This document shows positions 1 through 64,000 of a DNA stretch of 64,000 bases, piece after piece. Positions within the stretch are counted from its first letter, which is position 1, and each line of letters starts with the position of its first letter. The notes under the pieces were generated by a model that worked only from the letters and a program-made list of their open reading frames with translations, made no database searches and was not told where the DNA came from. The position numbers and the translations under genes were made by a program. Source of the DNA: Serendipita indica DSM 11827 (lineage: Eukaryota > Basidiomycota > Agaricomycetes > Sebacinales > Serendipitaceae); NCBI GenBank assembly GCA_910890315.1, contig CAJVGD010000002.1:62001-126000 (forward strand), read 5' to 3'.

Positions 1-1664
1 AACAAGCCTATCACTAATGGTGTTGACGCTGCCGGATCCCGGGCAGACCGACCAGAATCACCTAAAGAGATGACGGTATACTTCCAAGTCGGACGCCAGG
101 TGAAGAAGGTTGTGATGGAGCCCGTCACGTCGTTTGCCGCCCTGCGTGTTCTGTTCATGAACAAGTTCATGTACAACCCAGGAGGCGGAAACTTCCCGGA
201 GATTTACATCCGAGATCCAGCAAGTGGAGTGCAGTACGAGCTGGAGGATGTTTCAGAGGTGAAGGACAAGTGTTTGCTGTCGTTGAACATTGAACGTGAG
301 TGATTACCGTCTTGCATGTTGTCGATATTGATATGGCCCGCCCTGTAGCGCTGGATCAAATCAAGCAGCATATCGACACTCAAATTGCGACTCTATCCCA
401 AGAGATCAAAGACCTCAAGTCTACTGTCGCAACCTCACGTAGGGTTTCATTAACTCCTGGGCCACCCGCGTCACCAGGAGTTGTGAACAGCATCGTTTTC
501 CCGACTCGTCCGAGCGAGAAGCAGTTCCAAAACATGGCTCAACGGATTGGAAAAGCGCAGGCACAGTCACGCGCAGCGACCGCTCTCCCACCATTGGTAC
601 CCCAGATGACGGGAACGTCCGACGTAGGCAGTGTAACATCCGGACGGATAGTCAACGATCTCAAGACCCAGTTCGACGAAGTGCAAAACATTCGACGAGA
701 TCTCGGTGTGATGCGACAGATCTATGTCGATTTTACCAATTCGACAAAGGAGTCGCTTGGTGCGCTTCGTACGCAAGCAGCATCGATTCGCCAAGTAGCG
801 AATACCAAGGTGGGCGGAGCTCGTGCGTCCATCGACGCTGGCAAGGCGCGTCTAGATAAACGGAGCCAAGACGTATTGTCGGACATCAATGACCTTGAGG
901 ATACGGTAGAGAGTCTGAGGGATGATGTCCTCAAAAGGCAGATTATGCCAAAGATGGACACGACGAAGCGACTGCGGGCAAAGATTGATGCGACGACAAA
1001 GGAGCTCGAGGATCTCAAAGCACATATCACGACAGTACGACCTTCGTGGAAGAAGACGTGGGAGCAAGAGCTGCAGAATATCATGGAGGAGCAGCAGTTC
1101 TTGGGACACCAAGAGGAGCTGATCGAGGATCTGATCGAAGACAACAAGGCGCTGAGCGAGGTCTTTGGACATGTGGAGAAGGTGATCTCACTTCGTGGGA
1201 CAGGAGCCGGACGATCTCGATCGTTCCGACCACCACCTCCTGATGAAGGACACGGAGGGTTGAGCACTGTGATGCTGGAGATTCGGGGAGCACAAGTGGA
1301 TCCCCAGCGTCGACTCAAAGCTATCGAGCAGAATCAACTGGCTAGAAAGAAGGAACTCATGTCTCGGTCGGACGAGTTTCAGCAAGAGCTGGCTGGGTTT
1401 GTAAAGGGGAAGAAGCTAAAGATGACAGGAGGGACGGAGGAGGCAGAGCGGAAGCGAAAGGTCAAGGACGAACTGGCGTTCAAGGCAATGTTCTCAAACA
1501 CGAGCCTGATGTCGGGGAGTGGAAATGGAAGTGGGAGCATGGGAGGTGGGATGGGTAGTTTCGGCGGGTTTGGGGGAGGACTACCTGGACTGGCACAAGC
1601 ACCTGCGCTGTCAGATTCAGGAAGCGACGACGAGGATATGTCACCTGTAGGATCTCCTACGTGA
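1..1664 (+). CDS. BUD6: Bud6/Aip3 actin- and formin-interacting protein, 3' part
   Basis: Polarity factor that binds actin and formins at growth sites and helps nucleate actin cables. The reading frame is open from base 1, so the N-terminus lies outside the window. Exons are <1..295 and 349..1664, with a 53-nt GTGAGT...TAG intron; the junction reads LNIE-PLDQIKQHIDTQIATL. The first exon holds the conserved AIP3 segment (MNKFMYNPGGGNFPEIYIRD, then YELEDVSEVKDKCLLSLN). Next comes a long coiled coil with many Leu/Arg/Glu heptads, and a Gly/Ser/Met-rich low-complexity tail ending in an acidic SDSGSDDEDMSP stretch. The AIP3 segment makes the family call firm; the tail is not conserved. No downstream partner is implied by context. 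Confidence 0.9.
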
Positions 1665-1821
1665 TCCATTGTGTTTCTAGTTTTTAGTCTGCTGTTTCCT
1701 CATCTTCTGTTCCGTAAACCAAGCCATGTATGTTGAAAAGAAATCTGTTAAGAGCTTATGTACTAGTTTGGCTTTGGGTTATGAGAACTCTGACTTCGGC
1801 CTTGCATCAAATTTTCTCAAA

Positions 1822-2529
1822 ATGCCTCGGGTGAAGCCACAACAAAAAACTGCGGAGCGTATATTCCATCCACTTTCGCGCAAAGCTGGTCAACTCGAGC
1901 GAGAGACTTTACGCAAGGCAAAACTTGCGGCCCAAGTGGCGAAGCGCGGCAAAAAGAAAACGATTCAGGGTGAGTTGACGATTGGGATCAAATTTGTCAT
2001 TAATTGACGATTGATACTGAATCTTCGACCACTAGCGGACAGATATGCCTTTTTCCTTCATGCACTTCCTCCGGACATCGAATCACTGAGCCTAGCCGAC
2101 CTTCACGAGCTTATTCGAGACGTATGGCTCACAAGACACGACCTTGCTCTCGAGGAGGAACAAGCGAGTCGACGCAAGGGACGTCCCAAGAGCACCAAAG
2201 AGGACAAGCTCGAGGAAGCTAAGAGAAGAGATGCAGAAGAATATGCAACTGGACTCGAGCTACCTGATCTAACGGATGCACGCACGGTTCGTCTTTTTCG
2301 ACAATGGGACGGCAGCGACGTGAACTACCTGTCAATTCTACGACTTATACGCGTCAGCGGCACGCACCCGGATGTCATTCACGTTGCTCGGGTCGGTCGC
2401 GACAAACCCGCTGGCACGTCGGATCGACAGCCAAGTGGGGACGGAGAGATGGAGGTCGATAAAGAGGAGGCACTGCGGGTCTCACGACCCGGAAGCACGA
2501 TGCTCTCCATGGACGAGATTCCAGTGTGA
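1822..2529 (+). CDS. TMA16: TMA16-like 60S ribosome biogenesis factor
   Basis: Small basic protein of the translation-machinery-associated 16 family, which binds nuclear pre-60S particles. Exons are 1822..1969 and 2036..2529, with a 66-nt GTGAGT...TAG intron. The phases fit (148 nt leaves one base, completed by CG to give Ala). The N-terminus MPRVKPQQKTAERIFHPLSR and the following Lys/Arg-rich segment are the family signature. Exon 2 continues ADRYAFFLHALPPDIESLSL with a helical, charged middle. The C-terminus is acidic and probably disordered. Total about 213 aa, close to the human (203 aa) and yeast (178 aa) proteins. An upstream in-frame ATG at 1726 exists but would add unrelated residues, so the start was set at the conserved MPRVKP. 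Confidence 0.9.
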
Positions 2530-2775
2530 GACGTCGGATTGTCTCAGAACTTGGCTGAGGCAGGGTGGCGAAACACTGCATGATGATTGCGGCTCCTCTG
2601 AAGAGCGCGCTCCGTGTGAATTCCGACGACGGCTGGTAAATCCACAATAACGGTAGACAGATTGACAGCGTAACCCGATGTGAAATAAAAGGCCCTTTAC
2701 GCCAGTCACCACTCTGACCCCTCCACGATTACGACACTCCTCCAGTCCCTCTTAATCTTATACTAAACTACAGAC

Positions 2776-4039
2776 ATGAGCTACGGTCCTCCATCTGGTC
2801 CTCCTGGCGCCCCGCCACCGGGCTTTCATCCTGGTTCTGGCTACCCAGGCGGCCCACCGCCAGGCTGGGCTGGCCCTCCAGCGCAGATGGGGCCTCCTCC
2901 AGTGATGAGTCCTCCTCCTGGACAAGGTCCCGGTGGTCCAGTTTTAGCTACGAGCTCTGTCGTCGCCGACACGACTGGTGTCTATGAAGGAGCGCAGTAT
3001 CGCATCGACCACCGCGATTCGAACAGTACGCAGATACCACATCGATTGATTTATTGAATCTGAATTATCTTTCCTATAGGTATTCTGCAGATCACCCTCC
3101 AGCAAGGCTACCAGATCAAGAGTAGGCCAGGAGCAATGGTGGCAATGAGTGCAAGTGTTCAGATCAAAGGCTCTATGAAGATTTCACTCAGTAAAATGAT
3201 TACGGGTGGCGAGATGTCTGGTACGTTCACACGTTTGTCTCTTCCTGTGATATCTGACGCACGGCACAGAGAGCAAATACACCGTACGTGCTTCATACGA
3301 CGAAAGGTACCGACTTCACCTAGCTATAGGGACCTGGGGAGGTCATCCTCGCTCCAGAGGTTTGGGGGGATATTGTACCCATCCAGATCCAGCCGAATAC
3401 AAGCTGGTCTGTTGGAAAGGATGCTTACCTAGCTTGTACCGCCAATGTCACGAGATCCACAAAGTCGCAAGGCTTCATGAAAGGACTCAGTGCGCTCAAT
3501 CCTCCTTTCAGAGTTGGGCGATACTGACACATTACAGTGTCCGGTGAAGGCTTCTTCGTCGCCCGCGTTGAAGGTCAAGGTGTCCTCTTTGTTCAGAGCT
3601 TGGGAGCCATCGTACGCCGAGACTTGCGTCCAGGTGAAGAGTGGATTGTCGATAATGGTCACCTTGGTCCGTAGCGTTCACCTCAAGTGTCTGTCTACTC
3701 ACAACATATCAGTGGCTTGGAGTGCAAGTTATACTATGGAACGAATCCAGACGACGGGTGGCGGATTCCTCTCTGGATCCCACACTGGCGAAGGAGCAGT
3801 GTGTCGCTTCAGTATGCTTTCTATTCATTCTACCCCCCTTGCATTCTAATAGTATTTTAGGGGGTCCTGGTACCGTGTATTTGCAAACGAGAAACCCTCA
3901 GAGTCTGGGACAGTGGATCGCGGCTCAAGTTCCACGACAGGGCTAGTAAGCCATCTCCTTCTGACACACGGAAGCTGACCAAGTCAATGTAGGAGGTGGA
4001 GGTGGGGGAGGATCCGGTTTCGGCGACTTTGGATTTTGA
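2776..4039 (+). CDS. AIM24-family protein (TIGR00266-like)
   Basis: Member of the AIM24/DUF124 family, a beta-rich trimeric fold related to TRAP; yeast Aim24 acts at the mitochondrial inner membrane, but this cytosolic-type branch has no clear role. A Pro/Gly-rich leader of about 55 residues precedes the domain. Exons: 2776..3025, 3080..3220, 3270..3283 (14 nt), 3330..3489, 3538..3666, 3713..3811, 3861..3941, 3993..4039; they sum to 306 codons plus stop. Family blocks visible are QGYQIKSRPGAMVAMS, GLMSGEGFFVARVEGQG and VYLQTRNPQSLGQW. The last junction needs a GC-AG intron (3942..3992) to reach the Gly-rich tail GGGGGGSGFGDFGF. Without it the protein stops at 3946 after RQG. No mitochondrial targeting signal is seen. 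Confidence 0.85.
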
Positions 4040-4120
4040 AATATGTGAATGTGAATTACGCATATGTGCCGCAATACAGCCAACGTATGGTCAAATCTGT
4101 TTCAGGTTGACAAAAGAGTG

Positions 4121-5967
4121 TCACCGCTCTTGGTGAAATGCCTTTTCAATCTCCATCACTGCTCGCAGCAGAGAACGGTCGCTGCCCCACTGGCCGACTA
4201 ATGAAATACCAATCGGCCATCCGTCACTGGCGCTTCCCGAGGGAATGCTGACAGATGGTAGCCCTGCTAGCGATGCGGGTACCGTTAGGATGTCTTGCAT
4301 GTATGATTCCAGTGAATTGCTTGAAGACGGGTCGTCCAGCTTTGGTGCAGTCCGGATAGCTGAAGGGTGCAGTATATAATCAACTTTATCTTGTGGTGAA
4401 CCGCCCTCTGATTGAGCCAGTGGATTCGGCGATTCGAAGACTCTGTCAAAGTCCGCTCGTATTCGCAGTCGAAGGCGCTGAGCTTGTAGGAAATAGTTGT
4501 CAAACGCACTTTACGGAATAAGAAAATATGATCTCGTCAGATATCCATAACTTACGCAGCAGTCAATGCATATGTCCCGAGTAGAATCCGTCGCTTGACC
4601 TCTGCACCGAAATTCTTTGACCTCGTAAGCGCGTAGATATCTCCAACTGTCCCATTGAATGTACTATCGGGCTCGGCGTGCTCCCCGTACTCGACGCCAT
4701 CATAACGTGCCAGGTTGCTGCTGGCTTCGGCGCTCGAGATGACATAGTAGGCACTGAGGGCATATCTTGTAGACGGCAAAGATATAGGAACTAGCTTCGC
4801 TCCCGCCTTGCGTAGCAGCTCGAGGCCCTTTGAAAACTCTTCGGTAATGGAGACGTCGAGTTCGGTGGGGAAGTATTCCTGTTCCTCTTAAGAGAGAGAT
4901 AATATGTAAAACATGAATACGTACCATTGGAATACCTATTCGGATACCGTCCAGAGACATGTAGTCGTTTGACGGAAGCCCTACTCGAATCTCGTCCGTA
5001 ACACATGTAGGGTCGGCCGGATCGTGAACAGATAGAACATCTGACAATGGAGACGTTATTTATGCATGATGCTCTGATGAAAACTACCGAATGCCGTGCT
5101 AAGCGTCTCGCTGTCGCGTGCAAGAATGCCAACGCAGTCCAGGCTATCTGCAAACGAAACCACTCCCCATCGACTGATCATTCCGTAGGAAGGCTTCATC
5201 CCGAGTATGCCACAGTAGGCCGCAGGCAATCGAATCGACCCTCCAGTATCGGTCCCCAGCGCACTATAATATCGTCAGAAGTGAACAGTACTCGGGTAAG
5301 GAGGATACGAACAAGTCACATAATCCCATGGACACCGCTGCGGCGCTCCCCCCGGAACTTCCGCCTGCAGACCTCCTTTCTCGTTCCCGCCAACGTGGAA
5401 TGTCTGTTATCGCAAGGGGGAGAGGATGCGGATTGAGTACAGGTCCATGCGAAGAATGTACGTTGGCCGAACTGTTCAGATAATGTCACACAATCTACTT
5501 GGACAAAGAGTATCAATTATCCACGCACCCCATGCCAAATTCATCGCAGTTAGTTTTACCAACAATTGAAACGTTTGCTTTCTTCAGTAGTTTGACCACG
5601 GTGGCATCGTATGGTGGATAAAATCCTATCTAGTTCGACTTTGTCAATCCATGTCCGTTCATTCGAGCCAGACCTTACGTTGAAGCATGGGCGAGGCACA
5701 CGTCGTTGCAAAGTCTTTGGTACATATATTATCCTTGATAGCAACCTTGAGCCCCGAGCTCTCTATTTCGCCTATGGACAGTCAGATTGTTTTGCGTAGA
5801 AGTAGAACCTGGTGCCAACCGTATGGCGAAAGAAGTGCATTTACGCCTCCTGTTCCAGAATTGAGTGAAAAAAGCTCCTTCCAAGCAAGCTGAGGATTGC
5901 CCCTTGGCTTGCTAGCAGTCAATAACCGGCAACTGGCTCGCATGGGTCGGGACCAAAACTGGCCCAA
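4121..5967 (-). CDS. HER2: Mitochondrial glutamyl-tRNA(Gln) amidotransferase subunit A
   Basis: Amidase subunit of the GatFAB/GatCAB complex that converts Glu-tRNA(Gln) to Gln-tRNA(Gln) in mitochondria. Eight exons on the minus strand: 5820..5967, 5679..5771, 5529..5625, 5313..5471, 5088..5263, 4925..5040, 4556..4878, 4121..4508, together 499 aa plus stop with consistent phases. Amidase-signature residues are present: the catalytic Lys in GLKVAIKDN, the Ser pair in [12 protein letters not shown], and [12 protein letters not shown]. GatA-specific blocks are [30 protein letters not shown] and [14 protein letters not shown]. Two introns start with GTTCGT and GTTGGC, weaker than usual donors, but both are required by frame. 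The start at 5967 is the first ATG before the conserved region. The N-terminus is short and basic, as expected for import. Confidence 0.93.
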
Positions 5968-6146
5968 CCTTGCACCAGCTTCACGAGACTCATAAACGCG
6001 TGTATCAATAGTAAACAGTCATCTATAATGCAGGAGGCGTGGCGCGTCCATAATAGACGGAATAAAAATGACAAAGTCGGCACTACAAGAATTATCGTCT
6101 ATCCTCTGTGGAAATCGTACCCAAGAAAACGAGAACAGGGGAACAA

Positions 6147-7793
6147 CTATCGGACAGCGACCGTCTCCATGTACTGCTGCGAGACGCCACGGCGATTCCA
6201 AATCGTCTTGCCGTTTAGTCCTAAAACACTGCTCTGCTTCATAACCTCTTCTGGAGGAGATTTGGGTGGAGACGGATAGGGGTCGACAGCTACTTGTCCG
6301 TCGAGCGGCGGCGAAAAGATATATTTGGTCTTGTCGTACGAGTTGGCAGCAATGGTCGTGTTCAAGGGGGGCGGAGGATATTCTCGTGAGTAGGTTCGTG
6401 TATGCCGACCTTGTCCAAGGTGTGGTGCGTGAGATAGAGAGGGTTTTGCGTGATGTCGTGGGTGAGTAGGTAGGACCGGGAACTGTTCCTGTGGGCGTTG
6501 TCCTTCTGCAATCTTCTCGATTGAAACGGGAATCTCCTCCTTTGAGACTGGAATTGCCAGGTCTCGCATTGCTTCCACACGCCTTGCCTGCTTCTCCCCT
6601 CGCTCGACATCTCCCTTGGCTCTGTTGTAGAGCCAGAGACCGCCAAATGTGAGTAGAATTCCAAGACCCTGAACGGGGTGCACAGGCTGGCTGAACCAGG
6701 CGATGGCAATACATATAACCGCGATACGCTTAATGAGCGACGCGATTGAGTAGGTCACTGGGGATGTGGTAGCGAGAATAGCGAATGCAATGATGTTTTG
6801 GAGGAAATGAACCGTTCCGTTGGCGAAAAAGTAGTATGTCACCGAGTGTCCGCTGTTAACGACGTGACGATTGGCGGCAACGATGGATCCGGACGACCAC
6901 CGATTGATGAGGGAGAACAAGTCGTAGTAAAGCCATATCGGAATCATGAGGATGAAGGCCATGCCCGACGAGTAGAAGAGGAGGTTGATCTTGTCAAGTC
7001 TGTGAGGTTGATTCAATCCAGACGAGTTTGTGGGCATAATCTTCTTGAAGAAGATGTTGGAGGAGACGAATATGATGGCTGAGCCAAATGCGCAGAGCAA
7101 TCCAAGGAAATTGGACGCGGACATGTCAAACGTGCATGCGAGCATGACCCCGACGGTTAAAGGCAGCAGTGAGACATATGTCGACGTGGAATACTTGACA
7201 CCAAAGAGCATCGCGTACGCGGCGACGGTGAAGAGCGGAGATAGGGCCTAATGAGCGGTCTAAATTCAGATACGCTGAGCGGAACATAGAGGGATACTGA
7301 CCTTGATAGTGTGCACGGTGCTGACAGGTATTCTCGAAATTGCCATACTCGACGAAATATGGCCTCCAACTTGGAAAGCAGCCATTGGGAGCGTGCTGCG
7401 TATTATCGCCGGGGTTGGTCTCCGAAGTTTAGCAAGACGGAGGACAGGACTTGCAAGGAGCAAGCAGTAACCTGCAATAAATCCAAATTGCACAAAGGTC
7501 AGCGTGACGGGAAACTTGAAGATGACCATGATGGATTTGCCCGTGTTTGAAGAGAGTGCGCTCGAGGCGTACCAGAGACAGCACAGCAGCACAAATCGCA
7601 CTGTCGATGCCTCTGCGCCTAATAAAGAGGTTGTACTGCTCGATGCGTCCTTCCATCCGCCTTTTGGCGCTGTGGGAGTCCAGCCATAGGCCACCACTGG
7701 CGGTTGAGGAACACGCATATGGCCTGGACTTTGAGCACGCCGCCGACGTTCCTCAGACCATTGCGACTCTCTGATTTCGTAAGATTTTTGCAT
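6147..7793 (-). CDS. TPT/SLY41-type sugar-phosphate or nucleotide-sugar transporter
   Basis: Multi-pass membrane transporter of the triose-phosphate translocator/drug-metabolite superfamily, closest in layout to the ER/Golgi SLY41 group. Exons 7302..7793 and 6147..7247 are joined across a 54-nt intron (HTIK-ALSPLFTVAAYAMLFG). The product is about 530 aa. It has a cytosolic basic N-terminus, then roughly nine to ten hydrophobic segments. TPT hallmarks include VGGHISSSMAISRIPVSTVH, a LFGVKYSTSTYVSLLPLTVG segment and SIASLIKRIAVICIAI. A hydrophilic Pro-rich cytosolic tail of about 150 residues follows, longer than in most relatives. An in-frame GTG lies upstream at 7877, but 7793 is the first ATG in that frame. 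The substrate cannot be told from sequence. Confidence 0.87.
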
Positions 7794-8556
7794 ATTTTTT
7801 GGCGTCCAGCGCTGGACGTGGTCGAGAGTAAGAACCAAGCCCACCGATTGGTTGACTTCGTTCACTGCATCGCGCACCGCCAGCTATAACGTCGGCCCCC
7901 ATTTTGCGCAGACGAATAACAAGAAACAACGTAGAAAGTCTGGTTTAAAGGATATCTAAGGATCCTCAAGTTGGACGCTCTTGAAATAGTGAGTTTGCTG
8001 GTCTCACGAGCGAACAGCCTTAACTATTCACTATTCGGCCATTCAATGTAAATAAAAGCACTGATTGTGGATACATTTCAACCTGGAAGTAGCGTGTTGG
8101 GCCAGTTTGCACCGTCCTCGGTCTGATGAATGCAAGCGCGTAGCCGGGCGTATAGGCTGCACTAGATTACATTCCAAGGGCTGTAGGGGGATAAATTGTT
8201 GAACCAAGATCGCCATTGGACAGCCGATGTCCTCGCAACATGCGTTGAAATCGCAAACAATTCTTGGAATTTTACGAGCAGCGCATGGGCGATCCTTACA
8301 TATTCCGATCGACAAAGTTTACGTGACATGCACTCTTGGCTCCCTTACGGGCGGTGCGACGCACCAAAACAGCAAGTGGCTGGCACACATGGCATCCACC
8401 ATTAAGCTTTCTTCGGGTCCCCATTCCCCCTATATAACCTCCTGAATGTGGTTTACGGGCGATCCTACTCCTTCTCCCGCCCCCCGTTCTCACCACTGGC
8501 CGCTATCAACAGACGAGGTCACTTTTGACGAAGCTTACGACGTTACGACGTCTATC
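7794..8556. promoter_or_regulatory. Intergenic region between two divergent genes
   Basis: This roughly 760-bp stretch separates the transporter (minus) from the membrane glycoprotein (plus) and must hold both promoters. A TATA-like TATATAACC lies at about 8431, some 125 bp before the glycoprotein ATG, with pyrimidine-rich sequence (about 8468-8495) after it. Short ORFs on both strands show no recognisable protein features. No RNA gene or repeat was seen. Confidence 0.45.
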
Positions 8557-11011
8557 ATGCCCCGAACGATTTATTTCCTCTTATTTTTGGTTCTCGGTCA
8601 GGCGAGCGCGGCTAGTGAGCGCTCGGGCGCGCATGCCCGCTCTCCTCGAGGCGTAGGCGATCTCTCGCAGAACAAGGCCGTAGGCATCGTAGGGCGACAG
8701 CTCGTGAGTATTGCATGCATTATACTCTCCTACTCACGCATTGCTTCAACAGGGGAGTGCAACTTCATCTGCAGCTGTGGTCAGTACCCTTGTGCCTTGA
8801 TCTTGACGCGCTCACTCACATTGCCCCAGACTCCCGCATTACCAAGTGCGTCTTGTGATACTTCTTCGATGCTCCTTGCTCACTCGTGACAGTCACTATT
8901 CCTCCAGTTGTAATCCCAATCCCAACTCCCGGGTCCTCAAGTGCGTCTCCTGTTCCCTCTCCAACCCCCACCAATGAACCGTCTCCATCCCCTACAGTCA
9001 ATAACCCTCCTGTTGTAATCCCACTTCCAACTTCCTCGAGTGCGTCTCCTGTTGCCTCCCCAACCCCCACCGATGAACCTTCCCTCTCCTCAACAGCAAA
9101 TGTTCCCACTGTACCCACGGCTACTGCATCCTCAAGTGCGTCTCCTACTTCCTCATCAAACCCCACGAACGAATCCCCCCAATCCTCAACAGCAAATACT
9201 TCCACCCGATCCTCATCCTCAACAGCAAATACTCAATCCTCTTCCTCTTCCTCTTCAGTTGAAAATTCCCCCGCCGAATCTACCGAGTCTGGAAGTGCGT
9301 CAACTCCCACCGAACAACCTATCTCTTCGTCGGCATCCAATTCTTCATCTGCTTCATCTGGTTCTACTGTGATATTGACGCCGTTGGGCACATCAACAGC
9401 TACAGGGTCTTCAACTACAGGCACGGGCTCTGGGAGTGGGAGCACTCCTGCAGGTTCTTCTGGCAGTGGCACTGCGCCAACAGGCTCCTCAGGCTCTGGT
9501 TCGGGCTCTGGTTCGGGCACCCCGAATCCAACCGCCACAAATCCCACTGATGAGTCAAGTGGATCCGCGCCTTCTGGCTCTGCTAGCTCTGGATCGCCGA
9601 CACCGCCAGGTAAGGGTGCAGTATCTAGTCATTGTAGGTTTCAACAGTTACCTAGTGATTACTCCTGGTTCTCCCACAACCAACGGTCCGCCGAGTGGCT
9701 CTAGCTCTAGCTCCAGTTCCAGCATCCATATCAATACGAATGCTCCTGTCCGTATTTTTTTTATCTCGTCGGATTGGGCTTACATCTGTGTAGCTCATTG
9801 TGCAACAAGCACCTCCCGATATAGTCAGCCCGGTCGTCCAAGTGGCGTACAACCCAGACAATGCATGGGAATCTACTAGCTCTGATTCTCCTCCTTCCTC
9901 ATCCTCCTACGCGTCGACAACTGGTGTCGTCGGCGCGAACCCACCGACTGTGCACAATCCACCGAAACCGTCGTGCAACAATGGTACAAAAGTGGGAAAT
10001 ATGGTCGGAGCCTCCATTAAACTCAATTTTACTGGGGTCGAAGCGGCCTTGTTGTTTGTACCCTCAAAGCTGGGAGCAAGCTATTCGGTCAAGTTGGACG
10101 ACTTGGAGGAAAAGGAATTCAACAGTTATAAAGAAGATTTCACCGCATGCGAAGTCAACCAGACGTGGTCGGTCACCGGACTGCCGAATCAATTGCATAC
10201 AATCACTGTGACAATCAAGGGAGACGGGCTCTCTGCGGTCGTACCAGGTTCAGCAGCCGGCGGCACGCAGCTCGAGTATAGCGGGTTGATGTACGTGATC
10301 TATTCTTGCTCTTTCCTGTCTCACATAGGCCACAGATTCAAAGGTCCAACACCGATAACAGATCAACCACCTAGCTCAGGCGTCAGCAAGTGGGTGATTA
10401 TAGGAGCCTCCATCGGTGGAGCCATCCTACTTATCGCAATCGGTATCACTGCATTCATTTGCGTCCGTCGGCGCCGTCAAAACCGCGTTCCACCGTCTCA
10501 AATGGTTCAGACGGAGCAAGCTGCCTTTGGGCACAACCGGCTCGCGAGCACGGCCACTACCATGGCACCTCCAGGAGGACGCCCAAGTTCACACCATCCT
10601 ACGCCCGTGGGTAGTCCAACTCCACAGTTCCTACCATCCCCGCGTGTGGGACCCATGGACTCGACGTTTATCCCCTCTTCGAGCCCGCCCCAGTCACCTC
10701 CGCTGTCCCCACGGTCAATGTCGACGACGTGGCAAGAGTCCAGTAGCCACATTTATGGTCCTCGACCAATGTCAATGACCGCTTCAGAGTATGGCGGACA
10801 ACAAACTTCCCCTATTTCGCAAGGGCGTCCCATGTCTATGAACACGGGATACACGTATCAGAATCCGGGCATGAATGCGTACACAGGAGTTTCGAACCCG
10901 TATAACAATGGAGTGCCGGGCTCTCCTCCCGCGCGTGGATATGCGCAAGAAAATCCCTTCGTCTCAGGACATTCTCGCAATACGTCCTATTCTCAAAACC
11001 CATTCGAATGA
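8557..11011 (+). CDS. Ser/Thr-rich single-pass membrane glycoprotein
   Basis: Predicted type I surface protein. Exons 8557..8703, 8753..8779, 8830..8845 (16 nt), 8893..9609, 9656..9747, 9794..10290, 10336..11011 sum to 723 aa plus stop. Residues 1-19 (MPRTIYFLLFLVLGQASA) are a signal peptide. A Ser/Thr/Pro mucin-like stalk of about 300 residues follows and includes imperfect tandem repeats. Then comes a compact beta-rich module (NGTKVGNMVGASIKLNFTGV, later NQTWSVTGLPNQLHTITVTI) resembling the jelly-roll ectodomains common in agaricomycete membrane proteins. One transmembrane helix (WVIIGASIGGAILLIAIGIT) is followed by a basic stop-transfer RRRR and a Pro/Ser-rich cytosolic tail. The layout suggests a wall-stress sensor or adhesion-type protein, which is inference. 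It resembles the gene at 61887 in design but not in sequence. Confidence 0.75.
8898..9170 (+). repeat. Imperfect tandem repeat in mucin stalk
   Basis: A unit of about 100 nt is repeated: the block TCAAGTGCGTCTCCT or a close variant recurs at about 8937, 9040 and 9134, each followed by a CCAACCCCCACCRATGAACC-like segment. At protein level the unit is roughly VVIPxPTxxSSSASPVxSPTPTxEPS. It lies wholly inside the coding exon of the surface glycoprotein and preserves frame. Confidence 0.7.
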
Positions 11012-11296
11012 AGAATTATGCAGTGAACATGGACACTACGAAATCATCTCATGGACATTGATTGCATCTGTAGAATACGCCCAGAGCGCTAGATCGGCGA
11101 TCTGTTCGCCGAGGTGTTACATAGCAATCATAAATATAATGTTGTGACCCATTCTCAAATGAAGCGAATGAAGGCAGAGGCAACGACGAACGCAATAGAA
11201 TAAGCAGCCAAAGGAAGTCGTTCCAAGTAGAATAACAAAACTACATTGATACGAATAGAAAAGTGAACGAGTCGTAAGATACCAAAGCCCCATCGC

Positions 11297-12005
11297 TCAA
11301 ATCTCCTGGCTCTCCATGCCACGCTTGCCTGCTCTCGGGAGGAGCTCAGCAGCAATATGGGGAACAACACCACCCTGCGAGATGACGACATCACCGAGGA
11401 GCTTGTTGAGTTCTTCATCGTTTCGGATAGCGAGTTGCAAATGTCGTGGAACGATACGTTGCTTCTTGTTGTCACGAGCAGCATTGCCAGCGAGTTCGAG
11501 AATCTCAGCTGCAAGATATTCGAGAACTATAAAGGAATGTAAGTGCCTGGGCAGTCAGTGAGTATAGAAAGGAGACTGACCGGCAGCGAGGTAAACGGGA
11601 GCACCGGCACCAACACGTTGAGCATAGTTTCCACGCTTCAACATTCTGTGAATACGACCGACTGGGAACTATTTGAAGCGTGAATGAGGATCGTCTCTCT
11701 CCAACGGGCGCGAGCCACATACCTGAAGGCCAGCACGGCTCGAACGCGACGCGCCCTTATCAGCAGCTCCAGCACTGAGCGATGCCTTTCCACCCTTTCC
11801 TTTGCCTCCAGTCTTTCCTGCGCCTTTGCCAGACTGCACGTCATCAAACCGGTCCAGTTGATAGCGACCAAGGGAGAAAAACGCGTCAGCAAGTTTTATT
11901 TCTTGGAGAATGAATAGAAAAAAGCGAGTTGACGTGCACGTCGCGCGAGGCAGCGTCGAAACACTGTCGACGTCGTGTTGGGCGATGAGGACGGGAGCTC
12001 ACCAT
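11297..12005 (-). CDS. HTA1: Histone H2A (SQE-motif type)
   Basis: Core nucleosome histone H2A. Exons: 12003..12005 (ATG alone), 11723..11833, 11581..11668, 11297..11526, giving 143 aa plus stop. The histone fold is plain: [60 protein letters not shown]. The C-terminus ends SQEI, the DNA-damage kinase site typical of fungal H2A and H2A.X. The N-tail is Gly/Lys/Ser-rich and somewhat long. The docking region reads [16 protein letters not shown] instead of the usual GGVLPNIxxxLLPK. The first intron (169 nt) starts directly after the start codon. No H2B partner lies beside it, unlike the usual fungal divergent H2A-H2B pair. Confidence 0.93.
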
Positions 12006-12260
12006 GATCAATACGTGTTGCTGAGAGTTGAGAGTGAAAAGGTTGGTTGAAGTACTGACGTGGTCGGGTCCAAGAGTGATCAGTCTGTTTGTCCCCAAGG
12101 CGCGTCTTTATCCTGTCCGGGTACGAGTTTGGCGTTGTTTGGTACGGTGACAAGATTGAAAGAAATACCATCATAACAGCAGTTTTCAGTATAAACCCGT
12201 AGTCGAGTTTCAAGCGACAAAGGTAGGATCGGACCCCTGATGTAGGTCACGTGATCTCAT

Positions 12261-13393
12261 TCACAACTTTCGAAATACAAGAATGGATCGTTTGCGTCCA
12301 TCAACCGTATACGGAGATTCTCGTTTGAAGCCAATATCTTCAAGTAGACTCGGAAACTCTGACGGTCGCAGCTTTAGCCCCTTGTAGTTTTCAGCTAGGA
12401 TCTGGACTATGTTAATTTCGATCGGCGATCAAGGAATTTACGTACGGGGCTTATTCTTCGCACTTTAGCATATTCTTCCCACTCTTGTGGCTCGAGGAGA
12501 AAGACTCCTCGGGGGTGCAGCACTGTATGGACCTTTCGAAAGAATCGTACAATACCCTCGTCACCATCATTGAGATGTATCCATTTTGTAATGGAGAACC
12601 TGGGCACATTAGTTGAAGCGCAGTGCAAAATCAGTTTACCTACCCAATTACCACGTCGTACCCATCGCGATCCTCCTTTTCAATCCCGCCAACGTTATCT
12701 GACATTTGTAGTAATGCGTCGTGATCAACTTTCCGATTCCAATCTGCTGCATAGAATGCCACATTGTGGGGAAACTGTCGATGCAGATGTTCGGGAAGGT
12801 AGTTGACAGAGGGAATGGGTAGAGGCTCGAACATGTACTCCATTGCAAGAGGAAAATATGACTGCATGTTCTCCTTGGTTGACCTTGGGACCGGGTACAA
12901 TCTTGTGAGGGACTCGTTGATAGGGATGATGGACTGAGCATCGATGCGCTTTCTCTTCTTTCCGGGTCGAGGTGAGGGCGCCTCTTCAGACTCTGAAGTC
13001 ATGTCATGCTGTGCTGGTGGTGCTTGTAAACTCCAGACGAGCTTTCTGCGTTTCCATGCTGCTCGAATGAGATCGCCGTCAATGTCGACGCCAATAACTT
13101 TGAAGGGTGCGAAAAATTTTGCTGTAACAATTTAAGCACCTGGCAGATCGTCTTGAGGCAGACGTACCAATGTCCACGGTGACCCAGCCTTCGTTGCAGC
13201 CTACATCCAAAACTCGTTTACCAGCAAAGATATCTTTTGGAAGTAAACTCAGTCGAGGATCAAGATTTCCAGTTGCATTCTGTTTTCTCGAGTAATAGCT
13301 ATGATAGTGGTTAGAGATGTCTGGAAGGCTGCTGTCGACAACATACGCGTGATAGTTGCCATGAATAGGCTGTACGGGTGCTGGATTCGACAT
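12261..13393 (-). CDS. Bin3/MePCE-type RNA 5' gamma-phosphate methyltransferase
   Basis: SAM-dependent enzyme that caps small RNAs such as 7SK or U6 by methylating the 5' gamma-phosphate. Exons 13168..13393, 12644..13121, 12446..12599, 12261..12401 sum to 332 aa plus stop. The N-terminus has the family tyrosine cluster (NHYHSYYSRK). The SAM-binding motif I is VLDVGCNEGWVTVDI, followed by VIGVDIDGDLIRAAW. The middle carries a basic KKRKRID stretch, likely a nuclear signal. The diagnostic Bin3 block is GVFLLEPQEWEEYAK, preceded by SITKWIHLNDGDEGI. The C-terminal SPYTVDGRKRSILVFRK fits the family. The start at 13393 was chosen over an in-frame upstream codon because only it is an ATG close to the conserved region. 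It shares a 105-bp divergent promoter with RPL37. Confidence 0.93.
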
Positions 13394-13498
13394 TATGAGA
13401 TCATTACCGGAGGCTTGAGATAGGGGCTCGAGGACAAACAAGACTTTTGTTTGGCGCACCTACACGAGAACCAACTCCTCCCGTAATTCCGAGGTAAA
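13394..13498. promoter_or_regulatory. Bidirectional promoter, Bin3 gene / RPL37
   Basis: Only 105 bp separate the Bin3-type methyltransferase ATG (minus) from the RPL37 ATG (plus). Both 5' UTRs and core promoters must fit or overlap here, unless transcription starts inside the neighbouring gene. I see no clear TATA box. This is inferred from gene positions. Confidence 0.6.
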
Positions 13499-14125
13499 AT
13501 GGTGAGCACAACCCATATTTAACGATTATTTTTACTTGTTGTCGTTGAGTACTTCTAATATGCTGACTGCTGTCTCTGCTTGCTCTAGACGAAAGGTGCA
13601 TACTATTTCTACCAATCCAAGGCTCCAATCCATGCTAACGGACGATTGTTGGAATCAATCTATAATACTGAACAGGTACCTCTTCGTTTGGTAAACGACA
13701 TACCAAGACACACACGCTCTGCCGCCGATGCGGTCGTCGTGCATTCCACCGTCAACACAAGAGTACGCCAACAGCATATTCGATGAATCTCTTACTGATT
13801 CATTCTTCTCTCGCTATAATTCTGACTTATTTGGATTCACTTGCCGTTGTCAATCTGCATCTTTCGACCTGGGTCAACCAGCCTGCGCATCTTGCGGATA
13901 CCCTTCTGCTAAGATTCGCTCGTACGAGTGGGGACAAAAAGCTAAGAGGAGAAAGACTACGGGAACGGGCAGGATGCGCTACCTGCGACACGTCTCGCGA
14001 AAGTTCAAGAATGGCTTCCGGTGCGTTTTATTATTCAATAGTCTAAAGCATTGCGATGCTCATCTTAACCGTGCAGGGAGAATACCGTTGCAAAGAGGAA
14101 AGTCACTGCTGCAAAGGCAGAGTAA
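13499..14125 (+). CDS. RPL37: 60S ribosomal protein eL37
   Basis: Zinc-binding protein of the large ribosomal subunit. Exons: 13499..13501 (ATG only), 13589..13595 (7 nt), 13676..13762, 13882..14020, 14077..14125, giving 94 aa plus stop. The spliced protein starts [12 protein letters not shown]. The CXXC pairs are [13 protein letters not shown] and [19 protein letters not shown]. The conserved core [18 protein letters not shown] and the C-terminus [15 protein letters not shown] complete the family pattern. Length matches the usual 88-97 aa. Four introns in so short a gene, with the first two flanking a 7-nt exon, are unusual and easily missed by gene finders. Confidence 0.96.
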
Positions 14126-14354
14126 AGATGCTCTTTCTGTCGACTCTTTCTCTGCACTGTTCTTGAGTGTGGTATGGCCAGGTTTATGCAGACAGACGGC
14201 CCAGCCGAAGAAAAGTCTCTATGCTCCATGCCACTCGTGTGTTCTATTGATCAATATGACCTCGTGCACGGCAAGCATAGTTGACAATCCTGTCCTCGAT
14301 TTGACTAAGAAGTGACCTGAGCCAGCCACTACAAAAGCCTTTTGCACATTGACC

Positions 14355-14955
14355 ATGTCGAACACTCAACCATCAACAACACTAGATCGTGAATCTGTCA
14401 ATCTCTTGCATAAACTATTAGAAGCTCCTCCTTCCTCGCTCAAGTTGTTGTCAGATGAGTTGGCCACAGAGCCAGGCGAGTCACCAGCATCACTTGCGAA
14501 CAGGGCAATCGCCGCCATCCATTCGTGGTCGACGAGGGACAAAGTAGACTTTATCCAGGGACATCCTCGAATTGGAGAACAGTCCAATCTGTCTGCCATG
14601 TCCGCCGCTGAGCAGGCAAAATATGCCACACCACCCGAAGTCCTCCAGAGACTTGCGATTCTTAATGAAGAGTACGAACGGCGATTCACTGGACTCAGAT
14701 AGTCAGTCACTTCAATGAATACATTCATACATCCAATTGACCGTGGTTCATTGTAGTATTACGTTTGTCGCAGGGCGCACCCGAGCACAGATTGTAGACG
14801 AGATGGAAGACAGTATGAATATCCGGAGAGGCTCCAATATCTCTGGAGAGGAGCCTTCCCCGCTAGGGCCTGGTGACGAACTATGGGAGTCGGAGCTCTC
14901 GAGAGCTATTGATGATATTGGGAGAATAGCGCAGGATCGTGCTAAGAAGCTATAG
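14355..14955 (+). CDS. OHCU decarboxylase (uric acid degradation)
   Basis: 2-oxo-4-hydroxy-4-carboxy-5-ureidoimidazoline decarboxylase, which makes S-allantoin in the last step of urate oxidation. Exons 14355..14701 and 14757..14955 (181 aa plus stop) join as ERRFTGLR-YITFVAGRTR. The catalytic His and its loop are in FIQGHPRIGEQS. The conserved LAILNEEYERRF and ITFVAGRTRAQIVDEMED blocks are present. The fold is all-helical and the length is normal for the family. There is no peroxisomal PTS1: the C-terminus is AKKL, which does not match SKL well. An in-frame TTG lies two codons upstream of the chosen ATG. Urate oxidase and HIU hydrolase are not neighbours. Confidence 0.9.
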
Positions 14956-15019
14956 TTTTCGCTATCTAGATATCAAGCATCCTTGCATCCCTCTACGACT
15001 GACTTGGACCCTCCCTCTG

Positions 15020-16260
15020 ATGCCTATTTGTACTCATTGTGCGGCACATGTCGACTGCGTCTATACGCAATACTCCGAGAACAATATAAGACTCGAACAA
15101 TGCGTTAGTTGCCTGAATTGCTGCAGGCAATGCCTAACACGATAAAGGACTAAAGAGTACATGCCTCAACTTTGCAGACCGCTTTATCGAAAAAGACACA
15201 CTAAATCTGACACTGGATCTCATTCTCCTAAAGGGAGTCTTGAGGCATCTCCTATACAACCGGGGAACAGCTCCGAGGTGTATTGATCGAGAAGGAAACG
15301 CTGTTTTGCCAGATACCGCATTGGAGAGAAGACGAGGAGAAGCTGTACGCGCTTTCTCTTCAAATGAAGAGGCTTTCTAATAATTGTTGCAGCGAAGACG
15401 GCGGACGATAGCCAAAGTCGGCATGTTTCTCGTCATGCTGGATAGTGGTGAGTAGAAAATATGCGTACTATTTCATTACTGAGTATTCAAGTTACCCGAT
15501 GGTCATTTCTTCGTATGTCCACCGTCCCTACACTCGACGGAGCTCATATTGCCCAGAGGAGACGCCTCTTGACGCCTCTGAAGTTGATCGGCTGTTGACA
15601 TGGAAGACTCTTCAAGGCTTTCTTGCCACTCTAGCTTCGTGCTTGACCGGTCTGTGAAACTCTACTGCTCGAATGCAGCTTATATCCCACAGAGATTGTC
15701 CTCTTTCATCTGGCCACCGTTATGGCTTGCCTTGTCGCTATTCGCTTGCTTATGAGACCAGGAAAGAATGGAAATCGATCGGGCGTGCTTGAAGAATTCC
15801 GGTGAGTTTCACTTTCTTCCCTACACTCTCGCTAATTGCAAATAGTGTCTCCCACGTATCCCTGGCGTTGATCTACGCATCATTGACAAAGCTATTTCTT
15901 CTCTCCCTCCTCGTCATCTGGAGACCTGCTCGACCTGAGCAGTCTTCCCCAGCAATGGTAAACGGGGATCTGTATCATCAAATCCTTCACGTGTTCGACG
16001 ACGATAGACTCAATCGGGAGTGGCTACTTCGAAACCTCATGGGAGGAATGGCATCTGGATTCGCAATACGGGGTGAGCTCGGCACGCGGTAGTGACATGC
16101 CTTAACTTTCAGCACAGTCATACTCGATGATAATCCGGCAGCAGCGGCCTTTGTCGTGCTCTCTGCGTGGATGCTCAAAGCATTCGCCGCATTTCTTCTC
16201 AGTGAATATGTCTATCCACTGGGGACAGATAGGGACTGGCTCATTTTCTCCATGCCATAA
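15020..16260 (+). CDS. ARV1: ARV1-family sterol/lipid homeostasis membrane protein
   Basis: ER membrane protein needed for sterol trafficking and GPI synthesis. The ARV1 homology domain is clear: MPICTHCAAHVDCVYTQYSE, then IRLEQC-STCLNFADRFIEKD after a 52-nt intron, then LNLTLDLILLKGVLRHLLYN. The zinc-binding Cys pairs (CTHC, CSTC) are intact. The C-terminal half has several hydrophobic helices (IVLFHLATVMACLVAIRLLM, YASLTKLFLLSLLVIW, AAFVVLSAWMLKAFAAFLL). The stop is TAA at 16258..16260. The exon structure between about 15435 and 15690 is not settled; two frames there both encode hydrophobic stretches. The start is the ATG directly before the first Cys pair. Confidence 0.85.
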
Positions 16261-16287
16261 ATAGATGATCATTCGCATTTCACACTG

Positions 16288-17137
16288 CTACTGACTATCT
16301 ACTTGGTGAACTGGGATGCCTGTTGGGGTGTCAGTTTCAAAGGGCTCTGACCACTCGTGGCTGCTCACCATGTTCAAAAGCTGGCCCAACCCGCCGCTAT
16401 TGCTGCCACCCATAAGGCTCGTAAGGTCGCTTCCTTGGCCACTTCCGCTCAACTTGGATTGCACTAAAAGCTTGAACATGGTCGCAGCCGCACCGTTGAC
16501 GGCGTCTTGCTTGTCCCCCGAATTGCCAGTCTTGTCAAACATGGTCGCAGCCTCTGACATTGCCATTCCTATCATCTTCGTCTGGAAATCTCCTCCAGAA
16601 TGTGCGGTACTGCCGTCGCTGTTGTTGCCTTGCGAGGACATGAATGATTTGAGGACTTGAAGCGCCGCAGCACTCCCGATGGACGATGCATCGACATTGG
16701 AGCCGTTTCCTTTGTCATAGACCTCTTTGTGTGCGTCCGTGACATGCGTCTCGTTGACTGGTGTCGAGTGAGTTCCCTTGAAAACGACGTCAGCGCAACG
16801 GAATGGAAGAGAGAATACGTACGCCGCTTAAGAATGCCATTGCTTGAGAGAACAATTCGCTGTTTCCTGAGCTTCCCGATGAGCTGTTTGCGATCTGTGT
16901 TGCTTGGTGGTGGTCGACTGAAGCGTGTTAGAGGAATCTTTGTGCGGAGAAGTAGACATGCCTGGAAGGGTTCCTTGGCTTTGTTGCTGGCTCTGATCTC
17001 CTTGATACTGCTCCGTCTGTGGAGTCTGATGGCCTTGGGATGCGGTGTAGGCGGCGTAGCCTTTCTGAGCCATCGAGATGAAGTTATCCTAAGAGATATC
17101 ATGAGCTCGAGGTCGTCATGATCCTTGTACTAACCAT
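16288..17137 (-). CDS. DUF7721 / beta-flanking-type protein
   Basis: Small protein of unknown function from a family common in basidiomycetes. The first coding exon is ATG alone (17135..17137), then a GTTAGT...TAG intron, then DNFISMAQKGYAAYTASQGH. A Gln-rich linker follows, then the conserved segment GNSELFSQAMAFLSG, an intron, THSTPVNETHVTDAHKEVYD, and the helical core VDASSIGSAAALQVLKSFMS followed by KMIGMAMSEAATMFDK and AAATMFKLLVQSKLS. The C-terminus is Gly/Ser-rich with GLGQLLNMV. One intron near 16880-16955 is inferred from the frame change and its borders are uncertain. No catalytic motif or signal peptide is seen. The function is unknown; related proteins are described only by domain. 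Confidence 0.72.
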
Positions 17138-17274
17138 GGTAATCAGCCGGTAGATAAAGGTCAAGTTCCAAGTTGCGGCAGGTCCATTACGCCGTGGCTA
17201 AATGTACGGAGAATGTCTGTTTTGGTATGTGCCTTGGATAAAATAAAGAGATTATAAATATTCGATAGCTATTT

Positions 17275-19034
17275 TTATACATCTCCTTGTGGACCTGCCG
17301 ACTCGCCGATCGGCTCACTCGAACCATTCACTTTGAGTAACCATACTTTGTTTGCTTCTGCGAAAGCAATGAGCGGAACAGTCTGTAAATTATGAGCTCT
17401 GGTCAGCTTTTCCTACCAGTGAACTCACCTCGTCGACGTCAAACGCTCGAATGGACGCCTTGTTGATCTTTGGGTCTAGGATGATCTCCTTGATTCTAGA
17501 ATGTTTCTCGCCATTCAAGCCCTTTTCAAATGCAGGAAGGGAGACGGATTGGACCGTAATATGAGTCGTGTCATCTTCGGGTGCGTCTTCTGGAGTCGAT
17601 AACCAGAGAGCTTTGGAACCGAATCTGGAAGAGTGATATAGCTGTGGGGAGCTTTCAAACCCTGCAATGACGAGCGTCTTCTCCTCCAACTCTATATGAT
17701 ACCGTCGCGCCTCTTTATCTTCCGGAGAATTGGGCACCTGGCTCGCGTTAGTCTCGATCTGGTCGTCGGAAGATCCTTACCTCGAAGCTAAATATCTTAA
17801 TCGGTCTGGCTAGATCTGTCCAAGAGATGTAAGCGGACAGCCACATTTGTTAACCAAGACGCACCATCACCATGAGATGGGTAGCTAACGAGTCTGTGCC
17901 AAGAACGCTTCACATTCCACCATGGCTTTGAACATCGTCCTTGTGAGGAGTATCGAAGGAATTCGGCATCTTCCCTTGGGGATTTCACCTGAGTGGCTCT
18001 GTTGTAACCCCAAGAGTCACCAGTGTCCATCGTTTGTACTGGGTGTAAGCGGTGCCACCCAAGCAGGCCACCTACGAGAAATATGGCCGAGGGAGTGGAG
18101 TGGAGAGAGGGATGGCCCGCGTAGCGGCCGTCCTAAGCGAGGTGAGTCTGCTGATACTCCGGCACCAGATAGACACCACTCACGTCCCTGAGTACATCCC
18201 AGAGTATTGAGTGCTCCGCCTGTCGACCGGTGACCCAATCCCAGACCAAGAGTTCGGGTGACTCTCTCCCATGCTTGTAGGTGTACAAGCTCACGATTTC
18301 GCTCGAAATGGACAGCATCTCTGCACTCCCCATGAATCTATATTGCAATTTCTTTTCAAATCGCAGCGCTTGGTCTGTGTCTTCTGGCTCAGGCATCGTG
18401 ATAACAAATACTCGCGCACACAGCATTCTATGGGAATGATCAGAGTGGCCTGACGGAGAACATTTGCGCACGCATTATCGTTTCCGGGGTTTGTGTCAGA
18501 TGTCAAAACACCCCAGATGACCTCTGAACGTGACTTGGCCGCAAAGTCTATGCTGTAGATAATCTCGGGTGTACATACTTCGTTGAAGCCTTGATGAGCG
18601 ACCTTTTCACCGGTGGAAATACGGTAAAAAGTGGCCTGTTCCTCAAAGTCTATTACAACGATGAAGCGACCACCGGGTAGCACCCTGATCATGCATATTC
18701 CAGCTTCTATCGGCAGCATCCTGACCACTGAAGTGGATACGGAAGGGGCGGCGCTTTGAGACCACGCAGCGTGGAACTGGAAGCAGTCTTTGAGTCGACC
18801 TCTCAATATGTCGTCCGTCGGTTCGCTCGCTGCTAGAGATCTTGGATCCTGGAGTGGAATATCCTTACTTGCGGCGGCATAGAGGATGTAGGAGACGGAC
18901 ACCGAGTGAACGAGGGCATGGAAGCTCTTGGAAACTTGACTCAGTTGGAGGATGTTTTGTACATCGTCAAGACATTCTAGAATGAGCAGCATAACGTCCC
19001 TTGGAAGCTGCATCAACGACGTGGGCTCGACCAT
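17275..19034 (-). CDS. F-box protein
   Basis: Likely substrate receptor of an SCF ubiquitin ligase. The N-terminal F-box spans about residues 6-45 (LMQLPRDVMLLILECLDDVQ followed by NILQLSQVSKSFHALVHS). The rest looks like a beta-rich repeat fold: strands such as CMIRVLPGGRFIVVIDFEEQ and LLVWDWVTGRQ recall WD-type blades, but no canonical WD40 signature is present. Several short introns interrupt the minus-strand gene. The last exon reads TVPLIAFAEANKVWLLKVNG and ends GDV at the stop at 17275. Agaricomycetes carry many such F-box proteins with fast-evolving C-terminal parts. Introns in the middle (about 17780-18480) were not all resolved. Confidence 0.78.
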
Positions 19035-19325
19035 TGGGATAGCGGCGAGGTTGAAGTCTTGTGTAAACCTGCGACATTCGACTTGGACCTGGCCACGTCC
19101 GCAATCACGTATTATGTCGACAATACATTCTCAGGATCCCTCCGAATTCGCGTTTGCGGTGGCGTTTGGGAAGCCTTTTGCGCATGGGCCTTTGCGGCGT
19201 GGCTTTGGGCCGCTTGCGGCCAGCAGCTGAACGGCTCCTGACTGTCATCGAATATAAAGCATCCACCTAACTGAGCTCTCGACGGCCTTGTTCTTGACCG
19301 CCCCGTTGTCGTAACGCACGCACCC

Positions 19326-21447
19326 ATGAGCAAGTCATCACTCACCTACGAATGGCAGATAAACGGCGTCGCTGCCTTGTACGAAGCGACCAAAGTGTGT
19401 ACATCTCATCGCGCTTGCGCCTAATCTGAACCCACAAAGGCCCCAGGCGTTCCAACTCAACCACTCTGCTCTCGAGCATTTGGAGGTGGAAAATGGCGGT
19501 TATTCCTGCACGGAAACAACGGCAGACCAGGTTTCGATGGTTACATCGGCGTATTTCTGCAAGCAGAGGCAAGGAAATGCCATTCTCGTCTTCGCAGCTG
19601 ACAGTCCGTAGCCCACTGCCGAGGAGAAACGGAGTGATGTGATGGGAAAATGGTCCCGTGCAGGCAAATATTCTTTCACTATCGAGCTACAAACGTACGA
19701 TCGACCGCCTAGGAGCGAGCCCTTTCGCTAATCTCAGGCTAGTATCGATGGAGAGCAGACCCTCATTACCGTCTCGACTCGAGAAGATGTGACGTTCACA
19801 AACGAGGTAATGTACGGTCGGTGCCATGCGACGAGGTTGCCAACCCTCCACACAGAAAAGGCAATGGGGCTATCCGGATTTCGGACTGAGAGAGGAAGTA
19901 TTTGAGAACTGTCTCGGGGTGCGTTCCTTTCGATCGGCGCTTGCGCAACCTGGCTGGTTGCTGAAAACCGATCGTTATGCAGGTGACGATGCACGATGCA
20001 TTTGTGCTGAGTTGTACTATTCATACAATGCCGACTACACCGCAAACCTCGTTGGCACCCTCGCCAACTATGACAACCATCACCCTCCCGGAGACAAATC
20101 CTCAAGGATATTCGTCCCTCCCGTCCACCCTCGTTGATGTCCTACGCTCCATGGTAGACGACCCTAGTATCTCCGACGTCCAATTTGTATTCCCGCGGAG
20201 TAAAGGTGCGCGTCTTTGTCAACTAGGTATCGATCGTTCTCAATTCAGCCAATAGAGTCCAGGTACTCGACGGGTGGAATGAAAAATGGGAAGAACAGCA
20301 AATATCACCACGCAGGCGGTGTCGAAGACGACATTCAGAGCGAAGAGGGCGGCCTTGCAAACTCTGAATACGGCTCGATGCCCAACGTCCGTATCATCTC
20401 TGCACGCAAAGATATCCTTGCACTGCGGTCCGAATACTTTTCCAAACGTGGGTACCATTTTGCGGTGTAATAGGCTGCTCATCCCTTTCAAGTATTCGCC
20501 AGCAACTTGGCCAACGGGGGCACCCTGCCTAGTTCGCCCGCAAACCGGAACTATCACGCCAACCCAGTAAGTGTCTCGCCGTAAAAATGGTCCACTCCAG
20601 TAATTTATCTGCCGCTCGGTGTAAAAGTACTATCGCTACGGCGCCGAGGAGGACGATATGTATAACGAGACGGACGGCGATGCAGGACCAGGTGTCGACC
20701 CCGATATCCCAGGTACTAACCTCAACACCATTCCCTCGGAAAACCAGTCTCCACTGTATGAATCGCCGCATCACCCACGCAAGACGGTCATTCTTGTCAA
20801 CGATATTCCATATTCGACATATCGGGCTCTGATTTACTTTGTGAGTGCACCAGTTCTGGGATCCTACGGCGGAACAATTAACGCATCGCAGTTGTATACG
20901 GACAACATCGTTTTTGCACCGTTGGCTTCACAGTTTATGGCCCAACAGCTCGAAGGGAAGAATGGTGGCGTGATGAATGGGCCCGCGACTCGACTGGAAT
21001 GGTTACGGATCTGGAAGAAGGAGAATCGCGGATACGCTTTACCGTGCTCGGCAAAGTCTATGTACGCCGTAGCGAGTCGGTTCAAGCTCGCCTCTCTCAA
21101 GAGGTGCGCTCACAGATTGCCTTTTCCCCTTGACTGCTAAACACGATGCAGGATCGCGTACGAATTTATCCGCAAGAATCTCAACCCAAGTAACCTTGCG
21201 TTCGAGTACTTTGACTCGTTCACGGCCGCCCATGATGACCTGCGTAACCTTGCACTGCAAGGAATGGTCACACATTGGGAGGAAGTACAACGCTCTCCAG
21301 CCATGATAGAAGTTTGGAACAGACTCACGACGGGAGACATGCCGTTCGCAAAGGATTGTGAGTCACCCGTTTACAGTGTAGTGCACATCCTTACACACTC
21401 CAGTGCTCCCTCTGCTCGTCAGAGAACTTTCACGACCCCGCAACTAG
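19326..21447 (+). CDS. MATH-BTB domain protein, putative CUL3 adaptor
   Basis: Putative substrate adaptor for CUL3 ubiquitin ligases. The N-terminal part has a MATH-like pattern spread over small exons: SSLTYEWQINGVAALYEATK, FGGGKWRLFLHGNNGRPGFD, GKWSRAGKYSFTIELQT and WGYPDFGLREEVFENCLG. A BTB/POZ domain follows: LRSMVDDPSISDVQFVF, ISARKDILALRSEYF, then a long acidic Gly/Asp-rich insert, and TVILVNDIPYSTYRALIYF. After the BTB there is a BACK-like helical part (AKSMYAVASRFKLASLKRIA, IRKNLNPSNLAFEYFDSF). The end reads KDLLPLLVRELSRPRN with the stop at 21447. Exact exon borders in the MATH half are approximate. The start ATG at 19326 is the first in frame with the MATH pattern. Confidence 0.78.
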
Positions 21448-21601
21448 TGCAGCGTTTCTTTTCAACTCATGTATGCCCGTACCATAGTGTTTGTCACGTT
21501 TAGATCTCCGGCAGGTCTCGAATCGAATCACGTTTGATACATCATTACATTTCAGATAGCGGATAGTACTATGTTGTCAAGAAGGGGGTATAGCGATGGG
21601 T

Positions 21602-22549
21602 TTACTGGTAGGTCTTCTGTGCCTCGTTGGCCTTGTCCGCTGCAAGGTTAAGGTATGCATTCACGCCTTCGCTGGCGGATTGCTTCAAGTCTTGTGCACG
21701 GGCGGCGGTATCGTCAGCGGTAGACTGGGTGGTCGATGCAGCTTGTCCGTATGTATTCGCAGTAGAGGCCTTTGTCGAGTCGTACGTATTGGTGGCCGAC
21801 GCCTTGGTCTGATCGTAGGTATTCGAGGAACTTGCACTCGCTTGGTTTACTTTATCCTTGGCAGTGTCAACGTACGGCTGCGCAGTATTCTGAGCAGCGG
21901 CGACATTGGACTGTGCGGTTTGAGAGGCGTTGGAGGCGGCGTTGTTGATGTCCTGGGCAATTTGCGTCGTGTTGGCACCCGTGACGGTCGCGTGAGCGGA
22001 TTGGAGGTACTGTGCACCCGTGTTGAGCGCGGATGCAGCGGTGGATTGGATCGTCGGGATTACACCCGTCGCGTTGGGATCAGCAGGTGCGACGGCGCGG
22101 CTCGCAGACTCGACGTAGGATGTAGCGGTGCTAAGTGCAGTTGCGGTGAGATCCTTTGCTTGGTCGACATATGTCTTGGTGTCGGTCGACTGCAAAGACT
22201 GGACGTCTCGCTGGCCTTCGGCAACAGCGGCATTGGTCGTGTTTGTAGCGTTGGTTTGGAGATTGTTTAGAGCATTGGAAGCTTGTTGCCCTGCGTTTGT
22301 AAGTGTTGTCTACAATCGTCAGTCAATCATTCAAGGTCACATAAAAAGATTACGACTTACCCCCGCCTGGGCAGCATAATTTTGGGCAGTCTCTGCTGCT
22401 GACTGACCATATGTCTTTGCTTGCTCAACATAAGTTCCTGCGGTCGTCGCCGCGTTGTTGGTCTCCTGCTTTGCGCGCTCGTTGGTGTACGCGGCGGTTT
22501 CTACAGCGCTAGTGGCTGCGTTCTGTGCTTGTGAAGTGTATGAAGACAT
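21602..22549 (-). CDS. LEA/apolipoprotein-like Ala-rich repeat protein
   Basis: Hydrophilic, Ala/Thr/Asn/Gln-rich protein of 298 aa in two exons (22361..22549 and 21602..22309) joined in phase 0. It is built from amphipathic 11-residue-like repeats, for example YVEQAKTYGQSAAETAQNY, and three near copies of ASATNTYDQTKAST-type units near the C-terminus. There are almost no Cys or Trp residues. This composition matches group-3 LEA and apolipoprotein-like proteins that are disordered when wet and fold into helices on drying or at lipid surfaces. A role in desiccation or stress protection is inference. No signal peptide is present. It stands alone between divergent genes. Confidence 0.72.
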
Positions 22550-22963
22550 ATCGCTATAAGGTTAAAGATTCTTGACTTTTGTCGTCCTGATGAGCCTGGC
22601 GGGACCGTCTTTTATGCCCGAGAGCGGCGCGGAGCGCTATGACGTTGGACAGTGACGACATTCCGCGGCTATTGTTGGGCCACTGGACGTCTTGTGACTC
22701 GTGATTCCAGGAATCAGTCAACTTACAATGTCAGCAAAGCCGTCGACGGGTCGGAGTGGCAGCCAACTTGAACCACACTTTGTCGGCCTCAACTCTGCAT
22801 GGGTCTCAAAACCCTCTAGAAATTACCAAGTCGACTTTAAATTGCTTGTATCACTGTTTGGGAGCAATTTGACGAGTCACTACGGACGGTCCTTGGCCAA
22901 ATGTCAAAGTAAGTCCCCGGCACGAGAAATCATCATCTTGGTACTGATAAACAAAAAAGATTA
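22550..22963. promoter_or_regulatory. Divergent promoter region, LEA-like gene / ADCK2-like gene
   Basis: 414 bp between the start of the LEA-like gene (minus) and the ATG of the ADCK2-like kinase (plus). The segment contains small ORFs without recognisable features. No TATA box, repeat or RNA gene stands out. Confidence 0.4.
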
Positions 22964-25301
22964 ATGCCAATCGTGCGCTGTTCGTGGCGAAAGCCAATTC
23001 GACCGGTTCATACGTCTTTGCAAATCACCCGGCATGTCCCAACACGGCCCTCTATACTCCATAGACCATACTCTACAACATCCAAACACTCTAATGTACC
23101 TCAATGGCTTGTTTATGGTGCCCCCGTACTCGTCATAGGCGGTGTGCTTTACAGCCTGCGGTCTACCAACTCGCCGACTCTCGACGTGATCATAGACTCA
23201 CCGGCATGCATCCCTGCAAAAGCACCGCAACCCACTTTTCTTATTCCCTCTCCTCCGGACAAGAGCTTTCTATCCAAGATTGCCGATTTCCTACGGCGGC
23301 ATATCTTCTCTCCCATACGGACAGGGCTACGCTTTCTTCACCTCGTCATCATCTTTTCTCCCGTCGTCTTCACTGCTCCTATGCTTTTTATTGGCGTGCC
23401 AGATAGTAAACTTGGGGGCGAACGATGGTACGCCATTCAGCCTTCCATTCTGATTGTTCTGACTATTTTAGGGGCGCTATCTGGTGGTATGATGCCTTGA
23501 CCAGGAGCATGCAGCGAGCTGGTCCAACATTTATCAAGGTATGAGTGGAGTTGCTCTGTGAAGCATGCTGATAGTTTCAGTTGGCACAATGGGCAGCATC
23601 CCGCCGTGACCTCTTTTCAATGGAGCTCTGCAACCGGCTCGGTAGCCTTCATTCGACCACCAAACCGCACCATATCGGCCATACGATCTCTGTCGTTGAA
23701 AAGGTCTTTTCGCGACCATTTGTCGAGGTCTTCGAGTCGTTTGACCCGGAACCAATTGGTTCAGGGGCGATAGCTCAAGTGTATCGTGCTACACTTCGCA
23801 AGGACCTCCTCTCGGAGGACTATCTCTCGGCAAAGAGACCACGGACCTACTCTCCTTTCTCGCATGACACCAAAGGGCCTCTTTCACTTCCCGTACCCCT
23901 TCCTCCTCTCACTCCAGATCAGCCACCGCCGCTCTCGCCGACTGCCGTCGTCGCCGTCAAAGTCCTCCACCCAAAGGTTGGAGACATGATTCGCCGGGAT
24001 TTGTCAATCATGTCATTCTTTGCACGCGTACTCAACCTTTTACCCGGAGTTCACTGGTTGTCGCTCGACCAAGAGGTCCAAGTCTTCGGGAGCATGATGA
24101 ACGAACAGCTCGACCTGCGGCATGAGGCCGCCAATCTCAAGCAATTCGAAGACAACTTTAAGAACCGGCGCACAGCGGCGGTGTCGTTCCCTCGACCACT
24201 GGCAGAATACACGAGCCACGATCTCCTGGTGGAAGAATTTCAATACGCAGTGCCTCTAGGCGCATTTTTAAGATGGGGTGGAGAGTCATATGATACGGCC
24301 ATTAGTACCATGGGCCTTGATGCTTTTTTGGTGCGTGTGAACGGTTTTTCGATGTTATTGATTCTAATGCCGTCCAGAATATGCTTCTCATTGACAACTT
24401 TGTGCACGCCGACTTGCATCCCGGCAATATTCTCGTCAAGTTTTACAAACCAACAACCTCGTTTGTGCTCAAGTCAATCATGGCGTCCCTCTTCCACAGT
24501 AAACCTCCTGTCGACCCAGTCAAGACGTCTGAAGCCGACGCCGTGATCACCGACCTCCTTCGTATCCGGAAGACGGGCACTCGCGACGAATGGCGCGCCG
24601 CTCTCCATCGTCTCCACGACGAAGGATATCAACCCGAGCTCGTCTTTCTCGACGCCGGACTTGTCACGACACTCAGCGAACGCAACCGCCGAAACTTTTT
24701 GGAGCTTTTTAGGGCGATTGCGACGTTTGATGGATATCGTGCAGGCCAACTCATGATCTCACGAAGCGCGTCACCAGAGTTGGCAATCGACCCGGAGACG
24801 TTTGCGCTCAAGATGCAGCATCTCATACTGAGTGTGAAAGCGAAGACGTTTTCTCTGGGGCAGATACGGATATCGGACGTGCTCAGTCAGGTGCTGAAGA
24901 ATGTGCGCGAACATCATGTCAAGATGGAAGGAGATTTCGTGAATACGGTGATCAGTGTTCTATTATTAGAGGGTATTGGACGGCAGTTGGACCCGGGGAT
25001 GGACTTGTTCAAGAGTGCGCTGCCGATTCTTCGTCAGCTCGGACGTACAGTTACAGCGCGTGATGCGATTCAGGATGGTGTTCAGGGAAATACGGGAGCG
25101 ATGATCAAGGTGAGTCCATTTCCTGTTGTAAGGACGGGCTTTGATGGTTTTCCGCTAGTTTTGGGTTTGGCTAGAGGCTCGCGAGCTCATCAATGCGGCC
25201 GTGGTTAACGTTGACGAAATGATCAAGGTTGATTGGTGCGTGGGAGATGCTCTTGAACCACTTGCGCTGACCGTCGCTTCAGGCTGAGCCCGAATGTATA
25301 G
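22964..25301 (+). CDS. ADCK2-like UbiB/ABC1 family atypical kinase
   Basis: Mitochondrial UbiB-family protein, related to human ADCK2 and linked to coenzyme Q and lipid metabolism. Exons 22964..23427, 23472..23538, 23581..24330, 24378..25109, 25177..25235, 25283..25301 total 696 aa plus stop. The basic N-terminus with HRPYSTTSK looks like a targeting peptide and is followed by a hydrophobic segment. The KxGQ block reads GPTFIKLAQWAASRRDLF, with Ala in place of Gly. The nucleotide loop is PIGSGAIAQVYRAT. The ATP-binding Lys lies in VVAVKVLHPKVG. The catalytic loop is NFVHADLHPGNILVKF and the metal-binding DFG equivalent is LDAGLVTTL. A Pro-rich insert sits between the loop and the Lys. All expected kinase motifs are otherwise intact. 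Confidence 0.9.
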
Positions 25302-25773
25302 ACCTAATCTTATCCGCCATGTATACGTCCACTAGGGAAAGATTCCGATCAGTCGGAGGTGCACCTGGAGGCCGGCCACGACGCGTGTAGGCCGTATCAG
25401 GAGGGGGATTTGCAATACGAAGCCGCGCATCCTCTTGGCTGATAGATCGGCTACTAAGAACAAGCCTCAAGGTGTCAGTTTGTAAACCAGATTTTCTGTT
25501 TTTGAGCGTCTAGGTGAGACGTGCGATCGCTGCTGATTTTCCAATGGCGGGAAGTCCCTTGGTGGCTGGCTTTGCTCTCTGTTTTGACCAGGGACGAAGC
25601 GGTCTCGACTCGACGGAAACAAGCTGGACGATTGGCACTTGACCGCTGCCATATTCCCGTCGATATTCGCTCCAGAGCACACCGCTTAGCTTTCACAACA
25701 AAATCTGTTTATATCCCGTTCAATTTATTGAGTAAAATTGCTGCTGGACGCTATAGAGGACACTGGCGGCGCT
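25302..25773. other. Intergenic region without recognisable gene
   Basis: About 470 bp between the ADCK2-like gene and the Zn2Cys6 gene, both on the plus strand. Minus-strand ORFs of 60-75 codons overlap one another and have no domain-like features. It probably holds the 3' end of the first gene and the promoter of the second. Confidence 0.4.
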
Positions 25774-28700
25774 ATGGATCCCGAGTCTGGCAAAGCAAAG
25801 AAGTTGGCCACTAGTTGCGCTGAATGCAAGAGGTACGCGCTGTTCTATCGCAATGTAGTAGCTTATATAGCGCTCTGTTCCCGATCTCGTCTCCCGCGTC
25901 GTTCGTTGCTGCGTGTTCACCCTTATGTCATCTCATAAAGGCTCAAGGTCGGCTTCTCCAGCTATCCATACGTGTCCCAGAGCCTGACATTATATTCCCT
26001 CTGTTTTGCGCGCCTCGTCGACACCGCCAATGCCGACGCGTCTGTCACCCGGCGACCGGCACGACATGTAGATGAAGTGTGATCGAAATGTGCCATGCTC
26101 TTCCTGCACAAAGGTTTTCTTTTTGGGTTTTAGAGGGCGAGCGGATGGCTGATTCGATTCAAGCGCGGATTATCCAACCTATGTCTCTCCAACGGCACTC
26201 TCAGGCCAGGGAAAGGCACCAGGTGTGACCTTTGATTGTCTATTATTTAGCTAACAAAGACTCGACAGATATATCCTTGCCTCCACCGAGGAACTCCATG
26301 CAAAGATCGACCAATTACTCGAACGAGCAAGAGACCTCGAGGTTGCGCTCGACGCATCATATTCCTTGCACTCTACCACCACGCATGGGCTGCTAAGAAA
26401 GGACTTGCTCGTCGAAGGGTCGCGTCTCGCTCTCGAAAAGGAGCATGAGGAGGAACCAGAAGTGCCAGTAGCTGCACTCGGTACTCTAAAAAGTGAGTAA
26501 ACTTCCTTTATTGACCGCTTAATACTCAGCATCTTTAGTCTCTCAAAAGACGGGTGGTGCAGCGTGGATCGGCTCAACGGCCTCGTCCTACTTTTTTGTT
26601 CATGACGTGAGTTGACAGTATCTACGAACGTTGTCTCACATGATATAGGACGATAACGCCTCGGTCACATCCTCTGTTGACACCCTTCCGGAGCACGATC
26701 ATATGCTACGGGAAATGTGTGGCTCTCTTCCCAGCAAAGAGGAAGGTCTGTTGAACCACGAATATCCATAACTGGTGTTGACTTTATTCAAGCATGGTCC
26801 CTGTTAGAGTCCTATCACGAGAACTTTACGTGGAAGTATGTGCTTTGGTTCTGTACTACTATCTATTGACTTTCACAGCTATAACCCAATTCCACGCACC
26901 GTCCTCATTCGCGAATTTCTATCTCCTACATATGATCCGCGTCAAGGTCCACCTTCTCTGCTTCACCTCTCTGTCCTCTTTTCCATGTTCTCCATCGGCA
27001 TCCTCGTAGATCTTTCGAGGGCACCAAACTCGGCCGAGGCAAAGATGTATCGTGATGTCGCCAAGATCCCACTAGACATTGAGTCTGTCTCAAAGGACAC
27101 GTCGATTGTCACGCTTGAAGCACTTATTATGTATGCGCAGGCCATTCAGTGGTCTGATGATCCCAATGGACCCGCAAATACGTGGACGTATCTAAGCCTG
27201 TCAGTGACTTTGGGTGAAAGTGTGAGTTTAGACGCACATCTTGACATGGTAACTAATTCACACTTTCAGATTGGACTACGTATGTATACCAAATTTATGT
27301 TTATTTACTCATGAGTCCTAGACCGGGATCCAAAATCTACTTGGGATATGGACGACGCAATGACCCTCCGTAGACGTCGCGTTTTCTGGTAAAATCTATC
27401 CTTATATGTGATATATATCTGACAATGTATAGGGAACTAATTTACATGGTCACTTGGCAGTGCTTGATTCACGGACGACCACCGCTGCTCACCCAACGCC
27501 ATATCGATGTTCAGTTGCCTCATGAGGAGACAGAAGAGAGTATGGGAACGGATCCAGCTTGTAAGTCTCATATTTCTCGTCTGCAGTCTGTTAATTATGT
27601 TCAGTTCATCTATGGCGATACCGATGGACAAAGGAAATCGGTTGGGTCATAGCAGACCAATTGCTCGCACCGGCCTATCCGCCCACTCATGCACTTGTCA
27701 TGAAGATTGACAAAAAGATTCGCGAATTTGGATTTCCATGGGATGTGGATGTCAAGCCAGAAGATCCCGACGACATTGGCGTTTTGCAGGATTTTGAGAA
27801 CATGATGATGAATGGTATCCTCGAACTCACCTCGTTGCATGTTCATCGAGGATTCTTTGCACATGCGCTCTTCCAGTGCCCGACAGATCCTTTGACATCT
27901 AAGTTTGCAGCGTCCGTTTATGCAGCGTGGGTTTCCCCCCTTAGACTTGGGTATGCGCATGGCTAAAACTGTTTCAAGATTTGGAGCGGCTTGTCGGATC
28001 ATTCAGCGTTCTCGAGATTATCATTCACGAAGACCCCTCATCATGAAGAGGAGTAACATTATGTATTCTCACACCTTTTCTGCCGCAGTCATTGTCGGTG
28101 CAATTGCCACCCAAGCACCTCAATGTTCGTTGGCGACCGCAGCGCTGCACGAACTGGGTGCGTGATCGAGTTCCCCCATGACATACCTGGCTCACGTTAC
28201 GTAGATACGGCCTGTGCCATCTTCAAGTTTGGCCAAAATAATATGCGTGTGCAAAAGATACTGGTCCGTCCCCGTTGACTAAATTGTATATCGCTCACGG
28301 TCAGTAGTATATTATGACACGTTTACAGTCCAAAGCACGAGATATCTATCAATCTCGTGGCTCTATGGTTCGAGCACCCGAAGCACCTGTAGACCTGCCA
28401 GGAATCATTGGCGGTCCGTCGGTTGTCAAATCTGGATCTCGTTCTCCCGAGGGGAGTACGAGGCATAGCAACTCTCCAGAAAGTTCTTCCCCTGCGACAT
28501 ATGAACCCCAAAACCCAACCATTCTCTCTTCGCCACCCGAAGTACAAGCCGCCAATGAACCGCTCACCCCTCAGAACAGCTCTCGACCACTCCCAGATGA
28601 ATATGCATATACTCAACAGCCCTTTGATACGGGATATCAGGCGGGACCTCCTGTTGATTGGACGTCCTCACAGTACTTTGTTCCGCAAGCTCCGCCAGAG

Positions 28701-29066
28701 ATGTATATGCAACCTTCACGAATAGGCGCTCCTCAGTCGCATGACCCTTACGTCTGGCAGCAAGCGAACCCAATGCCAGTACCAGAGATACACCAGCGAA
28801 ACGTACGCTCTTCAACCATTATTGCACCTGTCAGGACACCACAGTACCACGACATTCACCCTCCGCCACCACCAGCCCATCGCGTTCCACAGCATAGTCA
28901 CCACCAGTCGCGAGAGGTGTACCACAATGTGCCGCAGTATCAATATCCACTGCATACCAATCAGCATCCGCATTCTCACACACAGACCATGGCTGATAAT
29001 CAGAATCTGGTGGTGGCACCAGACCAAAGCTGGTCGATATTTCTTGGAAGGATGGGTGTACAATAA
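25774..29066 (+). CDS. Zn(II)2Cys6 transcription factor with fungal_trans domain
   Basis: Nuclear DNA-binding regulator. The binuclear zinc cluster is assembled from three exons: SCAECKR, MKCDRNVPCSSCTK and RGLSNLCLSNGTLRPGKGTR, which gives six Cys with normal spacing. A linker and dimerisation coiled coil follow (STEELHAKIDQLLERARDLE). The middle homology region is typical: HLSVLFSMFSIGILVDLSR, EALIMYAQAIQW, IGLHRDPKSTWDMDDAMT, RRRRVFWELIYM. The C-terminal exon (28314..29066) is Pro/Gln/His-rich and disordered, with PPPPPAHRVPQHSHH, likely an activation region. There are about a dozen short introns. No target genes can be named, and there is no metabolic cluster around it. Confidence 0.88.
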
Positions 29067-29242
29067 GTTAATCACTAGCCGCTACTCTGCTCGAAATAGC
29101 ACTGAACCGGTATTGCTCAACGAACGCTTGTTTGTTCTCGGTAGACTCGTGAAAATGGAATATCTCAATTTGGAGCTTAGTATGAGACTGTTTGACGTGG
29201 TGAACAGTTGTCGACCTTACCACATCCATTCCCTTGTCTAAG

Positions 29243-32200
29243 ATGCCAGCCATCACGCTTCCGCTAAGTTTTAACAACTCGTTCTGGACCCAAGTGCGAA
29301 CAATTATACCAAATTTGGCCACTTGTAGCTAACACGATATCCAAAGGACTACCGACGTGGGCTCGAGACGCTATTCAACAAGCTAGAGCAGGTAAGTCTG
29401 ACCTTAGAAGAGTCTTTTGATCTTCTGACCGCTTTATAGGGCGTCTTGGAGAACGAGGAAATCACCAACTTTATCGAGGTGCGTGCGCGCTCCCTTGTCC
29501 GGCCGCAATCCAAGCCCGACGCTCGTTGATGGCAACAAACACAGGCTCGTGTCAATGCAGAATTTGATCTCGCACAAGCTCTGACGATGCCAGTCGCCTC
29601 GGCACCGCGAGGTGCGCCCACCACTGGGATCGTCTTGCTCGATAGCTCATTAAGTTCTGGCTCGTTCGGTTTATAGGCACGGGGTTCGCCGCAGATGACG
29701 GTGCATCGCTTCTCATGGCGTTCTGGGGCCTCAAGCAGGAGACCAAGGCCCAGGGAGACGGACATAGGGCCGTGGCGAACGACCTGCAAGCGTTGGCGCT
29801 CCAGCCGTTTGCTTCATGGTCAAAGGGACACGCGCAGCGCGTAAAGGATGCAAAGATTAACGTGCTAGATCTCTGGGTAGGCGATTATGAGCAAGCGCTT
29901 GAAGAGGTCAACAAGCTCCGCGAGACGTATTATTCCAAGACGCGTAAAGCAGACGAGGCGGAAGATGAGTGAGTGTAGTTTTTTGAACTCCAATTGTAAG
30001 CTGATATCGATCATAGTGCCAAGTTTGCACCGAATACGGATTACAGCGACCACTACACCGCAACCTCTCCTCGCCAAAACGGGAGGAATGCAGTAGTCAA
30101 CCGGACGCCAAGTGTCTCGGAGCGTATCGCGGAAAGACTCAGAGAGCTGCGAGGAAACAAGGCCGAAGGCGAAGACGCTTCTTCTGTGACGGTCCTGCAC
30201 TCTGAGGACAAGGCTGACGGAGAAATAACCCCAACCCTCCCTAAGGTTGACAAAGGCAAAGGCAAAGCTGTCGAAACCTCGTCTCCATTGGCAATGAGTC
30301 CTGTTGCTGCTTCTGCACCTCTCCCACCAGCCAAACCAGAACCCATGCTTCTCGCTGGAATTGCAATGAGCCCAGCAGCTGTATCTGCACTCCTCCGTCG
30401 AGCACGCGACGAGTTGCCTCTCCGCCCGGTGCGACTACCCATCATTGGCGAATATCCAGATTGCTTTACTGGAGAGGAATTCGTCAACTGGTTACGAGAG
30501 AATGTGGAAGCCTTTGGTGGTAGTCTTGATCACGCTGCAGAAGCTGCTCGCGAGTTAGGGGAGGATGAGGGACTGCTCAGGCGCATCGGAGAGATTGGCA
30601 ACGTCTTCGAGGTATCCAACGAAGCCTTCTATCAATTCCGCCCAAAGGTAAGTCCTTCAAAGTAGCTAGAGAACCTATCTTGACGGCATATTTAGGCCTT
30701 TAATCTCGAAGAGGCGCGAGCAGACAATCTAAAAGCGCCTGCCGCTAATCTTCAGCCGATGGCGGACAATCTCCTCAAACGATCTGGCACCCTTGCCAAC
30801 TTTGTGATGAAGCAGATCAAAAGCAACAGTAACATTCCACCACATGTCAAGGCCAGACAGGAAGCCCAGGAAGCGGATGAGGCATACAAGAAGGCGGTTC
30901 GACAACTTGACCGACAAAGGCTAGCTCTCGAAGACCGAATTGAAGAGACATTAAAGCTTCTTCAAAAATGGGAGCTGGACCGACTCAGGATCATCAAGGA
31001 CGGTAAGTCATGCGTCACCCAATCATTCGGCGCTCATTTTGTCCAGTTCTCCTCAAGTATCACGCCACGCTGAGCAACACTCCATCGCACATTCAGCCTT
31101 CGATGGAGAGAGCATCAACCTTGATTGCATCGTATCAGCCGGAATCTGACTTGAACGCTCTCATCGAACGCTATAGGACTGGTCCCTTCCGTCCCGCACC
31201 CCATATCTACGAATCTGTGTCGCACGATATGATAGATGTTAGCTTTGGGTTTGACTTGAGAAGATGGGCTGGAGAGAGTGGATGGGCTGCCGTTCGTGTG
31301 CCGGAGGATGAAAAGAAACCGAATGCCATTCCGCCACTTCTGAGGAGCCTCCTCGAGGCGTTAGAAAAGGCTTACACCAAGCTTCCAACTGACGAAGGTA
31401 TGTTTATTCAAAATGATGTTCGTTCTGGTCTGACGATAATGACAGACAAGCGACGAACATGGATTTATGAGATCCCTCTTCCAGTCCTTCATCATCTCCG
31501 TGAAGCCCTTAACTCCCAGCCACCCGACACTGAGGTTCCGGTCGAATTCTTTGAGAAGGTGGATGCACCCGTTCTTGCTGGCATCACTCGGTTATGGCTA
31601 CTTGAACTCGACCCTCCTGTGTGCATGTGGGAAGGATGGGACGACATTCGCAAGATTTATCCTGCAGGTGAGTAGAGCTTGAAGACGCCGGAATATTACC
31701 TGACATTCGCTAGTGGGCGCAAAGTTGGAGGTGTCAGAAGCTCAGCACATTGAGAATGTTCAGAATGCGCTGTTCAAGGTTCCGAAGGTTCACCTCTACG
31801 TCCTGGATGCAGTCATCAAGCATCTCAAAAAGGTAAGCTTCTTGCTCAGAGTGGGGGTCGCTGCTGATATCTGGTAGTCTCATCGACAACACTAAATCTG
31901 AAGAGGATCCGGAAATCTATCTCACCAAGCTTGCATTTTCTCTCGGTCGCGGTAAGCCATTCAGTCCGATCGACTCCTTTCTAACAACATCCAGCTTTGT
32001 TGCGTCCCAGGCAAGAGACACATATTTCCATTCAGGACCGTCACCCAACCCGTAGGTTAAACCTGTGGGACTAAGTGCTCGCTAACTCTTCTTAGTTCTT
32101 TTCATTGATCTCATCAAGCACTACGATGCTATTTTGCCACCAACTGTCACCAAGAAGAAGCGGGAGTCCGAGAAGCCCTTGCCTGTGCGCAAGCGCACTA

Positions 32201-32841
32201 CTCTGGTTGATCAACGCATCAACCGTCGCAGCGTCGCAGCAAATCCAAAGCAACTATTGGAGGCTCGTGAGGCGCAGATCCGTGCCCCAAGCCCGCGTCC
32301 AGAGATTGTTACGAAACCACCGACGCCCCCTCCAGCAAAGCAAAAGGACACTGACCTGCCACCAAGGCCAAAGTTCACAACGCCACCTCCTGAGCGTGAT
32401 GAACCAGCAACTGCCAGCCAAGCGGCACCAGTCGTTGTGCAACCCACTTCAACGGAACAAGCCCAGTCGCCGACAAGTCCCAAGCAACCCGCGTCGCCAC
32501 CTATGGATGTAGGAAAGGCATCACTCTTGGAAGACAAGCCCGCGGCCTCGGGAGCAAGCTTGACCCGGTCAGGTTCTGGAGAGACGTCAAGGGTACGAAA
32601 GCCAGGAGGTGCCCGTGGTCCTCGCGCCGCTCCAGGTGCTGCAGCTTCGGGAGGATCCTACGTTCATCATCGCCTGAGTTCCTACGGCTCGGCGGCTGGT
32701 GATGCAGCTGCAAGACCAAAGAGCCCGATCACGCCAGTTGCGGATCCAAAGGAGTATGTCCCTAAGAAGAAGGACGGAAGGACGAGCGCTGGTACGTTCG
32801 CCAGACTATCACATGCGGAAGGCGGTGATGATACCAAATAA
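29243..32841 (+). CDS. F-BAR/DEP/RhoGAP protein (Rgd2/Rga8-like)
   Basis: Membrane-curving regulator of Rho-type GTPases at growth sites. The start MPAITLPLSFNNSFW is followed by an F-BAR domain (DYRRGLETLFNKLEQG, then VNAEFDLAQAL and AFWGLKQETKAQGDGHRAVA). A DEP domain is inserted in the helical array: LPIIGEYPDCFTGEEFVNWL and GNVFEVSNEAFYQFR. The F-BAR helices resume with VKARQEAQEADEAYKKAVRQ. The RhoGAP-like region begins with MIDVSFGFDLRRWAGE and includes LWLLELDPPVCMWEGWDDIR and VHLYVLDAVIKHLKKLI. The tail is Pro/Lys-rich and disordered. No clear GxxRxSG arginine-finger loop is seen; the matching stretch reads KRRTWIYEIPLPVLHHLREA. About ten short introns are present. Confidence 0.85.
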
Positions 32842-32983
32842 ATATGTGACGCCCTCAGATTGGGTTAAGACATGGCACATGGTTAATACACAATGTATGG
32901 GTCTTGTAAACAAAGAATATGTTCCATTCTCGTACATTACATCCGATACATAAAGATAGGACATGTCCGAGAGTACTTACGAA

Positions 32984-35257
32984 TCATCTTCGTGACATGA
33001 GACTATCAATGATGGCGAATGCATCCTCCTCGTTCTCCTCTGCGTTTCTGAACACGCGCAAGACAATATGACGAGGGATGCTCTGTCTAGCTCTGGCAAT
33101 TCGCTGGTCTAGGTCGAATCGCCGACGTTCTGTAGGCGACATTTTCATTTGATCTTGATTAGCCTGCGAGTACACATCGCGACCAGGAATTAGGGGCTCA
33201 TCATCGATAAAGCTCGGCGGGAGCTGCATCGGGGGCTGCTGTCGTGGCTGTTGCTGGAAAGAAGGTGATGCTTGTAGTTGCGGTCGGCGCGGGTCCGTTC
33301 CAGAGCGAGACCGTGGGGTGTAAGGAAGGCTGTTTTGCCGTTGCTGCTGCAAGCTGGACGATCGAGGGTCGTGCTTGTGGAAGGGTTTGACGTCCAAGCC
33401 GGGAGGGGTTGAGGGTCAATGCTGGCTGGCTCCTCAGTCATGGGGGCTCCTAAGAGGTCGACGACAGGGACGACGTCACGTAGAAATATGCCAATGATTT
33501 GATCGGGCCGCTCCCTCGCTAAATCACAGTATAATTCAAGATCTTGTTCACCTGGAAACATGTAAACTGCGGGATTTTCCTCCAAACTGCGACGTACCGG
33601 TATCGCCTATGAGGAAGAATTTGGAATCGTGGAAGCTGTTAAGTACATGCTCCACGCCGCCCCTCTTGCGTTCTCCGGCTGGCTCCCAGAGCCCTCCGAA
33701 CAGACTTCTACCCCCATAGAAGCGTAGCCTAAGGGAGCCTAGCACGGATCAGAAACTATGCAAGGATACTATATTTGCTCTACCTTGAGGCAATTCTGCT
33801 ACTTGCAAGAATTCTGTGATGATAGGGAGCAGCCCATACGGCGAATTTGACTGATTTCTATCAGTCATATGTAGTGAAACTAAATAGTACTTACGACATA
33901 GTGGAACCTTACGCCTCTCGCATAAAGCTTTTGATAAAATTTATTCATGCCCGGTACGATCAGGTCTTCGAGTGCCGTGACAAAGACATTGTGGAAGATT
34001 TTTTTCACGCCTGAGAGTACGTCTGCAATCTTGATGGTATCGTCAATATCACTGATAACGCGAATCTGCTGGTTGGAGATGGGAATCGCAATATGTGTCG
34101 TGATCATCTTGGGCGGGGTAAAGTAACCTTCATCCTGCTGAGAGGAAGGGGCGGGCATAGGAGGTGGCTTGAGCTCAGCTTGTACAATGAGCTTGGAGAA
34201 TCAGTAATTGCATCAAATAACGATACTAGCATACCCTTGGTTCTGCCTCATAACCTCCAAATGCGATCCCGAGACTATATGGATTCGTGCAGATCGTTTC
34301 GTATGGAATCGATATGACTTGGGAGAATGTTCCCTGTGCATCTGTAGAGGTTTGGATTTTGAAGAGTGGTTGCCGATCGTCCTCGAGTGGCGTAAATGAG
34401 GTCGTTTCGATCGAATCTCCTTTCTCTTCTTCTGTAGAGGCAAAGATAGATAAGATGACTTGTCTATTCGGAATGCTGCTGGACCAAAATGGTTGCAGTC
34501 GGCGATCGAGGTTATCGTGCATCCGTCGAAGCTGCTCGAGTGGAATGGACGATACGTTCACATTTGAAGACGCAGCCGACTCGCGGGAAAGGGTAGGTCG
34601 TAGCTCAGGAGGCATCTCATCAAGTTCAGCATTGAGAGCTTGCAGCTCTTCAGCTTCAAGCTCTTCTGGCGCTTTTTCTGACCTAAGCAAGTCCTGCATA
34701 GATGGCGAGAGCGGAATCTGAGAAGGTGGGATCACGGTTGGTTGTTGATTGATCGGAAGTGGTGGTAATGCAGCCATCCTACGTGCGAGGGCCATGAAGG
34801 CCTTTTGGGACCGCGTGGCGCTTTCTACAAAAGGTTTGAGCCAAGTACAAAACCACGAGTACTGGAATCACCTGGAGGCCGCAAGCTACTTGCAAACCCA
34901 GATATATGGACACAGAGCGTGAATCCAGCTGGAATCGTCTGTATCAAAGCAGGTACAGAATGACGTTGGGCACTAACCGTCCTTGTTCGTCGACTTTCGA
35001 GTCGCCCAGCCAGGAAATAGGTAGACAGTTTCAACTCCAGGATTTGTTGGACCTCTGGTGGGGATCTTCTGGAGGGCCCATTCTTTCCAAGACTGAGGCT
35101 GGCCGCCGCTTGTTGGAACGGACGATTGGGACGCCTGGACAGCTGCATCCTTGACACGAACTCCAAGTTCATATGCCCGATTCACAGCGTTGGACGACGC
35201 CAGCCGCGTCAACTGAGATCCCGCAAACGCTTTGAAGTTTCGCCCCCTTTCCTGCAT
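32984..35257 (-). CDS. APP1: APP1-like actin-patch phosphatidate phosphatase
   Basis: Mg-dependent phosphatidate phosphatase of the APP1/DUF2183 family, acting on endocytic membranes. The start is ATG 35257 (MQERGRNFKAFAGSQLTRLA). The N-terminal beta domain includes AGFTLCVHISGFASSLRPPG. The HAD-like catalytic block is RVISDIDDTIKIADVLSG (DxDxT), followed by FHNVFVTALEDLIVPGMNKF, RLRFYGGRSLFGGLWEP and FFLIGDTGEQDLELYCDLAR with the conserved GDTGxxD. The C-terminus is Gln/Pro-rich and ends in the conserved RIARARQSIPRHIVLRVF and AFAIIDSLMSRR. The catalytic exon and the C-terminal exon lie in different frames near 33385-33480, so an intron is required there; its borders were not settled. It starts head-to-head with RTC4, 61 bp apart. 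Confidence 0.87.
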
Positions 35258-35318
35258 TTTCCCTCTATTTCGTGCAATAGTTAATCCCACGTCTTATTGC
35301 TGGGCAACTGTCGACCAG

Positions 35319-37164
35319 ATGAAGTCGAAGTCCAAGGTACGTGCCACCACTCAGACCTGACGTCGACCGTGCCCAAAACTCTGGAAAGATGGAGCAGTAC
35401 CAAAGAGAAACTCAGAAACTTCCTGAGAGGTCAAAGTTTGGAGATGACTTTGCAGCCTCGAGTCTCGTTCCAAATCAGAGCAAATGGTCGAGACAGACAA
35501 AAGGAGCATCTACAAGTACAAGCTCGCATAAGAAGCGAAAGAGTCACGAGGCAAGCAGCAGTGACGACGAGCTACTGCTCAAGCCGGAAACGAGTGTGCC
35601 TAACAAGAACTCGCGGTTGGGTAAAGCGACGACTAGAGCACCGCCAACGTCTCGAAAGGTCTCATCAACTCCGGGAACTGATGAGGGTCCGTCAAAGTCA
35701 TCGACTCTTGGTCAAATAAAAGGCAAGAAACAGCCGAAGATGTCCGTTCCAAGTCAATCAACCGACACCACATCCCATAAACTTATGAGCTCTAAGCAGC
35801 CCGTCAGAAGTAAAACCAAGTCGAAAAAGACAGAGACTCTGGCGCAGGCTGCCAGGGAGCCCTCTCCATCAGGCAGCGACCGTGACCAGACTTTTGACGG
35901 CCCGCGACCATTTCCAATGGATCTCGACTCTATTGGTGGACCCAGTTGTGCAACTCGATCTGTTGCTTCGAGGTCATCCTCGGTTATGAGTGCCCGTTCC
36001 AGTGTTTCTGCCGCAAGCCGCTCTCGACGAAGTTCCTCAGCCTCGTGAGTGATATTCATCTGGATAGTGTCCCTTATTGACTCTGATTCAGGGGGACTGA
36101 CGAAGGGGACATAACGTTCACTCAGTACATTACTCGACCCAAGATAGATCCAGAGAAGCTCTGTCCGTTTTGCGACGAACAACTCCCAGAGAAGCCGTCT
36201 TCAAAGCTTCTAAGGATGCTTCAGAAACTACGAGGCACTTCAGAGCCCGATCCACGGATGGGTAACAAATTGGGACTAAAGGCAGATATGGACGACTTTA
36301 CTCCATTCTGTTCCCGACACGAAGCGGAGTCCCGAGAGTTTCCCAGAGGAAGAAGAAAAGGTTGGCCGGTGGAATTGGACGTCGATGACCTCACAAAACG
36401 GACACTCAGGCTTGAGCGCAAGCTACAAGCGATCATAGATGATCCCACCAAGGGCACATTTCTCCTTCCGCTCCGGAAAGCAGACAAGAACTTTGGGAAG
36501 GGTGCGGTCTCTGGTGCCAGAGCGCAGTGGCTTAATTTTGAAAATACCTCGGCGGGGTAGTGCGTACCGACCAACGTTGAGAGTTGAACTGATCATACAA
36601 ACCTACAGCTATGGCGAGCAAGGGTTCTCGATCATTATGCATATTCTACTGGACCTCTTTCCGGAGATTTCTCCTAGCAGCATGGCCCCATTGAATCAAT
36701 CGGATTATTTTGCTATTGTGCTTGTTCCCGAGATGGCACTACTTCTCATCCAGCAAGACCTACAGGCCAAGTCAAAATATACAGATGACTCTGTGTCTCG
36801 AGCACGCGCGCTAGAAGTCCTCCGCGAAAGCCGGCGATATGGCGAGGCAATGTTTCCAGTGGAGGAAGACTTGGATGGCAACATTGCAGACGATGTAGCA
36901 CGTAGACGAGCCACCAAGATCCGACGGCAAAACGATGAACCAAAGACCAGGGGTCAAATAGTTGACCTTTCTGACAGCGATGATGACCCAGAGGTGAGAA
37001 CTCCGACGAAGAAATCGTCGGAAACCCGGGCAGCTGCGTCTTCTCAATCCTCAAAATCCCGTCAGGGCTCGGCAGAGAGTGGGGAAAGGTGTGACTTTAC
37101 CCAACTATCACCCCTCTCTGACACTTCTCAGGGAATCAGGACAGAAGAAGAAGAGAACGATTAA
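35319..37164 (+). CDS. RTC4: RTC4-like protein
   Basis: Nuclear protein with the RTC4 (restriction of telomere capping 4) domain, found by genetics in yeast; its biochemical role is unknown. Exons 35319..35336 (MKSKSK), 35389..36044, 36092..36556, 36609..37164 total 564 aa plus stop. The N-terminal 220 residues are Ser/Lys-rich and disordered. The RTC4 domain starts at the CPFC motif in KIDPEKLCPFCDEQLPEKPS and includes FTPFCSRHEAESREFPRGRR, a helical linker, GEQGFSIIMHILLDLFPEI and MAPLNQSDYFAIVLVPEMAL. The C-terminal tail is acidic (VDLSDSDDDPE), a SUMO-interaction-like patch, and Ser-rich. Confidence 0.87.
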
Positions 37165-37339
37165 GTTCCAAACTCAACAAGAGGCATTCCCTTCGTTTGT
37201 TAATGGCGAGGAGACAAAGAAACAGATATCGAATGCCTGGCTATGGACCCCCTAGCCGACCTGTCGATAGGCAAGAATTCTAACTGGTAGATGCACAGAA
37301 AGCCTGTCTCTCGGATAATATATACACGCCCACAAATAA

Positions 37340-39016
37340 TCAGAACAGGAACTTGACATTTTGGTAAAAGTCAAGCATGGGATTTTCCCGCTTTGCAATT
37401 GCGTGGACGACACTGTCGCATACTTTTCCATAAACTCGCGGTGTGTGTACACGGAAGACCGCCGCTGTCCGACTGGGAGGCCGCTCGTGGACGTGATGCC
37501 GTCCAATGGATTGCGTCGTCCAGATCGGAAGGGATTCGAGGTGAAGAATTCGGTTCCAAGACGATATGGAAGGGCACTTGTCGACATTGGAGACGGCCTA
37601 GATGCACGGTCGGTTGAAGCAGAGATGGGCCTAGAGAGAATGGCCTCGTAAATGTCCCTCATGGTCTCGAACGAGGTCGGGAAGAATATGTCAAAGTACC
37701 CTGGTTGAACAGCCAAGGTTGAACAAGGTACCATGACGTTCTTGAGTCTCGTCTGCACGACTGGCGCGTTGTACCCCGGTACCGAATCAGGAAGATGATA
37801 AAAGTCGGTGAGAAGTAAGCGATGTAGTGGAAATTTTTGCGCAAGGAGCTCGAAGAGAATCATGAGTTTTGTAGGGATGTATTCTGGTTCGGTGAGATTG
37901 GGCGCAAATGGGAGCAAGCGTCGCAATTGGTAGAGGTAGGGCTGAAACCGCGACGACGCAATCTGCGGTGCCTTGTGCTTTGTGATGTTGCGATAGGCAA
38001 GGTATTTGAGGATCAAAGGATCCTGTGCTGGTTCCCATGCCTCTTGTATGTTGCCGTTCGATGAGATGGCTATCAGGCCTTGATATGGTTTCAAGCCATT
38101 CAGCGAATACCTCAACGCATCATGTGCAAAGTTGTCCTTGAATGGAATAAGTAATGGGTTGGCGGTCTGACCAAGCATTTACTCACGACGACCTCAATGG
38201 CGAGGAAGTAACATGGCATGGCGACCGGTGAGCTCCACGAAAAGATATCCTGATTATTTATCTTGACCATTGGATGCCGTGGAAGAAGCAATTTGCGTTG
38301 TCTTTCTGCAAGTCGAGGGCTAATTTCGACGATGTGGTATTGCGTCCGGTCGTATGCGTCGGGGTAATGTTCTCTGAGAAAATCGAGTACGTTAAGCGCC
38401 AGTGTGCCATTTCCTGCCCCTATCTCGTAAATGACCAAGTCTTCGTATGGATAATATTTGAGTAGATACTCCGAAACCAAGCACTGAGCGATTGCTTGGC
38501 CGTAATAGGGCTGACAGGAATTTCAGAGCAATATTATATCTAGAAAAAAGGAGATACCTTGAACAGTTCCGTCGGTGTGTGCCAAACTTGTCTTCCTGCA
38601 ATGTCTCGCGGGTCGCTCGACTCATCGTATTCGCGGTACAGTCGAGCAACAGTGGCATCAAACTCTGCAGCTTCTGCAATCTCGTTGAAGTTTATAGACT
38701 CTACAGGCGAGAATATCTCTGCCCGTTTTGAAAAATAGCCATAATTTGGATTGTAGAGTGAGTCTTGAATAAAGTCGCGTACGAGCATCTTGACGCCTCT
38801 TGGAGGGGATGAATAAGATATCAAATCCTCCGCGGAAACGCGTGGATAGCGTGCTATCTCCTCATCGTGCGCGTCTATACCTTCGAGGTCGAATGTGTCG
38901 CGGTTGTAGTTGAACTGGTCCGTCTGTTTCGCCGCAAAATGTCGTTTGTGATGTCGAATATAGTTTCTGTGAATGTTTCTTGATATTAGAGATATCCGTC
39001 TGGCGTGGCCCAGCAT
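37340..39016 (-). CDS. NDUFAF7: NDUFAF7/MidA-type mitochondrial arginine methyltransferase
   Basis: Complex I assembly factor that methylates an arginine of NDUFS2. Start ATG 39016 gives a basic, Ser/Arg/His-rich mitochondrial leader. Domain blocks are MLVRDFIQDSLYNPNYGYFS, TPTELFK-PYYGQAIAQCLV across an intron, the SAM motif LVIYEIGAGNGTLALNVLDF, YHIVEISPRLAERQR and MPCYFLAIEVVDNFAHDALR. The C-terminus has the family's final block NPMLDFYQNVKFLF, with TGA at 37340..37342. This final block is in a different frame from the preceding REFMEKYA. The two are only a few bases apart, with no room for an intron, so a frameshift or sequence error near 37418-37425 is likely. Confidence 0.85.
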
Positions 39017-39058
39017 CAAGGAATGTTGACCACTCACTTCTTAACTACGACCACGACC

Positions 39059-40458
39059 ATGGCAGATCTCGGTTCGCAGCTTCTGGGAGCTAGAACACCG
39101 CGTAAGACGCCTGGAACGCTCTCTGCACGCCGTTCAAACGTCTCATTGCGGCAGTCTGGATCGCTCGCGCAAGACTTGGGAGGATCGGACAACGATGGAG
39201 GCCAGCGATTCACCCTTGCTCATGAACTCGCAGCAGCCCTCATGCCGGATCCAAACTCGTCGTCGCGCATGCTCGCTGATGAGTTTGGGATCGAGCTAGA
39301 AGAGGACGGAGACGGCGAGGCCGAGACCACTCCTGATGACAATCTCCAAATTCATGTCCCGCAACATGTTGATAATCCACCAGAGCTTGCTCAGGCTGAA
39401 CCTTTACCTGTAAAACCAGCGCCCAGCCGTGGCCTGTCCTCGGTGGCGGGAGACGGCCCAGATGTAGCAGCCATTCGCAAGCAATCACCTCCACCAGTAT
39501 TCGAAAAGGATCCCTTTCTTGTCCTCAACCAAAGTCTAAAATCCACGGACAAGTTTATCAATCAACTCAGACGACTCGACTCTGAGCCCGCGCATACTTC
39601 TTTGGCATCGCAAGAGTCCTCCCTCGAAGAGCTCGCAGCAACTATCATCCGCAAGCTTGACGAGACTACGCGTGCCCGGGAGGAGCAGGTGCGAGAGTTG
39701 CTCGGGTACGAGAGAGAATTTCGTAAAATTGCAGGGGAGATTGGTGGAAACGACCTATTAGGAGATTTAGACGAGCTTGAGAGAATAGATGGTCTCATAG
39801 ACGAGCAGAGCGCTCCCAAAGAGCCGACCCAAACCGACGAAGAGCTCACTGTACCGCGCCACACCCGTCCAGTTTCGAGTGCTTGGGAGGATGCCCCAGA
39901 CCCACACAGTCTGGACGCGCTAATGGAGGAAGAAGAAGAAGAAGAGGAGGAAGAGGAAGACGGTTACAACGAGCCCAATACTCCTGCAAAGGATGTCACA
40001 TTTTTACCCCCTTCCCCTCCTTCGACGGGTCCCCCGACACCATCAAGTACCCTCCCACACCTCGCTCACATGCGCACCATCACTCAGTCACTAGTAAGCT
40101 CGCTTGGGACTATCTCGGAGCAAGCGCAGGTCAACGCTGCAGCTACGACCGAAGCCGGTCGAAAGATTAGAATGCTCAAGAATAAGCTCGGTGGCTGGAA
40201 GTCCGAGTGGGAGAGTGCAGAACGAAGTAGGATTAGAATTGAGAAGTGGGAAGCAGGAATATGGGACGATGGTACCGATATCACCGTCCTGAGTCCTACC
40301 TCTCCTCGAGACTCGTCTCCACCAGACTCGCTGCCCAAGGGGTGACACCAGGGAAGCGGATCGATGTCCGGAAGATTGTAGAAGAGGAGCTACGCGCATT
40401 CTCATTGGTACTACAGGAAGCGGCCAACAAGACGAATGCAATCATGGCATCGTCTTGA
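39059..40458 (+). CDS. Unknown coiled-coil protein with acidic run
   Basis: I do not recognise this family. ATG 39059 lies 42 bp from the start of the divergent NDUFAF7 gene. Proposed exons 39059..40271 and 40352..40458 give 439 aa plus stop and end RIDVRKIVEEELRAFSLVLQ...IMASS. If the 80-nt intron is kept, translation stops at 40345 after LPKG (428 aa). Features: a Ser/Arg-rich N-terminus with TP sites, an acidic FGIELEEDGDGEAE patch, a helical block DPFLVLNQSLKSTDKFINQL followed by coiled coil (IIRKLDETTRAREEQVRELL), a run of 11 Glu, a Pro-rich linker, and a second coiled coil (KIRMLKNKLGGWKSEWESAE). No transmembrane segment or signal peptide. Confidence 0.7.
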
Positions 40459-40639
40459 GGTTGCTCACGACATTTCTCTCATTGATACAATCCCAATCCC
40501 ATCATGTATTATCATCACGCTTATCGGTATCTGATCTATTATTTGCTACCAGTTGAATACTCCCCGAACGGATTCCACTGCCACCTGCTGGGTCCACGGC
40601 GCTTGTTAGTTGCAAGGGCTTGACCCGTCCACATCCTGG

Positions 40640-43472
40640 ATGCAGTCTCCTGGTATTTCCCCTGTAACTGAACATCTTTCAGAGAGCGCGAGGCCTAGTT
40701 CGCCCTGGTCGTCGCTTTCTCATGTTTTGAGAGCGCGTGGTCGAACGTTGTCCTCGTACACGTCCAAGATCCCCGTCCTCGCTGGCTCGTCACGATATCA
40801 AGCTTTTCAATTTTATTCTGACATTGGGGATGACCAGAAGTCAGAGGGCGATATTCCGTTGAGATTTGCAGACCCTCCCCCGACGCTCAAGGAGCTGCAC
40901 ATTGATGGACACAAGTTAAACCACCACCTTGATCAAGAAATATCTGGATTGGGAGACAATGCGGATGTCTGGGAAGAGTATTGCAACGAATCGGCGGTCA
41001 TAGACAGAGAACTCATTTCAGAACTCAACGGAAGTTTGGATGTACTTCTCATCTTCGTGAGAACTTTCCGCATATTCGCATCTTGTACTGACTGACCGAA
41101 AAGGCTGGTTTGTTCTGCGCAGTGCTCGCAGCCTTGTTGATAGAATCGTACAAGCTCCTCCTGCCCAGCAACGATGATCAGTCTCTCGTCCTCCTCGAAA
41201 ATATTCTTATCACACTGCATAACAAGACTGCGCCACAACTACCCATGCAACAAGACTTCAGCCCAAAGCCCTACGCCGTGCGGGTAAATACATTGTGGTT
41301 CGCATCCCTCGCTCTAGCACTTGGTGTCGCCGTGGAGGTGATGTTGGCTAAACAATGGCTCCACAAGTATGGTGAAGGTGCGAACTAAATGTTGTATGTA
41401 TGCATTACTGATCAACACCAGGTCTGTCAAATGTCCCTAGGCTTCGGACGCAGCTACGACAGTATCGCTACGACAACCTGCGCCGATGGGCTCTACCGGA
41501 AATGGTCAACTTTCTCCCCACATTACTTCATCTTGCACTTGCCCTCTTCCTCCTCGGTCTCATTGACTTCTTGTGGAATCTCAACATCTTCGTTGCAACT
41601 GTAACACTTTCAATTTGCACACTGTTTGGCGGTATATATGCCCTCCTCATGATACTCCCCCATCTATACACCGACTGTCCCTATAAAACGCCCTTCTCTC
41701 GCCTGCTGGGCTTGGCATATTTTCGCATCCGAACGGCATTACACAACTTGCGAGGGGATCACGCCGCACCTCCCAAGTTTGTGTCCTTGGAGCAAGCGGA
41801 GCAACAGGCTATACAGGCTCGGCGGGATGTCCTCCAAGCAAAGGCACTTGCATGGCTCATGACCAATTCCCGAAGCACGCTCATCGTAAAGACGGTCACC
41901 CGGTCCTTTGCGAGCTTAACGCCGGGCTTTACCGCAATGTCAATCCTTCGACAAGCGGGAGCAATCCAGCGCGTAGCAGAGCAGTTTCTCTCGTGCTTCA
42001 CGGAGAACAAAGTCTCCTCGTTTACCAGCGAACCGGCTTTTCGGTTTCAGCTAAACAAGGAGAAGAGTGAAGAAGCAGGGATCTATGCCCGAGCTCTTGT
42101 GGTTCTCACTGAGGGCCTACCAGCTACCCGCTGGCCTTTGAAGCCTCCCCGAGACCTCTTCCTGTACTCGGACGCGCTAGATTCTGCATTGGGCAGCCTT
42201 ATGAGCCAAACAGACGACGTGGATGTCGTCATGTACGCGATTGCTGCGAGAGAACATGTCTACCGCGCTGGACGGAATCGCTTCCCAAACAATCGATCTC
42301 AAGCTCCCGCTCATAGTCTGGGAGAACTCTTGGATGTCACCAGGAAGGTTTCAGACGATGAACTGATCCCGAGTATCAGTGGTGTCGTTTGCATTCTTGA
42401 CACAATCCGACGCTGTGTCGAGGCTACGGCATTGGAGCAGCGGTACTCTATATGGGAGGACTTTTCAGTGCCCCTGATGCAGATATTAGAGGACACACCT
42501 CCAGAGTGCCGTGTGAGAGAATCCCTTTCCCGGGTTCTAGCCTGCTTCGCCGGGCTGAGCCCTTCTCGCGATTATTCGGATGGAAACGACCCGACAGAGC
42601 ACCGGATCATTTTTGCGCTCTCCTCTCTTCTAGCCATTACTGACCGTAAAATGAAGCGGGAGGGTGAAGAAGAGATGATTGTGAACATGATCGCCGCTGC
42701 GTTGAGTGTCACGCTGGAGAGTTACAGCAGCTTCTTTGTTCATTCTATTCGACCGCTTAGCGAGCCTCTCGCCCTCCTTCTCCCTCTCATATCGACCTCG
42801 AATTCAACAGAGGTTAAGAAATCATGCCTGGACATGATACGACATGCGGACTATACGGATCTGCCACCAAACTCTTTTTCCTCTCTCATGGGAATTCTCA
42901 AAGATTCTGCATATTCCGAACTTCACCCCAACCTTGCCCAGGTACTGGACAAGCACATGCAAAATCCTCACGTCTCACCCCACCTCGCTGACCCAGCCAT
43001 CCTTCGCAGCATAATTGCACTCTTGGCGGCAAAGCATATAGAGACCAGAGTGCAAGCGTCAAGTCTACTACTCGAAACGTGCTCCTCAGCCCTCAGAGCG
43101 GGTGGCAAGGCAGCTCAACGTGCAGCATTAGACCCGCTCATTAAAAGCGGTCTTCTCGAAGGACTTTCAAACTACTTCCGGGTATGCACAGCAACTACAT
43201 CTACAGCAGATGAGGCAGCCTTGCTGTATGGTCGGGAAGACAATTGGGTCCCGCGGTTGCTTACCTTGCTCGATCTCTACCAGACCGAGATCATTGAGAG
43301 CGAGGTAATGGAAGCATGTATACTAATGTCCCTACAAATCCAACCGGGAAAGGCGGAAACGGCAACGAACCTCAAAGAGTGGTGGTCTCGATATACGGAA
43401 TGGGTTAATTCGCGCAGTAAAGGACCCAAACCTCGAGCGAAGGGTGCTCTCTATCGGAGACAGGATGTATAA
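40640..43472 (+). CDS. DUF6535-domain membrane protein
   Basis: Large basidiomycete-type membrane protein of unknown function. The N-terminal DUF6535 block is typical: DVWEEYCNESAVIDRELI, then a membrane helix DVLLIF-AGLFCAVLAALLIE across an intron, VNTLWFASLALALGVAVEVM and KQWLHKYGEG. Two further helices follow after a second intron (LLHLALALFLLGLIDFLW, ATVTLSICTLFGGIYALLMI). The remaining 500 or so residues form a soluble all-helical region, possibly Armadillo-like (LLPLISTSNSTEVKKSCLDM and similar helical pairs). Introns lie at about 41057-41104 and 41378-41422. The start at 40640 is the first ATG in the open frame. Such proteins are often multicopy in Agaricomycetes. Confidence 0.82.
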
Positions 43473-43588
43473 ACAATGGATGTTGTAAATGGATGGGATT
43501 ATAACGGATGTATATAACAAATACAGCTAAAAAGCAGCAATCGTGGTATAAACCTCTAGCAATAAAGACTGAAAAGGGTCCACTGACC

Positions 43589-45236
43589 TCAGCTTTCATC
43601 GAGCTTCCTCTTCTTTCGCACAGGCTCTGAATTTTCTGGATCAGGTCCACTTGAGGAAACCATCCCGACGATTTGATCGAGACGACGAAACGCCTCGAAT
43701 AGTGCAGGTCCCACGGTTATGATTTGTGATTGCGGTATAAACCTTTGTGACCGTGGATATTGTGCAGATACCTCATCCATAGGGTGTAGCGGTGTCATCT
43801 CGACACCTTCCATAGATGTATCTCCCACCGGTTTGACTTCGTTGCTGTAACGGTGGAGAGTAAACGCATCCGCTGGGGTGGAGGAAACTTGCACCCCGAC
43901 GGCCTCAGTAAAGATATGTGAAATCTGGCTCCTAAGGTTCACTATGACTTGTTCTTTATCATCAAGTTGCCGACGTAGGTCCTCCTCAACCTGTTTGCTA
44001 CGCTCTCGCTCCTCTTCTAGCATCTTTTCAGAGAGAGCGAGGCGTTCTTTAAGAAACATAATGGTGGGGCTGTGCATTTCAGGATCGCTTACCCGCGATC
44101 TTTCTTCCTCTTGCAAGCTTTGATTGTGATGCACACCGATTGATTTATGGTCGGTTTGTATTCTGGCCAGACCTTCTTGTATTCGAACAAGGTGATTCCG
44201 CGAATCTTCATAGCGTTGTTCAAGTGGCTCGCTTTCCATAAGATTCACAGATATCTCTCCGTCAGATCTGCTCGTTACCAAGGAGCTTAAGCTGGCCGTT
44301 CGGTGCAGCTGGGCCCCTTCTACCCGCTGAAGAATTGATGGCTTCATAGGAGACAAGCGGGCGGAGAGTGCTGATTCTTGTATAGAGGCGGTGCCGGCAG
44401 GAGATGCCGAATGAATATCTCCATGGACTCGTTGGAGGAGGCTTGGAGGATTCGGAGAGCCATGGATTCTATCTATGAGATGAGACACTGCAGATTGAGA
44501 AGTTGGAGTTCCAACTCCAGCATCTGCTGCACTTGGAATCGTATCTGGTGGCTGCAGACGATGTAGAAGATCTACTCTTTTCGGCGAGGGCAGATTCGTG
44601 TCAGTCCCTATTGCAGGTAAGGTGGCGGAGACCTCAGCCCGAGCAGAGGATAAGTTGATTGACGGTGATGGCGTCGTCGGGTTTGGCGGAGTTGAATGTT
44701 GCCTTTGGGGCTGTCTTGCAGGTCGAATTTCCCGTTCATGAAGCTCGGATGGAGCCTCACGACGCAATCTTGAACGACCGGGAAGAGTGTCGTGTAGCTC
44801 TGGGAGGTATCGACTTGGCGCGTCGTATTTGCCTAGCAGGCGACGATTCAAACTTGAGATGCGAAGCCGCGAGTGTCCGGCGAGAGCCCTCTGAGCTCCA
44901 TCTGCCTTTAAAAAGGTCACGAAGACGTGCTCTCTCCCTCCATCCCTGAAAAATTGAACCCTATCCCTGTCAATGGTTCAGTCGTATGACAATAAATCGA
45001 AAAGAAAGAGGAGCCAGGAGTATTATATAGGGATATGGAGTCAATGGTGGTGAAGGCCGAGGCTAGAGTACTTACACGGCTCCAAACGAGGACAACTCTT
45101 CCCAAACAGCCCTTTCCGTGAGACTTTTGTCGACATCTTCGAGCATTATGATTCTTTGTTGAAGCCATGAAGGGATATAAAGCATTTCATGTGCGCGGCT
45201 GGTTGCGGTTAGGTTCAAGCAGAGGCGCGGCGTCAT
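43589..45236 (-). CDS. RRM-like/coiled-coil nuclear paralog A
   Basis: First of three tandem paralogs; family not recognised. Exons 45076..45236 and 43589..44966 give 512 aa plus stop, phase-consistent. Exon 1 ends with the RRM-like start (MLYIPSWLQQRIIMLEDVDK, then TERAVWEELSSFGAV). The second exon continues DRVQFFRDGGREHVFVTFLK and GAQRALAGH, a typical RRM beta2-beta3-helix2 path. A long Pro/Ser/Arg-rich segment absent from copies B and C follows. Then comes a coiled coil (IMFLKERLALSEKMLEEERE), and the shared C-terminal block ITVGPALFEAFRRLDQIVGM with the basic VRKKRKLDES. RNA binding and nuclear location are inference from the fold-like pattern and the KKRKL signal. Confidence 0.72.
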
Positions 45237-45343
45237 TCTCGTTTGTGGGCCGATGCGAATTCTAAGATACGACGAAACACCGAAAAATCGGATACAAGAG
45301 AGACTTGAATAAACAAACACCTAATGGTCTACATCCCCTGAAC

Positions 45344-46561
45344 TCAGAGATCGCCCAGCTTCCTCTTCTTTCGCATTGGTCCCTCCGGACCGTCTTTGAA
45401 AGCCTCCTTTGTGACATGATTGGATATTATTTGGTCAAGAAGACGAAATGCCTCGAGTATGGAGGGACCAACGGCTGAAATATACGTTTCCGATATTTGA
45501 CCTTTGGTATGACCTTTCTGGATGGCGCAATCCTCCAATTTTTCATGAAGAACAGTCTCCTGGTCCGTGTGCTTCATGTCCTGAGAGCCGGCAAGGTCGA
45601 TATTGAGTTCCATCTCAATATCTGCGCGGTGGACGATGTGAGGCTGGCTCGAAGATCCATTCCTGAGCTCCTCAATCACTCGATTTTGCTCTTCCACAGC
45701 GCGTCGAAGGTTAGCCTCGGCACGGCTGTGACGCTCTCGCTCTTCCGCTAGCAGCTTTTCTGATTGTGCTAGGCGATCCTTCAAAAGCACGACGCTTTTA
45801 TATGCTTCACCTAGATTATTGAGAAGCGATTTAGTGCCGTCTTGTAGTGGTAAAAGCTGACGCTCCAATTCGTGGGATCTTCTTTTCAACGCGTTAACAT
45901 AACCCCAAGAGAACGTTGTATCTCCATTACTGAACAATTCGAGCTTGCTCGAACCAGGCTCCAATCTAGTTTCCTCGTCCGAAGGCATCGAGTCTGAGGA
46001 ACATTCTGACGAGTGCTCCGATTCCATAGTCGGAGCCACATCATGATCATGATCATCATGGTCTCCTGTAGAATCCGGTCTATGTGACCGGGTCCTATTA
46101 TTTGATGCCCATCCCAAGATACGTTGCATGTAATGGGCTGGAGGCTCGTATCGTAAGAACCATACCCGAGTCATGGGTCTAATTGGAAGTTTTGAAGTGC
46201 CATTGAGGGCCCTCGTTGCGCTTTCAGAGTCTCTGAATGTGACTAGCGCATGCCTCTTCTTACTCTTGGAAATAATGATTTGCACTTGCTCCCTGTGAAT
46301 GGCTTCAGCAGGGTTCACTGGACGTCAAGAACGATTCATACACGATCCCAAGCAAGCCAGCCTTCTCTTGATAGTATCCTCGTCCAGCTCTTCATCAATA
46401 ACTTGAAGTAGAATAACTTGTTCTCGAAGCCACAGTGGAATTTTCATCCGGACCAAAGACGTGGCCGTGGCCAAGTTGCTCAACCACACGGCGATTGGTG
46501 CATATTCTCCAATGCAACTACCTTCGTAGAGCGGATATAAGATATTTGGACCTTTAATCAT
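45344..46561 (-). CDS. RRM-like/coiled-coil nuclear paralog B
   Basis: Second copy of the array, 388 aa in exons 46344..46561 and 45344..46292 with a 50-nt intron at the same place as in A and C. Exon 1 carries KIPLWLREQVILLQVIDEEL followed by DEDTIKRRLACLGS. Exon 2 opens EQVQIIISKSKKRHALVTFR with SATRALNGTSKLPIRPM, the RNP1-like strand. The middle has a His/Asp-rich stretch (GDHDDHDHDVAP) and a coiled coil (LLKDRLAQSEKLLAEERERH). The C-terminal block is YISAVGPSILEAFRLLDQII, then GPMRKKRKLGDL. The start is ATG 46561, which gives a longer leader than copy C. Spacing to A is about 108 bp and to C about 170 bp. Confidence 0.74.
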
Positions 46562-46730
46562 CGCTGTATGATGAAGACACCTGTGCCGAGTTACTGAAAT
46601 GGTGGGGACGAATCGAATTTCAGAGCCTCAACTACATACAGGGGTATGAGTAGTTGCATGATGCGGACAAATAGATTAAACCCAAAAAATCCGCAGGTCC
46701 ACATAGATACCTGATAAAGTAACAACCACC

Positions 46731-47705
46731 TCAGGCATCGCCTAGCTTTCTTTTTTTGCGCATCGGACCTTCTGAACCGTCTGTGAGAGCCTCCGCTGAA
46801 AGCGCGCCAGTTATAATTTGGTCAAGGAGACGAAATGCCTCGAGCAGGGAGGGGCCAACAGCTGAAATGTACGGTTGTGGGATGGGAAGGTGTGAAACGG
46901 CCTCGTTCTCTTGTTTCTCAGGGCGATATTTCGTTTCTTCTGTGGGATCTGTACACCCAGAATTGGACGGCGCATTGTCACTAATCTGCATGGTAGAGTC
47001 CTCCCTGGAGACGAGTGGAGGCTGGGTCAATCTAACCCTGAGCTCTTGGATCACTTGATTTTGTTCTTCTATTTTCTGTTGAAGGATCCTCTCGGCTTCG
47101 CTACGGTGCATTATTTCTTGCTTTAGCCTTTTCTTCGCATCCTCTAGACCTTCCTTGAGAAGGTTGATGTATTTGTGAGCTTCACCGAGATTGCTGCGAA
47201 GCTGCTGACTACTGCCTAGTAGTTGGTTGACTCGGTGTTCTGATTCTTCCAGCTTCTTCTTCAGAGCTTCGTCGTAGGATGAAGGTACTGCTACGGTCGG
47301 CTCTGTGGATGGGTATGGAATAAGGAACCGGGGGATGCCCAATGACCGTAGGATTTCTACTTGTTGACTATCCGTAAGCTTATATCGTGCGAACCATGTC
47401 GGATTCATGGGTTTGATTGGAAGATTGGATCTGCCATCAAGGGCTCTGGCTGCGCTTTCTCCATCCGTAAACGTTACGAGTGCATGCCTCTTCCCACTCG
47501 TCCTTCCGACAATGAATTGTACATTTTCCCTGTCAACAGCCTCAGCACTGTCCACCGGCAACTCTGATTGAATGTAGACTTACACATCTCCAAACTCGGC
47601 CAACTCTTCCGTCACAGTCTCTGCGTCTAGGTCCTCGCTGATTACTTGGAGTGAAATGACTCGTTCCCGTATCCACTGTGGAATGTGCATATATACGCTG
47701 TTCAT
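46731..47705 (-). CDS. RRM-like/coiled-coil nuclear paralog C
   Basis: Third copy, 306 aa in exons 47584..47705 and 46731..47529 with a 54-nt intron (GTAAGT...GACAG). Exon 1 reads MNSVYMHIPQWIRERVISLQ and ends ETVTEELAEFGDV. Exon 2 starts ENVQFIVGRTSGKRHALVTF, with SAARALDGRSNLPIKPMNPT. A coiled coil follows (NLGEAHKYINLLKEGLEDAK). The C-terminal block YISAVGPSLLEAFRLLDQII and GPMRKKRKLGDA is almost identical to copy B, so B and C are the closer pair. Copy C lacks the long linker of A and the His/Asp run of B. The open frame runs further upstream without an ATG, so an extra 5' exon is possible. Confidence 0.72.
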
Positions 47706-48077
47706 TGCTAGGGTGCAGACGTGGCCGGCTCCAGGTTCCGACCACACGCCGAATAAACAATTGGCATCATTGCTCTACGTATATCGGTTTCATAGCGAAG
47801 AGCAGACAATAAGAAGAATTACAGCACTGTTACAAGTTCCGTTCCTGGTAAGGGTTGTATAGACACCAAACGCCATTTGCTGAGAGCGTTCAACGGATCA
47901 TTGCAGCATACATTCTTCGTTCGGGAGCAGGGTCTGCTGTTTCCAAGAGAATTAAGCAACGCATCCGCATAAACGGGGTCCAAGGTTGAGTTTCCAACTT
48001 GACTTCGACCGCGTCCACCGTCGTCGCTACTCCAACGAATTTATAGCATACCACTAGCAAAAGAATCTCACTCACAA

Positions 48078-49930
48078 TGGCTGATGCATATGGTCAGTCT
48101 CTTATGTTTCCTCAGAGGTCTCGAGCTGATTTGTTCTTAGATGAGAGAGGTAAATGCCACATTTTCCTCTTGTGATAAATCCACCATGGCTCATGGCACT
48201 CCAAGCCATGTTTTTCTCAGCTAGCTAGCGCGCTATAATGGCCAAACCGCCCCAAATGTCGTGGCTCCTACTGACGACAAGTTGTAACATCCATGCGCTT
48301 ACCTCGCTCTTCTTGTGGCTCCCACAGATCGCCGACATCGTTCTCCTCGTCATTATGACCGCGACCGACGCGAACATCGAGACCGTGGAGATGACCGGTA
48401 CAAAAGAGATGATAGACGGGACGACAGACGCCCTCACCGTGACAGAGACGACAGATACAGAGACGAACCTCGAGACAGACGTCGTCACGATGAAGACCGT
48501 GGAGGATATCGACGCGATTCGTTTAGAGAGTCTCGCGACGACCGCAGACGCGACCGACATGCGTCCAACGACCGCAGGTCCCCTACACCTCCCAATTCCG
48601 TACCACTTTCTCAACGCAGGCGCAAGGCATCTGGTTGGGATGTGACTGCACCAGGCTACGAGCAATATTCTGCAATGCAGGCCAAACAGACTGGTGAGTT
48701 CATGCGAATATTTTGATCAATTCCAATGTCTCTTTAGGCCTCTTCAATCTTCCTGGCGCAAATAGGAGCCATGGACCCCAGATTATTGGTTTTACCGGCG
48801 CTCACCCTCCTGTCGCGACGGGCATGGTCAGCAATTCCAACCTTGCACGTCAATCCCGTCGACTCTACCTTGGCAGCATCACCCCTCTGGCGGATGAAGA
48901 GAGCATCGCGCTGTTCTTCAATTCACAGATGCGTGAACGCAAATTGACGACCAGCTCTGCGCCTCCAGTCCTGGCTGTACAGGTCAACCGCGAGAAAAAT
49001 TATGCCTTTGTCGAGTTTAGGAGCGCGGAAGATGCGACGGCTGGCATGGCATTGGATGGAACGGTCTTCTTGGATGGTCCTCTCCGCGTCCGTCGCCCTC
49101 ATGACTATGCTGGACCAGAGGCTATGACCGGCGTCGCTGGATTTGCGACATTGCTCCCAGCAACGATGCCAGACTCTGTCAACAAGATATTCATCGGTAA
49201 TCTTCCGACGCATCTTACAGAGGATCAGATCGTCGAGTTGCTGAAGAGCTTTGGTGAACTCAAGGCATTCAATCTGGTCAGGGAACACGGAACCAATGTT
49301 TCCAAGGTATTTACGGTCCGCATCACTCTTTCAATGAATCTAACAGGTAGTCAGGGCTTTGCGTTTGTCGAGTATGCAGACCCTGCCGTTACTGATATCG
49401 CTACGGAAAGCCTTAATGGTATGGATCTTGGAGACAAAAAACTCGTCGTTCAGCGCGCTTCCGTGGGTGCCAAGGGTGGCGTTCCCATACCACCAGAAGC
49501 AATGGACATTCCAGCACCAATCGTGGCTGTCGATCTGAACAAGGAAGCAAACGGACGCGTCGTTCTCATGTTGAACATGGTTGTGGCCGAGGATTTGATG
49601 GACGATGTCGAGTACGAAGAGATCCTCGACGACATTCGCAGCGAATGCAGCGGCTTTGGCCAGGTTCTTGGTGTCTATGTGCCACGACCACTTAAAAAGG
49701 ACAAGTCTCGCTGGGATACCATGGATCCAAACACCATGTCTCCCGCGGAGATTGCCAAAGCGGACGAGATTGCGGGAGTCGGCCGAGTTTACGTCAAGTT
49801 TTCTGACACGGAAGGCGCCACGACGGCGGTCCGACAGCTCGCGGGACGCTCGTTTGCAGGGAGAACTATTATTACAACACTCATGAGGGAAGATGACCCA
49901 GATGTGCAGCGCGTCTTTCCCAATGCTTGA
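48078..49930 (+). CDS. U2AF2: Splicing factor U2AF large subunit
   Basis: Binds the polypyrimidine tract at 3' splice sites and recruits U2 snRNP. An Arg/Asp-rich RS-like region (HYDRDRREHRDRGDDRYKRD) comes first. Then the SF1/U2AF35-contact region (RKASGWDVTAPGYEQYSAMQ), RRM1 (SRRLYLGSITPLADEESI, KNYAFVEFRSAEDATAGM), RRM2 (NKIFIGNLPTHLTEDQIVEL, SKGFAFVEYADPAVTDIA across an intron) and the C-terminal UHM (RVVLMLNMVVAEDLMDDVEY, GRVYVKFSDTEGATTAV, FAGRTIITTLM). The first coding exons are tiny (48078..48093 and 48141..48149). The frame link between the exon at 48229 and the one at 48328 was not resolved, so the N-terminal 30 residues are uncertain. Confidence 0.93.
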
Positions 49931-49999
49931 TATCCTTGATTGCAGCAAAAGCAAGGCATGGCTTGTGTGAGTGTACAAGAGGATCGACAATAGATAGGA

Positions 50000-50679
50000 C
50001 TATTCCTGTGTATCTTTGCTTTCCTTCTTGTACCTTTCAGCAAAGTCGCCATGATATGGATGGTTGACCAGATTGAACCTGTAACGACTCTTGAGATAAT
50101 TGAGGGCACACTCGAACACAGAACATACCACGGGAGAACTGCAAACCAAAGCTGCGAATGTCGTGAATTCGCGGCAGCGATTTGTTGCATGTGTTCCGGT
50201 TGAGGGCTCTCGCCATAGAGTGGCTTGCCTTCTGCAATCTTCCTGGTCATTTCTACTCTATCTAGTTCTTGTTCCCGTTTATTTTCTGACCAGCCCCAAA
50301 AACGTTCTGCAAAGGATGAGGGTTATGCAGTTTTGCTTCGTAGGCTTTACGCACTTGACGAATCTTGATATGCCATCAAAAATCCTCCCATTGCTCCCAT
50401 CGTTGCCGCGAGTGTGTAGAGGATTCGATTAGCTCGTCCTGGAAGTCTAGGCAGAGGGTCGAATCGGCCTGTAAATGCAGTTTAGTGAGACAAAGACGGC
50501 AGCAACGACGATGACAAACCCCAGACATAGTAAGCAGCAGGCACTGTAGCTGTTACAGTCGCCCAAGTTGCATAGTCTCGTGGTCGAAAGTAACGAACAA
50601 CACGAAATGCGTGCGGGTCCGTGTCAATCACCGGATAGCGGGGTGTGCCCGTTACAGGCCCGTCTAATGGACCTGGCAT
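50000..50679 (-). CDS. Complex I 21 kDa-type accessory subunit
   Basis: Accessory subunit of mitochondrial NADH:ubiquinone oxidoreductase, fungal 21 kDa type. Exons 50520..50679, 50355..50468, 50129..50306, 50000..50078 give 176 aa plus stop with consistent phases. The N-terminal domain reads RYPVIDTDPHAFRVVRYFRP and DYATWATVTATVPAAYYVWG; the first transmembrane-like segment is here. A second hydrophobic helix is ILYTLAATMGAMGGFLMAYQ. The C-terminal domain is KRFWGWSENKREQELDRVEM followed by EHMQQIAAANSRHSQLWFAV and FNLVNHPYHGDFAERYKKES. There is no cleavable leader, which is common for this subunit. It is tail-to-tail with U2AF2, only 69 bp between stops, and starts 112 bp from the nucleoporin gene. 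Confidence 0.92.
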
Positions 50680-50791
50680 CGTTTCTTGGGAATATTCGAC
50701 GGATTTTTTAACGTCGCCGAGGTCGTTTGGTGTGTGGACAAGTTGGCTTCCCACTTTGCACCCAGCCGTGACGGCCCTCGAGCTTGACAAG

Positions 50792-53700
50792 ATGGACCGG
50801 GCAGACGCGCGTAGGGAAGCCAGAGCAGACAGGAGACAGCTCGCACAGAATCCGTATGGCTCGCGACCGCCCCGCAAAAAGGTTAGCAAAGTTTTGTTGG
50901 CGGGCCCATCGCCTTTGTTGGCATCGCGCTCAGCGCTCGAAAATAGATTAATAGGGTCAAGCCGAGCGGTCTCTGGGGTCTGATAAAATCTTGGTCATTT
51001 TTTGGCCAAGGTGAGGAGCAAAACGGTGATGATTTGGAGGACTACGAGTCGGACGAGACTGCGCAAGCCGGAACGCATTCTCATCCAGAAAACTCGTCAT
51101 TCTCGGATAATTCAACCTCTGGGACGGAGACAGGATCCGTGGTGTCCTCCCAGAATGCCCCGAGCACAGTTGCGCACCAGGTGCGGCCCAGCTTTCGAAG
51201 GCACAGGGTCAGTATGCTCCCTTGTTTGTAGCATTATGACTAACCCTATCATTTGGTAGATGCCTGGTGAATTCATACGCGCCTCATCGCGAACGCCCAC
51301 TCCCGGGCCCAGAACTACAACTCATATGAACGCACTTGCTCAAGCCATCGCCCAAGAGCAACAAGAGGCAGCCCAAAGCAAATTCGAGTCTCGTGCTAGC
51401 CCCGATATCTCTATCCCAGGCTCCTTTGAGGCCCAGTCATCATCCCAGAAAGACGAGGGCAAGGCTTTGGTGAGACTCGGCCAGCCGGAGTCAGAGGCCA
51501 AACCAGATCAGCCAGCCAATCTTGCGGCACCTGTTGATGAATCAGGGCTCAGCGGCTCTACAGACCTTGATGAACTGGTACCCCCGCCTGTGCCGACCCA
51601 TGGACTGCCACCATTCCGCTCTCAATTCGCACCACCGGCCGGTAGCCCTATATTTGATCCTATTCCTCTGGCTCCCAACAAAGGACCGCTAACGGATGAG
51701 GAGAAAGCCGAGTTCCGCAAGAGGATGGATGAACGAAATTATGAGATTAGAAAGTTCCTCGACATTGATTACAACGAGCTTTACGAACCTGGCGCATGGG
51801 ATGAGCTTCTTCGATACAACCGCGTTAAAGGCAAGCACGATTTTTGTTGGAATGACGAAATCTCACCCCTCCGCAGTTACTCCCCCTCCGCCCGAGGAAG
51901 GAGATTTGGTCGACTTTGATGACGATCTACCAAAGGAGACTGTATCTATAAAGCCTGGTGAAAAGAAGTTTGATCCGTCCAGGGATCCAAATGAAGTGGG
52001 TTGCATTTGCAGTATATGGCTACATTTACTGACAAAGACCTCCAGGGGTACACACCAGAGGAACTCATGGTGAACCCGTATCAGCGCATCAGCGCATTTC
52101 GTGGGCGCTCCCGCCATATTTTGCGGCGAACGAATAACCCCCCACCTCGTCCTAAACCGATACCTCCACCTCAAACGTCTACTCCTACATCGACATTTGT
52201 TGTGCCGCCGAAACCCGAGACCGTTACCTCAAATGCCACTTTAAAGCGTCGCGTTTTATCTCCAGGAGAGGTAAGATCAGCTGCGGGTTTCGAGATTCCT
52301 CTCTCACCGGTCGCTTGCAGAAACAGGTCCTCCCAACGAAGAAGAAAGATAAGCGTGAGGTTCTGATGTCCCGTTTGAGTAGTGGCTTGAATAAGGCAAT
52401 TCCGGAGGCAGTGTTGGCCATGGACAACGACCCAACGGTTGAGAAATCAGAGCGGGAAGACTTTGGCCTCATCCCAGGTGTTGGAGTGTACACCTCCCTG
52501 AGCACACGGCGCTCTCAACCTCTGTTGGTTGCAACGAAAGGAGCAGTGCTCGATCCTCCCAAGGCTCGGCCATCCAAATACACCAGTTCCACCGAAGGAG
52601 AAATGGAGGTGGATGAAAACCTTGACAGTCGGTTTATTATTTACGCCGAGGGAGAAGATGCGGATATGGCCCAATCGGAAGATATGGAGCAGCTACAAGC
52701 GGGCGAAGAAGGTCAGGAGGATGACATGGTGGACGAAACCCCTCAACCTCTGCCAGTTGCAAAGAAGGTAAAGAAGCGACCTACGATTCGAGCACCGGAG
52801 ATGCTCAGGCCAAAGAACTCGTTGCACTCGCCGATTAATCCATCACCTCTACGCTTCATGTCCAAGTTTTCTCCGGACAGTCCTGAAGCGGTTCCCGTAG
52901 CTCCTCTCCCCGGGAGTGCAATGCAAGAAGACAACGAGGACATCCTGATGATGGATAGGCTGCCGGGATACAGCCTGCGCATATACTCGTTTGCACCTGG
53001 CTCCCTTGCTTCTATTAAACCAACGCGAGCATTGATGTTGGCAAAGGAGAGAGCGAAGACTTTGTCCGTTCACACCCTGCCCGACTACCCACTTGCCCAA
53101 CAAGTCCCGGCCAAACGATCGAGTCGACTCCGCGAGAAAGGCCTTTCTCCTCCTAGAAGGCCACCACACTCTCTGCGAGGTGTCGGTGTCTCACCGAAGC
53201 GGGTGAACGGCACTGCATCTTCGACAGCCAACACACCATCAGCTGAAGTGGCGAAGAATTCGTCCTCAGCCTCTAATGGTGTTCCTCCCTTGCGACTCCC
53301 CCCAGCACCGAATACGAAGCTGCCCCCTTCACAAGCCTCAGTGGTCGATCTTGCTACGCCGCTACCTTCACAAAAGCAATCGCGATTGCAGCCCGCGGCG
53401 TCTCCACACACCCGGACCAACGAATGGGCATCTGCGGGCTTGCAAAAACCACAAATTCAACCCACCAGTGTGCCAGCAGCTGCACCCACGACCAGTGGGT
53501 TCAATTGGGGAGCTGCTGGCATCAAAGCCCCGTCAAAGTCCTCTGGGTCCTGGACTTGTGACGTCTGTATGATCAGTAACGACGCGGATAAAGAAAAATG
53601 TGCGGCTTGCGAAAGTCCTCGACCTGCAACTTCCGCACCTCCTGCTCCCACGACCAGTGGGTTTAACTGGGGAGCCGCTGGCATCAAGGCCCCGGCAAAG

Positions 53701-53985
53701 TCTTCTGGATCTTGGACTTGCGACGTCTGTATGATTAGTAACGATGCAGCCAAGGAGAAATGTGCGGCTTGCGAGAGTCCTCGGCCTGCGGCAGCTACAC
53801 CCGCCGCACCTGCTGCACCATCAAGTTCGACACCTGTGGTGCCGCCTACCAGTGGATTCAACTGGGGTGCTGCCGGTCTCAAAGCACCGTCAACGCCTTC
53901 GGGATCCTGGAACTGTGGAGTCTGTATGGTCTCCAACGATGCGACCAAAGACAAGTGCATATGTTGCGAGACGCCAAGGGGGTAA
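50792..53985 (+). CDS. Nucleoporin with three RanBP2-type zinc fingers
   Basis: Probable nuclear-basket nucleoporin of the Nup153/Nup1 kind. The first exon is basic (MDRADARREARADRRQLAQ). After an intron the acidic segment FFGQGEEQNGDDLEDYES follows. A long disordered Pro/Ser-rich region contains conserved nucleoporin-type stretches (DPIPLAPNKGPLTDEEKAEF, PYQRISAFRGRSRHILRRT, GLIPGVGVYTSLSTRRS). The C-terminus holds three tandem units of TSGFNWGAAGIKAP plus a zinc finger: SGSWTCDVCMISNDADKEKC AACESPRP and two variants, each with the four Cys of the RanBP2 type and a W at the start. GFNWGAAG is the FG-like part. Stop at 53985. The export/import role is inferred from the domain content. Several short introns lie in the first 1.5 kb. 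Confidence 0.82.
53480..53982 (+). repeat. Three tandem GFNWG-zinc finger coding repeats
   Basis: Three units of about 150-190 nt encode TSGFNWGAAG plus a RanBP2 zinc finger. Units 1 and 2 (about 53488-53630 and 53653-53795) are nearly identical at DNA level, for example both carry GACGTCTGTATGATYAGTAACGA. Unit 3 (about 53848-53980) is diverged and changes the start of the finger to SWNCGVCMVSND. The linkers are Ala/Pro/Thr-rich. Confidence 0.8.
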
Positions 53986-54157
53986 AATTATGGTCCCATA
54001 TTTCGAACATATTTGCACATGACTGTTCTTTTTGGTTGTTCCGCGATGTCTATAGGCCTCTGGGCACTCAATCCTGTATCTCTAGGCCGTTTAATCAAGC
54101 AATCGTGTTCAGCGTGAAACGTATACATGAGGTCCAATAAGGATAGATACAGCAAGA

Positions 54158-57100
54158 CTACCGATCCCTAGGATGCGCAAGAGTGCCCTTCAGATCGCCT
54201 AGCCCAGTATTGGTTAAGTTGACAACATCTCTTTTCGTCAACATTCCACATAGCTTTCCTCTTGGTGTGGTGAACAGTATACAGCGGAGATTCTGAGAAA
54301 GCATGAGTCAAATGTCGAAGTGGATGGGGAAATGTTCACCATCTTTTGGAAGGTTGAAATGACGAGTTCTAGTGGCATCTCTTTTCGCATCCTAAATGGT
54401 GAGTCGTCCACAATGTCTGAGAGATCTGCACCGCGGAAGCCATCCGACGGTGGGACGAATGAACATATGCTTTGAGTATCGTCATTTTGCGTTTCTGCAA
54501 GTAGAGGTCCTAAAGGAAGGTGAGATTGGCTGGCAAAGAAGAATTCAACATACCGATTGCCGTCTTCAGGCGTTCTCGAGCTACATATCCAACGAGCGAA
54601 CCGTTGTCGACAACCGGGAATCCGTAATAGGTATGTGTTGTGACAAGTCCATCTACATCAACTGTCAGAAGAGTAGCGAATTTGATCAATCAACGAACTC
54701 ACGAAGTTCACTCAGTGTTGACTGGCTCCCGACGCAAAAGATCTTTGACGCCGGGATCATGACGCTCGCCGCGGTCTGCCCATTGTCTAGAATGTGTTGG
54801 TTCGACAAGGCTGGATAATTTCGAAGTTGTATCCATGCAGTGTAGATACCATCTTTCCCCAAAGCATCCCCGACAAACTTGCTTATGATAACCGAGAGCA
54901 TAATCGGTAGGACATGGGATAATGCGCCAGTAAGCTATACATTGCTATCAGTTGAGCCATCTTGGTGGTAGATTGTCCTATACTTACCTCGAAAAGAATG
55001 ACAACCAAAGAGACTGGTCAATGGGTTAGTCCTGGTCGACAATTGGGCGATGAGCTTACCAGTCATGCGTGTCACTCCACCGAGCATGGACGCTGCACCG
55101 ACGACGGAATAGAAACCAGGATAGATGCATCGGGATCCTGGTTCCGGTGGGCACGTATTGAAAATCCACAACGTTGGCCATTGTTGATGCATAGCATGCC
55201 TAACCCCAATATGAGCAAATAAAAGGTATCCTTTCTCATACTCACATTATCATCCCAACCGCACGACCAAGGGTCGCACCAATGGCGATGGAGGGTAGGA
55301 ATATTCCGGCAGGAACCTAGGAATGGTTAAATGGAGTTTAGGAAGTGCATCTATATCCCTACTTGAATACCAAATGTCCAAGCAGTCAAAAGAAGTTTGA
55401 TCACTGCGGTCAGCACGAGTAATATGACGTTTCGAAGGGTAGAGTTTGGGCTACTCCCGCGTGAGCACGAAGACGCCGTGATTACACTATACGCACTCGC
55501 ATAAACCATAGAAGTTTGTGCTTGGATCGCATTCTTGGAAGAGGTCCGAGACAAGGACGGACGATTGTACGCTGGCTAGAGATTAGCCGTGCTCAGCAAT
55601 AATGCTTGAAGACACACCGAAGAAAGATCAACTAGGAAATGTTGTATTAAGTCACAGTTTTGTTGCAAAATATATGACGCACCGGATAGCTGATGATTGC
55701 CGTGACCGCGGTCACAACGATGACCTCTAGGAGAGGCCACTCTGCTATTACGCTCTTGCTACGATAGACAGCTGCCTTGACATTGAGTCGGATGAGGAGT
55801 GATCCCAAGGCGCCCTATCGAGAGTGAAAAGATACACTTTAGATTACAGAAGACGTACACCAAGTACAGCCAACATGGACCACGGAATCTAATCCTGTCA
55901 ACAACTATGTCCTGTAAAACAAAAAAAAATACTCACAAGTTCGAAGTCTCGCCAAACGCTCTTGTTCTGCACCTGGAAGAGTACAAGTTTCGAAGTGCCG
56001 TACGGGTCGACGTATTGCAAAGAGACGGCCGCTATGGCGGATGTCACAAAGGCCCGCCAAATCACTGCTTGATGATTGAAAAGATCGAGCTCTAGACAAA
56101 GGTCAATGAGTGTCCATCATTCAAGAAGCCGCGACTTGCCTTCTAAACCGAATACGACCGCACCCACTATGAAGAGTTGTTAATACAATCATTGAGAATC
56201 CCTATATTGACGTACACGGCGAGCCGAACGCGACAGAGACCCCTGCAGCAGCGGCCGAGGCGAGAACATATCTCTTTTGCGCTACGTACGCCATTAGAAG
56301 ATGAAGATACATTCCAAATGATTTACCTTCGTTTTCTCGTAGGGACTTGAATACTCGAGAGAGGAGAAATGCGAGACAGCAAGAGACGTGCACCAGTGGG
56401 CCCTTTTGGCGGTCAGTTGGGTCAAAGGAATGATAATTATGCACACTTCTTTCCCCAAGGACAATCCAGAGGCGACAGACAAGGCAAGACCGACACTTTT
56501 GATGAGCAGGGTCCACGGAGAGAGAAATTCGTCCAACACGTAGCCTCCCAAGATCTGTGCGGGTCAATCGTTTTCCGTTGGAGACATGGCGACGTACAGC
56601 TTTGATCTCTGGAACTAGACAGGAGTCAGTCTTCGTATCGAATAAATATAGATTACGCACTGCCTGTGTGAAATGCATATGGCGCGTACGTGCGGACAAA
56701 TATGGCAGCAGCAGCAGCAAACAGCACCTAAGGGTCAAGTTGGAATGAAGAACATGGTCTCTCATCCTACTTACGGCCAACGAGACATAGACTAGCCATT
56801 GCAGTGGTCCCTCGATGAACATGGATCGGATGTGGAAATAGTTGCTCCAAGTCTCCCATTCCATGCAGATCTCACCGGCTGTGTACGACTCAGTAGTGAA
56901 CAAGGAATGTAGAGCGCTACATACCATCGAGACCGGAGCAGCAAGCGACTTCGTTGTAGAAGAGGCCATACTTGCATCGGCCAGTCCTTAGATCGTTTAG
57001 CCACGCGACCAAAATGTCCAAGCTGGCACCTATGAGCCCAACACCTGCACCTGTGAGACATAGAATGAGCCAGACGCGTGTCGCCTCGAAAAAGGAGGAG

Positions 57101-57350
57101 ACGGCTCTGCGGATGCCTCGCTGGGAGCGGAGAGATTGTTGACGGGAGCGCTCTACGACATCTTCAAACTGCCAGTCTTTTAAGATTGTATGTTAGCGAC
57201 TGATGCAGAGTTGCAAGCTGCTTGCAAACCTATTGTACTGCGTTCTGGATATGCCTGCGGTCGACCAATAAATCCAGGTTTAGAAGAGCCTCCAGCCAGA
57301 GGAATTGTTTCAATTGTATCGTAATCGTCTTCAGAGGACGAGATGGACAT
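54158..57350 (-). CDS. CLC-type chloride channel/transporter (GEF1-like)
   Basis: Voltage-gated chloride channel or Cl-/H+ exchanger of endosome/Golgi type. Start set at ATG 57350 (MSISSSEDDYDTIETIPLAG), a cytosolic N-terminus with an acidic cluster. The first membrane helix is VWLILCLTGAGVGLIGASLD. The Cl-binding loop reads HTGIPEIKA, with Thr where most relatives have Ser. The gating-glutamate motif is GLSLGKEGPLVHVSCCLAFL, followed by RYVLASAAAAGVSVAFGSPV and GAVVFGLEELDLFNHQAVIW. The tail contains two CBS-like segments ending LFTTPRGKLCGMLTKRDVVN and the stop at 54158. About 15 short introns are present. The N-terminal frame upstream of 57350 stays open briefly but has no ATG. Confidence 0.88.
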
Positions 57351-57599
57351 CCTCCTGTTCTCTTCGACTGTGGGAGCTCTGCTCGATGACCGCCATGGAT
57401 TGATGGTGCTCGCTGGACTCTTTGGAGTTTGTGCAATACGGTCCTGTTGTCTACTAGAGCCTTGCTGAGCATTATTTGAGCCTGGCCAGGATTATTGTAC
57501 AAATCCGAGGCCATGACAGAAGCCAACAAACTTGTTCTCTTCCGCCACGTCGAGTGGCTCGTCGACTCGTCTCCGCGCCGCCAAACGAAACAACAGGAC

Positions 57600-58516
57600 A
57601 TGTCGCACGGACATACTCATGGCCCAGGGACTCCTGCAAACCACACGCATGGCCCGCCGTCGCCCATGACCCTCACACCTCAGCAAGCCCAGCAGCTCAT
57701 GGCCGCCCAACAGCAGCAACAGCAGCAAATGGCACAACAGAGACCCGCCCCGGATCCAATTCTTCAGGCCGCAATCGAGGCAGATTTCAAACCTGTTGCG
57801 CTGGCGTTGGGCGACGCGGAGAAACCAGCAAGTGTCGCGCTCTGTCGCGAACACAAAAAGGAATCGTGTAGTGTCTGTGGACTCGATTTCACTGCCATGA
57901 ATGCAATGGCCAAAATGTTCTCCATGGCTCCCTCTGATGCAATTCTTCCACCACCAAATGTCGTGCAGCCTGCACGGGCACAAGCAGTCAGCAAGACCAA
58001 GGATGAGGGAAATGTACGTAATGATTTTATACTATGCGGCGACATGACTGACTTTTATTGCCAGGCATTGTACAAGAAGAATCAACACGTTCAGGCCATC
58101 AACATGTATACGACTGCTATGCAAATATCCTCATCACGTCCACCATGGGAAAGCAGCAACATTGCACGTGAAGAGCTTACGCTCGTCGTTTGCAACCGCT
58201 CTGCAGCCTTTTACGCGGCAGGAGACTATCTATCATCCCTTTTGGATGCCGAGGTTGTCATCTCGCTGAAGCGACCTTGGAGCAAGGGTCACTACCGAAA
58301 AGGTCGTGCTTTGCTCGCGCTGGGCGATCCGCAAGGCGCCATGGAGGCAGTCACACTTGGACTACAGTATGAGCCTCAAAATCAGGTGTGTATTCTTTAC
58401 GTGCGGAGAATCGCATTGCTCACCCTCGACAGGATCTCGAGGCGTTTCAAAAAGAGGTACAAGAGGTTCTCGACAAGGCCAATGCCCCGCCAGAGAACGG
58501 CGAGCTGTCTCCTTGA
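57600..58516 (+). CDS. SEC72: SEC72-like TPR protein of the ER translocon
   Basis: Cytosolic TPR subunit of the Sec63 complex in post-translational ER import. Exons 57600..58013, 58065..58385, 58433..58516 give 272 aa plus stop. The N-terminus is His/Pro/Gln-rich (MSHGHTHGPGTPANHTHGPP) with a poly-Gln run. The conserved pre-TPR block is PDPILQAAIEADFKPVALAL and LCREHKKESCSVCGLDFTAM with three Cys. The TPRs read GNALYKKNQHVQAINMYTTA, LTLVVCNRSAAFYAAGDYLS and LKRPWSKGHYRKGRALLALG. The C-terminal helix is DLEAFQKEVQEVLDKANAP. An in-frame ATG at 57513 would add 29 unrelated residues and overlap the opposite gene's leader, so 57600 was preferred. Confidence 0.9.
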
Positions 58517-58582
58517 GCGGGACGACTGCCTTTTGGGTTCCTTGCTTGTCCTAACTTATTCTCGTACGGTACTTTTGCAATG

Positions 58583-59284
58583 TCATTTACTACCAATGAC
58601 CCAAATTACATCGTCTACTTTGAGCCCGAGCTTGAAGTATGCTGCTACTGCTCCTGGATTCTCGCAAAAGACTGTCAAACAAACGATACAAGCGCTCTTC
58701 TGGGTATGATAACCTTTGATCAAGCTGCGGATGAGAGCGGACGCAAGACCTTTGCGCCTATACTCTTCAAATACAAATAGATCGGATATGTATACCCGCG
58801 ATAAACCTGCCTGAGTGTCTTCCAAAGCTAACAAAAAGCCGCCGACATTGTCAGCGTCGTCGCGAATGAGTAGAACGCTTTCGTGATTGACGAGATTTGC
58901 CTTGTCAGGATACGTTTGTCTAAACCAATCACGTCCATCCTCGACCCTCCATCCTGGCAGTTGCATGCTAGGGATACCTACAAGCTTGGACAGGTCAATT
59001 GACATGGTATAAAGCATATCAAAGGTCGCGGTGTCATTTTGTAAGCATGTCATGATAGCTGGATGGCTGATTAGGGCCTTTGTATACGTGTTGGTGCTCC
59101 ATTTAGGGGTCGATGTAAGCTCCTCGAGCAGTTGTTGCAGCGCATCCCCATCTATAGCCTGTTGTTTGTCCAGGAAAAGCCATGAATGATTATCGCCGTC
59201 AGTGAATCGTAGTGGAGAGTCTGAATGGATCTTTGTGTTTGTAGAGGTCAGTGTAAAGTGTTTTGCGACGAGATCGAGACACAT
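58583..59284 (-). CDS. GNAT-family acetyltransferase
   Basis: Single-exon gene of 233 aa plus stop. The C-terminal half is a GCN5-related N-acetyltransferase fold. It has VLLIRDDADNVGGFLLALED, then VYISDLFVFEEYRRKGLASA with the acetyl-CoA pyrophosphate loop RRKGLA (R/Q-x-x-G-x-A form), and ACIVCLTVFCENPGAVAAYF with the usual late Tyr/Asn region. The N-terminal half is divergent and shows no second domain. The substrate is unknown; similar fungal proteins are annotated only as GNAT. It is tail-to-tail with SEC72, with 66 bp between stops. Lack of introns contrasts with its neighbours. Confidence 0.85.
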   Translation of the reverse strand: MCLDLVAKHFTLTSTNTKIHSDSPLRFTDGDNHSWLFLDKQQAIDGDALQQLLEELTSTPKWSTNTYTKALISHPAIMTCLQNDTATFDMLYTMSIDLSKLVGIPSMQLPGWRVEDGRDWFRQTYPDKANLVNHESVLLIRDDADNVGGFLLALEDTQAGLSRVYISDLFVFEEYRRKGLASALIRSLIKGYHTQKSACIVCLTVFCENPGAVAAYFKLGLKVDDVIWVIGSK

Positions 59285-59556
59285 CTAAACCAGTGTCAGT
59301 AGGTTTGCTTGAGTGAAGAAGGACAGACGAGAGATCAGAAGTCTAATATGTCAGCGACGAGGAGAGGACAGAAGTGCACAAAGGCTCGACTGTACAAGAC
59401 TCTCGACGTCTCTACTAAGAGGTGCCAGTTGACGGTCGTTGTATCGACACTCATCCGCTAGCTGGTTGGAATTCCATTTACCTAGACTTTTTCGACGTCG
59501 ACGTGGTCAGGAGCAAACAGAGTGCCAAACACCAAACTAACACTCCGCCACGGAAA

Positions 59557-60520
59557 ATGTCTGCTCAAATCAGCAAGAAGAGAAAGTTTGTCGCCGACGG
59601 AGTGTTCCGTGCTGAACTTGGAGAGTTCTTTATGCGCGAGCTAGCAGAGGAAGGCTACTCTGGCTGCGAAGTCCGTGTAACACACGCCCGCACAGAAGTA
59701 TGTGGATGATGCATCATACAGCTTACACAATACCAACCATCTCTGCAGATTATCATCCGTGCCACCCACACCCAAGAGGTTTTGGGAGAAAAGGGCCGAC
59801 GCATTCGCGAGCTCACCTCGCTCGTCCAAAAACGTTTCAAATTCCCAGAGGGCTCGTTGGAGCTTTATGCTGAAAAGGTCTTGCACCGTGGCTTGTCTGC
59901 CGTCGCCCAGTGCGAGTCGTTGCGATACAAGCTGCTCGGTGGTCTGGCCGTTCGTCGGTACGTTTCCAAAAGGTTTTCTGTATTACCATTCTGACATCGA
60001 TCCCCAGTGCTGCCTATGGTGTCCTTCGCTTCGTGATGGAGTCCAATGCCAAAGGTTGCGAGGTCGTCATCTCTGGCAAGCTTCGTGCTGCTCGTGCAAA
60101 GTCGATGAAGTTTACAGAGGGATTCATGATTCACTCTGGTCAACCCGCCCGCGATTTCGTCGACGAGGCCGTCCGACATGTCATGCTTCGCCAGGGTGTA
60201 CTCGGTATCAAAGTCAAAATGTGCGTAGTCTTGTTTCGACCAACTTTTGCTCGTTTCCTGACCTTGTCCTTTTCAGCATGAAGGGGTGGGATCCCAATGG
60301 CGAGACGGGTCCCAGGAAGCCACTTCCGGACATGGTGCAAATCACCGAGCCAGGAATCGACAAGGTATTCGCGGAGCCAACATCAGAACAGCGAGGGCCA
60401 GGAGCTGACCAGTCGCTGGGTGCGCCTGTCGCCACCGAGGACTATGGTGCGCCAGCCGGGGATGCATACGCCGCTCCAGCCGAGCCGACCTATCAGGAGG
60501 AGGCCGCTGAGGGCTATTAG
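59557..60520 (+). CDS. RPS3: 40S ribosomal protein uS3
   Basis: Small-subunit protein at the mRNA entry site, with KH-type RNA binding. Exons 59557..59697, 59749..59957, 60008..60220, 60277..60520 give 268 aa plus stop. The N-terminus is [20 protein letters not shown]. The KH domain includes [20 protein letters not shown]. The C-terminal domain carries [40 protein letters not shown] and [20 protein letters not shown]. The end is Ala/Pro/Tyr-rich and longer than in yeast (240 aa), closer to the animal length. The start fits the family exactly. The 5' flank (59500-59556) is rich in C and A, as is common for ribosomal protein leaders. Confidence 0.96.
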
Positions 60521-60926
60521 GAGTTCTGTTTTTGTTGTCGTACGCGATTGTTTACTAAAACCCCGATTGACCATAACACGCCTCTTTTACCGTGTTACTT
60601 GGAATACACTCGTGACATAACGAGGCGTGATCAGCTGACGCAAAAGCACTTAAAATGGCCCTTTGGGGATATTTCGCGGAGGGTCATTGGTCGCGGTCGA
60701 ATAGGTTCAGGTGGGCCAATTGATTTTGTCCGACACGCTCTCCCCAACGGTCTGAAGGGATCGAACGACCGGGCTCTTAAAGCTCGTGGAACCACTGACG
60801 GCCTGTTTTCCAGCTCTTGCTCCCTTCCACATCTCTAAACCTTTGTACGTGCGCTGTTGTCCAACGATACACCTACTAAACCATTGCCCGCAGAAACCTA
60901 CACATCGACTACTACTCATCTTGATA

Positions 60927-61133
60927 ATGTTTGCACTCCGCTCTCTTGCCACCGCTCGCGTCGCAGTCCCACGCACCGTCCAAGTCGTCCGTGCCGTCCA
61001 CAACCAGGGCTCGATGAGCGAGACGCTCCACACAACGGGCAAGGTGCACTCTTTGGGGCACCAGCACGAATATATCCCCAATACTCGTGGGGCCAGTAGC
61101 AGTACGAGTGTGTATCTCCCCTCTGTTGGCTAG
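60927..61133 (+). CDS. Small mitochondrial-type protein, unknown
   Basis: Open frame of 68 aa with no recognised family. The N-terminus MFALRSLATARVAVPRTVQV is Arg/Ala/Ser-rich without acidic residues, a good mitochondrial targeting pattern, with a likely cleavage near VVRAVHNQG. The rest (SMSETLHTTGKVHSLGHQHE) is polar, His-rich and ends SVYLPSVG. It is preceded by a plausible promoter (ACTACTACTCATC leader) but I cannot exclude that it is the first exon of a longer gene spliced into the 61.1-61.8 kb segment. Confidence is moderate because the ORF is short. Confidence 0.5.
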   Translation: MFALRSLATARVAVPRTVQVVRAVHNQGSMSETLHTTGKVHSLGHQHEYIPNTRGASSSTSVYLPSVG

Positions 61134-61886
61134 GTGCCCTCTTCTTTGGGCCCAGCATGATGTCAGCGAGATACTGACGCTGCTATCAGCTTCTAATATC
61201 ACTCATGGCCGTGTCAAAGGAGTCAATGGCGTGTGGTGCGTCGCTGGTGCGTCTGGAGAGACAAAATCGTTTGGCGATGTGCCCATGGGTGCGTACGCCG
61301 TGTCCGAGTCGTTCTCTCCAGCTTGGAGACGCTCTCTCTAAGCAGCATTTCCCCCTTGCTGCCTTGCGGAGACGGCGTCCCGTCGCAGAAGCGTCCCTCG
61401 AGGAAGAGGGACCATGTACAAAAGTCGGCATATAGAACTGTGATTTCGTTTGCTGTAAACGATGGAATCTGATTCCCTTTGGACATCATCTCGTCGGAGC
61501 TGAGTGTGGCCCCTATCCCCCCCTGGCCGCTTGCTTGGCATGTGGGTGCGGGGCAATGTTGGTTGTATTATCCGGGAATGAATATGTCAATGATCTCGTG
61601 GACACTTCTGTGCGTCCATGCGATCGTGAGAAGCCGCTGGTCCCAGCTCAGACTTTTGTTTGGGAATATTCAGCCTTGGACTTGAACCTCGCTGGGCTCG
61701 CTCACCCAGTCCACTCGTTTAGATTATAATCCAGCGATAACAAGATTGCGTTCACTCGTCGAGGACGCGTCGTTGGCAAGCCCCTCAGAATCTCCGCACG
61801 CCGGTTGCTCCTCTCCACAGACTTGGAGGATCGCGAAAAATCCTGGAAATTATTTAAACAGTTTTATTTCTCAAAGTATACCGAGA
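61134..61886. other. Unexplained 750-bp segment
   Basis: Between the small mitochondrial-type gene and the Ser/Thr-rich membrane gene. Several overlapping ORFs of 60-90 codons exist on both strands (for example 61205..61489), but none shows domain-like features. Possible content: 3' UTR, promoter, or missed small exons. No RNA gene pattern was recognised. Confidence 0.4.
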
Positions 61887-63554
61887 ATGGCTGCAAATCG
61901 GCCACTGGAAAAGCGTCAGGGTATGTCCGATCCTTGGGCTCCAGTCGGCCACGGACTTTTAGAGCTAATCATTCATCTTTTATAGAAACTACTACTACGA
62001 CGGCATCGTCAACTACAACAAGTACGACGTAAGTCTCGCTGTGAGCCCGTTAGCAACGTTCCTGATAGGTCGGGCCCAGAACGACGACGACCTCGAGCAG
62101 CACAAGCACCAGTACATCTACCAGTAGCTCCAGTTCATCAAGTTCGTCCTCATCATCATCCTCGCAGAGTACCAGCTCGTCGTCGACTCCATCCAGCAGC
62201 AGCTCGAGCACAGTTTCCACCCCAACGTCCACCTCTGTCACCGTGACACGCAGTACAAACTCGAATGGTGGGGTCGTAACGCTCACACGAACCGTATCGG
62301 GCCCTGCAGTGCCAACCTCATCGAGCAATAGCGGCGGCGGAGGGGGTGGATTCTGGGACAACAAGACAGCCGTCGGTGCCACCTTTGGTGAGTATAATGT
62401 AGTATATTTGGCCCATTCACTGACCTATTTAAGGTATTGCCGGTGTAATTGGCATCGTCCTCGCCTTTCTCTTGATTACGACCTGCATCCGGCGTCGTAG
62501 AGCCCGCAAGTTTGATCGTGCAGTGTCTGAAGCGGCTGCAGAGGCCGCAGCCACCAATGCGGATCCATTCCTAGGTGAGAACGATGATGCCGGCTACCGA
62601 GGAGCTGCTTGGGACCCGAGAAGGCGCTCTTCTGCTGGATTTGGATACGGAAAGGTACAAGTAATTAATCTCTTTGCGGTTTTTTCAGCTATTGACATTT
62701 ATTTGCTCAGCTACACGACGATCCCTTCGGTCATGGTGGTCCTACCGCAATGGGCGCGGCTGGGCTGTACGGAAGACATCAGTCGATGAACAATGGACAG
62801 TATCCAAAGGACGCATACGGGATGAACGACCTTCGTGGTTCCGGAACTCAGCCGTCTGTCTACTCTGGCACTACGACCTATGCCAGCCATCCCTCGTATG
62901 GAGCAGGCACAGGTTACTATACAAATGACCTCCCACCTGTCCCTGCTCAGCAAAACGCCTATGGCCGACCATCCTTCGGTAGCACGGCTGCACCAGGAAT
63001 TGCTGGTGTCGGTGCAGCAGGTGCCTATGGCCAAGATACGCAAGCGGCTTACCGCCATGCGCCAGGGAATAGTGTCGGTGCGTCCTTCACTACAGCCTTC
63101 TTTTGATAGCATGTCTCACACCCATATAGATGGAACCGAGGACGCGTATGGCGGCTATGCACGCAATAGCGTTGTTGATCCTTATCCGAACCCATATGGA
63201 GGACAAACCGCATACCCAGGACCATCCTCCCCCCGAACAAGTAACTCTTCTCCACCAGGCCCAACGCGCTCGCCACCGCCCGTCAGCCGGTCGCCACCTC
63301 CAGCCGCCCCACCTAGTTACTCAAACCACGGTTCACAGGCGAATGACCACTACTACACCCGCAACGAAAAAGCACGACCGCTTTCAAGTGGATCGGGTAC
63401 TCCAGGTGGAGGGATGACCATGCCTTTACCTCCCGCAGCTCCAGCGGGAACAAGTGCTGCACACTTTCAACCCCCCGACATGACGCCTGGTGTTGGGACG
63501 CCCGACGAATCATACAACAACGGTGGCCGTATCCTCCGCGTCGCCAATGAATGA
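61887..63554 (+). CDS. Ser/Thr-rich single-pass membrane protein
   Basis: Surface-type protein with a Ser/Thr stalk, one membrane helix and a Pro/Tyr/Gly-rich tail. ATG 61887 (MAANRPLEKRQ) is joined by an intron to ETTTTTASSTTTSTT and, after a second intron ending CCCAG, to a poly-Ser/Thr stretch. The stalk ends TVTRSTNSNGGVVTLTRTVS. The membrane helix is ATFGIAGVIGIVLAFLLITT, followed by RRRRARKFDR. The cytosolic tail is rich in Tyr, Gly and Pro (TTYASHPSYGAGTGYYTND, later PGPTRSPPPVSRSPPPAAPP) and ends GGRILRVANE. No cleavable signal peptide is seen, so an upstream exon may be missing or the helix acts as an anchor. Introns lie near 62390-62435, 62655-62710 and 63080-63128. Confidence 0.72.
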
Positions 63555-64000
63555 GACATTGATCTCGTTCTGTCCCCTCCAACAATGATTTATTTCCTCA
63601 AATTTGGACGTCCGGTATCGAAGAAGTGAATTTCTTTCATCTGTTGATAATGCTCCTGCGTGGGAGATAAGTTGTTCCCCCCTTATCCCCAACTCAAATG
63701 CTCCATATATTCTCATTTCTAGCGCTTCACAACTTGCCTCGGACGCCGTCCACTCGTTTTCCAACCCTCTCAGCATCACCCTCCTTTCTCCTTGTTGTCT
63801 AACCTACAGTCGATATTTTGCCCCTGTCTATCCCCCAACCTTTTTGTTTCTGTACATTGGTCGTCCTGTGAAATGGATTGTCCTGAATGTCTGGGATCTC
63901 CGCCGTCATTCTCTGAGCCTAGCCTAGTCCTCTATAATCGCCATATTTAAGCATGTTTGACCATATTTTGAGTATTATTGGCGTCTTCCCTGTCTTGTCC
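63555..64000. other. 3' flank without recognisable gene
   Basis: 446 bp after the last stop codon. T-rich stretches and polyadenylation-like signals are plausible, and a plus ORF at 63604..63927 has no recognisable features. Nothing else was seen. Confidence 0.4.

Follow-up and report, generated by a model that had tools for sequence, protein, structure and literature searches.

A tandem array of three minus-strand genes, here called A, B and C, occupies positions 43589-47705 of the window, by which we mean the whole 64 kb stretch of DNA analysed. The genes are adjacent and lie head-to-tail, and an initial annotation read them as a recent local duplication of a nuclear RNA-binding or RNP-scaffold family. 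What kind of protein do they encode, and for how long have the copies been apart? The reading that we favour, with a probability of about 0.5, is that A, B and C are old tandem paralogues whose products are nuclear adaptors that oligomerise and carry a non-canonical RRM.

Gene models and splicing

Spliced models were built for the three genes and their introns as follows.

43589-45185, minus strand: gene A, 495 amino acids; exon 1 45185-45076, exon 2 44966-43589
45075-44967, minus strand: intron of gene A, 109 nt, GTAAGT...CAG
45344-46447, minus strand: gene B, 350 amino acids; exon 1 46447-46344, exon 2 46292-45344
46343-46293, minus strand: intron of gene B, 51 nt, GTGTAT...CAG
46731-47705, minus strand: gene C, 306 amino acids; exon 1 47705-47584, exon 2 47529-46731
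47583-47530, minus strand: intron of gene C, 54 nt, GTAAGT...CAG

All three coding sequences are in frame; with the stop codon, that of A measures 1488 nt, that of B 1053 nt and that of C 921 nt. The start codons are putative and correspond to a conserved ATG that we chose in each gene. A neighbouring gene of the array carries DUF6535, which, like the guess in the initial annotation, would point to Agaricomycetes.

Each gene has one phase-2 intron, and joining of the exons at GT...AG places it at a homologous point of the protein in all three. The order of parts is also common to the three proteins: RRM, linker, coiled coil, acidic linker, end block and the motif RKKRKL. This agrees with the shared part order and intron position initially described for the array, and the models coincide with its outer limits at 43589 and 47705.

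Codon alignment showed that exon 1 of gene B is one codon shorter than exon 1 of gene C. Gene B is in frame only with the donor GTGTAT; GTATGA, which lies two bases further on and aligns with the donor of C, breaks the frame and leads to a stop within 20 codons of the junction. Judged against the splice consensus, GTATGA is presumably the better donor of the two. Because the in-frame donor looks weak, gene B may be weakly spliced or on its way out.

An RRM split by the intron

To identify the N-terminal domain, we compared each protein with the Pfam family RRM_1 (PF00076), which has a curated cut-off of 20.7 bits.

47376-47684, minus strand: RRM of C, residues 8-92; the intron falls between helix 1 and strand 2
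46142-46447, minus strand: RRM of B, up to roughly residue 85, from the RRM_1 match to the joined region
44819-45185, minus strand: RRM of A, up to roughly residue 86, from the RRM_1 match to the joined region

Once the exons were joined, the N-terminal regions of all three copies passed the cut-off (27.1 bits for C, 21.8 for B and 24.3 for A), so that what had been called RRM-like is, by sequence, an RRM. The part encoded by exon 2 alone fell below the cut-off in every copy (14.6 bits for C, 18.3 for B, no match for A), which bears out the proposal that the domain is split across the intron. Exon 1 alone, tried for C, gave no RRM_1 match, and the unspliced reading of C reached 15.3 bits, below the cut-off. 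Since splicing restores the RRM in three of three copies, these scores also support the gene models. Against this, at the level of the whole protein only C passed, with 24.8 bits, and B (18.8) and A (20.4) came just short. An exon-by-exon RRM_1 search of the genome returned 102 matches at E <= 0.1 with no exon of the array among them, which would be expected if single exon pieces score too weakly.

At the level of sequence, comparison with proteins of solved structure pointed the same way. A profile built from the three proteins matched PABP1 with a whole-sequence E of 0.00054, the best single stretch (E 0.0045) falling on RRM2, among the best 60 of 115 matches; the single C sequence gave a best E of only 0.084. 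We also modelled C with AlphaFold2, using an alignment of four rows and a reading that retains the intron as 18 residues. In both resulting models, full-length and RRM-only, the RRM part shows the order E-H-E-E-H with the last strand unformed, at low confidence; mean pLDDT was 44.9 for the RRM-only model and 55.7 for the full one. None of the 828 Foldseek matches to the low-confidence RRM-only model had E <= 0.001, the best being the RRM of MEC-8 at E 0.30.

RNA-contact positions of the RRM

The aromatic residues that stack on RNA occupy positions RNP2-2, RNP1-3 and RNP1-5, also named beta1-3, beta3-3 and beta3-5 (PMC9894542). RNP1 reads KRHALVTF in both C and B and REHVFVTF in A, and RNP2 reads ISLQVI in C, ILLQVI in B and IMLEDV in A. 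With the register taken from the profile match, C has S/H/L at the three stacking positions, B has L/H/L and A has M/H/F. Phenylalanine or tyrosine is thus found at none of the three in C and B and at one of the three in A, short of what canonical RNA binding asks for, and the RRM of this family is, judged by these residues, non-canonical.

Because the stacking residues are mostly missing, RNA binding is less likely than for a standard RRM. Histidine can stack, however, and the histidine at RNP1 position 3, together with basic residues, could still bind RNA. Of the earlier proposal of a nuclear RNA-binding family, the RRM stands and the RNA binding is weakened by the loss of stacking phenylalanine and tyrosine.

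Coiled coil, linkers and end block

The one confident element of the C model is a helix of 84 residues (144-227 in the model, 126-209 after splicing), with pLDDT mostly above 90. Alignment and heptads place the corresponding segments of the other two copies.

47025-47276, minus strand: coiled coil, or long single helix, of C, residues 126-209, from the AlphaFold2 helix and heptads
45656-45898, minus strand: coiled coil of B, approximately residues 167-247, from alignment to C and heptads
43901-44074, minus strand: coiled coil of A, shorter and weaker, from alignment and heptads

In the best 42-residue window the fraction of hydrophobic residues at heptad positions a and d was 0.75 for C, 0.75 for B and 0.58 for A, as raw values with no shuffle control. 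Tandem neighbours with such similar heptads could hetero-oligomerise. Pfam and NCBIfam matches of the type of mutS2, Fib_alpha and Leu_zip were all below their curated cut-offs among the rows listed by the scans, of which one covered C and B and another gave the best 25 of 35 rows for the coiled coil; we set them aside as coiled-coil noise.

The linkers of the three proteins could not be aligned with one another. As had been noted earlier, A has a linker rich in Pro and Ser and B a His/Asp run, and the gene models contain both; the linker of B is acidic, with a net charge of -10 over 78 residues. In A, a short motif recurs.

44321-44569, minus strand: four [LIV][LIV]xR[LIV] motifs in the linker of A, two of them within PSLLQRVHG and PSILQRVEG

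Residues 67-330 of A hold four such motifs against 0.22 expected, a number reached in 1 of 20,000 shuffles for a pattern that was chosen post hoc; B and C hold none.

The three proteins end in a conserved block followed by a basic tail.

46734-46859, minus strand: end block of C, VGPSLLEAFRLLDQI ... MRKKRKLGDA
45347-45472, minus strand: end block of B, VGPSILEAFRLLDQI ... MRKKRKLGDL
43592-43714, minus strand: end block of A, VGPALFEAFRRLDQI ... VRKKRKLDES

This is the most conserved part of the protein, with identities of 76% between C and B, 49% between C and A and 44% between B and A. Its synonymous sites have diverged (pS 0.52, 0.83 and 0.70 for the same pairs, against 0.64, 0.81 and 0.73 overall), which speaks against gene conversion as the source of the conservation and makes selection the better explanation. 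The end segment is predicted to be amphipathic: its helical moment lies above the shuffle mean in all three copies, and the proportion of shuffles that attained the observed value was 0.7%, 1.8% and 3.5%. The C model places a helix at residues 277-298 of the model numbering with low to moderate pLDDT (block means 47-66). A Folliculin match to the end block of C (E 0.097, 12.9 bits against a cut-off of 23.3) was rejected; B and A gave none. A nuclear location is inferred from the RKKRKL tail, the only feature that points to it.

For this order of parts, one known counterpart is hnRNP C, which has one RRM, a leucine-zipper-like oligomerising helix of 28 residues and a nuclear signal in mid-protein (PMC8994388). 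Proteins of the hnRNP C type form a tetramer that binds U-rich RNA. The three proteins could by analogy be RNA-binding proteins with one RRM per chain, strengthened by coiled-coil oligomerisation and packaging nascent transcripts. They do share with hnRNP C the broad order of an N-terminal RRM, an oligomerising-type helix and a nuclear signal, and their joint profile resembles RNA-binding RRMs such as RRM2 of PABP1. They differ from it in their degenerate RNPs, from which phenylalanine and tyrosine are mostly missing, in a predicted helix (84 residues in C) that is much longer than the 28 residues of hnRNP C (PMC8994388), in an additional conserved end block, and in a basic signal at the very C-terminus rather than in mid-protein. 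Thus none of the three combines a canonical RRM, a 28-residue helix and a mid-protein signal, and hnRNP C was absent from the 27 matches of C and from the best 60 of 115 matches of the profile. We regard this reading as unlikely, though it survives better than the other alternatives.

Relationship, age and constraint of the copies

To determine how the copies are related, we aligned the proteins in pairs. They can be aligned end to end, with conservation in the N-terminal 85-90 residues, the coiled-coil stretch and the C-terminal block. Identity over aligned positions was 48% for C and B, against 32% for C and A and 30% for B and A, consistent with the earlier description of B and C as close and A as diverged. 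Whole-protein local alignments scored far above the maximum of 200 residue shuffles (C-B 514 against 65, C-A 163 against 67, B-A 194 against 72), and for the first 95 residues and for the last 70 residues, each taken separately, all three pairs again exceeded every one of 200 residue shuffles.

Within the six frames of the window the end-block pattern and KKRKL each occur three times, once per gene. Queries with the DNA of the array, with the A, B and C proteins and with the end block of C revealed no fourth significant copy in the 24.7 Mb genome among the best candidates scored; the nearest other genomic RRM, C1:595185-595346, matched A with a non-significant E of 0.166. Searches based on the three-protein alignment found no relative among 588 pattern stretches of bacterial and archaeal genome contigs, where the patterns lay in the coiled coil, or among 33 stretches of viral contigs, where they came from the end block, results that say little because these are the wrong kingdoms for the gene. 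Among the papers listed on basidiomycete and agaricomycete RRM and coiled-coil proteins, no title or abstract opening names such a family, and passages on Csa1/Csa2 (PMC6235564) contain no link to the array.

Over aligned codons, pS by the Nei-Gojobori method was 0.64 for C-B, 0.81 for C-A and 0.73 for B-A, and pN was 0.34, 0.46 and 0.50. The corresponding dS was 1.43 for C-B and 2.84 for B-A, and undefined for C-A. Local duplication is supported, but synonymous divergence is high or saturated and the duplications are therefore not recent, contrary to what was first proposed. From these counts they seem to be old. Outside the coding sequence, not one of the three intron pairs or of the three downstream pairs outscored its 200 shuffles. 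Of the three upstream pairs only C with B did so, with a score of 32 where the shuffles reached at most 26; the stretch that they have in common may have a regulatory role or belong to an N-terminal extension not recognised as such.

In all three pairs most change falls at third codon positions, and pN/pS was 0.53 (bootstrap range 0.45-0.64) for C-B, 0.57 (0.50-0.65) for C-A and 0.68 (0.59-0.77) for B-A. These counts indicate that the proteins are constrained at the amino-acid level, though not tightly, and substitutions among the copies uphold the suggestion that both ends, RRM and end block, are under constraint. The same ratios, not low, could be taken as a sign of relaxation after duplication, in B alone or in every copy, with the shared pattern surviving from a single older gene that was functional; the missing codon in exon 1 of B, the frameshift and early stop that follow from its C-aligned donor GTATGA, and the divergence of the linkers beyond alignment would fit this. 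Yet the three exon-2 frames are long and open, the excess of third-position change holds for every pair, the upper bootstrap limits of pN/pS stop at 0.64, 0.65 and 0.77, and B retains an in-frame GT donor. We consider decay improbable.

A possible mechanism

If the three genes encode nuclear adaptors, their parts could work together as follows. The RKKRKL tail would serve as a nuclear signal of the importin-alpha type and bring the proteins into the nucleus, where the coiled coil would pair A, B and C into homo- or hetero-oligomers. The RRM sheet, with its stacking phenylalanine and tyrosine mostly gone, would mainly bind protein, or bind RNA weakly in a non-canonical way. Through the end helix the three proteins would dock on a single shared partner, whereas the linkers, being unrelated, would give each copy its own targets.

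A more specific version is tentative: a fungal family, perhaps undescribed, whose degenerate RRM would bind protein as a module mounted on a scaffold of coiled coils, and in which three anciently diverged neighbours would form combinatorial homo- and hetero-oligomers with a shared docking helix and nuclear tail and with differing linkers, that of A carrying four repeated docking motifs.

The array is a real tandem trio, old and under constraint, in which one domain is clearly of a known kind and the rest is uncharacterised, and as such a fairly ordinary gene family. Were the adaptor function correct, a small set of nuclear RRM/coiled-coil proteins would have long been kept as a tandem trio, and the conserved end helix could serve in searches for orthologues and for the partner complex. 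This would be a useful annotation and a tractable case of RRMs that lose RNA contact and turn into protein modules; the trio leaves the general picture unchanged.

Comparison with known systems

A precedent for a protein-binding role is UPF3, in which a degenerate RRM-like domain contacts a protein, UPF2. Smg4_UPF3 was not among the families listed for A, B and C up to E 10, a range in which the filters of HMMER discard most matches with E greater than 0.1.

Like the DBHS proteins NONO, SFPQ and PSPC1, the three have an RRM followed by a coiled coil; unlike them, each has a single RRM stretch, and a Pfam scan listed no NOPS family, whereas two RRMs and a NOPS domain characterise the DBHS proteins (PMC8754649). 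That A, B and C form coiled-coil RRM dimers of this kind is very improbable: among the Foldseek rows for the full, low-confidence C model, DBHS chains account for 19 of the first 20 and for 29 of the best 50 (best E 0.042), but none of its 1093 matches has E <= 0.001, and the TM-scores of 0.11-0.21 and rmsd of 13-23 A in the DBHS rows mean that there is no fold match.

Within the wider RRM superfamily, the nearest solved chains among the matches listed are RRM2 of PABP1, RBM39 and RBM8A. Outside the RRM, matches are weak and confined to the coiled coil; through the RRM, A, B and C are, by sequence, members of the superfamily.

Sequence features of the tandem paralogues

In gene B, the middle of the three minus-strand RRM/coiled-coil paralogues, exon 1 ends at two overlapping donors, GTGTAT and GTATGA, which lie 2 bases apart (46334-46347, minus strand). 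The reading frame is kept by GTGTAT only, and use of GTATGA leads to an early stop. The double donor possibly reflects a donor shift following loss of one base; unproductive splicing as a form of regulation and early decay of gene B are also possible.

Within the linker of gene A, the short motif [LIV][LIV]xR[LIV] occurs four times (44321-44569, minus strand), two of these within PSLLQRVHG and PSILQRVEG. The four motifs could constitute a multivalent docking site.

The stretches upstream of genes C (47706-48005) and B (46448-46730), both on the minus strand, align with a score higher than that of all 200 shuffles. The aligned stretches may represent either a regulatory element or unannotated N-terminal coding sequence.

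Genes surrounding the array

Neighboring and more distant genes in the window
300-1664, +, actin-interacting protein 3 domain, PF03915 (Bud6/Aip3 family); clear match, E 9.5e-104
41412-43472, +, ORF with a DUF6535 domain end (match of 62 bits)
48288-49930, +, gene with an RS/RD-rich start, adjoining the array on the opposite strand to A, B and C
52156-53985, +, ORF with three RanBP-type zinc fingers (domain matches)

The gene with the RS/RD-rich start, which from its sequence appears to encode the U2AF large subunit, includes an ORF (48698-49930) with two RRM_1 stretches. The zinc fingers of the RanBP-type ORF lie in near-identical tandem units, as judged by eye, and long low-complexity stretches are also present; its predicted product is possibly a nucleoporin-like protein. 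The DUF6535 ORF is convergent with gene A, 116 bases separating it from the gene A stop, and DUF6535 is a family typical of Agaricomycetes.
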